The notes under the pieces are model-generated. The model did no database searches and had not been told where the DNA came from. It saw only the letters and a program-made list of their open reading frames with translations. Position numbers and translations under genes: made by a program. A DNA stretch of 50,445 nucleotides from Planctomycetia bacterium. GTDB lineage: Bacteria; Planctomycetota; Planctomycetia; Pirellulales; PNKZ01. Shown here piece after piece: positions 1 through 50,445 of the stretch (positions are counted from its first letter, which is position 1; every line of letters starts with the position of its first letter). The DNA lies in assembly GCA_021413845.1 (NCBI GenBank), contig JAIOPP010000042.1, positions 1 to 50,445 on the forward strand, written 5' to 3'.

Positions 1-273
1 GGCGCGATCATCGTCGCGGCCGACGGCACCGTCGAAGCCGCGGCCCAATATCTCGACGCGCCCGCGACCGACATCACCCTCTCGAAAGGGCTCGGGGCGC
101 GCCACTGGGCCGCCGCCGCCATCAGCCGCGCCACGAAAGCGGTCGCCGTCTGCGTCAGCGAGTCGAGCGGCACCGTCCGCATCTTTCAGAACGGCGAGGT
201 CGTGCTCCGCATCGAGCCGTTCCGCCGGCCGATGAAGTGGAAAGACTACGAACACGAACCGCCGGGCGAGTAG
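1..273 (+). CDS. cdaA: Diadenylate cyclase (DAC domain), C-terminal part
   Basis: Partial gene entering from the left edge; 90 codons remain before TAG at 271-273. The fragment matches the second half of the DisA_N/DAC domain that joins two ATP molecules into c-di-AMP. The first two residues (Gly-Ala) fit the end of the DGA motif, and the second signature lies at residues 32-36 as GARHW, followed by the family's AxxAISxxTKAVAVxVSESSG segment. The protein ends about 55 residues after this signature with no helix-hairpin-helix region, so a CdaA-type membrane enzyme is more likely than DisA; the membrane segments would lie upstream of the window. Oddity: the canonical RHR is RHW here. Domain call is strong; the CdaA subtype is inferred. 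Confidence 0.75.
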   Translation, partial: GAIIVAADGTVEAAAQYLDAPATDITLSKGLGARHWAAAAISRATKAVAVCVSESSGTVRIFQNGEVVLRIEPFRRPMKWKDYEHEPPGE

Positions 274-301
274 CTTTCTACAGCGACGTCAAAGCTCGCG
301 A

Positions 302-976
302 CTACTTGGCCGGTCGGCGCATCACGAGCGAGACCTCGAACCGCGACAATGCGCCGCTCGCCCGGACGATCGGAGCCGTCTTGATCTTCAGCTCGCTCAA
401 GGCCCGTTGATCTTGCTCGACTTGATAGAGATACACGCTCGGGTCGTCGAGCAACCGCCGCTCGAAGCGGTGGTTCGTCACCAGGAACTGCACTAGTCGG
501 CGCGCGTCGCCGGTCGTGCCGTTGAACGTGATCCGCTGCAATTGCTGTTTCGCATCGAAGTAGTAGGTGAGCGCGCCGGCGATATCGGACTGCGCGGTGC
601 CGCTGACGAGCGTCACGCGGTATCCCTGCGCGTCGAGCTCCGAGAGATGCGTCGTCACGCGCGGCCAAGTGGACATGACCCACACCGGCGTTATCTCCCA
701 ACGCAAAGCTTGCTCGAAGGGGACCAGCTTCTCATCGTGTGCCGAGACCGGCTTCGTCGCGGCAGGGTCGGCAGCCGTGTGCGCAGCCGGAGCCGCGTGG
801 CCCGCGGCATGAATCTCGGCGGCTGCATGCGGTGCAACGGCCGGCTTTTCCGTCGTTCCCGTCACCGCCTGGAGCGGCGATGTGATGGCTTCGCGCACGC
901 CCGAGCCGGACGAAAGCAAATACGGCAGGGCAGCCCCGCCGACGAGAAATGCGAGAAAAGATCCGCGACCGAACAT
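302..976 (-). CDS. Conserved planctomycete hypothetical protein (DUF6690-like)
   Basis: A 224-residue protein with an N-terminal membrane segment or uncleaved signal (residues 6-24, Phe/Leu/Gly rich), an Ala/His/Pro-rich low-complexity linker (about residues 35-80), and a C-terminal globular domain with alternating strands (about 85-220). The layout, a membrane anchor, flexible spacer and a domain facing the periplasm, is visible in the sequence. I recall similar proteins as DUF6690 in planctomycetes, but could not verify this. It is convergent with the diadenylate cyclase fragment (28 bp apart) and divergent from the methyltransferase gene. No catalytic motif is seen and no function is proposed. 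Confidence 0.6.
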   Translation of the reverse strand: MFGRGSFLAFLVGGAALPYLLSSGSGVREAITSPLQAVTGTTEKPAVAPHAAAEIHAAGHAAPAAHTAADPAATKPVSAHDEKLVPFEQALRWEITPVWVMSTWPRVTTHLSELDAQGYRVTLVSGTAQSDIAGALTYYFDAKQQLQRITFNGTTGDARRLVQFLVTNHRFERRLLDDPSVYLYQVEQDQRALSELKIKTAPIVRASGALSRFEVSLVMRRPAK

Positions 977-1202
977 GCTGATTCCTATCCTTCCGACGGA
1001 ACGCTTCTTTTCTTTCTTCGACGTTCCCGGTCGCTCGCCTGCATTTCGCTCGGCGACCGGTACGCCGAGCGCAAGTTCGTCGCGGTTGGTATATTCGGTG
1101 CCGACGCTACGTCCGCCGAGGTCGCCTCGACCGAAGGCCGGACGATCGACCCGTTCCGCATAACCGCGATTTCTTAACGGTCGCTTCTTGCTTGAGGATG
1201 CC

Positions 1203-2435
1203 TTGAGTTCCGATCTCGAAGACTATCGCTGGCTGGTCGGCGAAGAGGCCGGCGCGTTGCTTCAAGCCTCGGCCGACGCGATCGACACGCTGCAACTGGT
1301 GACGCGGCTGCGCAAGACCCTGAGTTCGGCTCGCGCCGCGCTCGTGGCGGAGCAAGTCGGGTTGCGACGTCGCGCAGTCAAGAAGTTTCCCGCCGCCTCG
1401 CGCCTGTACTTTACGAAGACGGGCCTCGAACAAGCGACCGACGCCGTCACGTCGCGCTACAAAGCCGCGCGATTTCCCGGCCACGCACCGACGGCTGATC
1501 TCTGTTGCGGCATCGGCGGCGACTTACTGGCCCTCGGCTTGCGCGGGCCGACGATCGGCTACGACCTCGACGCCCCGACGTCGATCTTCGCCGCCGCGAA
1601 CGTTCGTATGCTGCACGTTGCGAGCGGCGGAGCGTTGCAGGCCGGCGTCGTCTGCGCGAAGGCCGAGGCCGCGCACCTCGCCGACGTCGCGGCTTGGCAC
1701 ATCGATCCCGACCGTCGCCCCGGCGGCAAGCGAACGACGCACATCGAGCTGCATGAACCTTCGGTGGAGACGCTCGAGACGTTCCTCGCCGTCAACGCCG
1801 CCGCGGCGATCAAGCTCGCTCCGGCCGCCGAACCTTGGCCCGCGTGGACCGATCGCGCCGAATGGGAATGGCTCAGCCTCGACGGGGAGTGCCGACAATT
1901 GGTCGCTTGGTTCGGCGCGTTGACCGAACGGCATGGGAGCCGCCGAGCGACGATTCTGTCCGGCGATCGCGCACCCCGGTCGATCGTCGGGGAGCCGGAT
2001 GATGCGTTGTCTTACGAGGCCCGACTCGCCGTCGTCGAACTCGGCCGCTACTTGCACGAGCCCGACGCGGCGATCTTGGCTGCGAAACTCACGACCGCGG
2101 CCGGCGCGGAACACGGCCTGTCGTCGATCTTCTCCGGTTCCGCCTACCTGACGAGCGACCATCCCATCGTCGACGACGAAGCTTGGACCTCGTTCGAGAT
2201 CGTCGAAGCCCTGCCGTTCGACCTGCGCAAGCTCCGCACTTGGCTCGCGGAGCGTCGTATCGGCCGGCTCGAAATGAAGAAACGTGGGGTCGATTTCGAT
2301 CTCGAGCGACTTCGTAGCGAGTTGAAACTTCGCGGAGAGGAGTCGGCTTGCTTGATCTTGATTCGCCGAGGTGATAGGGTCACGGCCGTCGTGACCCGCC
2401 GAGTTGAGAACGGCGGAAGGACAACCGATTCATAG
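1203..2435 (+). CDS. Class I SAM-dependent methyltransferase with THUMP-like C-terminal domain
   Basis: About 410 residues. A helical N-terminal region (1-85) precedes a Rossmann-type methyltransferase core whose SAM-binding motif I reads DLCCGIGGDLLAL (about residues 99-111), followed by an acidic strand end (GYDLD). The C-terminal part (about 300-405) ends in a region rich in Arg/Lys with the pattern LRTWL..RRIGRLEMKKRGVDFD, typical of THUMP-like domains in these proteins. This suggests an RNA- or nucleic-acid-directed methyltransferase; the substrate is unknown. Start choice: no ATG is in frame. TTG at 1203 has GAGG at 1194-1197 with 5-nt spacing, whereas TTG at 1188 has no visible RBS; I prefer 1203. 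Confidence 0.75.
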   Translation: MSSDLEDYRWLVGEEAGALLQASADAIDTLQLVTRLRKTLSSARAALVAEQVGLRRRAVKKFPAASRLYFTKTGLEQATDAVTSRYKAARFPGHAPTADLCCGIGGDLLALGLRGPTIGYDLDAPTSIFAAANVRMLHVASGGALQAGVVCAKAEAAHLADVAAWHIDPDRRPGGKRTTHIELHEPSVETLETFLAVNAAAAIKLAPAAEPWPAWTDRAEWEWLSLDGECRQLVAWFGALTERHGSRRATILSGDRAPRSIVGEPDDALSYEARLAVVELGRYLHEPDAAILAAKLTTAAGAEHGLSSIFSGSAYLTSDHPIVDDEAWTSFEIVEALPFDLRKLRTWLAERRIGRLEMKKRGVDFDLERLRSELKLRGEESACLILIRRGDRVTAVVTRRVENGGRTTDS

Positions 2436-2459
2436 CCCACCTGTTAGCGAGCCCTCCGC

Positions 2460-3527
2460 ATGTTGACGTTCGACGCCCATCTCGACTTGAGCATGAATGC
2501 CTTGGAATGGAACCGCGACCTCACGAAGTCGGTTCACGAAATTCGCAAGCGTGAAGCCGGCCGGAACGATAAAGTCGACCGCGCGCAAGGGACCGTCGCC
2601 CTGCCCGACATGCGCCGCGGCCAGATCGGCCTCTGCGTCGCGACGCAGATCGGCCGCTACGTCGATCAGAAGAATCCGCTGCCGGGTTGGCATAGTCCCG
2701 AGATCGCGTGGGCGCAAACGCAAGGTCAGCTCGCTTGGTATCGGGCGATGGAAGAAGCCGGCGAGATGATCCAAATCAAAGACACGGCCGGCTTAGAGCG
2801 GCAAGTGGCGTTGTGGAGCAACGAGCCTCCGCCGGATGCCCCGATCGGTTATATCTTGAGCCTCGAAGGAGCCGATTCGATCCGCACGCCCGGTCATCTC
2901 GAGCAAGCCTACGCGCAAGGTTTGCGCGCGCTGGGGCCGGCGCACTACGGAGCGGGCCGCTACTCGCCCGGTACGCATCTGCCGGGCAAGCTCACGGCCC
3001 TTGGTCGCGAGTTGGTCGTCGAGATGGATCGCTTGGGGATGATTCTCGACGCGACCCATCTCTCGGACGAAGCGTTTTGGGAAGCGCTCGAACTCTTTCA
3101 CGGCCCGGTCTGGGCGAGCCATTCCAATTGCCGCAAGCTCGTGCCCGATCAACGTCAATTCGACGACGACCAAATCATGGCGCTGATTCAGCGCGGTGCG
3201 GTGATCGGCGGCGCGCTCGATGCTTGGATGATGGTGCCGGGCTGGATTCGCGGAACCACGACCCCTAAAAGCTCGGGCGTGAAGCTCGACCATCTGCTCG
3301 ACCATTGGGACCACATTTGCCAACTCGCCGGCAATGCGAAGCACATCGGCATCGGCACCGATCTCGACGGCGGCTACGGCCTAGAGCAAAGCCCCGGCGA
3401 CATCGATACGATCGCCGACCTAAATCGCCTGCCCGACATGCTGACCCGCCGCGGCTACGCGCAAGACGACATCCCAGGAATCATGAGCGGCAATTGGATT
3501 CGATTTTTGAAGAACGCCTGGGAGTAA
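2460..3527 (+). CDS. Membrane dipeptidase, peptidase family M19
   Basis: 355 residues, the normal size for renal-dipeptidase-like enzymes, which hydrolyse dipeptides with a dinuclear zinc centre in a TIM barrel. Visible ligands: DAHLD at residues 5-9 (His-x-Asp), LEGAD with the bridging Glu around residue 138, DATHLSDE with His near 199, ASHSNCR with His near 220, and GIGTDLDGGYG with Asp near 300. All five metal-site elements are present, so the enzyme should be active. No signal peptide, so probably cytoplasmic. It starts 24 bp after the methyltransferase stop and may be cotranscribed. The physiological dipeptide is not evident; peptidoglycan or D-amino-acid peptides are possible. Confidence 0.88.
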   Translation: MLTFDAHLDLSMNALEWNRDLTKSVHEIRKREAGRNDKVDRAQGTVALPDMRRGQIGLCVATQIGRYVDQKNPLPGWHSPEIAWAQTQGQLAWYRAMEEAGEMIQIKDTAGLERQVALWSNEPPPDAPIGYILSLEGADSIRTPGHLEQAYAQGLRALGPAHYGAGRYSPGTHLPGKLTALGRELVVEMDRLGMILDATHLSDEAFWEALELFHGPVWASHSNCRKLVPDQRQFDDDQIMALIQRGAVIGGALDAWMMVPGWIRGTTTPKSSGVKLDHLLDHWDHICQLAGNAKHIGIGTDLDGGYGLEQSPGDIDTIADLNRLPDMLTRRGYAQDDIPGIMSGNWIRFLKNAWE

Positions 3528-3824
3528 GAACACGGCGCGCCCGGAAGCCTACGGACGTGGCTTGGCCCAAATCTTCGCCTTGAGATTCGCACCGTGAAGT
3601 GCGATGTTGAGCTGCGTGAGGGAGACAGGACTCCGACCTCGTTAGGTTTCGACGCGTCGCTTGAGTGCGACGACGAATCGCGCTGGAAATCTCGAGCTCG
3701 TGCTGCGCCGCTTGTCGCCGTGCGAGCTTAGGGCAATCGACTTCATAGTCGGTCCGTCGCGACGCTAGTCGGCCCCGCGGTGTGAAAACCGCTCGGCGTC
3801 TTCTTCCGGCCTGCGGTGCGTAGG

Positions 3825-3842
3825 GGTTCGCCTCGGCGAACC
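3825..3842. repeat. Perfect 8-bp inverted repeat
   Basis: GGTTCGCC, two bases, then GGCGAACC. First of a run of short palindromes in this gap. No T-tract follows, so it is not an obvious intrinsic terminator. Confidence 0.5.
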
Positions 3843-4003
3843 TCGAAGCTTCGGGATCTGCGGTCGCTGCGCGTTCGGACGAAGCGCGTATCGAAAACAA
3901 ACCGCGGATCGAAACTTGCACGACGGTCTTCTCAGGGTTGCAACCCGGAGAGGAGCGCTTCGCTTGCCTCGGGTGTCGTCCGGTGCGTCGTCGGCCCGAC
4001 CTT

Positions 4004-4019
4004 GTTCTCCACGGAGAAC
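4004..4019. repeat. Perfect 7-bp inverted repeat
   Basis: GTTCTCC, AC, GGAGAAC. The right half GAGAAC recurs at 4045-4050, so two alternative pairings are possible. Part of the palindrome cluster. Confidence 0.45.
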
Positions 4020-4062
4020 CGTTCGGGAAGCAAAGCTCTGCGCAGAGAACGTTTGACAAGAT

Positions 4063-4079
4063 GCCCGAGCACCTCGGGC
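4063..4079. repeat. Perfect 7-bp inverted repeat
   Basis: GCCCGAG, CAC, CTCGGGC. Stable GC-rich hairpin without a T-tract; part of the palindrome cluster. Confidence 0.45.
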
Positions 4080-4145
4080 CGCGACGCACGAATCTTTTTT
4101 CAATCGCGAATCGAGGCGAGCACGGCCGTGCCGCGCGCAAGATGA

Positions 4146-4318
4146 AAGTAGCAGGCACGCTCCACGTGCCGTCCGCCACGACTGATAGGGAACGATCGTT
4201 ACGGTGTGTCCCCGGATATGCATCCGGGGCTATTGAACAAAGGCTGAACGGAGCGCGAGCATGCGTCGCGATGGAAAGGCGCAAGTGGTTACGGCACGTG
4301 GAACGTGCCTACTACTTT
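4146..4318. repeat. Inverted pair of hairpin elements (GGCACG...CGTGCC family)
   Basis: Two near-identical elements of about 27 bp face each other: 4146-4172 on the plus strand and 4292-4318 on the minus strand. Each has AAGTAG(C/T)A followed by a GGCACG stem, a 5-nt loop and CGTGCC (4154-4170 and 4293-4309). The right copy abuts the stop codon of the permease gene at 4318-4320. Together they could form a long cruciform around the 4209 element, or act as transcription end signals for the permease. Confidence 0.6.
4209..4236 (+). repeat. REP-like hairpin with CTATTGAA tail
   Basis: Stem CCCCGGAT, loop ATGC, stem ATCCGGGG, followed directly by CTATTGAA. The tail and the 4-nt A-T-x-C loop match three elements around the RAYT transposase gene (45500, 45573 and 46136), although the stem sequence differs. 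This suggests a dispersed copy of the same mobile hairpin family. Confidence 0.65.
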
Positions 4319-5499
4319 TAATAGCGAATGACTTTCCGCAACGTCCAGAGGCCGGCCAAGATCAGGATGATGTTTCCGACCCAGACCGCGTGTGGCGGGA
4401 AGGCGCCGTTTTTGGCGAAGTCGACCCCGAAGGCCAACAGCGGATAGTAGACGAACAAGATCGGCAAGAAGCACATAAAGAAGCTGGTCATGAAATCGGA
4501 ATTGCGCATCCGAATCGCCAGCGGCGCGCCGACGAGCGCGAAGCAGAAGCAACTGAAGCCGTTCGACCAGCGTCGATGCGGCTCCGTCTGCAAGCGAAAG
4601 ATCTTCTGCTGCGTGATCTTTTTCTCATCTTCTTCCGTGCCCCATTCGGCGGAGGCAAGCTCGGCGAAGTTGCCCGTCATCATGGCGAGGGCCGCTTTCG
4701 ACGCCAGTTCGTTGTATTGCGCTTCGATCTCTCGTTCGAGCTCCGCGATCACCGTCGGAATCACGTGCATCGCCATATAGGAGGGATGCGCGATTTCGAT
4801 GGCGGCATTCTTCTGATCCAGAGGAATCGAACGTTCGAGGACGTCGTTGTGAAAGAAAACCTTCCCTTTCCCTTCGACTTCGAGCTCGCCGTTGCGGCAA
4901 ATAATCGTGAGCACTCCCTCCGCCGGATCGCTGCGCAATTCGGCTTCTTCGGAACTCATGGTCATCGAGCTGTTCTTCGACTGCAGCGAGATCGTCGGGC
5001 TGATGAGCTTGCGCCCTTCGACTCGCTTGACGACGATCGAGATGCCGTTCGCGGAATAAGTTCGTTGCGTGCGCAACATGCCGTAGACGATCTCTTCGAC
5101 CGATTCGAGCACGACCCGGCGCACCCCTTCACGCCCCCAAGTGACGGCGAGGTCATTGAGCCAGACCGTCGCCACGCTCAATATGAACGACAGGATCAGG
5201 ACCGGCCAAAGAATCGTCATCGGGCTGATCCCGAGCGACTTCAGCGCGGTGACTTCGTTCGAGCTCGACATCCGCCCGTAGACCATGCACGCGGCGAGCA
5301 AGATCGTCGCCGGCACCGTATACCGCAAGGCATCCGGCAAGACGAACGGAATCAACTGCACGACTTGCTGCGGCTCGAGCCCTTGCGCGCGGGCCTCTTT
5401 CACGAGCCCGATGAGGATGAACAGCAGCGTCAACACGCCTAATGAAAGGCTGAAGATCTTAAGCAGTTCGAACAGCACGTAACGGCTAATGATGCCCAT
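4318..5499 (-). CDS. LptF/LptG family (YjgP/YjgQ) permease
   Basis: 393 residues with the family's layout: two or three N-terminal membrane segments (about 10-30, 55-75, 95-120), a central periplasmic beta-rich domain (about 130-290), and three C-terminal membrane segments (about 310-390). LptF and LptG form the inner-membrane part of the LptB2FG transporter that extracts lipopolysaccharide for delivery to the outer membrane. The signatures RYVLFELLKIF near the start, SSNEVTALKSLGIS near residue 85 and the PHRRW/PLAIR region before the last helices fit. I chose ATG at 5497-5499; the frame stays open further upstream but would overlap lpxB. Whether this is LptF or LptG cannot be told by eye. 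Divergent from lpxB, another lipid A function. Confidence 0.85.
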   Translation of the reverse strand: MGIISRYVLFELLKIFSLSLGVLTLLFILIGLVKEARAQGLEPQQVVQLIPFVLPDALRYTVPATILLAACMVYGRMSSSNEVTALKSLGISPMTILWPVLILSFILSVATVWLNDLAVTWGREGVRRVVLESVEEIVYGMLRTQRTYSANGISIVVKRVEGRKLISPTISLQSKNSSMTMSSEEAELRSDPAEGVLTIICRNGELEVEGKGKVFFHNDVLERSIPLDQKNAAIEIAHPSYMAMHVIPTVIAELEREIEAQYNELASKAALAMMTGNFAELASAEWGTEEDEKKITQQKIFRLQTEPHRRWSNGFSCFCFALVGAPLAIRMRNSDFMTSFFMCFLPILFVYYPLLAFGVDFAKNGAFPPHAVWVGNIILILAGLWTLRKVIRY

Positions 5500-5668
5500 A
5501 GAGCCGCGTAGTTTCGTTGGGGTTGCCGGCAGGGTCAAGGTCAGTTGTGCCGGCAGCGAGCGAGCGCGATCCGCCTTCCTTAGAATTACCCGTTTTGACA
5601 TACTTCCGCGTTCATTTCGACGTAGCGATCCTGCCGACGTTTCACGAACCTCTTGCCGAAACAAGCCG

Positions 5669-6934
5669 ATGCGCATCTTCTTTTCCGTCGGAGAACCGAG
5701 CGGCGACCTGCATGGCGCGAACCTGATTCGCGCTCTTCGGCAGCGCCGGCCCGATGTCGAATGCATGGGCTACGGCGGGCCGTTGATGGCCGAGGCCGGC
5801 TGCGCGCTGCATCGCGACCTCACGGCGCTCGCCGTGATGTGGCTGCTGCGCGTGCTGCTGAACTTGCACAAGTTTCTCGATCTCGTCTCGAAGGCCGATC
5901 GCTTCTTCCGTCACCAGCGACCCGACGCCGTCGTGCTCATCGACTATCCGGGCTTCAACTGGTGGATCGCTCGTCGCGCGAAGGCGCACGGCATTCCGGT
6001 GTTCTATTACACGCCGCCGCAAATCTGGGGTTGGGCAAGTTGGCGCGTCGCGAAGATGCGCCGCTTCGTCGACCATGTGCTGTGCAGCCTACCGTTCGAG
6101 GAGAAATGGTTTCGCGATCGGGGCTGCCACGCCGAGTTCATCGGCCATCCCTATTTCGATGAGGTGCGACGTCAGCGGTTCGATCAAGAATTTCTCGACG
6201 GACTCGCCGCCGCAGGGACTGGTCCGCTCGTAACGATTCTTCCCGGCTCGCGCACGCAGGAAGTCGAACAAAACCTGCCGACGTTTCTGCGCGCGGCGCA
6301 AGAGATCCGCCGACGGGTGCCGAACGTGCGCTTCGCCGTGGCGGCGTTTCGTCCGCATCAAGCCGAATGGGCGCGCGAGCTCGTTGCCAAGCTGCAGATG
6401 GATGTGAAAGTCTTCGTCGGCCGAACCCCGGAGTTGATTCGCGCCGCGACCTGTTGCTTGGCCTGCTCGGGAAGCGTCTCGCTGGAGTTGCTCTACCATC
6501 GCAAGCCGACGGTGATCGGCTACCGAGTCGCGCGGTTCGGCTATCTCGTACAGAATTTCTTCCGACAAGTTCCCTATATCACGCTCGTCAATCTCTTGGC
6601 GACGGGCCGACTCGAGCGCGATCGGGCTGCGGAAGGGCGCGGAGAATCGCCGCTCGACGATCCACGCGTGTTGTTCCCGGAGTTTCTTTCGGCCGAGGAT
6701 CGCTCGCCGGAGATGGGAACCCAGGTCGTCGAATGGCTGACCAACGAAGCGGTGCGCGAGCGCACGATCGGCCGACTGGCCCGACTTTGCGACGAAGTGG
6801 GAGGCGGCGGAGCCTCGGCTCGCGGCGCCGACTACATCGTGAACGTCCTCGAACCCTCGCCGACTCCGATCGCCCGGCCGCACTATCTTCGCGCCTCGGT
6901 CGGCAAGGCTACAATAACTCGGCGGTCGAACTAG
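5669..6934 (+). CDS. lpxB: Lipid-A-disaccharide synthase
   Basis: 421 residues, glycosyltransferase family 19. It joins UDP-2,3-diacylglucosamine and lipid X to form the lipid A disaccharide, acting at the cytoplasmic face of the inner membrane. Signatures seen: GEPSGDLHGANL at residues 7-18, a GYGGPLM motif near 36, IDYPGFNW near 92, YYTPPQIWGW near 110, LPGSRTQEV near 190 and the CSGSVSLELLYHRKP motif near 270. Start: ATG at 5669 begins the conserved MRIFFSVGEPSGD; the frame is open 60 codons further upstream but that stretch looks non-coding. About 170 bp separate it from the divergent permease start, leaving room for two promoters. Confirms an LPS-type outer membrane. Confidence 0.95.
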   Translation: MRIFFSVGEPSGDLHGANLIRALRQRRPDVECMGYGGPLMAEAGCALHRDLTALAVMWLLRVLLNLHKFLDLVSKADRFFRHQRPDAVVLIDYPGFNWWIARRAKAHGIPVFYYTPPQIWGWASWRVAKMRRFVDHVLCSLPFEEKWFRDRGCHAEFIGHPYFDEVRRQRFDQEFLDGLAAAGTGPLVTILPGSRTQEVEQNLPTFLRAAQEIRRRVPNVRFAVAAFRPHQAEWARELVAKLQMDVKVFVGRTPELIRAATCCLACSGSVSLELLYHRKPTVIGYRVARFGYLVQNFFRQVPYITLVNLLATGRLERDRAAEGRGESPLDDPRVLFPEFLSAEDRSPEMGTQVVEWLTNEAVRERTIGRLARLCDEVGGGGASARGADYIVNVLEPSPTPIARPHYLRASVGKATITRRSN

Positions 6935-7066
6935 GCAACATCGAACGAAGCGGCTCAGAACGGGTATTGCGGGTGCTATACTGCGCGCGAGTGCGGCGTT
7001 CGATCGTTGCGGCGCTTCGTATGCCGGCCGCTCTCCGTTTCTTGCCTTTCGCTTAAGGTCTTTCGC

Positions 7067-7816
7067 GTGATACTCAGCGAGCCTCCGCGTTCCCCGTACG
7101 ACGTTCACTTCCGGCTGTTCGGGGTTCCGGTACGCATTCATCCGTTCTTCTGGCTCTTTACGGTGCTGCTCTCCGGCAACGGCAAGCCGAGCTTCGTCCT
7201 GATTTGGTTGGCGGCGGTCGTCTTGTCGCTCCTGGTGCATGAATTCGGGCATGTGTTCGCCTTCCGCAGGTTCGGCGTCGATTCGTATGTCGTGCTGCAT
7301 TCGTTCGGCGGATTGGCGGTCCCATACGGCGGCTATGGCGGCTCCTTCGCTCCGCGGCTGGCGCCGCGCGATGGAGCGATCGTGGCCTTTGCCGGTCCTG
7401 CGGCGGAAATGCTTTCGGCGTATCTCCTCGTCGCCGTTTGTTATGCGGCGGGCTACGACGTCGTGTTCCCACCGAGTGGGTTTTTCCGGTTCGTTCCGAT
7501 CGTCGTCGTCGGCACGTCTTCGTTTCTGAGTCAGTTCGTCAATTTGTACGTGCTGATCAGCCTGTTTTGGGCGTTGATCAACCTGCTGCCGATCGTGCCG
7601 CTCGACGGTGGCCGGATCTCTCAATTCCTATTCACGCGCTTCGATCCGCAAACCGGTCCGCGTCAGGCCTTGATCTTGTCGATCATCGTCGCCGGACTGA
7701 CTGCCGCGCTGATGTTCCTCGAAATCAGTTTGTTCTCCGGAATTTTTTTCATCTACCTCGCTTATACGAGTTACCAAGCGCTGCAAGACCTCGGCTACGG
7801 CGGACGACGTTGGTAA
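7067..7816 (+). CDS. Site-2 protease family (M50) intramembrane metalloprotease
   Basis: About 249 residues and five or six hydrophobic segments. The zinc motif HEFGH lies at residues 58-62 inside a membrane helix, and the second ligand motif NLLPIVPLDGGR lies near residue 180. Glycine-rich loop between helices (GGYGG near 88). These are the group-3 SpoIVFB-like M50 proteases that cut membrane-bound substrates; no PDZ or CBS domain is present. Start: GTG at 7067 with AAGG at 7055-7058; an upstream in-frame start at 7007 lacks support and adds an odd Cys-rich stretch. The substrate is unknown. It lies 132 bp downstream of lpxB. Confidence 0.85.
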   Translation: MILSEPPRSPYDVHFRLFGVPVRIHPFFWLFTVLLSGNGKPSFVLIWLAAVVLSLLVHEFGHVFAFRRFGVDSYVVLHSFGGLAVPYGGYGGSFAPRLAPRDGAIVAFAGPAAEMLSAYLLVAVCYAAGYDVVFPPSGFFRFVPIVVVGTSSFLSQFVNLYVLISLFWALINLLPIVPLDGGRISQFLFTRFDPQTGPRQALILSIIVAGLTAALMFLEISLFSGIFFIYLAYTSYQALQDLGYGGRRW

Positions 7817-7891
7817 CGGGCGTCGCTTGAGCAGCCGAAGCTCGCCGGACGAGGTCGCAAGCGAGAGTCGCGATGTTAAAAAGGGTAGACT

Positions 7892-8710
7892 ATGACGGCC
7901 GGCGATGAGCCTCAGCGACGTTGGGTCTTACTCGGTGCGAGTAACCTGACGCGTGGTCTCGCCACGGCCGTCGCGATCGCGCAGCGAACGCATCGGACGC
8001 CTATCGATCTCATGGCGGCCCTCGGCAACGGGCGCTCCTATGGATGGTATGCCCGCCTGCTTGGCCGCGGCTTGCCGGGGATCCTCGATTGCGGTTTGTG
8101 GCGCGATCTTGCCGCACGTGCGAAGCTGCCGACCTCGGCGCTGCTGACCGATATCGGCAACGACGTCATGTACGGTGCCGCGGTTGCCGAGATCCTCGAG
8201 TGGGTCGAAGCTTGCCTCGCGAGGCTCGCGAAAGTCGACGCCGAAGTCGTCGTGACGGGCCTGCCGCTCGTCAACTTGCCGCGGCTCGGCCCGATTCGGT
8301 TCCAGGCCTTCCGCAGGCTGTTTTTCCCGAGAAATAGGGATAGTTTGGCACAAGTGACCGAGCGTTGCCTAGCCGTCGATGCGGGCGTTCGAGGGTTGGC
8401 CGAGCGCTTCGGCGCCACGTTCGTCGAGCCGCGCGCAGCGTGGTATGGGCTCGACCCGATTCACTATCGCCGGTCGCAATGGCGCGCGGCTTGGCAAGAA
8501 ATTTTATTACGAGACGCGGCGCAGAGCGGCGACCGGAGCCGTGAGGCCGATAACGATTATGAAAGTGTCTCGTCGCTCGATCACTCGGTCGCGTCTTGGT
8601 TGCGAACGCAATTTTGGTTGCCCGAAGAACGTTGGTTGTTCGGCATCGCGCAACGCCGCCGACAACCGAGCGTGGTGCTCGACGATGCCACGCGAATCTC
8701 GCTGTATTGA
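7892..8710 (+). CDS. SGNH/GDSL hydrolase-like protein
   Basis: 272 residues. Block-like features of the SGNH fold are visible: GASN near residues 16-19 in the position of the GDS nucleophile block, a GNGRSYGW block near 45-52, TDIGND near 87-92 (Asn/Asp of block III), and LDPIHY near 189-194 resembling the block V DxxH. The nucleophilic Ser would be Ser17. No signal peptide, so probably cytoplasmic. The hydrolysed ester is unknown. The gene stands alone, 75 bp after the M50 protease, and is followed by a possible terminator at 8707-8753. Confidence 0.6.
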   Translation: MTAGDEPQRRWVLLGASNLTRGLATAVAIAQRTHRTPIDLMAALGNGRSYGWYARLLGRGLPGILDCGLWRDLAARAKLPTSALLTDIGNDVMYGAAVAEILEWVEACLARLAKVDAEVVVTGLPLVNLPRLGPIRFQAFRRLFFPRNRDSLAQVTERCLAVDAGVRGLAERFGATFVEPRAAWYGLDPIHYRRSQWRAAWQEILLRDAAQSGDRSREADNDYESVSSLDHSVASWLRTQFWLPEERWLFGIAQRRRQPSVVLDDATRISLY

Positions 8711-8753
8711 GCGTGAGCGGCGCTCGATAGCGCTTGTGTAGCGCTCAATTTTT
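8707..8753 (+). terminator. Candidate intrinsic terminator after the SGNH gene
   Basis: TTGAGCG at 8707-8713 pairs with CGCTCAA at 8742-8748, followed by TTTTT. The interior contains further GAGCG/CGCTC repeats that could form a branched stem. It overlaps the stop codon. Confidence 0.5.
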
Positions 8754-9324
8754 CGCCGGCGAAGCGATGCCGAGTGCATACGCCGCCGAGCGCTTCGTGC
8801 ACACGGTCGAACGGCGCTTCGATGATGGATCACGAGCGCGCAAACGATGCGATCGAGCATGCTCTCGACGAGCGCGCGATGCTGCCGATAGAAAAAATCT
8901 TGGCGTGCGTCAAGGATTTTTGAAAAATAGCGTTGCAGAAACGAAAAGAATTCGTACAGTTACTCGACAAGGTTCATCACTCAGACAAGTAGACTCGCCG
9001 AGCAACGATCGATCGCAAGATCGATCAAGTGAACCAGAGACTCGGATCGACTGAAGTTCCGCTTCGCTCGCAAGAACGAAACGGAAAGACGATCGAGCCG
9101 CGAACTTGGTTTCGGATGAGTTCGGCGAGCCTTGTGATAGGATGTCCGTTTCTTGTTAAGGGTGCGAATCGCTCGACACCGGTGCGTCGACGAAGGTGGC
9201 CTCAGGATTCATCGTTTGCAAACCAAGCTCTGCTTGTTTGCAAAGGTGAGTTCTGAATATTTTCGGCGACGCGACGATCGGTAGAGGGATCTCACCGAGT
9301 TTTTTCATTTCGGAGGACCGATCC
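8754..9324. other. 570-bp leader region of the 22-codon gene, no protein gene seen
   Basis: No convincing coding frame. It contains A-rich stretches near 8891-8950 and a hairpin with GATCGATC stems and a GCAA loop (9007-9026), a GNRA-type tetraloop suggestive of RNA structure. The last 100 bp carry the leader of the micro-protein gene at 9325. I see no promoter I can defend. Confidence 0.4.
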
Positions 9325-9393
9325 ATGGCCAAGAAGAAAAAAGCTGCTGCTGCCAAGCCCGCCAAGAAGGCTGCCAAGAAGAAGAAGAAGTAG
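9325..9393 (+). CDS. 22-residue Lys/Ala-rich micro-protein
   Basis: ATG at 9325 preceded by GGAGG at 9312-9316 (8-nt spacing), a near-perfect RBS. It encodes 22 residues: 12 Lys, 8 Ala, 1 Pro and the initiator Met, arranged as Lys runs (residues 3-6, 14-15, 18-22) separated by Ala. Stop is TAG at 9391-9393. The composition resembles the tails of histone H1-like and other nucleic-acid-binding bacterial proteins, so binding to DNA, RNA or ribosomes is a reasonable guess. Its own RBS, isolated position and the strong terminator downstream at 9549 favour a real gene. No known family is claimed; it could be a leader peptide or translational regulator instead. Confidence 0.6.
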   Translation: MAKKKKAAAAKPAKKAAKKKKK

Positions 9394-9548
9394 CTTCTTC
9401 TCCGTCGGGTAGTCGCGTCGTCGGGATTTTATCCTGATGTGCGGCACCGGTAGGCGGTCTGCGGCACGGCGAGGTTGTGTCTCGAACACGATTTCTCCCT
9501 CGACCCAGGCAACTGCTTCCCCGACGGACAGCAGGCAACACCGAGACA

Positions 9549-9583
9549 GGGCCGCTCGACCGATGTCGAGCGGCCCTATTTTT
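9549..9583 (+). terminator. Strong intrinsic terminator
   Basis: A perfect 12-bp GC-rich stem (9549-9560 with 9565-9576), 4-nt loop CGAT, then TATTTTTTT. It ends the transcript of the 22-codon gene, leaving about 155 nt of 3' untranslated RNA, or a small RNA, between 9394 and 9548. Confidence 0.88.
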
Positions 9584-9646
9584 TTGCGCGACTCTCTTTT
9601 TGCGCGACCTTTAGTTTTGCGCGATCCGTTTTTTGCACGATTCGTG
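9580..9646. repeat. Imperfect tandem repeats of 16-17 bp
   Basis: Four consecutive units beginning TTTTGCGCGA or TTTTGCACGA follow the terminator's T-tract. The first T-tract is shared with the terminator. No function is evident. Confidence 0.6.
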
Positions 9647-10211
9647 CCGCGCCGAGCATTTCCGCCCGCAAAACATCGGCGGTCGGTTCAAGTGCGATTT
9701 CTTGAGTCGACGTGGCTGTTCCCGTCGCACGCGACGTTTGCCGCTTGTCGTCCCATGCGCTTCTTCGCGGACAGCATCAACACCGGGAAGCGACCGCCGG
9801 TTGCAGTATTCCTATTCGTGCAACTAGGTGAGGCCGTTCATCGCTTAGGGCGATCATCTACGGCGAGCGGCAAATGTATTCACGATCATCTTGTCGCGCA
9901 AGTTCACTCCGTCTTTCCCCACAAAACGCCTCGCGCTCAAACACGATTTTCGAGCGGCGATAGTGCATCTCGTCGCGTGACTTTCGACGATGAATTGCCT
10001 GGCCGATTACCACGAAATACATCTGCTCTTAAATAGGGAAAACCGCATGAGATGGAAAACCACGCAATGGTCATAAAGTAACTATTTAGAGTAGGTTCGC
10101 CTCACCGTCTTCTACCCCACCAACCGACCTATTCAAATACCGTTCGACCCACGATTCGCGCGTGCGGAAGTGCCGTCAAACGGCCGTATTTACCACGTCG
10201 AAGTTGCCACG
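9647..10211. other. Non-coding stretch upstream of the FixL-like kinase
   Basis: No credible gene. 10020-10130 is noticeably more AT-rich than the rest and is the likely promoter region for the sensor kinase. No operator was recognised. Confidence 0.4.
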
Positions 10212-11540
10212 ATGCACAGCGAAAAGCCAACCCAAAAGCCATCGCCTATCTCCGGTTTCTCGCAGAGCCGATCTTCCTGCGATGAGGCTCTTCGATCGAC
10301 GGGACGGAGATTCGATCTCGCTGAAGTTCCCAGGCCCGACGTGCGATCGTCGGTGAAGAAGTTTGCGTGCGGCACCGACCTCTTAAGATCGCCCACCGTG
10401 GAAAATCTTTCGTCTCAAGACGAACTCTTTCGGCTCTTTATCGAGCATGTTCAAGACCGCGCCATCTACATGCTGGATCCAGGCGGCAACATCGTCACGT
10501 GGAACGAAGGTGCGCGGCGGATGACCGGCTTTGCGTCGGACGAGATCGTCGGACGCCCTTGTTCCTCTCTGGGTCGTGCCGAAGACCTCTCCGCAGATCT
10601 ACTGCAACGGATCTTATCTCTCGCCGAGGCCCAAGGTCGACACGAACGGGAAGCGATCCAAGTCCGCCAAGACGGCTCTTGCTACTTCGCCGAAGTCACG
10701 CTCGTTCCGCTGCGCAGCGTTGCCGGAAGCTTGCTCGGCTTTGCGAACATCGTTCACGACATCACCAACCGCAAACAAACCGACGATCTGCTTCGCAACC
10801 GCTTCGTCGAATCCGCGCACATGGCTCGCTTGAGCACCGTCGGGCAGATGGTGGCGGAATTGGCCCATGAGATCAATCAACCGCTGGCAGCCGCAGCCAA
10901 CTACGCTCGGGCCTGCATCAATTTCGGTCGAAGCGGGAAATGCTCGGCCTCGCCCGAGATCTTGGAATGGATGGAGCGGTGCGCTGCACAGTCGATGCGC
11001 GCGATTCAGATCGCCAATCGCCTCGCCACATTCGTCAAGAAAGACGACGGCCGGCGGACTTGGGTTCAAATCAACACCCTCGTTCAACATGTCCTCTCTC
11101 ATGCCTTGCCGACTTTGCATTCCGGCCTCGATGCCTTTACGCCGATCGAAGCCGAAACCAAGTTCGACGCATCCGAACCGGAGATCCTGGCCGATCCCGT
11201 TCAGATCGAGCAGGTGCTTCTCAATCTGATTCGTAACGCCGTCGAAGCGATGCACGAGCTGCCGACTCGCAAACATAGGATCACGATCCGCACTGCCACC
11301 GATGATGCTTTCGTGTCGATCTCGGTCGGCGATACCGGTTCCGGTATCGCAGCTGAAAAGCTCGCGCGGTTGTTCGATCCTTTCTTCACCACCAAAGCCT
11401 CGGGCCTAGGGCTCGGCTTATCGATTATTCGCTCGATCGTCGAAAGCCACGGCGGACGCATGAGCGTCGAGTCGAGCGCGGCAGGAACTATCTTTGCTTT
11501 TACACTTCCGATTTCGAAAGGCGAACACATCCCATGCTGA
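10212..11540 (+). CDS. PAS-domain sensor histidine kinase, FixL-like
   Basis: About 442 residues. A PAS domain (about residues 60-165) is followed by a dimerisation/phosphoacceptor helix with AHEINQPLAAAANY (phosphorylated His near 219) and a HATPase domain with an N box (NLIRNAVEAMHE), G1 box (GDTGSGI), F box (FDPFFTTK) and G2 box (GLGLGLSI). It lacks membrane segments, so it is cytoplasmic. Architecture and H box match the FixL/DctB (HPK4) type, but the PAS domain shows no heme-ligand His motif I can identify, so oxygen sensing is not implied. Start: ATG at 10212 with GAAG 8 nt upstream; GTG at 10170 is an alternative. It overlaps the next gene by 7 bp. Confidence 0.88.
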   Translation: MHSEKPTQKPSPISGFSQSRSSCDEALRSTGRRFDLAEVPRPDVRSSVKKFACGTDLLRSPTVENLSSQDELFRLFIEHVQDRAIYMLDPGGNIVTWNEGARRMTGFASDEIVGRPCSSLGRAEDLSADLLQRILSLAEAQGRHEREAIQVRQDGSCYFAEVTLVPLRSVAGSLLGFANIVHDITNRKQTDDLLRNRFVESAHMARLSTVGQMVAELAHEINQPLAAAANYARACINFGRSGKCSASPEILEWMERCAAQSMRAIQIANRLATFVKKDDGRRTWVQINTLVQHVLSHALPTLHSGLDAFTPIEAETKFDASEPEILADPVQIEQVLLNLIRNAVEAMHELPTRKHRITIRTATDDAFVSISVGDTGSGIAAEKLARLFDPFFTTKASGLGLGLSIIRSIVESHGGRMSVESSAAGTIFAFTLPISKGEHIPC

Positions 11541-12154
11541 ACGAAGCCACCGTTTTTATCGTTGACGACGATCCGGCATTTCTTGATTCGCTGTCTTTGC
11601 TCATCCTTTCGATGGGGCTCCAGGTGAAGACTTTCGGATCTTACGAAACGTTCATCGAAGCCTTCGATCAGACGCAAGCCGGCTGCATCATTCTCGATGT
11701 GCGCATGCCCAACATGAGCGGCCTCGCGATGCAGGAGAAGTTGAAGCAATATCCCCTCTGTCCGCCGATCGTTATTCTCACCGGACACGCCGAAGTGCCC
11801 GTCGCGCTCCGGGCCTTTCGTCAGGGCGCACTCGATTTCCTGCAAAAAACGTTTGAAGAGTTCGAGCTGCGCGACGTGATTCAGCGCGCCATCGCTCTGG
11901 ATACCGAGCGCCGCGCCGCCCATGGCCGACGAGAAGCGATGTCGTCGCGGCTGGCTCTGTTGAGCCAAGCCGAGCGGCAAGTGCTCAATTTAGTCATTGA
12001 AGGGCATCCGAATAAGAAAATCGCTTCGACCCTCGAAGTCAGTCGTCGGGCCGTCGAAGATCGCCGCGCACGCCTCATGCAGAAGCTCCGTGTCGATAAT
12101 CTTCCCGAACTCGTGAAATTCGCCGTCAGCGCCGGGATCGCAGCGAGCGTCTAA
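11534..12154 (+). CDS. FixJ-like response regulator (REC plus LuxR-type HTH)
   Basis: 206 residues. The receiver domain has the acidic pocket VDDD at residues 10-13, a phosphoacceptor Asp in ILDVRMP near 55, Thr in ILTGHAE near 83 and Lys in LQKTF near 104. The C-terminal 65 residues form a GerE/LuxR HTH (SQAERQVLNLVIEG, then NKKIASTLEVSRRAVEDRRARLMQK). This is the FixJ/TtrR/NarL architecture: phosphorylation should release or dimerise the DNA-binding domain. It is translationally coupled to the upstream FixL-like kinase (7-bp overlap), so the two form a pair. The adjacent PSCyt1 gene, 204 bp downstream in the same direction, is a possible target but no operator was recognised. Confidence 0.9.
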   Translation: MLNEATVFIVDDDPAFLDSLSLLILSMGLQVKTFGSYETFIEAFDQTQAGCIILDVRMPNMSGLAMQEKLKQYPLCPPIVILTGHAEVPVALRAFRQGALDFLQKTFEEFELRDVIQRAIALDTERRAAHGRREAMSSRLALLSQAERQVLNLVIEGHPNKKIASTLEVSRRAVEDRRARLMQKLRVDNLPELVKFAVSAGIAASV

Positions 12155-12358
12155 GCTCGATCAGCAAACAGATTCGTAATGAAGATCGACCGCTGCGGCG
12201 CGATTTGCTCGTGCCGCAGCGCCACTGGCTCTATTGTTCCGCAACGGCGCGGCATTTATACTCTTAGCATGGGCTCGCGACCTGCGTCGGCTCATTCGTC
12301 GCCCGCCTTCCTACGCCCTGCCCGCTCGCTCACTCCGCCATCCCGCCTCGGAGTCGTC

Positions 12359-15004
12359 ATGCCGTCGGTTCGATCTTTGCATAAGCTTTCCGTGTGCTGT
12401 GCTCGAGCGATTCGATGCGCGCCCTTCCTGCTGATCGCGGCAACCGTTTTCATCGGTGCCGATCGGCCATCTCTAGCAGCGGAACGCTCCGCCGACCACG
12501 ACTTCTTCGAGAAGAAGATTCGGCCGGTGCTCGTCGAACATTGCTACAAGTGCCATTCGGCAGCCGCGGGAAAAGCCGAAGGAGGCCTCTCTCTCGACAC
12601 GCGCAGCGCGATGCGCGCCGGCGGCTCGAGCGGCCCGGCGGTCGTTCCTTCGGACGAAGATAAAAGCTTGATCCTCGCCGCGATTCGCCACGACGGCCTC
12701 GCGATGCCGCCCGATAGGAAGCTGCCCGCGGAAGTGATCGCCGACTTCGAGCGTTGGATCGCCGCAGGCGCCGCCGACCCGCGCGACGGCTCGGCTCCCG
12801 TCGTCAAGCCGACCGTCGACTACGCCGAAGCGCGCAAACATTGGGCCTTCCAACCGCTTCGCGTCGTCGCTCCGCCGACCACGCTCGATGCCGCTTGGTC
12901 GCTCGACCCGATCGATCGCTTCGTGCTCGCGAAGTTGGAAGCGGCCGGCGTTCGTCCCGCGCCGCAGGCCGAGCGCCGCACGCTCTTGCGACGAGCCTCA
13001 TTCCTGCTCACCGGCCTGCCGCCGACTCCCGCGGAAGTCGCCGCGCTCGAAGCTTCGCCGGCTCCGAATCAAGCGACCGCTTACGCAGAGACGGTCGATC
13101 GCCTTCTCGCTTCGCCGGAGTTCGGCGTGCGCTGGGGTCGTCATTGGCTCGACACGGCGCGCTATGCCGAGTCGAACGGCAAGAATATGAACCTCTGGTG
13201 GCCGCACGCGTGGCGCTATCGCGACTACGTGATCGACGCGTTGAACCGCGACCTGCCGTACGATCGATTTCTGCGCGAGCAAATCGCCGGCGACTTACTT
13301 CCCGCGGACAACGACACGGCCCGCACCGTGCAGATCACGGCGACCGGCTTCCTTGCGATCGGCTCGAAATCCTACGAAGAAGCTTCGGCCCGCGAACGAT
13401 TGATTCTGGAAATGGCCGACGATCAGATCGACGTCGTGATGCGCGGGATGCTCGGGCTCACCGTCGCCTGCGCTCGCTGCCACGACCATAAGTTCGACCC
13501 GATTCCGCAGACCGAATACTATGCCTTGGTCGGAATCTTCCAAAGCAGCGAAACGCTGTGCGGACCAGGCCCGAAGCACAACGGATACAAAGGAAGCGAC
13601 TCGGCCTACCAAGCTATCGGCAAAAATCCCGAGCTGCTACGCGTCCCTTATGAGGCGCATGACAAACTCGCGCGCGACAAAGATGCCGCGCTGGGCAAAC
13701 TTCGAGCCGATCGCTACCGCAATTTCAATACGAAGACCGCGCTTGAGATCGAACGCAAAGCGGCCGAAGCGAAAGTCCCTCTCAAGCCCGCGGTTCTGGC
13801 CGCGATCGATGCGAAACTCAAAGTCGAGATCAACAAGATCGCCGAGTGGGATGCTAAGATCGCAGCGACGCAAAAAGAACTCGCGCATTTGAACGCCAGC
13901 TACCCACCGGCGCCGGGCTATGCGATGGCGATGCGCGAAGCGGCGAAGCCGGCCGACTGCGCGTTGCGCCTGCGCGGCGAATGGAAGCGACCGGATGTCG
14001 TCGTACCCAGAGGAACACCGTCTCTCTTCCAGCTCGCGGGCGCCACGAAGATCGAACCGCAAGCAAGCGGGCGTCTGCAACTCGCCGCGTGGATCGCCGA
14101 CGCGCAGAACCCGCTGACGGCCCGCGTCGCAGTGAACCGGATTTGGCATCATCTGTTCGGGCAAGGGCTCGTCGAAACGCTCGACAACTTCGGCAACCTC
14201 GGCGATCGGCCGAGCCATCCGGAGCTGCTCGACTATCTCGCAGCCGAGTTTATGCGCGACGGTTGGAGCACCAAGCGATTCATCCGTCGGCTGATGCTCA
14301 CGCGCACCTTTCAGCTTGCCGTCGACGAGCACTTGCCCCTAGCGGCGCTTGATCCCGACAATCGCCTCTTCGGTCGACGCGTCGTTCAACGGCTCGAAGC
14401 CGAGGCGATTCGCGATGCCATGCACGCCTCCGCCGGCACGCTGGAGCTCGCTCGTCCGGTAGGTTCGCAAATCATGAAAGCGACGGTCGATTCGGCCAAC
14501 TCGATCCAGCAACCTCCTCCGGGTGAAATGGATCGGACGCCGCGCAGCATCTATCTGACGATGGTTCGCTCGGCGGTGCCCGAGATGTTTGCGTTGTTCG
14601 ACTTCCCCGACCCTTCGCTTCCGGCAGCCCGACGCGAACAACGAACCTTGCCGACGCAGGCGCTCTACCTGATGAACTCGCCGCTGGTCGTCGCCCAATC
14701 GCTCAAGCTAGCCGAGCGGGTCTTAAACGATGCGACGCTCCCAGACGATGCGGCACGGATCGACCGCGCTTATCTGCTCTGCTTCGGTCGCCACGCACGC
14801 ACCAACGAGCAAGAACGAGCGATTGCCTATTTGAACGCCGAGGCGACGCCCACAGTTGCTCCTAAGACTCCCCTGCCGGTCGCTGCAGCACCGAATCTTT
14901 CAGTACCGGCCGCTACAGTAGCGGTCGTTTCAGCACGTCTCGAGGCCTGGACGTCGTTTTGCCAAACGCTCTTCGCCGCCGCCGAATTCCGCTATCTTCC
15001 TTGA
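12359..15004 (+). CDS. Planctomycete cytochrome C/DUF1549/DUF1553 protein
   Basis: 881 residues with a signal peptide (residues 1-40; hydrophobic core FLLIAATVFIGA and a likely cut after ALAA-like SLAAE). PSCyt1 heme motif CYKCH at about residues 62-66; DUF1549 about 145-350; DUF1553 about 560-830. A Lys/Ala-rich helical insert lies near 430-510. The family is expanded in planctomycetes, is exported, and is normally encoded next to a DUF1501 protein, as here (8 bp gap). Proposed roles in the literature involve degrading complex polysaccharides, but no enzymatic activity is visible in the sequence. Start: ATG at 12359 with GGAG 6 nt upstream; the frame is open upstream but lacks a signal peptide there. 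Confidence 0.92.
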   Translation: MPSVRSLHKLSVCCARAIRCAPFLLIAATVFIGADRPSLAAERSADHDFFEKKIRPVLVEHCYKCHSAAAGKAEGGLSLDTRSAMRAGGSSGPAVVPSDEDKSLILAAIRHDGLAMPPDRKLPAEVIADFERWIAAGAADPRDGSAPVVKPTVDYAEARKHWAFQPLRVVAPPTTLDAAWSLDPIDRFVLAKLEAAGVRPAPQAERRTLLRRASFLLTGLPPTPAEVAALEASPAPNQATAYAETVDRLLASPEFGVRWGRHWLDTARYAESNGKNMNLWWPHAWRYRDYVIDALNRDLPYDRFLREQIAGDLLPADNDTARTVQITATGFLAIGSKSYEEASARERLILEMADDQIDVVMRGMLGLTVACARCHDHKFDPIPQTEYYALVGIFQSSETLCGPGPKHNGYKGSDSAYQAIGKNPELLRVPYEAHDKLARDKDAALGKLRADRYRNFNTKTALEIERKAAEAKVPLKPAVLAAIDAKLKVEINKIAEWDAKIAATQKELAHLNASYPPAPGYAMAMREAAKPADCALRLRGEWKRPDVVVPRGTPSLFQLAGATKIEPQASGRLQLAAWIADAQNPLTARVAVNRIWHHLFGQGLVETLDNFGNLGDRPSHPELLDYLAAEFMRDGWSTKRFIRRLMLTRTFQLAVDEHLPLAALDPDNRLFGRRVVQRLEAEAIRDAMHASAGTLELARPVGSQIMKATVDSANSIQQPPPGEMDRTPRSIYLTMVRSAVPEMFALFDFPDPSLPAARREQRTLPTQALYLMNSPLVVAQSLKLAERVLNDATLPDDAARIDRAYLLCFGRHARTNEQERAIAYLNAEATPTVAPKTPLPVAAAPNLSVPAATVAVVSARLEAWTSFCQTLFAAAEFRYLP

Positions 15005-15012
15005 GACCTGCC

Positions 15013-16398
15013 ATGAGCCTTTTCGACGTCCCGCAATCTCGCGCACCGCTGCTCTCGCGTCGTCATTGGCTGAGCACGATGTCGGCCGGCTTCGGTGCGC
15101 TGGCGTTCGCCGGCATCACCGCCGAACAAGCCGCTCGGGGCGCATCGCAAGTCGCCCCCCATTTTACGCCGCGCGCCAAGCGGGTCGTGTTCCTCTTCAT
15201 GCGCGGCGCGCCGTCGCAGATGGAGACCTTCGACTACAAGCCGCGCCTCAACGCCGACAACGGTAAGCCCTCGCCGAACAAGAACATGAAGCTGTTCGGC
15301 TCGCAATGGAAGTTCGCTCGGCGCGGGCAAAGTGGCTTGTGGATCTCCGACCTCATGCCGCACACGGCTCGCGTCGCCGACGATCTCTGCATCCTCAACG
15401 GGATGAAGACCGACCACTTGAACCATCCGGAAGCATCCGACCAAATGCACACCGGTAGTTTTCAATTCGAGCGTCCTTCGCTCGGATCTTGGGTCCTCTA
15501 CGGGCTCGGCACCGAAAACCAAAACCTGCCGGGCTTCGTTTCGATCAAGCCGCCGGTCGTCTTAGGCGGGGCTCGTTACTACGGCTCCGCATTCCTGCCT
15601 CCCGCTTACCAAGGCCTACCGATCGGCACGATGGACGTCGCGATGGCGAAGGCCAAGCTCTCGAACACATCGCATCCTTCGCTCACGCGCGAAGCTCAAC
15701 GTCGGCAGCTCGATCTCTTAGCGGCGGCGAACCGCGACTTCGCGGCCGAACAAGGAGATGCTTCCGGCGCGATCGACGGCGTCATTCGCTCCTACGAGTC
15801 GGCGTTTCGGATGCAGCAAGAGCTGCCGCAACTGCTCGATCTCAAGCACGAAACGCAAGCCACGCTCGATCTCTACGGCGCAGCGACCGGCGATTCCCTC
15901 GACTTCGGCAGGCAATGTCTGACCGCTCGTCGCTTGCTCGAAGCCGGCGTCCGCTTCGTCGAGCTCACGCACGACAACTGGGACCATCACGCCGGCGTGG
16001 CGAAGAGCATGCCTTCCAAGTGCAAGCAGATCGATCAACCGATCGCGGGCCTGCTCACCGACTTGAAGCAACGGGGCCTGCTGGAAGATACGCTTGTAGT
16101 CTGGGGAGGAGAATTCGGCCGCTCGCCCGACGATCGGACGAGCGACGGTCGCGGACACAACAAAGACGGCTTCACGATGTGGCTCGCCGGCGGCGGCGTA
16201 CGCGGCGGCATGGCTTACGGCAGCACCGATGAATACGGCTTCCGCGCAGTCGACGGCATCGTCCACACGCACGATCTTCATGCGACGATTCTCCATCAAC
16301 TCGGCCTCGATCACGAAAAGCTGACTTATCGCTACGGCGGTCGCGACTTCCGCCTGACCGATGTCCACGGTCGAGTCGTGCGCGAAGTGATCTCGTAG
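15013..16398 (+). CDS. DUF1501 domain protein (sulfatase-like fold), Tat-type signal
   Basis: 461 residues. The N-terminus has SRRHWLS with twin Arg at 16-17 and a hydrophobic stretch to about 45, a Tat export signal. The mature part is the DUF1501 domain related to the alkaline phosphatase/sulfatase superfamily: FLFMRGAPSQMETFDYKP near 58-75, LELTHDNWDHH near 320, VVWGGEFGRSP near 365, GRGHN near 383 and THDLHATILHQLGLD near 420. His/Asp residues in these blocks resemble metal ligands. Starts 8 bp after the DUF1549/DUF1553 gene; the pair almost always occurs together and probably works as one secreted system. Confidence 0.92.
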   Translation: MSLFDVPQSRAPLLSRRHWLSTMSAGFGALAFAGITAEQAARGASQVAPHFTPRAKRVVFLFMRGAPSQMETFDYKPRLNADNGKPSPNKNMKLFGSQWKFARRGQSGLWISDLMPHTARVADDLCILNGMKTDHLNHPEASDQMHTGSFQFERPSLGSWVLYGLGTENQNLPGFVSIKPPVVLGGARYYGSAFLPPAYQGLPIGTMDVAMAKAKLSNTSHPSLTREAQRRQLDLLAAANRDFAAEQGDASGAIDGVIRSYESAFRMQQELPQLLDLKHETQATLDLYGAATGDSLDFGRQCLTARRLLEAGVRFVELTHDNWDHHAGVAKSMPSKCKQIDQPIAGLLTDLKQRGLLEDTLVVWGGEFGRSPDDRTSDGRGHNKDGFTMWLAGGGVRGGMAYGSTDEYGFRAVDGIVHTHDLHATILHQLGLDHEKLTYRYGGRDFRLTDVHGRVVREVIS

Positions 16399-16464
16399 TC
16401 GGCAGCATCATAGTAGACGGCGCGCTGGCTTGCTCGACGAGGCGCATCTGCTACGTTACGCCGT

Positions 16465-16905
16465 ATGAGCACGACCCGTTACGAGTTCGCCGTCACGATT
16501 CATGCCCGGCCCGTGGTCGCGCTCGCCGGCGATTCCTTTTCGCTACGAGGCTTAGAGCTGCCGACTTTGCAGCTCGCGCCTGCCGACTTCGCAGGTTTCG
16601 CGCGGACTTTCGAGGAAGTCGCCGCAGCGCTCGAACGCTTAGAGCGCATGTTCTTCGAACCCGACGGTTCTTTCGTGTGGGTCTCTTCCGATCCGCAAGA
16701 CGCTTGGCAACTCGACGGCGTCCTCTACGACCGCGACGGCCGAATGCTGCACGTCGACCTCAAGGGGACTTGCCCTCCCACCGCGCTCGATCGACTCCTC
16801 CAAACGTTTGGCGCGCCGCCGACGCAGGTCGTTTTTCAGCTAACGCGCGAAGCCCTGTTCCTCGATGAAGATCCGTTTCGTCGCTACGCCGCGGCCGGTT
16901 CGTAG
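16465..16905 (+). CDS. Hypothetical protein, 146 residues
   Basis: A soluble acidic protein without signal peptide or membrane segment. It alternates predicted strands and helices, with a long amphipathic helix at about 45-65 (FARTFEEVAAALERLERM) and a segment FVWVSSDPQDAWQLDG near 72-87. I do not recognise a family. Codon use matches the neighbours, so it is native. It lies 66 bp after the DUF1501 gene in the same direction; a shared transcript is possible. Confidence 0.65.
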   Translation: MSTTRYEFAVTIHARPVVALAGDSFSLRGLELPTLQLAPADFAGFARTFEEVAAALERLERMFFEPDGSFVWVSSDPQDAWQLDGVLYDRDGRMLHVDLKGTCPPTALDRLLQTFGAPPTQVVFQLTREALFLDEDPFRRYAAAGS

Positions 16906-17100
16906 CGTAAGCGAACGATTACAACCGCCGGCGAAATAATCGCCGCGAGCGGCGAAAGGTTGGTCGCACCTCGCGCTCGGAACCGCGCTGAAAACCGGCT
17001 ATTTTATCGGCAACGCTCGAATGCCGACTGCCGGCCACGCACGGCACGGTCGTTGCTCTGGTTCGCAGCAACCGACATCAACTCCTTCGAGCCTCCGACG

Positions 17101-17298
17101 ATGAGCACGACTTTGGAACCCGAAGAACGCGACCACGCTCCTGCTAGTCCCGTCCCGACGCCGAACACCGCCGGTGATCGGATCAGCTATCGAACCGAAG
17201 AGCTCTTTCAAGGTCGGCGCGAAGTTTGGTTCGAACACGGAAACGAACAATATCGCCTGCGGATCACCGCCGCCGGAAAGCTCATTCTCACGAAGTGA
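17101..17298 (+). CDS. hemP: Hemin uptake protein HemP
   Basis: 65 residues; a disordered N-terminal half (Glu/Pro/Thr rich) and a C-terminal core from about residue 28 ending YRLRITAAGKLILTK, the diagnostic HemP/HmuP C-terminus. HemP proteins are small factors needed for heme uptake or for activating heme-transport genes in proteobacteria. Here it stands alone with no TonB receptor or heme ABC genes in the window. Its 195-bp upstream gap (16906-17100) should carry the promoter, but I see no clear Fur box. It converges on the NtrC-type regulator remnant 7 bp downstream. Confidence 0.85.
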   Translation: MSTTLEPEERDHAPASPVPTPNTAGDRISYRTEELFQGRREVWFEHGNEQYRLRITAAGKLILTK

Positions 17299-17305
17299 TC
17301 CGAGC

Positions 17306-17530
17306 CTATTCGCTTACGGTGTCGTCGTCTCCGGCACGTCGTTCGGCGAGCTTCTTGCGCAGCGTCGCCCGATGCAACCCTAAGAGATCGGCTGCGGCGG
17401 CTCGATTGCCGAGCGTTCGCCGTAAGACGACATCGAACAACGGCGGCTCCGTCTAGTCGAGCATCCGATCGTACAACCCGCGCACATCAGGAGAGTGGTT
17501 GGCGGCCGCTTCGGCCCAAGTAGGCACCCG
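17306..17530 (-). pseudogene. Detached Fis-type HTH domain of the NtrC-like regulator
   Basis: In a shifted minus-strand frame, the sequence from about 17530 down to 17308 encodes [15 protein letters not shown]..., a stop TAG at 17453-17455, then [20 protein letters not shown] and [18 protein letters not shown]. This is the expected linker and C-terminal Fis-like DNA-binding domain of the upstream gene, disconnected by a one-base frame change near 17520-17535 and by the TAG. The HTH sequence itself is otherwise intact, so the damage is recent or results from sequencing error. Confidence 0.75.
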
Positions 17531-18674
17531 GCGGAGGCAAATGCGCCGGCTCGATCACGCCGCTCCGCGCGCAGATCGCCGCTTGCTCGACCGCGTTTCG
17601 CAATTCGCGCACGTTGCCGGGCCAACTCCGACGTCGCAACTCGCGCAACGTTGCATCGGAAAATCCACGCGCCGATGTGGAAGCTTCGCTCATATCGAGA
17701 AACCTTTCGGCCAACAACACGACATCTTCTCGTCGTTCGCGAAGTGGCGGCAAGCGGATCTCGAAGCCCGCTAGGCGATAGAGCAAGTCGTTGCGCAAGT
17801 TCCCCTCGCGAACGCAATCCGCCGGATCGCGATTCACGGCCGCTACGACTCGAAACCGACAGGGTCGCGCACGGGTCTCGCCGACGCGCGTCATCTCACG
17901 CTGTTGCAAGACACGGAGCAGCTTCACTTGCGCCGGATGAGGAATATCGGCCGCTTCGTCTAAGAACACGGTTCCCCCTTCGGCCGCTTCCAACAAGCCG
18001 GCCCGATCCGCATCGGCTCCGGTAAACGCGCCGCGCGCATGCCCGAACAACTCGCTTTCGACCAGCGACGGGTTCAACGCCCCGAGATGGATCGGCACGA
18101 ACGGCCCCGCCGAATAGCGAGAATGTCGATGTAAGGCTCGCGCCGCGAGTTCTTTTCCGGTGCCGCTCTCGCCGACGAGCAACACCGCGGCATCCGTCGG
18201 CGCGGCGAGCGCAATGCGCTTGAACACTTCCTGCATCGCCGGCCCGCGCCCGACCAATTCCTCCGGATCGAGCACGGGCTTATCGCGCGTGGGAATCGGA
18301 GGAAACTTACGGGTCACGACTTCGGCGGCGCGCCGCACGACCGCGACGACATGCTCGAGATCGAACGGCTTCGTTAGATAATCGAAGGCCCCTCGCTCGA
18401 CGGCGCGCACGGCCGTATCGAGGTCGCCGTAGGCCGTGACGATGATCACGGGGAAGTCGTGATTCGTCGCGCGCAAGCGCTCGAGGGCCGTTAAGCCGTC
18501 GATGCCGGGAAGGCGAACGTCGAACAGCGCCAAGTCGGGCCGACGGCGCTCGACGGCAGCCAACGCTTCCTCGGCTCCCGCGGCTACGGTCACCTCATGC
18601 CCTTCCTCGGTGAGCAGGCGGCGCAGCCCCCAGCAGATGCTCTCTTCATCATCGACGATCAGTACATGGCTCAT
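17487..18674 (-). CDS. Sigma54-dependent NtrC-family response regulator, truncated
   Basis: 395 residues. Receiver domain (1-120) with VDDEE at 7-11, phosphoacceptor Asp in LFDVRLPG near 54 and Lys in TKPFD near 104; AAA+ domain (about 140-370) with Walker A GESGTGKE, the sigma54-contact motif GAFTGA, Walker B VFLDEAAD and an R-finger region [20 protein letters not shown]. It ends in an out-of-frame tail after HLPPP and lacks the Fis HTH, which remains encoded downstream in another frame. As it stands it could contact sigma54 polymerase but not specific DNA. ATG at 18672-18674 overlaps the kinase stop (ATGA), so the pair is translationally coupled. Confidence 0.88.
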
Positions 18675-20125
18675 GTTACGGCGCTTTCATTACGGCTGAC
18701 TGCGGAGGCGGGCAACGCGTGCAACGGCACGCCGAGACTCGATGATTCGGACTTGGCAAGATTCGGCAGTACGACTTCGAAACAAGTGTAGGGTCTACGC
18801 GCGAACGCGACTTCGCCCCCATGCAGGCGCGCGATCTCGCGAGTCGCCGCGAGTCCGAGCCCGATGCCGTCGGGCTTGCCGGTAACGAACGGCTCGAAGA
18901 GCTTCGCGGCGACTTCCGGCGGCGGTCCCGGACCACCGTCGGCCACGATGATTCGCAAATCCCGTTCCCCCGCAGCGACTTCCACCGAAGCCCAACCCCG
19001 ATCTCCGGCGGCATCGACCGCATTCAACAAAAGATTCACGAGCAACTGACGAAGCTGTTCTCGGTCGGCGGCTTCGTGCACCATCGGCACGGCTGGCAAG
19101 ATCGTGCGCAGCTCGATATCGCGATGTTTGAACGTCGGCGCGACGAGCGATACGGCATCGGCGACCACTTCGCGCAGATCGAGCCTCTGCAAACGGAGCG
19201 GTTGCGGCTTGCCGAGCGTGAGCAGACGTTGCACGTATTGCTCGGCGAAATCGAGCTGCCGGAGCGCCACAGCCAAACTCTCCGAATCATCGGCATCGCA
19301 GCGGCGACGATGCAACTGCACGGCGAGCTTCGCCCCCGCGGCGGCGTTGCGAAGATGATGGCACAAGCCGCCGCTTAGCCGACCGAGCAGCGCCGAGCGG
19401 GCCGAGCGTTGCACGGCCAAATCGCGTTCCGCCAATTGCACGGCCAGCGTATCGGCCGCGGCCACCAAATCGCGCACTTCGTCGTCTCGCGTAGGAAGCG
19501 ACAAACGGGCGTAGTCGCCGGCGGCGAGTTTGCGAAACTGCTCGCGAACGGCGGCGATCGGCTTGCCGATGCGCGCGGCCAGGAGATAGGAAAGCGCGAA
19601 CGCCGCAACCAACGCCAACGCACCGACCATCAACGGCGGACCGATCGCTTCGCGCAACATTTGCCGCCGTTGCTCTTGCGGATAAAGAATATGCAACGTG
19701 CGGCCGGCATCTTCGGCGCGGCGCGCAACACGCTCGATGCGCCAATGCAGATACTCGATTCCGTCGAGCGTTAAGTTCGTCGGAGCATTCGAGACCGACG
19801 ACGAACCCTCGACGTTCGCGACCGAGGAGACCGCATCGGACCACGCGCGCGGGACCGTCTCGAAGCTGCTGGCGCGGATGTCGCCGTGCTCGTTCGCGTA
19901 GACGAACTCGGCACCCGAGAGGCCGTGAGTTTGACGCAAGACGGCATCGGTCAGCGGAAAGCCGGCCGTGAGCAATACATCGGCCGCGCTGCGGACATGC
20001 GCCTCGATGCGGGCCTCGGCAACCGTAGCGGCGCGCCACGCCCCCGCCGCGCTCACCGCCACGACGGCCACGGCCGTGAGTCCGGCAAACGGATAGAGAA
20101 TCTGGCTGCGTAACGAACGGCGCAT
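18671..20125 (-). CDS. Membrane sensor histidine kinase
   Basis: 484 residues. Membrane segment 1 (about 8-30), periplasmic sensor region (30-165), membrane segment 2 (about 170-192), HAMP domain (about 195-245), phosphoacceptor region with LSGGLCHHLRNAAAG near 275 and a HATPase domain with an N box (LLVNLLLNAVDAAG), DGGPGPPPE and GIGLGLAATREIARLHGG. The His-His in the H box and the link to an NtrC-type regulator are typical of sigma54 two-component systems. Start: ATG at 20123-20125 has AGGGG 5 nt upstream on the minus strand; an ATG 7 codons earlier is less well supported. It overlaps its regulator by 4 bp. Signal unknown. Confidence 0.88.
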   Translation of the reverse strand: MRRSLRSQILYPFAGLTAVAVVAVSAAGAWRAATVAEARIEAHVRSAADVLLTAGFPLTDAVLRQTHGLSGAEFVYANEHGDIRASSFETVPRAWSDAVSSVANVEGSSSVSNAPTNLTLDGIEYLHWRIERVARRAEDAGRTLHILYPQEQRRQMLREAIGPPLMVGALALVAAFALSYLLAARIGKPIAAVREQFRKLAAGDYARLSLPTRDDEVRDLVAAADTLAVQLAERDLAVQRSARSALLGRLSGGLCHHLRNAAAGAKLAVQLHRRRCDADDSESLAVALRQLDFAEQYVQRLLTLGKPQPLRLQRLDLREVVADAVSLVAPTFKHRDIELRTILPAVPMVHEAADREQLRQLLVNLLLNAVDAAGDRGWASVEVAAGERDLRIIVADGGPGPPPEVAAKLFEPFVTGKPDGIGLGLAATREIARLHGGEVAFARRPYTCFEVVLPNLAKSESSSLGVPLHALPASAVSRNESAVT

Positions 20126-20186
20126 CGATCCCCTTTTCTTCCGCATGTCGGAAGCGAAGCGCCGGCCGGCACGCTACCTTTCCGTT

Positions 20187-21131
20187 TTAAGCCGACTCGT
20201 TCCGAATTCGGCGTCGCCAATAATTCCAAACGTCCGCGATCGTTCGCTCGATCGGTATTTCCGGATGCCAGCCGGTCGCAGCTTGCAGCCGACTCAGATC
20301 GGCCACCGGATCGCTCCGTCGCTCCGTGCTACGAGCGCGGACGGGTCGCGAATCGCCGGCCGCTTGCCGCAGTAAGCCCAATAGTTCGCCGGTCGTTCGA
20401 GGAACGCCCGAGCCTACATTGTAGACCGTGCCCGAGGCACCGTGAAGCGCGAGCAAGCGAAGAGCGCGCACGGAATCGCGAACATCGGTGAGATCGATCG
20501 TGACGTTGAGGCCGCCGACGGTCATTTCCGGGTCGCGACGGGCTAACGCCGTGGCCCATTCGGCGAGCATTAAGCGTTGATCTTGCCGTTCGCCGGCTTG
20601 AGAAAACGAGCGAACCGTCACGATATCCAAACCCGCCTGGCGAACGGCGTCGTCGCAAAGCCGTTCGGCGGCGAGCTTCGTTCGCCCATAGGCCGTGCGA
20701 GGTTCGCACGGCGCGTTCTCGTCGACGATCGGTTCATCCGGCTGGACGGTACGATAAACATGGCTGGAACTGGTAAAGATCACGCGCGGCCGACGACGGA
20801 GCGCTGCGCTCAGCCCTAGGATGCGGCGAACCCCTTCGACATTGATGTTCCAAGCCTTCGGAGTCGGCTCGCCTGCCGCTTCGCATTCGGCGGGAATGCT
20901 GATTCCCGCCAGATGGTAAATGACATCGGGTGCGAAGGTGTCGATCGCATCGATGAAGGCCGGCTCCATATCGGCGGCCAAGTCATAGGCGACGAGGGGG
21001 ACGGGAAGGCGAAAGTCTTCCGGCCAGTCGCCGTTTTGCGATGTGCCGAGCACTTCGTCGCCCGACGCCAGCAGATGCTGCGTCAAGTGACCGCCGACGA
21101 AGCCCGTGATGCCCGTGATGAGCGCTTTCAT
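20187..21131 (-). CDS. rmd: NAD(P)-dependent epimerase/dehydratase, GDP-6-deoxy-D-mannose reductase-like
   Basis: 314 residues, extended SDR fold. NAD(P)-binding GITGFVGGHL at residues 6-15, active-site Ser in FTSSSHVY near 120 and YGRTK (Tyr, Lys) near 147-151. The gene starts 10 bp after gmd on the same strand, so the pair makes GDP-mannose to GDP-4-keto-6-deoxymannose to a GDP-6-deoxyhexose, probably GDP-rhamnose via a 4-reductase. A GDP-fucose synthase would normally carry 3,5-epimerase residues that I do not see, which favours Rmd. Product feeds surface polysaccharide or glycosylation. Confidence 0.7.
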   Translation of the reverse strand: MKALITGITGFVGGHLTQHLLASGDEVLGTSQNGDWPEDFRLPVPLVAYDLAADMEPAFIDAIDTFAPDVIYHLAGISIPAECEAAGEPTPKAWNINVEGVRRILGLSAALRRRPRVIFTSSSHVYRTVQPDEPIVDENAPCEPRTAYGRTKLAAERLCDDAVRQAGLDIVTVRSFSQAGERQDQRLMLAEWATALARRDPEMTVGGLNVTIDLTDVRDSVRALRLLALHGASGTVYNVGSGVPRTTGELLGLLRQAAGDSRPVRARSTERRSDPVADLSRLQAATGWHPEIPIERTIADVWNYWRRRIRNESA

Positions 21132-21141
21132 AAGCGACGTA

Positions 21142-22227
<1,086 letters not shown>

Positions 22228-22231
22228 CTAG

Positions 22232-25078
22232 TTACTCCTCGGCCGAATCATCTTCTCCGTCGTCCGACGCCTCTTCCGGCGCATCGACCGGCGGCGGCAG
22301 CGCTGCCGGAGCGGAAGGCTTCGCCGGCAAGTCGTCGGTCGCCGAGATTTCTTCAGGGGGCACTCGAACCACGGCCGCCAAGGTGTCTCCTTCGTCGAGC
22401 GACATGATCCGCACACCTTGCGTGTTACGCCCGATCTCGCTGACGCTCTTCGCCGTGATCCGCTGGATCTTGCCGCCGGCCGTGATCATCAATAGTTCGT
22501 CGGTCTCATAAACGCCGACGATCCCGACGACCGGGCCGTTGCGCGGGGTCGTCTTAATGTCTCGCACTCCCTTACCGCCCCGATGTTGCGTTCGATAGCG
22601 CTGGGCCGAGCTCTCGTCGTCTTCGCCTGCGTCGTCGGCGACGGGAGGTTCCGGCAAGTCGGCTTCGGCGACGTCACCCTCGACCGGCTCTTCGCTTTCG
22701 ACGCGCGTGCCGGTGAGCGGATCGTTGGCACCGAACGGCGTCCGCTTGCCGTAGCCGTTGGCGCAAGCGGTCAGCAACGTCGCCTCGGGATCGGCCACGA
22801 CCATGCCGATGACGGTTTGCCCCTTCGACAACTTGATCCCCTTCACGCCGCTGGTATTGCGCCCCATCGAGCGCGCATCGGCCTGGTCGAAGCGAATCGC
22901 CATCCCGCCGGACGTCGACAGCAAGATCTCGTCGCCGGTCTTCGTCACGGCCACATCGACGAGCTCGTCTTCTTCCTTGAGCTTGATCGCGATCAGGCCG
23001 GTCTTCAACGGCCGGCCGTATTGACTGAGCGGCGTTTTCTTCACGAGCCCCTTGCGAGTCGCCATGATGAGGAAATGCTCGGCGGCCGAGAAATCGCGAA
23101 TCGCCGTGCAATAGGCGACCTTCTCCCCCTCCGACAAACTCAACACATTGACGATCGCCCGACCTTTACTCTCTCGGGCCAGTTGCGGCAGGTCGTATAC
23201 CTTGCGCCAGTAAACCTTGCCGATGTTCGTGAAGAAGAGCAAGTAGTCGTGCGTGCTGGCGACGAAGAGGTTGCGAATCGGATCTTCGTCGTCGTTCTTC
23301 GCGCCGGTGATTCCCTTGCCGCCGCGGCGCTGCGCGCGATAGGTCGTCGTCGGCGTGCGCTTGATGTAGCCTTGGTGGCTGATCGTGACGACCATGTTCT
23401 CTTCTTCGATCAAATCTTCGAGATCGACCCCGCCCATCTCTTCCCGGCTGATCTCGGTGCGGCGCGCGTCGCCGTACTTCTTCGACATTTCTTCGAGGTC
23501 GGCCCGAATGATGTCGTAGATGTTGGCGTCGTCCCCCAAGATGCGCAGGTATTCGGCGATCTCGTTGAGCAAGTTGCGGTATTCCTCGCCGAGCTTCTCT
23601 TGTTCGAGGTTGACCAACTGGCCGAGGGTCATGCGGAGGATCGCATCCGACTGCACGGCGGTCAGCCGATACGATTGCGCCGAACCGCCGCGCTCGTTCG
23701 TGAAGTCGGCATACCCGACGTCTCCCAACGCGCGCTGCATGAGCGGGGCCGGACACTCGATCGTCATCAAACGGGTCTTGGCTTCGGCTTGCGTCGACGA
23801 TGTCCGAATCACACGGATCACTTCGTCGATGTTGGCGTGCGCGAGCAGCAAGCCTTCGACCGTGTGCTTCCGTTGCCGCGCGCGGTTGAGCAAGAACTGC
23901 GTGCGCCGGCGCAACACAATCACCCGATGCCGCACGTACTCGAACAGCATTTCCTTCAAGTTCAACGTGCGCGGCTTGCCGTCGACGAGCGCCAAGAAGA
24001 TCAACGAGAACGTGTCTTGCAGCGGCGAAAACTGATAGAGCTGATTGAGAACCACGTCCGGGTCGGCATCGCGCTTGATTTCGATCACGAGCCGCACCGG
24101 CTCCTTAAGATCGCTTTCGTCGCGGATGCCCGAGATCCCCTTAATGCGGTCGTCGTTCACGAGGTCGGCGATCGCCTTCACGACCCGATCGCGCGTCTGC
24201 TGAAAAGGAATCTCGGAAACGATGATCCGCTGCCGATTCTTCCCCATCTCTTCGACGCGGGCCCGAGCGCGCACCGTGACCGTGCCGCGGCCCGAGTGGT
24301 AGCCGCGACGAATACCGCTTCTGCCGCAGATGATGCCGCCGGTCGGGAAGTCCGGACCCGGAACGATGTCGAGCAGTTCGTCGATCGAGACTTCCGGATC
24401 GTCGATCAAGCGAATCGCCGCAGTGCAGACTTCGCGTAGATTATGCGGCGGGACGCTCGTCGCCATGCCGACCGCAATGCCGTTCGCGCCGTTGACCAAC
24501 AGGTTCGGGAACTTGCTCGGCAGCACCGTCGGCTCAAGCCGACGTTCGTCGTAGGTCGGCGTGAAGTCGACCGTGTCGAGCTTGATGTCTTCCATCAAGA
24601 GCGCGGCGATGGGCGACATGCGCGCTTCGGTATACCGCATCGCCGCGGCAGGCAAACCGGCGATCGAGCCGAAGTTGCCTTGCTTGTCGATCAGCAAATG
24701 GCGCATGTTCCACTCTTGGGCCATGCGGACCAAGGTCGGATAGATCACGCTTTCGCCGTGCGGGTGGTAGTTGCCGCTCGTGTCGCAGGAGATCTTCGCG
24801 CATTTGACGCGTGCAGCGCCCGGCGTAAGGCTCAAGTCGTTCATCGCCACGAGAATGCGGCGCTGCGAGGGCTTCAGACCGTCGCGGACGTCGGGCAGCG
24901 CACGACTGACGATCACGCTCATCGCGTACGTCAGATAGCTTTCCTTCAATTCATCTTCGATCGCTAGGTCGACGATCGATCCGTTGCCTGCCCCCTGCAT
25001 AGGGCCACCGGCATCCGAGTCGTCGGCGGGAAGGTTTTCGTCCGTGTCGTCGCCGTTGGAAGAGTCGTCGTCGGCCAA
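22232..25078 (-). CDS. gyrA: DNA gyrase subunit A
   Basis: 948 residues. Breakage-reunion domain with [18 protein letters not shown]...YPTLVRMAQ and [11 protein letters not shown] containing the catalytic Tyr; C-terminal beta-pinwheel with GyrA box QRRGGKG near residue 565 and a second QHRGGKG near 850. The GyrA box identifies gyrase rather than topoisomerase IV. Unusual points: acidic N-terminal extension (about 33 residues), an acidic insert of about 40 residues before the second box, and an acidic tail. The position equal to E. coli Asp87 is Pro, and SIDGDS is replaced by SIAGLP. Start is TTG at 25076-25078 with AAAGGA 8 nt upstream; no ATG precedes the conserved core except at residue 27. 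Confidence 0.96.
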
Positions 25079-25477
25079 ATCTACAATCCTTTATGGAGTC
25101 GAGATACCGCGTCGCTACGGCAGCTCGAAGAGGTCGCTCGTCGCGCCGCTCGCGCTCGTGCCGCGGTCGATTTTTCCGCTCTGCTTACGGCTGCTTTTCG
25201 CACGGCCTAAGCCGCGCGAAAACTCACCGATTTACCCAGAGCGGGCGAGGAATTCCGAAACCATAAATATACTGGTTTTCAGGCCGTTTCACAATTACCG
25301 AACGACGAGGGAAGCAGCCTGAAAACAGGCTCGAAAACATTCGCCGGAGAGGCCGATTTGGCCTTGCAAAATAAGGCGCCGCGCCGCGTCCGATCAGCCG
25401 GTGGGCATTAGCCCCCGGTTCGAGAGCGGATTCGGTTTCACGGGGAACGTTGGGGACCGGACGCTAACGCGTACCGG
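25079..25477. other. 400-bp gap with gyrA promoter region and two hairpins
   Basis: No gene. The part near 25200-25320 is more AT-rich and likely contains the gyrA promoter (minus strand). Towards the left end of the neighbouring SUMF1-like gene lie two hairpins carrying a TTAGC or GCTAA core, listed separately. Confidence 0.45.
25397..25420. repeat. Hairpin element with ATTA loop
   Basis: GCCGGTGGGC, ATTA, GCCCCCGG; one mismatch or bulge in the stem. Similar in design to the element at 25456, which suggests a dispersed repeat family carrying GCTAA cores. Confidence 0.5.
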
Positions 25478-25478
25478 C
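25456..25478. repeat. Hairpin element overlapping a stop codon
   Basis: CCGG-CGC, TAAC, GCG-CCGG with an unpaired base on each side. It reaches the stop codon of the SUMF1-like gene (25478-25480) and may serve as that gene's 3' end structure. Confidence 0.5.
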
Positions 25479-26356
25479 TAATGTTCGACAACGAGGACGA
25501 CCCGAAAACCGTTGCCTTGGTCGCGGCGTGAAGCACGTGTGAAGTCGCGATTCGCGCTCCGCGCCATCGCGGACGGAAAGCGGTAGTCGCCCCCTCGCAC
25601 GACCCGACCGGTTCCCATGTCGGGCCCTGGAGGATCGAGCATGGGCGAGCTTTGATAGTAGTCGGCACCGTAACGATCGGCGCACCATTCCCAGACGTTG
25701 CCGTGCACGTCGTAGAGTCCGAATCCGTTAGGCGCATAACTGCCGACGGGACGTGTGCGCGGCGCGGCGGCTCCGTCGGGAGCAAGAATGCAGGCCTGCG
25801 ACGGCGTGAGTTCCTCGCCGAAACAATACCGCGTCGCGGTGCCGGCGCGAGCCGCGTATTCCCATTCGGCCTCGGTCGGGAGTCGATAGCTTCGCCGAGC
25901 TTGGCGCTCGGCAGGCAGTTCCGACAGTCGTCGGCAAAAATCCGTCGCTTCGTCCCAACTCGCCATCTCGACCGGATACCGACTCGTATCGAGTGCCGCA
26001 ACTTCGCCACGGCCTCCTCCCGTCGCGCAGAACCAGCTCGGGTTCTCGTTCATCACGGCGCGATACTCGGCCTGCGTCGTTTCGAACTGCGCAACGTAAA
26101 ACGCTTGGGAGATGCGCACGCGATGCGACGGACGCTCATCACTGGCCTCACTGCCATCGCCGCCGCCGGCTTCGGCAGGCGAGCCCATCAAGAACTCGCC
26201 TGCCACGACGTAAACGAAGCGCATGCCGATCGAGTTGGTCGAGGCCGGCGGCGGTTCGGCGTTCACGAATCCTGCGAGAGACAAGAGCGCGAGCAGCACG
26301 CAACAGCAACGGCATCCGCAGCGACAAGACCTTTTGAAAGACGACCGCATGGTCAT
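25478..26356 (-). CDS. SUMF1/FGE-like secreted protein
   Basis: About 292 residues. Signal peptide of about 32 residues with a Cys-rich stretch (CRCGCRCCC) and hydrophobic core ending at VNAE. The rest is a formylglycine-generating-enzyme-like (C-type lectin) domain: IGMRFVYVVAGEFLMGS near 42-58, NPSWF near 105, PVEMASWDEATDFCRRL near 128-144, YRLPTEAEWEYAARAG near 155-170, DVHGNVWEWCADRYG near 215-229 and VVRGGDY near 253. The catalytic Cys pair of true FGEs is absent: the C-terminal segment has no Cys, so sulfatase activation is unlikely. Starts 2 bp after the DUF1080 stop (ATG at 26354-26356; 26348-26350 is an alternative). Confidence 0.82.
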   Translation of the reverse strand: MTMRSSFKRSCRCGCRCCCVLLALLSLAGFVNAEPPPASTNSIGMRFVYVVAGEFLMGSPAEAGGGDGSEASDERPSHRVRISQAFYVAQFETTQAEYRAVMNENPSWFCATGGGRGEVAALDTSRYPVEMASWDEATDFCRRLSELPAERQARRSYRLPTEAEWEYAARAGTATRYCFGEELTPSQACILAPDGAAAPRTRPVGSYAPNGFGLYDVHGNVWEWCADRYGADYYQSSPMLDPPGPDMGTGRVVRGGDYRFPSAMARSANRDFTRASRRDQGNGFRVVLVVEH

Positions 26357-26358
26357 CT

Positions 26359-27180
26359 CTATAGGGGCTTGATGCGAATATTCTTCCAGCGGCATTTCGC
26401 TCCCACCGGCCAGCTTTTCCCGCCGTGGACTTGCACCGCGATGCTCCCTTCGTCGCCGATCGTGTCGATGACCTTCGCCTTATCGTAGCCCGGGCCTTCG
26501 TAGGTCTTGCCGTCCCATTCGATGATCTTCACGCCGTTGAGCCAGGTCGTCACCTTGGCGGGGCTGCCTTCGACACGGACTCGGGCCGAGTTCCAGTCGT
26601 TGATCTTCCAGGCCTTCGTCCACTCGTCGCCCGTGCAGGTGTAGTCGACCTTCACCGGAGTCGCGACAGGCTTCGTCGTGATCGAGGTCAGGTTCTTCGC
26701 AGCGTCGACGACGCCGTTGATGTTGAACGCGCGGGTATTGAAGCCGCCGGTCCCTTCACCATACACGTGGCCCACATCGCCGGCGTCGTGGTAGTCGACC
26801 ATCATTTGCAGGCACTTACCGGTTTCGTTCGACCGCAGAAACAAGCCGCTGCAAATGCCCCAGTCGGGTTTGAGGTCGATCTCGAGCTCGAAGTCCTTAA
26901 ACTTTCGATCGGTGAGCAAGATGCCGCCGTTGCCGCTCCCGGGAGGATCTTGTTGCCCGGTGATCGCCCCTCCTTCGACGGTCCATTGCCCGCCGGTGCC
27001 GTGGCCGATCTTATCGGCGTTCTTATGCCAGCCGGCGAGAGTTTTACCGTCGAACAGTTCGATCCAGCCCTCTGCGGCAACGCAACGATTCGCGCCGGCG
27101 GCGCCGATGATGCTTGCGAGCATCGCCCCGAGGAGAACCGAAGTCGAAACTCGACGCCTGTGGTAAAGCGGCAACATCAT
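26359..27180 (-). CDS. Secreted DUF1080 (3-keto-disaccharide hydrolase-type) protein
   Basis: 273 residues. N-terminal signal peptide (1-36, hydrophobic VLLGAMLASIIGAAGA, cut after CVAAE) followed by a concanavalin-like beta-sandwich: WIELFDGKTLAGWHK near 38-52, DFELEIDLKPDWGICSGLFLRS near 96-117, DWNSARVRVEG near 195-205 and WLNGVKIIEWDGKTYEGP near 212-229. Some DUF1080 proteins cleave 3-keto-glycosides; planctomycetes carry many. It is upstream of and nearly contiguous with the SUMF1-like gene, so both are probably co-expressed and exported. Substrate unknown. Confidence 0.88.
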   Translation of the reverse strand: MMLPLYHRRRVSTSVLLGAMLASIIGAAGANRCVAAEGWIELFDGKTLAGWHKNADKIGHGTGGQWTVEGGAITGQQDPPGSGNGGILLTDRKFKDFELEIDLKPDWGICSGLFLRSNETGKCLQMMVDYHDAGDVGHVYGEGTGGFNTRAFNINGVVDAAKNLTSITTKPVATPVKVDYTCTGDEWTKAWKINDWNSARVRVEGSPAKVTTWLNGVKIIEWDGKTYEGPGYDKAKVIDTIGDEGSIAVQVHGGKSWPVGAKCRWKNIRIKPL

Positions 27181-27442
27181 GGCGCAAACTCCTCACGACA
27201 CTGGAAAAACTCAGAGCAAAAGCGATACGTTCGTTTCCGCCGGCAGTATGCGCCGACGGATTACCGTCGTCAATCAAATGTCTTTCGGCGAAATTTGACC
27301 CGAGCCCGACCGCGACGTAGATATCCATTGTGCCTTTAACGGCCGCGGGTTCGACACTCACTTCTCTCTCGTATCGTTTCTCATCTCACCCCACGGACTT
27401 CCAACAGTCCAAACGTTCGCTTCGTCTTTGAAAGCATCTGCC

Positions 27443-27886
27443 ATGAGCACCCACCTACTGGAAAGCTACGGAATGCAAATCCTCGAAGGCGGACTCTCCG
27501 CCGACGACCAGTTGCGATGGCAGGTGCGGGAACTATTGTCGGGCCTTTATCCGGCCGGCCCTTTCGAGCGCCGCACCGAGCAGCGCTACCCGTTTCCGAA
27601 GTTGATTCGGTTGCGGCCCGTCGGTACCGACGGCACCACGACGATCGGCCCGCTGCTGACCGTATCGGGCAAGCAAATCTCGGAGGCAGGGCTCAGCTTT
27701 TTCCATCCCGAGCCCCTGCCCTATCGGCTCGTCGTGGCCTCGCTCGAGAAACCGAACCGCGGCCGTTGCGAGTTGCTGCTCGATGTCGATTGGTGCCGCT
27801 TCACGCAAGCCGGTTGGTACGAAATCGGGGGCAAATTCGTGCGCACCGGAGTCGACGAACTTCCGCAGGCACGCACCGCGAGCTAA
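27443..27886 (+). CDS. PilZ-like hypothetical protein
   Basis: 147 residues. A helical N-terminal region (1-40) is followed by RRTEQRYPFPKLIRLRP near residues 44-60 and ISEAGLSFFHPEPLPYR near 80-96, a pattern like the RxxxR and DxSxxG blocks of PilZ domains, which bind c-di-GMP; here the second block is I-S-E-A-G without the leading Asp. The domain call is therefore weak. The frame is open upstream from TTG, but ATG at 27443 is the better start. Its TAA overlaps the TAG of the convergent CHAD gene by 2-3 bp. Confidence 0.6.
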   Translation: MSTHLLESYGMQILEGGLSADDQLRWQVRELLSGLYPAGPFERRTEQRYPFPKLIRLRPVGTDGTTTIGPLLTVSGKQISEAGLSFFHPEPLPYRLVVASLEKPNRGRCELLLDVDWCRFTQAGWYEIGGKFVRTGVDELPQARTAS

Positions 27887-28833
27887 GCGGCGTGCTCTTC
27901 GTTCGGCAATTGTAGCGTGGCGTCGAAGCGCCGGCGTAGATCATCCGAGCGCTCTTTCGTCCACCAGGCGAAAAACTCCTGAGTCGCTCCGGTTACCGAA
28001 TTCCGTTCGCCGGCGATGAGTTCTTCGAGCAGCTGGGCGAGCGACGGGTCGTCCCACTCGCTCTTCCACGCTTCGTAATGCGCGAGTGCCGAGGCGTGGT
28101 CGTTCACCGTGCCGAGCAGCGCTTGCACCTTCTCGATGTCGGCATAGAGATCCTTGCGCAATTCCGGCCCGAACGCGGCCGAGAAGTATTCCATCGCATA
28201 GCGAAGTTGCTTCCCTTCGATGCGAAAGTGATGCAACAGGGTCGTGTCCGACATATCGGCCGCACCGGCCGCGAAAAACACATCGACCGCACGCGACAGT
28301 CCATGTCGAGCCCAGGCCGAAAAGGTCGTCTCCTGCGAATGCTTCGGGGCACGCACTTTTTCGATCAGCGTGTGCAAATCTTCGTGGAACCCGCGCTTCT
28401 TCAACTTGCGATGCAACCGCACGATCGGCTTTTGCGCTGCGACCCGCAATTCGGCGATCCGCTCCGTCAGCGGTTTCAGGCGTTCGGCATCGGGATGCGC
28501 AACGAGCCTGCCGAGCAGCACATCGAAGTCGCGGGCTTCGCCGGCTCGACGTCGCAGCTTATGGAGCTTGGCTTCGATCTTCGTCGCTTTGCGGCGCGGC
28601 AAGAGCTCGGCATAGCCTTGCATCGCAGCCATCGCCCGTCGCACGGCGACGCGCAACTGATGAACCGGCCGAGTCGCCCCTTCTTTCGCTTTCGCCGCAG
28701 CGGCCGACCACTTCCACACCGGCTCCAGTCGGCGCTCGAGCGTCGCCTGAGCGGCCTGCGAGGCCGGCATTTCCGGGCGCAGATCGCTCATCCACTTACC
28801 GCTTTTCTCGCTGCTCTTCGTCATGGTCGTCAT
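27883..28833 (-). CDS. CHAD domain protein
   Basis: About 316 residues, almost all alpha-helical. CHAD domains bind polyphosphate through conserved His and basic residues. Seen here: VHQLRVAVRRAMAAMQ near 55-70, KLRRRAGEARDFDVLLGRL near 88-106 and LLHHFRIEGKQLRYAMEYF near 195-213. No CYTH domain is attached. Start chosen at ATG 28831-28833 (MTTMTK...), which overlaps the end of no other gene; the frame stays open upstream into the TlpA-like gene. The downstream end touches the PilZ-like gene tail to tail. A link to polyphosphate granules is inferred from the family. Confidence 0.82.
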   Translation of the reverse strand: MTTMTKSSEKSGKWMSDLRPEMPASQAAQATLERRLEPVWKWSAAAAKAKEGATRPVHQLRVAVRRAMAAMQGYAELLPRRKATKIEAKLHKLRRRAGEARDFDVLLGRLVAHPDAERLKPLTERIAELRVAAQKPIVRLHRKLKKRGFHEDLHTLIEKVRAPKHSQETTFSAWARHGLSRAVDVFFAAGAADMSDTTLLHHFRIEGKQLRYAMEYFSAAFGPELRKDLYADIEKVQALLGTVNDHASALAHYEAWKSEWDDPSLAQLLEELIAGERNSVTGATQEFFAWWTKERSDDLRRRFDATLQLPNEEHAA

Positions 28834-28882
28834 CGGAGAATAGATCGCTTCGAAAACCGTGGCTCGTTGAAGGTCGCTGCCG

Positions 28883-30145
28883 CTACTCTGCGCCGGTCGC
28901 TTTCGGAGCTTCGGCCGGCTTGTCGTCTTTCTTCTTTTCCGTCTCTTCAGCAGGTTCTTTCTTCTTCGGCTCGGCCGGGCCGATCTGCTCGGCCAAGAGA
29001 TCCCACAAGGCGTCGCCATGCGCGTGGAGCGAGACGACCTTGCCCGTCCGGTCGATTAAGATCGCACGGGGAATGCTCATGATGCCGTATTGCAGCGCGA
29101 GCGGTTGGTCCCAGCCTCCCGACTTGGCGGCGGCGTCTTTCGTCGTGTCGTCGAACAGCGTGATCCAGGGCAACTCTTCGCGCTTAAGAAAGTCGACCAA
29201 CCGCGAACGATTGTCGTCGAGACTGATGCCGACCACTTCGAAGCCCCGCCCGTGATATTTGGCGTAGCAATCCTTCAGCGTCGGCAGCTCCGCCATGCAA
29301 GGGCCGCACCAAGTCGCCCAGAAGTCGACCAGCACGACCTTCCCCTTCAACTCCTTCAAGTCAAACGGCTTCCCTTCCACCGTCTTCGCCGCAACGTCCA
29401 TCGCTTGACCGGGGAGCGACAACAAGCGCGCCGCGCCGGCGAGTCGCTTCGAGTTCTCGACCACGGCGGGTTCGTCGCTCGTGGCAAATGCGGCCGCGAA
29501 TTCGATATAGGCTTCGGCCGCCTGCTTCGTCAGCCCGACCGATTCGGCCAAGAGCGCCGTTTGAAACGCCAAGCTCAAGTTGCGCGAATCGAGCTTCGCG
29601 GTGCGCACATGTTGCCGCACTTCGGCCACGAGCTTTTCGACCACGGGGAGATTTCCCCGATCGATCTCTTGCAGCCGAGTCGCAAGCTCGTAGATCTTCG
29701 CCAGCGGCGGGACGAACGGACGCTTATCGGCCAGCAGATCGTTGTGGTACTTCTTCATTCGCTCGGTCGCCCCGGCGGCTTCGACGCGTCGCAGCATGCG
29801 CAAGGCGGCGAGCTTCTCGCCGATCGCGCGCGTCTGCTCTTCTTCGGTTCCGGCGGTCCCGATCTTGTCGACCGCCGCGGCGACCGCTTCGTAAACGCGA
29901 TTCAGATGCGCGACGACGGCCGGCAAGTCGCGTCCCGGCGGCTGCAGCTTCTTCGTCTTGTCGATAAACTCGAGCAACTCGGCAGGGGTGCCGCTGGGGA
30001 TTACGATCGGCTCGGCCTTAGCGACCGCTGCCGCCGGTGGTTTCGCAGCCGCTCCGTCTTGCGCGGCGGCATCGGCGGCCGTGCCGCAAGCCAGGCCGAC
30101 GCAAACGATCGTCCACGTCGGCTTCCATCGTTCGAAGAGTCGCAT
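28883..30145 (-). CDS. TlpA-family thioredoxin-like secreted protein
   Basis: 420 residues. Signal peptide (1-28, cut near ADAAAQD), a helical N-terminal domain (about 45-265) unique to planctomycete homologues, and a TlpA/ResA-like thioredoxin domain (about 265-400) with VDFWATWCGPCMAELP containing the WCGPC redox site near 286-290 and the cis-Pro in MSIPRAIL near 360. The tail is a Lys/Glu/Pro-rich low-complexity stretch of about 35 residues. Likely a periplasmic thiol-disulfide reductase acting on cytochrome or exported-protein cysteines. The gene is 50 bp upstream of the CHAD gene on the same strand. Confidence 0.88.
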   Translation of the reverse strand: MRLFERWKPTWTIVCVGLACGTAADAAAQDGAAAKPPAAAVAKAEPIVIPSGTPAELLEFIDKTKKLQPPGRDLPAVVAHLNRVYEAVAAAVDKIGTAGTEEEQTRAIGEKLAALRMLRRVEAAGATERMKKYHNDLLADKRPFVPPLAKIYELATRLQEIDRGNLPVVEKLVAEVRQHVRTAKLDSRNLSLAFQTALLAESVGLTKQAAEAYIEFAAAFATSDEPAVVENSKRLAGAARLLSLPGQAMDVAAKTVEGKPFDLKELKGKVVLVDFWATWCGPCMAELPTLKDCYAKYHGRGFEVVGISLDDNRSRLVDFLKREELPWITLFDDTTKDAAAKSGGWDQPLALQYGIMSIPRAILIDRTGKVVSLHAHGDALWDLLAEQIGPAEPKKKEPAEETEKKKDDKPAEAPKATGAE

Positions 30146-30224
30146 GCGAACCGCTCCCGCCGAGAATTAGGTAATCACTGAGCGTATCGCGCCGGCGCGG
30201 TGAAAACAAACCTCGAAAGGAGGG

Positions 30225-31010
30225 CTAAGCGATCGTCCGTCCCCCGTCGACCGGGAGACAAACGCCGGTTATGAACTCGTTTTCCACCAGCGCAAGCACC
30301 GCCGCGGCGACATGCTGCGGGCTCCCTTCGTGTTTCACCAACGTTCCTGCAATTGCTTGCCGGCGTTCGTCTTCCGTCAACTCCGGCGGCAGCATCACAG
30401 GGCCGGGCAAGACTGCATTCACACGCACTTTCGGATTTCGTGCCGCGAGCTCGACGGCGAACATCCGGGTCGTGGTCGGAATGGCCCCCTTCGAGGGAAA
30501 ATAGGCGGCATAGTCCCGATACGGCCGCTCGGTCGCCCAATCGCCGACGTTCACGATGACGCCCCCTTCGGGCTGCGCGACCATCTGCAAGCCGACGCTG
30601 CGGCAACAGAGAAACGTGCTGAGCGTGTTGGCCTCGAAGTGCTCGCGCACATCGGCGGCCCGGACCTCTTCCAACGGTTTCGATTTCCAAATCGCGGCGC
30701 AGTTCACCAACACATCGATCCGCCCGAACCGCGCAACGACTTCCCCGACGATCCGCTCGACGACGACTTCCTCGGACAAGTCCCCCACGACGACCATCGC
30801 CTGAGCACCATCGGCCTCGAGCTCGGCAACCGTCGCCCGAGCCTCGTCGACGGACAGATGCGCATGCACGACCACGGCATACCCACGCGCAGCGAGCGCC
30901 CGCACGACGAAGTTCCCGACCCGCTTGGCACCGCTGCCGGTGACGAGGGCGACTTTCGTGTTGTCATGCCTCGCAGCATCGGAGCGATGAGTCTTCGACA
31001 AGGAGCTCAT
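30225..31010 (-). CDS. SDR oxidoreductase, pteridine-reductase-like
   Basis: 261 residues, classical SDR fold. NAD(P) site VTGSGAKRVGNFVV near 24-37, NCAA near 108, catalytic YFPSK with Tyr and Lys near 168-172, and VNAVLPGPV near 196. The position of the usual catalytic Ser is Asp (NVGDWATERPYRDY), as in pteridine reductase PTR1 and FolM, and the AKRVG turn favours NADPH. A role in reducing dihydropterins is therefore plausible. It overlaps the upstream unknown gene by one base (TAATG), indicating an operon. A truncated copy of its 5' part lies at 31499-31597. Confidence 0.82.
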   Translation of the reverse strand: MSSLSKTHRSDAARHDNTKVALVTGSGAKRVGNFVVRALAARGYAVVVHAHLSVDEARATVAELEADGAQAMVVVGDLSEEVVVERIVGEVVARFGRIDVLVNCAAIWKSKPLEEVRAADVREHFEANTLSTFLCCRSVGLQMVAQPEGGVIVNVGDWATERPYRDYAAYFPSKGAIPTTTRMFAVELAARNPKVRVNAVLPGPVMLPPELTEDERRQAIAGTLVKHEGSPQHVAAAVLALVENEFITGVCLPVDGGRTIA

Positions 31011-31432
31011 TACAAGGGGAACTCCTGTGTCGATCCTAAAAATTGCACGTCATTATCCTCGATAAAGATCGCCTTCAACTCCGAATTCATCCGGCCGACG
31101 ACCTCCGTCGTGTCGATGAATCGCAGTCGCTTCCAACTCCATTTCCTATCGGGCAGCGCTTGCACCGTGACACACAGATCCAAGCCACCGGCTTCCATCT
31201 CGACACCATAGACGCAAAGAAGGAAGCGAAGAGACTCGACTCGTATTCCGACAGCCCATCCCCAATCCTCGGAACCGAGGAAGTCGATCGTCCAACCTCG
31301 TTCGGAAAGTTTCCTTTGCAAGTAAAGGCAAAGCGACTTGCCGTACATGCCTTCGTTGACGATATCCTCATCTTCACCGGGTAAGATCGTGAACTTATCG
31401 GAACGGATGTGAAAGAACGGACTGGTGCTCAT
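31010..31432 (-). CDS. Hypothetical protein, 140 residues
   Basis: No recognised family. The protein is acidic and rich in Trp and Glu (GWTIDFLGSEDWGWAVGIRVE near 46-66), without signal peptide or membrane segment. Its base composition is clearly lower in GC than the neighbours, which together with the adjacent broken SDR copy suggests acquired or rearranged DNA. It is translationally coupled to the SDR gene. The small size and acidity would fit an immunity-type or accessory protein, but nothing in the sequence proves this. Confidence 0.6.
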   Translation of the reverse strand: MSTSPFFHIRSDKFTILPGEDEDIVNEGMYGKSLCLYLQRKLSERGWTIDFLGSEDWGWAVGIRVESLRFLLCVYGVEMEAGGLDLCVTVQALPDRKWSWKRLRFIDTTEVVGRMNSELKAIFIEDNDVQFLGSTQEFPL

Positions 31433-31498
31433 ACTTCCGTCGGTAAAGATTCGTTTTGCAGGAACCTAAATGTGCGTTCGTCGAAATGAGCGAGCGTC

Positions 31499-31597
31499 GC
31501 CGACGACCACCATCGCCGCAACACCATCGGCCTGAAGTTCCGCAGCCGTCGCACGAGCCTCGTCGTGGCACCGCTATCGGTGACGAGGGCGACTTTG
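31499..31597 (-). pseudogene. Truncated, internally deleted copy of the neighbouring SDR gene
   Basis: Plus-strand 31499-31564 matches 30782-30848 inside the SDR gene (about 85 percent by eye), then jumps to a match of 31565-31597 with 30925-30957, skipping about 76 bp. On the minus strand this gives KVALVTDSGAT followed directly by the TVAELEADGAQ region. It is the remnant of a partial duplication; no function is expected. Confidence 0.75.
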
Positions 31598-31669
31598 GAG
31601 CGAGCGGCGGACGGTTCTAGTGGATGTGGCATGAGATACTTGAATCGACTTTCATCACGACGATTCTGT

Positions 31670-32209
31670 TTATTTATCCATATTCAAAGAGGGCGTAACC
31701 ATCTCATTTGAAGTGCGATCCTTCTGAGATATAGCTGGATTTTCTCCTCGCAACTTCTTTTCATAGCCGAGCATGGTGCCGACGTAGCCATGGATCGTCT
31801 TTGTATGGTTGTTACCTAATGTGAAACCTCCATCGATATAGAAAATCTCTCCCTTGTCGGCCTTTAGCTGTTCTTCCGTGAAGCCTCTACCCATCGGGAA
31901 ACCATTCTGTATCGAAGTGCCGTCTTCGTAGCTCGCTGTTTGCTTATGCCATTCATGGAAGGGCTGCAAGGACTTCACTCGCAAGGTACCATCGGCTTGA
32001 ATTGCATAGGTAAATCTACCGTCCTTTACGTGAATACGTTGACCACGTGCCGGATCGAGAATGATTTTGATATCACCGGTAAAACCATTCGGTATGACCA
32101 AATGAACCGGTGTTTCATCAAGAAAGCAACCGCGCAAGCAAACCCAAAATAGAGCCACGACGATCAGCAACTGAGCGTACTTGCGAAACATCGAAGAACT
32201 CATGAGCAA
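31670..32209 (-). CDS. Membrane-anchored hypothetical protein (DUF6843-like)
   Basis: 179 residues. N-terminal hydrophobic segment at about 12-27 ending in a Cys-containing WVCLRGCF, so either a lipoprotein-like or uncleaved anchor. The mature part has HLVIPNGFTGDIKIILDP near 36-53, a beta-rich pattern reminding me of DUF6843, and a mid-region FYIDGGFTLGNN near 123-134. GC is much lower than the flanks (25 of 60 bases in 31681-31740 against 45 of 60 in 32821-32880). Function unknown. Confidence 0.6.
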   Translation of the reverse strand: MLMSSSMFRKYAQLLIVVALFWVCLRGCFLDETPVHLVIPNGFTGDIKIILDPARGQRIHVKDGRFTYAIQADGTLRVKSLQPFHEWHKQTASYEDGTSIQNGFPMGRGFTEEQLKADKGEIFYIDGGFTLGNNHTKTIHGYVGTMLGYEKKLRGENPAISQKDRTSNEMVTPSLNMDK

Positions 32210-32301
32210 GAAACGCGAGACCTCATGGCCACATCAAGCAACGTGCGTTTGTTGAAGCCATTAGAACATGGAGTCGTCCTGCTTGGCGAGCACCTTCGGC
32301 G

Positions 32302-34119
32302 TCACCCCTTTGAGCTCAGCGGCACCACTCCGTCCCAATGCGGCGGCGGGGTTCTGCCGTGTTGGGCGATAAAGACCGTGAGGAAGTCTTTCACTCGGTC
32401 TCTCGCCGGTACGGCGTGGAGCATTTCCAGCGCTTCGCTCCAGTTGCCGGCGATGAAGTGGTCGAGTCCTTGCTCGTAGTTCGCGATGTGTTCATCCGTC
32501 AGCGGCGAGGTCGGGCCCATCGGGGGCAGGAGCTCGCTCACTTCGACGAACCCGTCGGTTCCATAGGGGCGCACCCGCGCGACGCGTCGGCAGCGCGCGA
32601 TCGTCGGCGAGACGCTGCTGCGGACCATCACGGCCGTCGCTTCGTCGAGCAGGATCGGCGCGTGCAGGAGCTTCGTCATCCCTTCCAAGCGCGAAGCGAG
32701 GTTCACGACCGGCCCGAAGACCGTGACCTTCACTTGATCGACGGTGCCGATGCGCCCGGCGACGGCGCGGCCCGAGGCGAGCCCGACCCCCATGCGGAAA
32801 TCGGCCAAGGGATGGCCGGGCTGCGTCGAGGCCGTTTCCAGTTCGCGGCGCACCGCGAGCGCCGCGTTGCACGCGCGCACGACGGCATCGTGCTGCGGCA
32901 AGGGCCAGCCCCAGAAACCCATCGCGGCATCGCCGTGAAAGTCGCCGAGCACGCCCCCCTGCTCCAAAATCTGATGCGTCATTACGCCGAGAGCCCGACT
33001 CACGCGCTCGAGCAACCCGAGCAGATCGTCGGCGTTGCGCTGCATGGCGAGCGTGAAGCCGCGGAGATCGCAGAACATCACGCAGACATCGGCCTCGCGC
33101 GGCGCGAGCACGAGATCGGGATCGGCCGTTTGCATCGCGCCGAGCACGGCCGGCGCAAAGAAGTTGCTCAGCGCCGCTTGGCGACGTCGCAAGTGCTCGC
33201 TCTGTCGGAGCGCCGCTAAGACCGAGGCGACGAGCTCGCTGAACTTCACGTCTTCGCGCAAATCGGAAGGATCGCTCGGCGTGACGCTCAAGCCGGCCGG
33301 CCCGTGGTAGCGACCGGCGACATACAGGCTCCAGCCGCGACAAGCCTCGCCGACGATCGGCGTGCAGAAAGCCCAATCGGCTTCTTCGGTCATCGTAAAC
33401 GAGCCGCTCGTGCCGGAGGTGCCGGTGTTCCACACATGCAACACGCTTTGCTTCCGCCGGATCGCTTCGAGAATCAAACGCTGGCTCGGTTGGAAATCGC
33501 CGGCCGTGTGGTGGCGACGGTCCCAGTGCAACACGCGCACTTGCTCGCGCCCCGTCGGGTGCGACTTCGTATCTTCGGGATCGGCGACTTCCGCTTCGAC
33601 CGCGGTGATGGCGACGACGTTGGCCCGCGCGATGCCGGAGAGGAGCAGATTGACGAGGCGCACGAACAGCTCTTCGTCGTTGCCGGCCCCGGAGATCACT
33701 TCCGGGAGGCGACTCAAAACTTCGAGCCGCTGGTCGGCGTTGCGGTAGCGAACCCGTTCGAGATATTGAGGACTGAACGTTTTCTCTTCGAGCGGCTGCG
33801 GACCTTCACGGCCGACGCGAATGCGGTCGTCGGCGAAAGTGAACGTCGTTTCGCCGATGACGAAATGCTCGCCGGGCCGAAGCTCGAACTCCGCCGGATC
33901 GTTTCCGCCGACGAAGACGGGATTGCGGGCGGTCGGCAAACGCCGGACGAAAAGCTTTCCCTTGCGCAGCACGAGCTCGCAATGACGGCGCGAGATCCGT
34001 TCGTCCCAAGTGACCGACCAAGCGCCGCAATCGCGGCCGAGCGTCACCGCTTCGTCGGGCACGAGCGTGCGACGCCAGCGGTGATGCGGTCGTGAGCCTT
34101 GGGCGATTAGGTCGGCCAT
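32302..34119 (-). CDS. FHA domain / class III nucleotidyl cyclase
   Basis: 605 residues: FHA domain (about 20-110; GRD, SRRH near 44-47, ARNP near 63) that would bind phosphothreonine; GAF-like middle (about 130-305); class III cyclase catalytic domain (about 335-510); helical tail with a TPR-like hairpin (about 525-590). Cyclase motifs: first metal Asp in MFCDLRGFT, second metal Asp in HGDAAMGFWG, Asn/Arg in VVNLASRLE. The residue that is Lys in adenylate cyclases is Asp (GDFHGD), and the second base-contact position is Thr. The nucleotide used (ATP or GTP) is therefore uncertain. Follows the kinase gene by 36 bp; a kinase-to-FHA relay is inferred. Confidence 0.88.
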   Translation of the reverse strand: MADLIAQGSRPHHRWRRTLVPDEAVTLGRDCGAWSVTWDERISRRHCELVLRKGKLFVRRLPTARNPVFVGGNDPAEFELRPGEHFVIGETTFTFADDRIRVGREGPQPLEEKTFSPQYLERVRYRNADQRLEVLSRLPEVISGAGNDEELFVRLVNLLLSGIARANVVAITAVEAEVADPEDTKSHPTGREQVRVLHWDRRHHTAGDFQPSQRLILEAIRRKQSVLHVWNTGTSGTSGSFTMTEEADWAFCTPIVGEACRGWSLYVAGRYHGPAGLSVTPSDPSDLREDVKFSELVASVLAALRQSEHLRRRQAALSNFFAPAVLGAMQTADPDLVLAPREADVCVMFCDLRGFTLAMQRNADDLLGLLERVSRALGVMTHQILEQGGVLGDFHGDAAMGFWGWPLPQHDAVVRACNAALAVRRELETASTQPGHPLADFRMGVGLASGRAVAGRIGTVDQVKVTVFGPVVNLASRLEGMTKLLHAPILLDEATAVMVRSSVSPTIARCRRVARVRPYGTDGFVEVSELLPPMGPTSPLTDEHIANYEQGLDHFIAGNWSEALEMLHAVPARDRVKDFLTVFIAQHGRTPPPHWDGVVPLSSKG

Positions 34120-34155
34120 CGGGAAGCAGCGCTTTCGGCAAACGACGAGACTTTT

Positions 34156-36408
34156 CTAGAGGCCATCGGGTCCACGTGTTTTTTCATTCGGCTTATGAAT
34201 CAACGTCGCCGCGGCCGGACGGGTCGCCGCGGTAATGCCGACGACGCCGGAATCGGAATTCGAAGAAGGTTGCGTCGTCGAACTCAGGCTCGCGCCGGCG
34301 AGGCCCGTATAGCGGCGCAAGAACTTCGTGAACTCGTTCTGCGGAGCTTCGTTGAGCACGATCATGACGAAGCCCCACAGCGCAGTGACCACGGCAATGA
34401 CGACGCCGAGCGCCGTCAGACCGTAGCGCATGAGCTTCCGACCGAGCTCTTGAGCCGGGCGAAGCGCCTCAGCATAAGGTTCTTGCACGATCACGACCCA
34501 ACCGGTCGCTCCCGCCTCCGGCGGACGCCCGGCGACGACGACCGGTTGAAACGCCGCGAGCCAACGATTGTTCGCGCCGTGGTCGAGCGGATCGTGGTAG
34601 TTGTTATCGTTCTCCAGAGCGGTCGCGGCTTTCGCGCTTGCGGGATCGGAGGAGGTCGCCAGGCGCGTCAGCTTCTGCAAGCGCTCGACTCCGGCGGCGT
34701 CGAAGTAGGCGGGCTCGGCATTCGGTTCGCCGATGTGCGAGGCGAGATGAGGATGTTCGAGGATCGCGCCGGCGCGATTGTCGGAATCTTTCTTGCTGTC
34801 GACGAGGACCGCGACTTGGCTGCGCTGCGAAGCGCCATCGGCGCGGAGCTCCGCGAACTTCCCGATCGCCACGGTTACGGAAAGCACGCCGATCACTTTG
34901 CGCGCCGCAAGCTCCGGCTCCGTGCTCCAGATCGGAACCGAGAACGCGACTTTGCGTTCTTGCGTCGACTGGCTGACGAAGACGTTCGAGAGATGCGCGA
35001 CGCGGATCGGCTCGATGTTCGGAGTCCCTTCCGGAAGCCCGCCGCGACCGTTGAAGTAATCGCGAAACGCGTAGTTCTTGCCGACCGTCTTCGCGTCGTA
35101 TGGAACGCGGGCCACTTGATTGCCGCGGCCGTCGAGCATCGCCCAGCTCGCGGCCTCGATCTCCGGATACTCGCGGTCGAGTCGCTCGACCCAAGCTTGC
35201 AGCAGCTTGCCGTCGGCGGGAGTGATTTTCGGTACGGCTGCCACGCGCGTAAAAATCTCGCGCAAGTCCCGATCGCCGGCCTCTTCTTCGAGCGTCTGCC
35301 AACGGCGGTCGATCTGTCCCGCCACCGTTTCGGCGACGAACTGCGCGGCGAAGTCGTTGGTCTCGATCGCGCGGCGGGAGAGCGCTTCATCCGACTCGCG
35401 CACCGCAGTGCCGTAGACGCTCCAAGCAAACCAAGTAACGACGGCCAGCAACACCGCCGGACCGATCGCACCGAGCACGAGCAGCGGCCGACGCGATTGC
35501 CGGAGCGAGCGCGCATCGAGCGCGTTGAGTACCGCTTGCGGATTCGGATAGCGGCGCGCCGGGTTCGGATGTAAGCAGCGCGAGATGATATCGCTTAGAT
35601 CGCGATCGACGCCGGAGACCTGCCGATGCCTGGTCGGCGAAGGGGCGTGCATGATGTACTTGCGATACGCCGCGAGCTTTTCGGGCAGGCCCGGATGCCG
35701 CTCGAATTGCGCAAGGCTTTCGGGCGTTCGTTGCGGCGGCTCGCCGGTGAGCATGCTGTAGAGTAGCGCGCCGAGCGCGTAAACATCCCACCGGGCGTCG
35801 GGCACGGCGTTCAAGTCGGCTTGCTCGGGAGCCATGTAGAAGAGCGTGCCGAGCGCCGGAGTTTGTTCGTGCGAAAGGCGGGCCTGGCCGAAGTCGGCCA
35901 AGCGCGGGCGGTGGTCTTGGTCGAGTAGGACGTTGCCCGGCTTGAGGTCGCAGTGCAGTACGCCTTTGTCGTGGGCGTGAATGAGGCCGATCGTAATGTC
36001 TCGAAACAGCCCCAAGGCTTCCGCAACGGGAATCGTCCCCTTCTGCATCCGGTCGGCAAGCGAGCCGTTTTCGAGATACTCCATCACGTAGTAAGGGGGC
36101 GACGCATCCCAGCCGACGTCGATCAGCTGAACGACATAGCGATCTGCGAACAGAAACGCGAGCTTCTCCACCTCGCGCGAAAGGAGCGACCAATCGACGC
36201 CGCCGCGATGAACATAGAACTTGATCGCGGTGCGCCGGCCGGTGTTGCGATCGATCGCCACCCACACTTCGCCGTAGGCTCCGGCCCCGAGGAACCGCTC
36301 GATCTCGTAGCCGGGCACTTCGGTCGGCGGGCGCAAACGCTGCGAGCTGCGCTGCTGTGCGCGAGCGAGATCGTCGGGATCTTGCGAGATGGTAGGATCG
36401 TGCGACAC
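34156..36408 (-). CDS. Receptor-type Ser/Thr protein kinase with periplasmic Cache domain
   Basis: 750 residues. Kinase domain (about 35-295): glycine loop LGAGAYGEVWV, Lys in TAIKFY, Glu in REVEKLAF, catalytic loop HCDLKPGNVLLD, DFG in LADFGQA, APE in FYMAPEQAD. HCD in place of HRD makes it a non-RD kinase. Membrane segment 1 at about 305-330, a periplasmic double-Cache-like domain (about 335-650) with ASWAMLDGRGNQVARVPYD and GKNYAFRDYFNGRGGLPEG, membrane segment 2 at about 662-690, and a Ser/Thr-rich cytoplasmic tail. Cache domains bind small metabolites. It is the first gene of an operon with the FHA-cyclase. Confidence 0.9.
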   Translation of the reverse strand: MSHDPTISQDPDDLARAQQRSSQRLRPPTEVPGYEIERFLGAGAYGEVWVAIDRNTGRRTAIKFYVHRGGVDWSLLSREVEKLAFLFADRYVVQLIDVGWDASPPYYVMEYLENGSLADRMQKGTIPVAEALGLFRDITIGLIHAHDKGVLHCDLKPGNVLLDQDHRPRLADFGQARLSHEQTPALGTLFYMAPEQADLNAVPDARWDVYALGALLYSMLTGEPPQRTPESLAQFERHPGLPEKLAAYRKYIMHAPSPTRHRQVSGVDRDLSDIISRCLHPNPARRYPNPQAVLNALDARSLRQSRRPLLVLGAIGPAVLLAVVTWFAWSVYGTAVRESDEALSRRAIETNDFAAQFVAETVAGQIDRRWQTLEEEAGDRDLREIFTRVAAVPKITPADGKLLQAWVERLDREYPEIEAASWAMLDGRGNQVARVPYDAKTVGKNYAFRDYFNGRGGLPEGTPNIEPIRVAHLSNVFVSQSTQERKVAFSVPIWSTEPELAARKVIGVLSVTVAIGKFAELRADGASQRSQVAVLVDSKKDSDNRAGAILEHPHLASHIGEPNAEPAYFDAAGVERLQKLTRLATSSDPASAKAATALENDNNYHDPLDHGANNRWLAAFQPVVVAGRPPEAGATGWVVIVQEPYAEALRPAQELGRKLMRYGLTALGVVIAVVTALWGFVMIVLNEAPQNEFTKFLRRYTGLAGASLSSTTQPSSNSDSGVVGITAATRPAAATLIHKPNEKTRGPDGL

Positions 36409-36566
36409 GCGATATTCCTAACGGCGGGCGCGCTTTTCCGGCGGCGAGCGGAACAGCCTCGTTTCCACTATATCAGGCACCGGCGGCAAGGGACTACCCG
36501 CCGCGGCGAATTACGGCGGAGTTGAGCTCGCGATCGACCGCGGCAATTGCCGGCGGCAACGAAGAA

Positions 36567-36604
36567 AGCCGTAGCCGATCGACTGGCATCGATCGGCTAC
36601 GGCT
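36567..36604 (-). terminator. Hairpin after the MORN gene, probable terminator
   Basis: A perfect 16-bp stem (36567-36582 with 36589-36604, loop CTGGCA) about 55 bp past the stop of the minus-strand MORN gene. On the minus strand it is followed by TTTCTT, a weak T-tract. Confidence 0.6.
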
Positions 36605-36657
36605 CTTGGATTTCACGAACAACGACGGCCGCGAATTTCGGAGAATTCGCAACGGCT

Positions 36658-38268
36658 CTACTTCGGAGCCGCTTCCTTCGCTTCCTTGAGCAGGGCATCG
36701 ATCGAGATTAGATCGTCGGCGACTTCCAGCTTTTTCGGAGTCGGAGCTTCATTGCCGAGCAAATTCTTTTCGACGAAGCCCGGCTTTTCGAAAACCGGCT
36801 TGGCTTCCGCGGCTTTCACGTCGGCGGGCTCGCCGGTGCTCGTCTCGATTTTGCTGGCTTGCGCGCCGCTCGGTTTCGCAGGCTTGCTCTCAGCGTCTGG
36901 TTTTTTCGCACCGTTATCTTCGGGCGAGCTCAATTTCAGCGACGACGCCGGCACGGTCTCTTGCTTATAGATAAACCGGCGCGTGGGTGTCGGCGGTGTC
37001 GGTGCTTGCGTCGGAGTCGGTTGCGACTCCAGGTCGACATCTTCCTCTTCCGGCAGCAGCTCCAGATCGGCGTCTTTGAGTTCCGTCTTGGGCTCGGGCG
37101 GCGCTAAGGTCGGCTCCTTCGTCGACTTCAATGTCCCCTCGGCTTTGTTGCCGGTGAGAATCGTCATGTTCGAAACGACCGTGCCGTTTTCTTCCCACGA
37201 ACGCCAGTTGCCTCCTTCGAGGCCCATCACGTATTCGCCGGAGATTTCCTTGAGCCCGTGGGAATACCACCAAGTCCAAGGTCCATCTTGCTTGCCCGCG
37301 ACGAAGCTCCCTTCGATAGCCTTGTTCCCGTTTTCGTGGTACCAGGTGAACTTGCCGTCGGCTTTGTCGTCGGTGTAGTTCCCCTCGAGGATCTTGAGCC
37401 CTTCGAGATTCCAGGCGACGAATTTGCCGTGGCGTTGATCGCGTCCGATCTTGCCGATGATCTTAACTTCCGTCGTCCCCTTCCACCAATTCTCGTTGAC
37501 TTCGAGAACATCTTTGGCGAAGAGCGTTTCACATTCCGATTTCACTTCGCCGGTAGGGTAGTGCTCGACCTTGACCGCGTGTCGGAAGCCCTGCACGAAT
37601 TCTTCTTGCTTCACGGCGACTTCGTTCTTATCGTACTCCACGGCCTTGCCGTCGAGCTCGCCGAGTTGATATTCGAGTTCGCGGAACTTCCTGCCGTTGG
37701 GCCTCCAAGAGACCGATTTGCCGTGACGTCGGCCGTCGTGAAATTCGGCCGCGCTGACTTGGCGCTTCTTCGCATCGAGCACGATCCACATGCCGTCGAG
37801 CTTGCCGTCGGCGAATTCTCCGGTCGACGTGAACGGAGCTTCGAAGCCGAGACTGATCGCGGTCGCGAAAGCTTCGGCGGTTTCTTCTTCGGAATAGAAG
37901 CGGATCCATTTGCCGCTTTGCGCGCCGGCGATGAACTGACCGCGACCGATCAGCTTGCCCGACTCGTCCCACTTGGCCCACGGGCCGTGGTTGAAGAAGT
38001 TTCCTTGATCGTCTTGAGCGACGTAGCGTTCGACTTTCAACGTGCGGTTCGGATAACGCTCGGAGATCTTCTCTTTTTGTCCGACTTTCACGGGTGCCGG
38101 GATGCTCGAAGCCAGCGGTGCCGAATCGAGCTGAATCACGGCGGGCGCCGCGGCATCGGTAGCAACGAGATCGAACGGTTCCTGTTCGGCACCGACGCAC
38201 AACGGGCTCCAGGTCGCCAGAATTCCCAGCGCGAGACCGCAATTGCGGCGGGCAGTTCGGGTGATCAT
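36658..38268 (-). CDS. Secreted MORN-repeat (toxin-antitoxin YwqK-type) protein
   Basis: 536 residues. Signal peptide 1-27 (cut near CVGAE). Residues about 90-375 hold some eight degenerate MORN_2 repeats of about 23 residues, recognisable by G-x-W/F-x-x-(Y/W)xxxGxxxxxGxF: GKWIRFYSE, GMWIVLDAKK, GKSVSWRPNGRK, GKAVEYDKNE, GKFVAWNLEGLK, GKFTWYHENGNK, GPWTWWYSHGLK and GNWRSWEENGT. Residues 390-536 are a Pro/Glu/Lys-rich low-complexity tail. MORN repeats form elongated beta sheets involved in lipid or protein contacts; a role at the cell surface is inferred. Confidence 0.82.
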   Translation of the reverse strand: MITRTARRNCGLALGILATWSPLCVGAEQEPFDLVATDAAAPAVIQLDSAPLASSIPAPVKVGQKEKISERYPNRTLKVERYVAQDDQGNFFNHGPWAKWDESGKLIGRGQFIAGAQSGKWIRFYSEEETAEAFATAISLGFEAPFTSTGEFADGKLDGMWIVLDAKKRQVSAAEFHDGRRHGKSVSWRPNGRKFRELEYQLGELDGKAVEYDKNEVAVKQEEFVQGFRHAVKVEHYPTGEVKSECETLFAKDVLEVNENWWKGTTEVKIIGKIGRDQRHGKFVAWNLEGLKILEGNYTDDKADGKFTWYHENGNKAIEGSFVAGKQDGPWTWWYSHGLKEISGEYVMGLEGGNWRSWEENGTVVSNMTILTGNKAEGTLKSTKEPTLAPPEPKTELKDADLELLPEEEDVDLESQPTPTQAPTPPTPTRRFIYKQETVPASSLKLSSPEDNGAKKPDAESKPAKPSGAQASKIETSTGEPADVKAAEAKPVFEKPGFVEKNLLGNEAPTPKKLEVADDLISIDALLKEAKEAAPK

Positions 38269-38633
38269 CGCTATTCTCCGGCGCTTCGTGGCTCGAAACG
38301 CGTTTCATCACTGTTCGGAAATTCGGCCGTCGAATCGATACGACGAGCAAGACCGGTATATTCAGAACAAGTCATCGTCACGGCATAGCAAGAACATCCA
38401 GAGTTTTCATTCGCGATTGGTAATCTCTTCCTAAATCACCTATTTTCGAGCCCTCGTTCGCTCGGATTCACTGCCGGCAGAAGTCGTTGCTAGCGACGGC
38501 GAACGCTTGAGGCGCAAAAAAAGCGGCGAGGGAAACCGTGTGTTTCCCTCGCCGCCATAGTCCTATCGATCGCGAAACCGCAAGCGGTGCTACGACCCTC
38601 GATGGATCATGGACCTGAAGAGGCCATGCTCCA
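38269..38633. other. 365-bp gap: MORN gene promoter region and groEL terminator
   Basis: No gene. The right part contains the groEL terminator at 38515-38555; the left part, AT-rich near 38340-38450, is the expected promoter region of the MORN gene. No operator recognised. Confidence 0.5.
38515..38555 (-). terminator. Intrinsic terminator of groEL
   Basis: Perfect 14-bp stem (38523-38536 with 38542-38555), 5-nt loop, followed on the minus strand by a run of seven T (38516-38522). It lies 79 bp past the groEL stop codon. Confidence 0.9.
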
Positions 38634-40274
<1,641 letters not shown>

Positions 40275-40398
40275 TTAAATCGATGCTGTGGGAAAACTTG
40301 TAAGGGATGGTTGTGCGAGGAAATGCAAATCGCAGGACGCAAAATGCAAAAATGGAAGCGAGCATCGAGATCGACAGGTATCCCGCGGCCCTAGCCGC

Positions 40399-40428
40399 AC
40401 CGACCCCCGACCTCTGACCCCCGACCCC
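40399..40428. repeat. Intergenic GACCCC-rich repeats
   Basis: Three imperfect GACCCCCGACC-type units between groES and groEL. Low-complexity element separating the two genes. Confidence 0.5.
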
Positions 40429-40432
40429 TTTC

Positions 40433-40762
40433 CTACTCGATGACGGCAAGAATATCGTCTTCGCGCATGAGCAGCAGTTCCTGGCCTTCGACTTTGAACT
40501 CGTCGCCGGCATAAGAGCTGAACAACACGCGATCGCCGACCTTCACTTGCAGCGGCTTGCGATTACCATCCTTGGTCAGTTTGCCGTCGCCGACCGCACG
40601 CACGGTCCCACGAGCAGGCTTATCCTTCGCCGAATCGGGGAGCACGATCCCGCCGGCGGTCTTGCTTTCCGATGCTTCACGCTCAATCACGACGCGATCG
40701 CCGAGAGGTTGCAACGATAGTTTGCCCGACTTGGCTTTCTTCTCTTTCGTGGCCGTGCTCAT
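40433..40762 (-). CDS. groES: Co-chaperonin GroES
   Basis: 109 residues, about a dozen longer than typical because of a Lys-rich N-terminal extension (residues 1-14). The core reads [13 protein letters not shown] near 17-29, the mobile loop [14 protein letters not shown] near 30-43, and [17 protein letters not shown] near 73-89. Strong RBS GGAGGAG on the minus strand 9 nt before ATG at 40760-40762. Caps GroEL. No CIRCE operator is visible in its upstream region. Confidence 0.96.
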
Positions 40763-41296
40763 GTTCTCAAACTCCTCCGAATATACGGAAAACAGCGGGG
40801 ATAATTGGTCGTCGATGCGGGACGCGCGGCGGAAGCCCAGCTAGGGCTGCCATTTGGGCGCAGAATCTCCGCGAGTGGACGGAGATGAAGCAAGCGGCGC
40901 GCCAAAGTCTTAGGCGATGTCCGAAGCGGCTAGCCTCACGAGACTTAGACCGAAATTTCCATTTTTGGCCTCATTAAGTGTCCACTCGGTTCGGCAGCGG
41001 ACACTGCGAAAAGCCGAGCCGCACTGCCAATATGGCAGCGACTCGCGGCGAACACCAAGACGAGCGTCGTGCCTCGCGTCGGCGGCTTGCTGCCCCGTGG
41101 GCGAGGCTTTAGGTTGGCGAACGAGCCGATTTTTTTGAAACATCGAGCTTTTTGAAACATCGAGCACCGCTCCGCGCTAGGCATTGCGTAAAGCAATGTG
41201 CGGCTCGCAGCGAAACCCATTTCCACACGACTCCTCTCTCGCACGTTTTTCTAACGTCGTTCCGGTTTCACCTCATATCTTATTCAAGGCAGTCTT
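40763..41296. other. 534-bp gap upstream of groES, with repeats
   Basis: No gene. Contains a hairpin with CTGCCA/TGGCAG stems (41024-41038), a perfect 17-bp tandem duplication at 41132-41165 and a GCATTGC/GCAATG hairpin near 41181. The heat-shock promoter of groES must lie in the left 300 bp, but neither a CIRCE nor a sigma32-like box is recognisable. Confidence 0.45.
41132..41165. repeat. Perfect 17-bp tandem duplication
   Basis: TTTTTGAAACATCGAGC occurs at 41132-41148 and again at 41149-41165 without a spacer. Recent slippage or duplication in an intergenic region. Confidence 0.85.
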
Positions 41297-43135
41297 ATGA
41301 AATCGTCGTGGCATCGAATACTGCTCACCATCCCCCTCGCGGCGGCGTCGATCTGTTGCGCAAGCCGAGCTTCCGCGCAGACTTCGACGGCAATCTCGGC
41401 GCTGAGCCCTGCGCTCGTCGCGCTCGCGCCGGCCGGCAGCGCCGTGCCGGATCTGAAAGTCGGCGTGTTGAATCTGATTCCCGACGACGCGCTCGGCTTC
41501 GTCGTCGCGACGGACCTGATGGAAACCAAAAAGGAAGTCGAAGCGGTCTTAAAGAAATTGAAAGTGCCGTTCGACGACGAAAACTACCAGGAGTTCAGCA
41601 AGTTCCTCGAAGGAATCGAAGGTTGGGACCCGAAGAGCGCGCACGCCCTCGTCGTCGTCCCCGACGATGACGACGGCGAAGGCTTCGTCCTCGTACCGGT
41701 CACCGACTACAAAAAGTTCGCCGCGAGCTTGGGTGCCGATCCCACCGTCGTCGGGCCGACGAAGTACGAAATCGAAGACGGCCCGAAAGGCTTCATGGCC
41801 GAAAAGGCCAACTATGCGATCGTCGGCGGTCCGGACGACGTCGAGCTCATCCAGCGCGTGCTCGATTCAAAGAAGTCGATCGCTTCCTCTTCCGAACCGA
41901 TCAAGAGCTGGCTCGGAAAATATAAGACCGCCGGCGTCGTCACTCCGGCCGGGGTGCAGAAGGTAATCGGCACCGCGATCGACGGCTTGAAGTCGATTCG
42001 CGAGGCGTTCCCGCAAGACAATCCGCAGACGGCTTCGATCAAGCAAGCCTTCGATATCTACGACAAACTCTTCGTCGCCTTGCGCGAGGAAGCCACGCAT
42101 ATCGCGATCGGCGGCTCGCTCACCGAGAAAGTCGGCCTCGACTTCGGCCTGCAATTCGTCTTCAAGCCGGAAGGCAAGCTCGCGTCGTTGTCGAAAGACA
42201 TCACTCCTCTGCCCCCCGAAGCTTTCGCGGGCCTGCCGGACGAAACCTTCATTTTTACGGGAGCCGGCGTGTTTCCGCAGGCCTCGGCCGATGTGTTCTC
42301 TTCCTTCACACTGGGCCTGCTTAAAACGCTGCCGCAAGATAAAGGACTCGATCCCGAGCTATCGAAGAAGCTCGCCGATGCGATGCAAGGGATGATGAAG
42401 AACGTCAAGCGGGTCTCGATGTCGGTCGATTTCAGCGGCGCGACTCTCTTCTCCGGAATCGCGGCGATCTACAAAGTCGAAGACTCCGAGAAGTTTCTTA
42501 AACAGAACGCCGCCTCGGTCGAACTCATGCAAGAGCTGACGAAGAAAGACAAAAACATCCCGATGCAGACGTTGGAGCGCAAGACGATCGACGGGCTCGA
42601 CGTCGTCGTGCTCACGAGCGACCTTGCCGCAGTGCTCGAGCAAATGGAGAAAGGCCCCGGCGGCGCCGCCGGGAAGCAGATGTTCCAAGCGATGTTCGGA
42701 GCGGAAGGAAAGATGCAAGCCTTCTTCACGGCCGTCGATAAGGAAACCGTCGTCCTCGCTTACGATGTCGAGTCGTTGAAGTCGCTCATCGCCGCGTCGA
42801 AGGCCGGCAAGCGCGGACTGGCCGACGACGTCGAGATCAAGAAGACCGCGGCGCTCTTGTTGCCGTCGCCGCACGCGATCGGCTTCATGGACGTCGGCGG
42901 CTACATCGACCTCGCGAAGAAAATGGCCTCGGCGTTCATGGCCGGCAACGGTGTTCCCGGCGGCGCGCTGCCGTTCGCGATCCCGCCGTTCCCGGCTTCT
43001 CCGCCGATCGGCGTGGCCGGGCGCCTCGCGCCGCAAGCGGTCGAGATGCAATTGGTCATCCCGATGCAACTCATGGAAAACACGCGCGACTACGTGCAAC
43101 AGATCAACACGTTGATCGGCGGGATCGGCAAGTAG
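41297..43135 (+). CDS. Secreted planctomycete hypothetical protein, 612 residues
   Basis: Signal peptide 1-28 (Leu/Ala-rich core, cut after ASAQ). The mature part looks like two similar halves of mixed alpha/beta structure, with recurring strand-helix patterns such as LIPDDALGFVVATDLMETKKEVEAVLKKL near 53-81, AIVGGPDDVELIQRVLDSKKSI near 173-194, VVVLTSDLAAVLEQME near 427-442 and LAYDVESLKSLI near 486-497; these resemble DUF3352-type proteins of unknown function. Residues 565-585 form a Pro/Gly/Ala-rich hinge. Probably periplasmic or cell-surface. No catalytic motif seen. Confidence 0.7.
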   Translation: MKSSWHRILLTIPLAAASICCASRASAQTSTAISALSPALVALAPAGSAVPDLKVGVLNLIPDDALGFVVATDLMETKKEVEAVLKKLKVPFDDENYQEFSKFLEGIEGWDPKSAHALVVVPDDDDGEGFVLVPVTDYKKFAASLGADPTVVGPTKYEIEDGPKGFMAEKANYAIVGGPDDVELIQRVLDSKKSIASSSEPIKSWLGKYKTAGVVTPAGVQKVIGTAIDGLKSIREAFPQDNPQTASIKQAFDIYDKLFVALREEATHIAIGGSLTEKVGLDFGLQFVFKPEGKLASLSKDITPLPPEAFAGLPDETFIFTGAGVFPQASADVFSSFTLGLLKTLPQDKGLDPELSKKLADAMQGMMKNVKRVSMSVDFSGATLFSGIAAIYKVEDSEKFLKQNAASVELMQELTKKDKNIPMQTLERKTIDGLDVVVLTSDLAAVLEQMEKGPGGAAGKQMFQAMFGAEGKMQAFFTAVDKETVVLAYDVESLKSLIAASKAGKRGLADDVEIKKTAALLLPSPHAIGFMDVGGYIDLAKKMASAFMAGNGVPGGALPFAIPPFPASPPIGVAGRLAPQAVEMQLVIPMQLMENTRDYVQQINTLIGGIGK

Positions 43136-43318
43136 CGATTCTTCCGTTCTTGAGTCGTTTTCCCTTCATTTCTTGAGCGGAAAAACTCGCTCAAGGGCTC
43201 CCCTTCGGCGGTCGATAAGTAACGTGCGGAGGCATTACGGAAACCAGCGACGCGAAAGCCGCAACGCTTGAGCGAAACGCAAGGTCCGAATGCCCCGCAC
43301 GCTATGCTTCGACCATGC

Positions 43319-43389
43319 GAGGATGGAGCCAGACGGCTAGGCAACCGGCTGCAACCCGGTGAAAGTGGGTTCGATTCCCACCGTCCTCT
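43319..43389 (+). tRNA. tRNA-Cys (GCA)
   Basis: 71-nt cloverleaf. Acceptor GAGGATG pairs with CGTCCTC; anticodon stem ACCGG/CCGGT with loop CTGCAAC and anticodon GCA; T arm GTGGG/CCCAC with TTCGATT. The discriminator base is T (U73), the identity element of tRNA-Cys. CCA is not encoded. Confidence 0.93.
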
Positions 43390-43393
43390 CTGC

Positions 43394-43443
43394 GAACACG
43401 AAAAGCCTTCGACGATCACTCGTCGAAGGCTTTTTTCGTGTTC
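43394..43443 (+). terminator. Intrinsic terminator of the tRNA-Cys gene
   Basis: An 11-bp core stem (43405-43415 with 43420-43430, loop TCAC) followed by TTTTTT. The stem can extend outward through an A/T section and GAACACG/CGTGTTC, so it may work in both directions. Confidence 0.88.
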
Positions 43444-43529
43444 GAGATAGGAGAGAGGAGAAAGTGGAAAGGTGAGAAGCGGCGAACTTCGGTCCTTCTC
43501 CTCTCTACTTACTACCTCCCCCTCTCTCG

Positions 43530-44465
43530 CTAGCGAACCACGAACCGTCTCGCTTGCGCGGCAATATCTACACCAACTTCTTCACTCCAAGCGGCCAGCA
43601 ACTTCTTATACGTCGGGCCCGGCCGGCCGTCGCCGATCGCGGCGTCGTCGAGCTTTACGACCGGCAGCAAGCAAAACGGCGTGCTGGTGATCAAGATTTC
43701 ACGCATGCTGCTTCCGAATTCGTCGGGGGAGTATTCCCCTTCGCCGAACTGGATGACGCCGAGTTTTCGATGAGCCAACTCTTCCGCCACGGCTTGGCTG
43801 ATGCCGGGAAGCGTCGTGATCTTCGGCGGCGACCAGAACGAAGTCGCCGCGTCCGATCCCATCACGCCGACAATGTTCGCCGTCGGCGTTTCGTTCACAT
43901 ACCCGTTGCGATCGAGCAACAACGCCCGAGCGCCGGGCACGGCGCGACGCACGTCTTGATCGGCCAAGTAGTAGTGCATCCGGCTGCGACACTTCAATTC
44001 GCTCGGCCATGATTCAGGCGGGACTTGTCGAACGATGCTCGTAGCGAGTCGTTCCCCCTGCTCATACTTCTCCGCCCACAGCTGAAACGGCAACGGATAA
44101 GTGCTCATGCCGATCGTCGGCTGGCGCGGCACATCGGCCGGTGCCGACGTCGCATAAGGGCCAGGCGTGATGAACATCGATAGGCCGAGGTCGTCGGCCG
44201 GGTCGAGCATCTCGTGATTCGCGGCTGCGAGCTCCTCGGCCCACTCGGCCAGTTCTTCGAGCGTGCAATCAGGTTCGATCCCGGCGATCTCCAAGCCGCG
44301 CCTCAAGCGCGCGAGATGTTCGTCGACCCGATAGAGCTTGCCGCCGAACGTGCGCAGTTGCTCGCTCACCGTCGCCCCGAGCATGAAGCCGGCGTCGTAC
44401 GCCGCGATCTTCAACTCATCGGCGGGAAGGAACCGGCCGTTCAAGAATGCCTTAGCTGTTTGCAT
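43530..44465 (-). CDS. Class IV PLP-dependent aminotransferase (BCAT/DAAT/ADCL type)
   Basis: 311 residues. Fold type IV signatures: FLNGRFLP at 6-13, YRVDEHLARLRRGLEIAGI near 45-63, the PLP Lys in SELKCRSRMHYYLAD near 155-169, and ALLLDRNGYVNETPTANI near 183-200 with the Glu that contacts the cofactor. TSTPFCLLPV near 262 matches the phosphate-binding loop region. The exact reaction (branched-chain, D-amino acid or aminodeoxychorismate lyase) cannot be assigned; there is no supporting pathway nearby. Start at ATG 44463-44465, chosen because the upstream 18 codons run into the region shared with the divergent promoter. Confidence 0.82.
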   Translation of the reverse strand: MQTAKAFLNGRFLPADELKIAAYDAGFMLGATVSEQLRTFGGKLYRVDEHLARLRRGLEIAGIEPDCTLEELAEWAEELAAANHEMLDPADDLGLSMFITPGPYATSAPADVPRQPTIGMSTYPLPFQLWAEKYEQGERLATSIVRQVPPESWPSELKCRSRMHYYLADQDVRRAVPGARALLLDRNGYVNETPTANIVGVMGSDAATSFWSPPKITTLPGISQAVAEELAHRKLGVIQFGEGEYSPDEFGSSMREILITSTPFCLLPVVKLDDAAIGDGRPGPTYKKLLAAWSEEVGVDIAAQARRFVVR

Positions 44466-44536
44466 TCTGCTATTATGCTCGACGCTCCGGCTCTCGTAAC
44501 CCGTAAACCGCATCGACACCTAGAATCATTCACACC

Positions 44537-45496
44537 ATGACGCAACCGCTTCGCATCGGAATCTTAGGCTGCGCTCGCATCGTGCGCCGCGCCATCGCCG
44601 GCGCACTTGCCAAGTCGCAACTCGCTTCGTGGCACGCGATCGCCGGGCGCGACGGCAACGTCGCCGCTCAATGGGCCGCGGAGTTCGGCGTACCACGGCA
44701 CTACGGCAACTACGAAGCCTTGATCGCCGATCCCGACGTCGACGCCGTCTATATCCCGCTGCCGAACGAGTTGCATCGCCCCTGGGCTCTACGCGCCGCG
44801 GCGGCGGGGAAGCATGTTCTCTGCGAGAAGCCGTTGGCGTTGGACATCGCCGACGCCGAGGGAATCGTACATGGTTGTCGTGCGGCCGGCGTCGTGCTGA
44901 TGGAGGCCTTCATGTGGCGGCATCATCCGCGCGTCGCTCTGGCACGGAAACTTTTGGCCGAAGGGAAACTCGGCGCGCTCAGTTACGTGAAGATGGACTT
45001 CTCGTTCGTCATCGACCATGCCGACTGGCGGCTCGACGCGGCTCGCGGCGGCGGGGCGCTGTTCGATCTCGGCTGCTACGGCATCAACATCAGTCGGCTC
45101 TTCACCGGCGCCGAGCCGAGCGAGATCCATGCCCGAGCGCGATACCTCAAGCCGGGCGTCGATATGTCGCTCGGGATGCAATTGCATTTCCCCGGCGACG
45201 TAATCGCGCTGCTCGACGCGAGCTTCGAGTGCCCGAACCGAAACCGCTTGGAACTCGTCGGCACCCAGGGCTCTCTCGAGTTCCCCGGCGGCGTGCTCCC
45301 CGAGGAAACCTCGACGCTCGTCTATCGAACCGACGCGGGCACCGAAACGCTTAGTATTCCCGCGGCCGATCAGTACGCGGAAATGTTCGACTGCTTCGCG
45401 CGCTCCGTCGCGGCGAAACGAATCGAAGCGCCGGCGGAAGACGGACTCGCGAACATGCGCGTCGTGCAAGCAGTGCGCGATACGGCGCGACGCTGA
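44537..45496 (+). CDS. Gfo/Idh/MocA family oxidoreductase
   Basis: 319 residues. N-terminal Rossmann domain with GILGCARIVRRAI near 8-20 (GxxGxA-like), the EKPLA signature near 96-100, and the C-terminal beta-sheet domain with GGGALFDLGCYGIN near 172-185, where the His normally found in the DxGxH motif is replaced by Tyr-Gly. These enzymes oxidise or reduce sugars and their derivatives with NAD(P). Divergent from the aminotransferase with a 71-bp shared promoter region. Substrate unknown. Confidence 0.88.
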   Translation: MTQPLRIGILGCARIVRRAIAGALAKSQLASWHAIAGRDGNVAAQWAAEFGVPRHYGNYEALIADPDVDAVYIPLPNELHRPWALRAAAAGKHVLCEKPLALDIADAEGIVHGCRAAGVVLMEAFMWRHHPRVALARKLLAEGKLGALSYVKMDFSFVIDHADWRLDAARGGGALFDLGCYGINISRLFTGAEPSEIHARARYLKPGVDMSLGMQLHFPGDVIALLDASFECPNRNRLELVGTQGSLEFPGGVLPEETSTLVYRTDAGTETLSIPAADQYAEMFDCFARSVAAKRIEAPAEDGLANMRVVQAVRDTARR

Positions 45497-45499
45497 GTT

Positions 45500-45528
45500 G
45501 CCGGGGGTATTCACCCCCGGCTATTGAA
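45500..45528 (+). repeat. REP-like hairpin with CTATTGAA tail, copy 1
   Basis: Perfect 9-bp stem GCCGGGGGT/ACCCCCGGC with loop ATTC (45500-45521), then TATTGAA. It starts 4 bp after the oxidoreductase stop codon and may also end that transcript. Confidence 0.85.
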
Positions 45529-45572
45529 CAGGCATGATCGCGCACACTATGATTCCAATCACAGTTGCCTCC

Positions 45573-45601
45573 TTCAATAGCCGAGGGTGGATACCCTCGG
45601 C
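45573..45601 (-). repeat. REP-like hairpin, copy 2, inverted
   Basis: Reverse orientation: TTCAATA followed by the stem GCCGAGGGT/ACCCTCGGC (loop ATCC read on the minus strand, 45580-45601). Located 21 bp upstream of the transposase start; with copy 1 it forms a head-to-head pair. Confidence 0.85.
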
Positions 45602-45622
45602 CCCCACGCGCGGCGCACTTCG

Positions 45623-46099
45623 ATGCCCGTCTATCTATTCACGTTCCACGCTTATTGCTCGTGGATGCCGGATCGGCGGCGAGGCTTCGTACGGCGCGAA
45701 AAAGGAATCTTGCCGGCGAACGAATATCTCGCAGACCGATATCGCGAGCGCGCTCAAGCAGACGAAATTAAGTTCGATGCGCAGTTCGGTTGGGCCATGA
45801 TCGACGAAACCGCTGCGTTCTGCGAGCAGTCGCAGTGGCGACTTTACGAGGCGGTCGTCGTGGCATCACACGTGCATGTGCTCGTCAGCTGGAAAAGCGA
45901 GGAGCGCGCCGATGAAGTCGCCATGCGCATCAAGCAGCGACAAGGTCGCGCAATGAGCCTGGCAAACAATCGTGAGGGGCCTTGGTTCTCACGCGGTAAA
46001 AGCCGGAAGCGAGTGCGCGACCGGCAGCACTTCGAGCACCTGATGCGGAAGTATTTGCCGCAGCATGGCAACGTGAGATATACGCTACGGAACACGTAG
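45623..46099 (+). CDS. REP-associated tyrosine transposase (RAYT, Y1/IS200-like)
   Basis: 158 residues. HUH nuclease-type domain with FTFHAYCSWMPDRRRGFV near 6-23, the HUH motif HVHVLV near 88-93 and the catalytic Tyr in MRKYLPQHG near 144-152. RAYTs are single-copy, domesticated relatives of IS200/IS605 transposases that recognise REP hairpins. Start is ATG at 45623; the frame is open slightly upstream into the repeat. The gene lies between copy 2 and copy 3 of the same hairpin family, as RAYT genes typically do. Confidence 0.88.
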   Translation: MPVYLFTFHAYCSWMPDRRRGFVRREKGILPANEYLADRYRERAQADEIKFDAQFGWAMIDETAAFCEQSQWRLYEAVVVASHVHVLVSWKSEERADEVAMRIKQRQGRAMSLANNREGPWFSRGKSRKRVRDRQHFEHLMRKYLPQHGNVRYTLRNT

Positions 46100-46135
46100 C
46101 GCGAGGATTGGGGGCAAGAGCTGCGCTACGGTGCT

Positions 46136-46164
46136 GCCGAGGGTATTCACCCTCGGCTATTGAA
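46136..46164 (+). repeat. REP-like hairpin with CTATTGAA tail, copy 3
   Basis: Perfect 9-bp stem GCCGAGGGT/ACCCTCGGC with loop ATTC (46136-46157), then TATTGAA. Downstream boundary of the RAYT unit; the next gene, lysA, ends 35 bp away. Confidence 0.85.
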
Positions 46165-46198
46165 GGAACGCTTAGCGAACTCTCATAAAACAAGAGCG

Positions 46199-47539
46199 TT
46201 ATGCCGGCGGAATCGCTTCGCCTCGGATCAAATCATCCGGCGTCTGTCGCGCGCGGATTAGGTGGGCTGCGCCGTTGCGTAGCAGCACCTCGGCTGCGAG
46301 CGGCTTGCTGTTGTAGTTCGAGCCCATTGCGAAGCCATATGCCCCGGCACACTCGATCAACAGCAACTCACCGACTTGCGCCGTCGGCAGACTTCGGGAC
46401 CGCACGTAGCCCCCTTCTTCTTGCGTAAAGATATCGCCCGACTCGCAGAGCGGTCCGCCGACGACGACCTCGGCCGCCGGTCGTGCCGTTCCCGAAGCTG
46501 CAACGGCGGAATCATCGCTCGCCGCCGCACTCGCATCGTCCAACGGGCCCGGCACGATCGACATCGGATGGTGCGAGCCGTAGAGGATCGGTCGCGCAAG
46601 ATTGTTGAAGCCGGCATCGAGCAGGTAGAACGTGTTCTTACCCATCTGCTTGATCGCCCGAATTTCCGTCAGCAGCGATCCGCTTTCGGCGACCAAGTAG
46701 CGACCCGGCTCGATTTCCAACGTCAGCTTGTGGCCGAATTTCGCTTCCAGTCGCTTCCGCGAAGCATCCCAGAGCTCGAAATAGTGCGCGACGTCGACGT
46801 ACGTGTCGCCGGGCTTGTAGATCGTCGGCAAGCCGCCGCCGGCGCTGATCGTCGTCAACGTTCGGCCGACTTCCGCGGCCAGCTTCTCCATCGCTCCGCA
46901 AACTTGCGACAGGTGCTCGAGGTCGGTGCCCGAGCCGATGTGCAAATGCAGGCCGGTTACGGTGAGCCCGTTACGATCGGCGATGCGCAAACATTCGTCG
47001 AGTTGCTCATGCCAGATGCCGTGCTTCGACTGCTCGCCGCCGGTGTTCGTCTTCTGGCTGTGCCCGTGGCCGAAGCCCGGATTGATCCGGAGTGTGACAT
47101 CGCCGCCGGGCTTGCGCTTGCCGTACTGCTCCAGCATGTCGGGCGAACCGCAATTCACATGAATGTCGTACTTCACGACCGCGTCGAGCGACTCGCGATC
47201 GAAAATGTCGGCCGTGTAGACGATCGGATGCGACGCGCCTCCATCGGCCTTCGCATGCGGCTCGAAGCCGGCCTTGATCGCGCGATGAATTTCCCCGGCA
47301 CTGACGGCATCGACGAGCACGCCGTTGCGGCGCACGACGTCGAGAATCGCGATGTTCGAGCAGGCCTTTTGTGCGAAGCGCACGACATCGAACGCTTTCA
47401 GATCCTGAATCTTTTCGACGATCGAAGCTTCGTCGTAAACATACGTCGGCGTGCCGAACTTCCGTGCGATCTCGCGGAGCGAGACTCCGGCAAGTTGAGT
47501 TCGGGTCGAAGGAAAACGGTCGCTCGTCATGGTCGACAT
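46199..47539 (-). CDS. lysA: Diaminopimelate decarboxylase
   Basis: 446 residues, fold III PLP enzyme. It decarboxylates meso-diaminopimelate to L-lysine, the last step of lysine synthesis. Seen: PLP Lys in RFAQKACSN near 50-58, HLHIGSGTD near 200-208, GGGLPT near 238-243, EPGRYLV near 284-290, and the active-site CESGD near 374-378. An Ala/Ser-rich insert of about 30 residues (DDASAAASDDSAVAAS region) precedes the CESGD block. ATG at 47537-47539 chosen; alternative ATG at 47528-47530. 41 bp after the fabF-like stop, same strand. Confidence 0.9.
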   Translation of the reverse strand: MSTMTSDRFPSTRTQLAGVSLREIARKFGTPTYVYDEASIVEKIQDLKAFDVVRFAQKACSNIAILDVVRRNGVLVDAVSAGEIHRAIKAGFEPHAKADGGASHPIVYTADIFDRESLDAVVKYDIHVNCGSPDMLEQYGKRKPGGDVTLRINPGFGHGHSQKTNTGGEQSKHGIWHEQLDECLRIADRNGLTVTGLHLHIGSGTDLEHLSQVCGAMEKLAAEVGRTLTTISAGGGLPTIYKPGDTYVDVAHYFELWDASRKRLEAKFGHKLTLEIEPGRYLVAESGSLLTEIRAIKQMGKNTFYLLDAGFNNLARPILYGSHHPMSIVPGPLDDASAAASDDSAVAASGTARPAAEVVVGGPLCESGDIFTQEEGGYVRSRSLPTAQVGELLLIECAGAYGFAMGSNYNSKPLAAEVLLRNGAAHLIRARQTPDDLIRGEAIPPA

Positions 47540-47580
47540 CAAACGTCTCTACGATGCAAGTGGTGCGTGAACGGGTCTGC

Positions 47581-48870
47581 TTAGCCCTTATAGGCCGAGG
47601 CGATCAGCGTGATGTTTTGGCCGCCAAAGCCGAAGCTGTTCGACAATGCCGATTCGCACTTCGCTTGGCGTGCGGCATTGGCGATGTAATCGAGATCGCA
47701 ATTCGGGTCCGGGTTCTCATAGTTCATCGTCGGCGGCAAAACCTTGTCGCGAATCGCCATGAGGCAGACGATCAGCTCCGTGGCCCCGGCCGCGGCGATC
47801 AGATGCCCCATCATACTCTTCGTGCTGGAGACGGGCATCTTGTAGGCCCGTTCGCCGAAGGTTTGCTTCACGGCGAGGGTCTCGACTTTGTCGTTTACCT
47901 CGGTACTCGTGCCGTGGGCGTTGACGTAGTCGATCTCATCGAGATTCTTTCCCGCATCGCGGAGCGCCATCTTAATGCAACTGATCGCCCCGCGCCCTTC
48001 CGGATGCGTATCGGTAATGCGGAAGGCATCGGCGGTCGAGCCGTAGCCGACGAGATCGCCGTGGATTCGCGCACCGCGAGCCTTCGCGTGCTCGAGCTCT
48101 TCGAGAATGAGCATGCCGGATCCTTCGCCGAGCACGAAGCCGTCGCGTTCCATATCGAACGGGCGTGAGGCGCCCTTCGGATCGTCGTTGTGCGTGCTGA
48201 GGGCGGTGAGCAAGTTGAAGCCGGTGACGCCGAACGGATGGATCATGCTATGCGTGCCGCCGGAGAGCATGACGTCGGCATCGCCGCGACGAATCATTTC
48301 GACCGCTTCGCCGACCGCTTGGCTACTCGCGGCGCAGGCGGTGAGGCAATTGACGTTCGGCCCTTGGGCATTGAACAGCGCCGCCATGTGGCCGGCGGGC
48401 ATGTTCGGTTCTTGTTCGAGTTCGGCGATCGGATGCAAGACTTCCAGGCCGGTCTTCGTGAACTTCGCCACGTCGAACGAACCGTCGTCCCCCATCGCCG
48501 CGAGCATCATCTTCGTGAAGCGATCGAAATCTTGCGGACCTTCGCCGGAGCCGAGATAAACGCCGAAGCGGGTCGGATCGATCCGCGTGTCTTCGATGCC
48601 CGCATCGCGCACCGCTTGCTTCGCCGCGCCGACGGCGAACCGCGTGTGACGAGCTTGGTGCTTCCAGTTTTCGGGATCTTCGCCGACCGAGCGGAGATCG
48701 AAGTTTTTCACTTCGGCCGAGATCTTGGTCGGAAAGTTCGAGGCGTCGAAGATCGTGGTTCGGCCGATGCCCGAGTCGCCTCGGAGCAGCGCTTGCCACA
48801 TCGTTTCGACGTCGTTGCCGACGGGCGTGATACAACCGATTCCGGTGACGACGACTCGACGACGCATCAT
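47581..48870 (-). CDS. fabF: Beta-ketoacyl-ACP synthase II-type enzyme
   Basis: 429 residues, thiolase-fold condensing enzyme. Catalytic triad: Cys in LTACAASSQAVGEA near 167, His in NAHGTSTEVND near 312 and His in SMMGHLIAAAGATE near 349. It condenses acyl-ACP with malonyl-ACP during fatty acid elongation. GGAG RBS lies 7 nt upstream of ATG at 48868-48870. Lies downstream of a dehydratase and an ACP on the same strand, a partial fatty-acid gene set; whether it is the housekeeping FabF or a paralogue cannot be told. Confidence 0.92.
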   Translation of the reverse strand: MMRRRVVVTGIGCITPVGNDVETMWQALLRGDSGIGRTTIFDASNFPTKISAEVKNFDLRSVGEDPENWKHQARHTRFAVGAAKQAVRDAGIEDTRIDPTRFGVYLGSGEGPQDFDRFTKMMLAAMGDDGSFDVAKFTKTGLEVLHPIAELEQEPNMPAGHMAALFNAQGPNVNCLTACAASSQAVGEAVEMIRRGDADVMLSGGTHSMIHPFGVTGFNLLTALSTHNDDPKGASRPFDMERDGFVLGEGSGMLILEELEHAKARGARIHGDLVGYGSTADAFRITDTHPEGRGAISCIKMALRDAGKNLDEIDYVNAHGTSTEVNDKVETLAVKQTFGERAYKMPVSSTKSMMGHLIAAAGATELIVCLMAIRDKVLPPTMNYENPDPNCDLDYIANAARQAKCESALSNSFGFGGQNITLIASAYKG

Positions 48871-48929
48871 AACAAGCTCCTCGGCACGGCTCGCGCGTGT
48901 GATCCGCTGCGAACGACGGCCGCAATGAG

Positions 48930-48969
48930 TTTCTGGTTTCTAGCTTCTGTTTCTGGTTTCTAGCTTCTG
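48930..48969. repeat. Perfect 20-bp tandem duplication
   Basis: The 20-bp unit TTTCTGGTTTCTAGCTTCTG occurs twice without a spacer between fabF and the dehydratase gene. Confidence 0.9.
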
Positions 48970-48982
48970 ACTGTCGGGCGCG

Positions 48983-49522
48983 TTAGGAACCCGCGCCTTT
49001 CAATTCTTGTTCGAGCTTCGCGAGGCCCGGCGGCTCGGTGAGGCGGCTGCCGTCGGCTTTGCGACCGACGTCGAACACGCCCAACAGCTTTAACGTGAAG
49101 ACGAAGTTCTTCGGCTCGAAGAGCGACTTCGAGCGTTCGTCGTCGGCCAAGTGCGCGAAGACGACTTCGAATTCGGCTTGTACGCGGTCGCCGACTTTCG
49201 CCGTCGCCGTGACCATGGCGCCGTCGTCTTTGATGTAGTCGACGATCGCTTCGTAGCGCAATTGATCGCCCGGCACGACCGGGAAATGGAAGATCGCTTT
49301 CGGGAGCTTCGCGAGCACGACCTTCTTCTCGAAGGCATGGTACTCGCCGACCAAGAGCCCGCCGGTCTGCGCGATTCCTTCGGTGATGAGGGAATTCGGC
49401 ATCACCGGTCGGCCGGGGAAATGGTCGTGCAAATGCTCTTCGGCGAGCGAGACGTTTTTAATCGCCACGGCTCGCTTGCCGCTTTCGAACTCCAAAAAAC
49501 GATCGATCCAAATCCAGCGCAT
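48983..49522 (-). CDS. FabZ/FabA-like beta-hydroxyacyl-ACP dehydratase
   Basis: 179 residues, hotdog fold. The catalytic His lies in HLHDHFPGRPVMPNSL (near 30-45) and the Glu in ITEGIAQTGG (near 46-55). About 30 residues longer than standard FabZ because of a C-terminal extension (from about 140). GGAGG RBS 6 nt before ATG at 49520-49522. It removes water from 3-hydroxyacyl-ACP; the cluster partners (ACP, fabF) support a fatty-acid-type pathway. Confidence 0.88.
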   Translation of the reverse strand: MRWIWIDRFLEFESGKRAVAIKNVSLAEEHLHDHFPGRPVMPNSLITEGIAQTGGLLVGEYHAFEKKVVLAKLPKAIFHFPVVPGDQLRYEAIVDYIKDDGAMVTATAKVGDRVQAEFEVVFAHLADDERSKSLFEPKNFVFTLKLLGVFDVGRKADGSRLTEPPGLAKLEQELKGAGS

Positions 49523-49580
49523 GGCGCCCTCCGGGCTGAATGACTAAGAACTAATGTCTAATGACTAAGGAATGACCGAA

Positions 49581-49622
49581 GCACGAATGACGAATGCGAG
49601 ATCGACGCTTCGTCATTCGTGC
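49581..49622. repeat. Imperfect long palindrome between dehydratase and ACP genes
   Basis: A 14-bp perfect stem (49581-49594 with 49609-49622) inside a longer imperfect inverted repeat (about 49540-49660) made of AATGACTAA/TTAGTCATT and GACATTAG/CTAATGTC units. AT-rich against the background; likely another mobile hairpin family. Confidence 0.75.
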
Positions 49623-49657
49623 TTATTTAGTCATTAGGATTTAGACATTAGTCATTA

Positions 49658-50044
49658 CTACTTGGGGAGCTTCGTTTCGACGAAGCGAACCAGGTCTTGG
49701 ACGGTCAGCAGCGTGCCGAAATCCTTGACGCTCGGATTGGCGGCGAACTTGTCGAGGTTCAAGAACGGCATGCGCTTGCGAAGTTCCGCGATGCCCCCGG
49801 CCGTGACCTTGCCGTTCGAGACGTATTCGGTGCTGGTCAGCACGTCTTCCGGGAAGAGTTCGCCGCGGCTGATCTTGATGTCGAACGATTTTTCGAGGCG
49901 AAACACGATATCGAGAAAGTCGATCGATTCGGCACCGAGATCGCCGACCAGCGTGGCCTCGGGCGCAACTTCGTCTTCATCGACCCCCAGCGCGTCACAC
50001 AACACGCTTTGGACTTTCTCAAACACCTCATTCTGCGACGGCAT
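49658..50044 (-). CDS. Acyl carrier protein, extended form
   Basis: 128 residues against about 78 for a normal ACP. The phosphopantetheine site is Ser in GAESIDFLDIVFRLE near 36-50, matching the D/E-S-(L/I)-D motif. After it the protein has about 40 extra residues (FLNLDKFAANPSVKDFG region) before the last helix VQDLVRFVETK. RBS GGGAGA precedes ATG at 50042-50044. Head of the acp-dehydratase-fabF run on the minus strand; probably dedicated to a lipid pathway special to this lineage. Confidence 0.88.
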   Translation of the reverse strand: MPSQNEVFEKVQSVLCDALGVDEDEVAPEATLVGDLGAESIDFLDIVFRLEKSFDIKISRGELFPEDVLTSTEYVSNGKVTAGGIAELRKRMPFLNLDKFAANPSVKDFGTLLTVQDLVRFVETKLPK

Positions 50045-50445
50045 ACGATTCTCCCAAAAAGCTGATACCGCGAGCGCAGGCGAAAAACGCGCGTCGAATT
50101 CGGCGCTTCCATGAAAAGATGCGCCACCGCACGAAACGATGGCGAACCCGCAAGCGCGGGCACCGAGCATTTCGTGAGCGACGACTTTAGAAGCGCGTGC
50201 TCCGACCGCGGTCGCAGCGACCGACGGCGTTCCCAAAACAATAACCCGACCGATGCTTCGCAAAGCAAGTCGCGAAGTCGTTTACCCGAGCTTGCCGTCT
50301 ACCCAACGGCACGCTCACGACTTCGAAACGCTGCTCTTCGATTACCCAGCATCAGGCGGACGAAAAACTCAAACATAAACTTCGCATCACAAACCAAGCT
50401 CAATCATTCATTAGCCACGAACGGCGAACCATCAAACCGTCGCGA
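50045..50445. other. Upstream region of the ACP gene, no gene seen
   Basis: The ACP frame stays open to 50263 but that part lacks domain character. Small hairpins occur (50148-50161, CCCGC/GCGGG; near 50252, TGCTT/AAGCA). 50340-50445 is AT-richer. Expected to hold the promoter; no element recognised. Confidence 0.4.

Follow-up and report, generated by a model that had tools for sequence, protein, structure and literature searches.

A membrane Ser/Thr protein kinase and a protein joining an FHA domain to a class III cyclase are encoded by neighboring genes of a planctomycete, and the pair is kept in the order to which this organism belongs as well as in another family of its class. We propose, with a probability of roughly 0.45, that the two products form a two-protein transmembrane relay. 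Gene structure, conserved pairing, conserved residues and correlated divergence make up the computed part of this proposal, which starts from the window, the whole stretch of 50,445 nucleotides that was analyzed. An outline of the relay is as follows: the kinase would reside in the inner membrane, the Cache-like sensor facing outward and the catalytic domain facing inward. Ligand binding would induce autophosphorylation, for which Thr6 in the flexible N-terminal tail would be the likeliest docking site, and the FHA domain of the partner would then dock at phosphorylated Thr6. This docking might bring the cyclase to the membrane, expose it to phosphorylation by the kinase or align its dimer via the GAF-like region and the long helix, and would thereby control the synthesis of a 3′,5′-cyclic nucleotide, more likely cGMP than cAMP since throughout the family an acidic residue occupies the position of the base-reading Lys. 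These steps, from autophosphorylation through Thr6 docking and cyclase control to cGMP, we infer.

Both genes lie on the minus strand, where the kinase gene comes first and the FHA-cyclase gene second (Table 1); the gene pair and its spacing are thus as the original prediction had described them. The predicted make-up of kinase, FHA and cyclase domains was likewise found by Pfam, with matches to Pkinase (6.9e-42) in the first protein and to FHA (22.7 bits; cut-off 20.7) and Guanylate_cyc (44.8 bits; cut-off 21.9) in the second. A promoter scan found none, with a chance expectation of 1.0.

Table 1. Features of the gene pair, in positions of the window.
Feature	Position	Strand	Remarks
Membrane Ser/Thr protein kinase gene	34156..36408	-	750 aa, GTG start, stop codon counted in
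Kinase N-terminal tail	36310..36408	-	residues 1-33; T6 (36391-36393) and Q9, candidate docking motif T-x-x-Q
Hanks-type kinase domain	35533..36309	-	residues 34-292; HCD replaces HRD
First transmembrane helix, approximate	35410..35487	-	residues 308-333; hydrophobic stretch within long predicted helix
Cache-like (dCache) extracytoplasmic sensor, putative	34465..35403	-	residues about 336-648
Second transmembrane helix, approximate	34360..34440	-	residues 657-683
Intergenic gap, kinase stop to cyclase start	34120..34155	.	36 bp
FHA / GAF-like / class III cyclase gene	32302..34119	-	605 aa, stop codon counted in
FHA domain	33853..34047	-	residues 25-89; G28, R29, S43, H46, N66 conserved
GAF-like region	33280..33786	-	residues about 112-280; order of AlphaFold2 secondary structure
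Long helix running into cyclase	33166..33270	-	residues 284-318; AlphaFold2 model
Class III cyclase catalytic domain	32515..33108	-	residues 338-535; D351, D397, N473, R477
D393 at Lys position	32941-32943	-	cyclase domain
T466, partner residue	32722-32724	-	cyclase domain

Conserved pairing had been set beforehand as a test that could refute the prediction, and the prediction survived it. Among 97 genomes of the window's order, 51 have both genes, 43 have neither and 3 have one only, each at a contig end (genomes with a kinase ortholog, 52; with an FHA-cyclase ortholog, 53). In a phylum sample of 294 genomes, for which a single protein served as the kinase query, the two genes occur in the same 20 and neither occurs in 274, absence not being absolute since in each genome scoring covered the top candidates of a first look, at most 13 and 11 of them in the order and at most 4 and 3 in the phylum. 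The window cyclase has a second, truncated copy (L035), which was dropped before counting, and orthologs cut by contig ends were kept and entered as gaps. Of the 66 genomes that have both genes, 38 carry them on one strand at most 200 bp apart, one at a distance of 1.4 kb and 27 split; as both are retained in these 28 genomes at distances above 200 bp, they are kept even when unlinked. One genome (G001) has a second, paralogous kinase/FHA-cyclase pair, which is also adjacent (gap 0).

The kinase is apparently complete in its catalytic residues: K63, E79, D154, N159 and D172 of Hanks-type kinases are invariant among 42 aligned kinase sequences. It falls outside the RD subgroup, having HCD with no Arg before the catalytic Asp, and C153 is also invariant in the 42 sequences. 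For the kinase model, Foldseek gave as its best chain 6i2p_A, the PknB kinase domain from an entry with GarA; the matches listed were kinase-domain chains, none bearing on the sensor region. The transmembrane helices were assigned approximately, by reading the sequence together with the predicted helix. As to the Cache-like domain of the original prediction, dCache_1 is matched at E ≤ 0.01 by 35 of the 42 kinase family members scanned, whereas the match in the window kinase is weak (3.4e-5, residues 346-525) and, at 23.9 bits, under the curated Pfam cut-off of 45. The putative ligand sensing by this kinase rests on that match.

In the FHA-cyclase, the residues of the phosphothreonine site, whose motifs are given in a passage of PMC1262709 as GR, SxxH and NG, are near invariant. 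G28 and R29 are each present in 70 of 73 rows (3 gaps each), S43 in 71 (2 gaps) and N66 in 70 (2 gaps, 1 His); GR and SxxH are thus present and conserved, and the conserved N66 is followed by Pro where the NG motif has Gly. Between the FHA and cyclase domains lies a region overlooked in the original prediction, which is labelled GAF-like from predicted secondary structure alone, as the Pfam GAF profile matched neither the window protein nor, at E ≤ 0.01, any of 55 family members. In the catalytic domain, the two metal Asp residues and the Asn/Arg pair that had been predicted are all there: D351 is found in 73 of 73 rows, D397 in 72 (1 gap) and the transition-state residues N473 and R477 in 72 each (1 gap). 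Conservation of this set in 72/72 complete rows makes an active enzyme likely. The catalytic fold is that of class III, the top three chains having Z 21.2-22.2 and rmsd 2.1-2.5 over 187-207 residues, and since the VIA-align rows cover mainly residues 299-537, the FHA and GAF regions were barely probed by this comparison. Its best chains are adenylyl cyclases, and Cya2 ranks 17th. A profile search of the PDB gave a near tie among a phytochrome fusion (91.8 bits), Synechocystis Cya2 (90.1) and the adenylyl cyclase OaPAC (88.4); in the profile alignment Cya2 pairs a Glu with Asp393, and the top phytochrome fusion has Lys where Cya2 has Glu.

Do the two proteins make contact, and if so, where would the FHA domain dock? 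The association might be passive, with both genes belonging to a shared accessory gene set of the class and being neighbors by descent whose products have no contact, physical or functional. Their separation in many genomes would fit such a history, which a distance correlation with LepA as the sole control gene cannot tell apart from contact. However, joint presence and absence inside three mixed families goes beyond what shuffling within families gives (p = 0.0005), both genes are retained after separation, and the distances in the kinase-domain and cyclase trees correlate at 0.74, or at 0.69 as a partial correlation after removing LepA (35 genomes), with 0/1000 permutations as high. These were quick trees with long branches flagged, built for genomes with a fetched canonical LepA, and the second-pair paralogs, a cyclase paralog (L133) and 15 genomes of another order were set aside. 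Furthermore, the two genomes in which no kinase ortholog accompanies a full-length cyclase lying within its contig (G051 and G069) both carry the Gly-partner subfamily of the cyclase. A passive association is thus improbable, and the relay of the original prediction gains from the conserved pairing, from the FHA, kinase and cyclase residues and from a distance correlation that goes beyond one control gene, its later steps keeping their conditional standing. As the docking site, Thr6 is the best candidate. T6 is present in 66 of 69 kinases and is a gap in the other 3, where the script-chosen start is closely preceded by a Thr; Q9 is present in 64 of 69, and in 64 of 66 kinases the Thr stands 35 residues ahead of the glycine loop. 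The T-x-x-Q of the kinase may thus be a phosphothreonine docking motif for the FHA domain, although S21 and P28, found in 69/69, are as invariant as T6, so that conservation of the tail could be structural. Docking on the Thr-rich C-terminal tail of the kinase, attractive from the window protein, was also considered and rejected, this tail being short or variable in relatives. The two proteins might also belong to one pathway without the FHA domain docking on the kinase tail: the site read by the FHA domain would then be one that the kinase phosphorylates on the cyclase or on a third protein. Co-occurrence and co-divergence are silent on which Thr is bound, the 11 FHA and 58 kinase matches in the window genome leave room for other partners, and T-x-x-Q is found in other kinases as well. 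In 14 of 25 parsable other kinases of the window genome it occurs no more than 60 residues ahead of the glycine loop, in 13 of these 14 at 27 residues before the loop in an L-T-x-x-Q context, and it is also present in 3 of 8 near relatives. Among these 3 is L280 of G016, which combines HCD with a T-x-x-Q placed 41 residues ahead of the loop, in a genome where no full-length FHA-cyclase was found among the best candidates scored. The pattern by itself is thus not specific, and the idea that it is a signature exclusive to the family was given up, other kinases carrying it at other places. Nevertheless, Thr6 is the sole Thr kept throughout an otherwise variable N-terminal tail, and the C-terminal tail beyond the second helix has no conservation, so that docking at another site is a doubtful, though by no means negligible, alternative to docking at Thr6.

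Which nucleotide would the cyclase of the relay produce? Lys/Thr-type adenylyl cyclases constitute class IIIb. The FHA-cyclases lack their base-reading Lys: position 393 is Asp in 70 of 73 rows, Glu in 2 (G183 and G201 only) and a gap in 1, with Lys in 0/72, and position 466 is Thr in 69, Gly in 3 and a gap in 1. Altered specificity had been read from both residues. The change from Lys to Asp proved to be a family trait, while Thr466 was rejected as an altered residue: of the 10 other planctomycete cyclases that were fetched (the best-scoring ones outside the family with loci given, not a random sample), 8 have a Lys/Thr pair, so the Thr partner is ordinary and Lys to Asp is the only real change. 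Asp at the Lys position with a Gly partner is also found outside the family (L001 and L191). Guanylyl cyclases have Glu for the Lys and C, S, T, H, A or G for the Asp, according to part of PMC4215837; the window protein, having Asp rather than Glu, may work like a guanylyl cyclase and is not classed as one. The product, left uncertain by the original prediction, is thus narrowed slightly by an acidic residue that is present family-wide at the Lys position, as in guanylyl cyclases, and the resemblance of acidic plus Thr or Gly to these enzymes makes cGMP a somewhat better guess than cAMP. In the literature passages covered, no substrate assignment was found for an Asp and Thr pair. Synthesis of cAMP or of several cyclic nucleotides, or mainly nucleotide binding with little activity, is a substantial possibility, if one against which we would bet: adenylyl cyclases give the best folds, Thr is the usual partner in Lys/Thr cyclases, Asp differs from the Glu of known guanylyl cyclases, and an adenylyl cyclase triple mutant is described in the same part of PMC4215837 as equally specific for both substrates. 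Against it stand the complete metal, Asn and Arg residues, by which activity is likely, and the loss of the adenine-reading Lys from every complete row. A class-wide reading, in which a Cache kinase marks its own T-x-x-Q, the FHA-GAF cyclase docks there and cGMP is made by means of Asp/Glu and Thr, so that the pair acts as a two-gene receptor guanylyl cyclase, we regard as unlikely; our confidence in it, as in the relay, was reduced by the finding that T-x-x-Q is not exclusive to the family.

The modules are individually known, and their combination is apparently new. Within the open-licence PMC literature, a scope outside which subscription papers largely fall, no link from a membrane kinase through FHA to a cyclase was recognised, and the word "cyclase" is absent from the main text of a planctomycete kinase phylogeny (PMC11032199). 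In the actinobacterial systems of PknG or PknB with GarA/OdhI, a Hanks-type kinase similarly acts on an FHA protein. However, the Thr sites of GarA (ETTS) lie in the unstructured N-terminal extension of the FHA protein itself, according to a passage of PMC5448819, and the output is enzyme binding, whereas here it is the kinase that has the conserved Thr, and the cyclase is part of the FHA protein. Myxococcus xanthus PKN2 also combines a kinase with a guanylyl-cyclase-like domain having an acidic residue and Thr (Glu, Thr) at the base-reading positions, but in a single polypeptide, with no FHA in the architecture named in PMC1262709; here there are two genes, linked through FHA and including a Cache-like sensor. 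Cya2, the second-best PDB profile match and almost tied with adenylyl cyclases, has a Glu aligned to Asp393 and shares its Gly partner with the Gly-partner subfamily of the family (PMC4215837, in part); its Glu and Gly differ from the Asp and Thr of the kinase-linked family.

Bacteria commonly have Ser/Thr kinases as well as class III cyclases. In animal receptor guanylyl cyclases, an outside sensor, a kinase-like domain and a cyclase follow one another in a single chain, the kinase-like domain being a pseudokinase. The order from sensor through kinase or kinase-like domain to cyclase is the same here, but the kinase is apparently complete and the cyclase is separate; the pair may thus be a bacterial equivalent, in two parts, of the guanylyl cyclases by which animals sense hormones. 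For this pair, both a docking residue and a product are predicted. If the relay is true, an extra route from kinase to cyclic nucleotide would exist in a kinase-rich phylum, and the logic of the receptor guanylyl cyclase would be divided between two genes.

The kinase and cyclase genes were recovered in the window with the spacing and domains of the original prediction. In Pfam searches, the kinase matches a protein kinase domain (6.9e-42) and, weakly, dCache_1 (3.4e-5; 23.9 bits, cut-off 45); the cyclase matches FHA (22.7 bits) and Guanylate_cyc (44.8 bits), both above cut-off. AlphaFold2 models have a mean pLDDT of 85.2 for the kinase and 88.3 for the cyclase. From the N- to the C-terminus, the modeled kinase comprises the kinase domain, a helix (290–377), a mixed sensor region, a long helix (650–685) and a C-terminal tail of low confidence. 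The modeled cyclase comprises FHA-region strands, elements in GAF order, a long helix (284–318) and the catalytic domain. By this order of elements, the region between the FHA domain and the long helix would be GAF-like; a Pfam GAF match at E ≤ 0.01 was found in none of 55 cyclase members. In the kinase, HCD replaces HRD, invariantly in 42 family members; the 25 other parsed kinases of the window genome have HRD.

Locations of the genes and other features (G, genome, G000 being that of the window; C, contig; L, locus; residue pairs give the adenine-reading Lys position, then its partner)
Feature	Location	Strand	Remarks
Kinase gene	window 36408..34156	minus	750 aa
Cyclase gene	window 34119..32302	minus	605 aa; 36 bp downstream of kinase gene
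MORN-repeat gene	window 36658-38268	minus	neighbor of kinase gene
Hairpin	window 36567-36604		16 pairs; between MORN-repeat and kinase genes; a possible terminator
Second FHA-cyclase (L133, L290)	G000:C55:32617-34386		Gly, not Thr, as partner
Further cyclase (L001)	G000:C90:33865-34356		Asp/Gly; no Pfam FHA match
SrpI-like encapsulin shell protein (L158)	G000:C69:22277-22528		cyclic-nucleotide-binding domain
Divergent LepA	G051:C4:347882-349678		

The gene pair is genuine, and its conservation extends across two orders of the class. Conserved pairing in related genomes was the first point on which the original prediction could have failed, and it was found: of 97 genomes of the order, 51 have both genes, 43 neither and 3 only one, the cyclase of the kinase-linked type being present in 53 (threshold 300 bits) and the kinase in 52 (400 bits; the best kinase under this threshold reaches 203 bits). 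G051 and G069, whose cyclase belongs to the Gly-partner subfamily, were scored as lacking the kinase-linked type. In the three exceptions (G006, G062 and G089), the gene lies near a contig end, on the side expected for its partner. Because presence partly follows family, kinase presence was shuffled within families, three of which are mixed (p = 0.0005). Across the phylum, in a sample of 294 genomes, a full-length cyclase (>500 bits) occurs in 20 and the kinase (E ≤ 1e-60) in the identical 20; five are shared with the order sample, and the remaining 15 all come from a single family in a second order of the class. Absences are not absolute, since only the top first-look candidates per genome were scored (cyclase and kinase, up to 13 and 11 in the order, up to 4 and 3 in the phylum).

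Among the 66 genomes with both genes, these lie on the same strand less than 200 bp apart in 38, 1.4 kb apart in one (G093) and split in 27. In a separate scan of 31 named loci, whose contigs, judged by length, partly overlap those of these counts, the kinase is upstream of the cyclase in 16 and not in 15, seven of which have more than 5 kb of kinase-free sequence upstream (L074, L080, L087, L088, L090, L093 and L094). A second, paralogous pair, with T-x-x-Met as the kinase tail motif, occurs in G001:C528 (L127) and in G002:C295/C230 (L153, L135), where it is apparently divided between two contigs. Relatives of the FHA-cyclase also appear under the names Candidatus Nealsonbacteria and Bacteroidales (L073, L094), more likely through binning errors than through transfer.

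The two proteins also diverge together. In 35 of the 66 genomes, all of the order, for which a canonical LepA was fetched and whose cyclase exceeds 500 aa, tree distances of the kinase domain and the cyclase correlate at 0.74; correlations with LepA, a single and thin control, are 0.52 for the kinase and 0.38 for the cyclase. After removal of LepA, the partial correlation is 0.69, reached in none of 1000 permutations. The kinase domain tracks its own sensor less closely (partial correlation 0.45) than it tracks the cyclase, but sensor distances are large, perhaps to the point of saturation. A divergent LepA was noticed in G051; the copies in G093 and G078 share 78 and 77% identity with it, against 47–51% for the remaining listed matches, and G051 also carries a 50% copy.

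How might the FHA domain contact the kinase? In 73 aligned rows, its phosphothreonine residues are kept: Gly28 and Arg29 in 70 each (3 gaps), Ser43 in 71 (2 gaps), His46 in 70 (2 gaps, 1 Gln) and Asn66 in 70 (2 gaps, 1 His), the last followed by Pro where the NG motif has Gly. Kinase residues 1–33 are variable save Thr6, Gln9, Ser21, Pro28 and a few beside the kinase domain. Thr6 is present in 66 of 69 rows, and the three gaps (G073, G144 and G275) have a Thr in a T-x-x-Q setting just upstream of the start codon picked by script; Gln9 is kept in 64 of 69, and in 64 of 66 rows Thr6 stands 35 residues before the glycine loop. Ser21 and Pro28 are as invariant as Thr6. The single genome with His at Asn66 is also the only one with Tyr at Gln9 (G309), a lone case that proves nothing.

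T-x-x-Q as a family-only pattern is excluded. It lies no more than 60 residues ahead of the glycine loop in 14 of 25 other parsed kinases of the window genome (58 matches, 30 fetched), 13 of which (loci among L250–L279) have L-T-x-x-Q exactly 27 residues before the loop and appear to share an N-terminal domain. It also occurs in three of eight near relatives drawn from the ten next-best scores of the order search (17, 17 and 41 residues before the loop). None of these 33 kinases has it at 35 residues. Since the motif is not peculiar to the family, the case for Thr6, the predicted docking residue, rests on family invariance at a fixed place. One kinase (L280, in G016) has T-x-x-Q at 41 residues together with HCD; a full-length FHA-cyclase was not found among the best-scoring candidates of that genome.

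Which nucleotide would the cyclase make? All its catalytic residues are present. Altered base-reading residues had been proposed: the exchange of Lys for Asp (Asp393) is family-wide (of 72 complete rows, 70 have Asp and 2 Glu), but the Thr partner (Thr466; Thr in 69, Gly in 3) is the same as in 8 of 10 phylum cyclases fetched from outside the family. As these eight are Lys/Thr, the kinase-linked cyclases depart from the Lys/Thr type by a single charge reversal. The other two are Asp/Gly and Ser/Gly; since Asp/Gly cyclases occur outside, Asp at this position is not confined to the family. The Gly rows (the window-genome paralog on C55, G051 and G069) form one clade (support 99 in a quick tree); no kinase ortholog was found among the best-scoring candidates of G051 and G069, nor any family kinase near the C55 cyclase within the stretch read.

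cGMP is favored as the product, at slightly better than even odds. Guanylyl cyclases are reported to replace Lys by Glu, and Asp by C, S, T, H, A or G (PMC4215837), and Myxococcus PKN2 is described as a kinase with a cyclase-like domain bearing Glu and Thr (PMC1262709). A sequence-profile search of the PDB puts three nearly tied chains first: a phytochrome-cyclase fusion (91.8 bits), the guanylyl cyclase Cya2 (90.1) and OaPAC, an adenylyl cyclase (88.4). The residue aligned to Asp393 is Glu in Cya2 and Lys in the fusion, which is similar in the printed alignment. In a fold search, spanning mainly residues 299–537, adenylyl cyclases come top (Z 22.2) and Cya2 is 17th (Z 20.0). The estimate for cGMP is no higher because Asp has a shorter side chain than Glu, and the literature consulted yielded no Asp-bearing cyclase of established substrate.

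Five proteins of the window genome with cyclic-nucleotide-binding domains are possible receivers of the product: a CRP-type regulator, an ABC-transporter protein, the encapsulin-like shell protein, a patatin-like protein and an iron-sulfur protein with the domain repeated (822 aa). The last is encoded about 8 kb from the L133 cyclase. The relay idea survives the test of conserved pairing; kinase activity, docking and product are predicted from sequence, and both the predicted product and the predicted docking residue are open to experimental test. All the parts are of known kinds, and it is the wiring that may be new.
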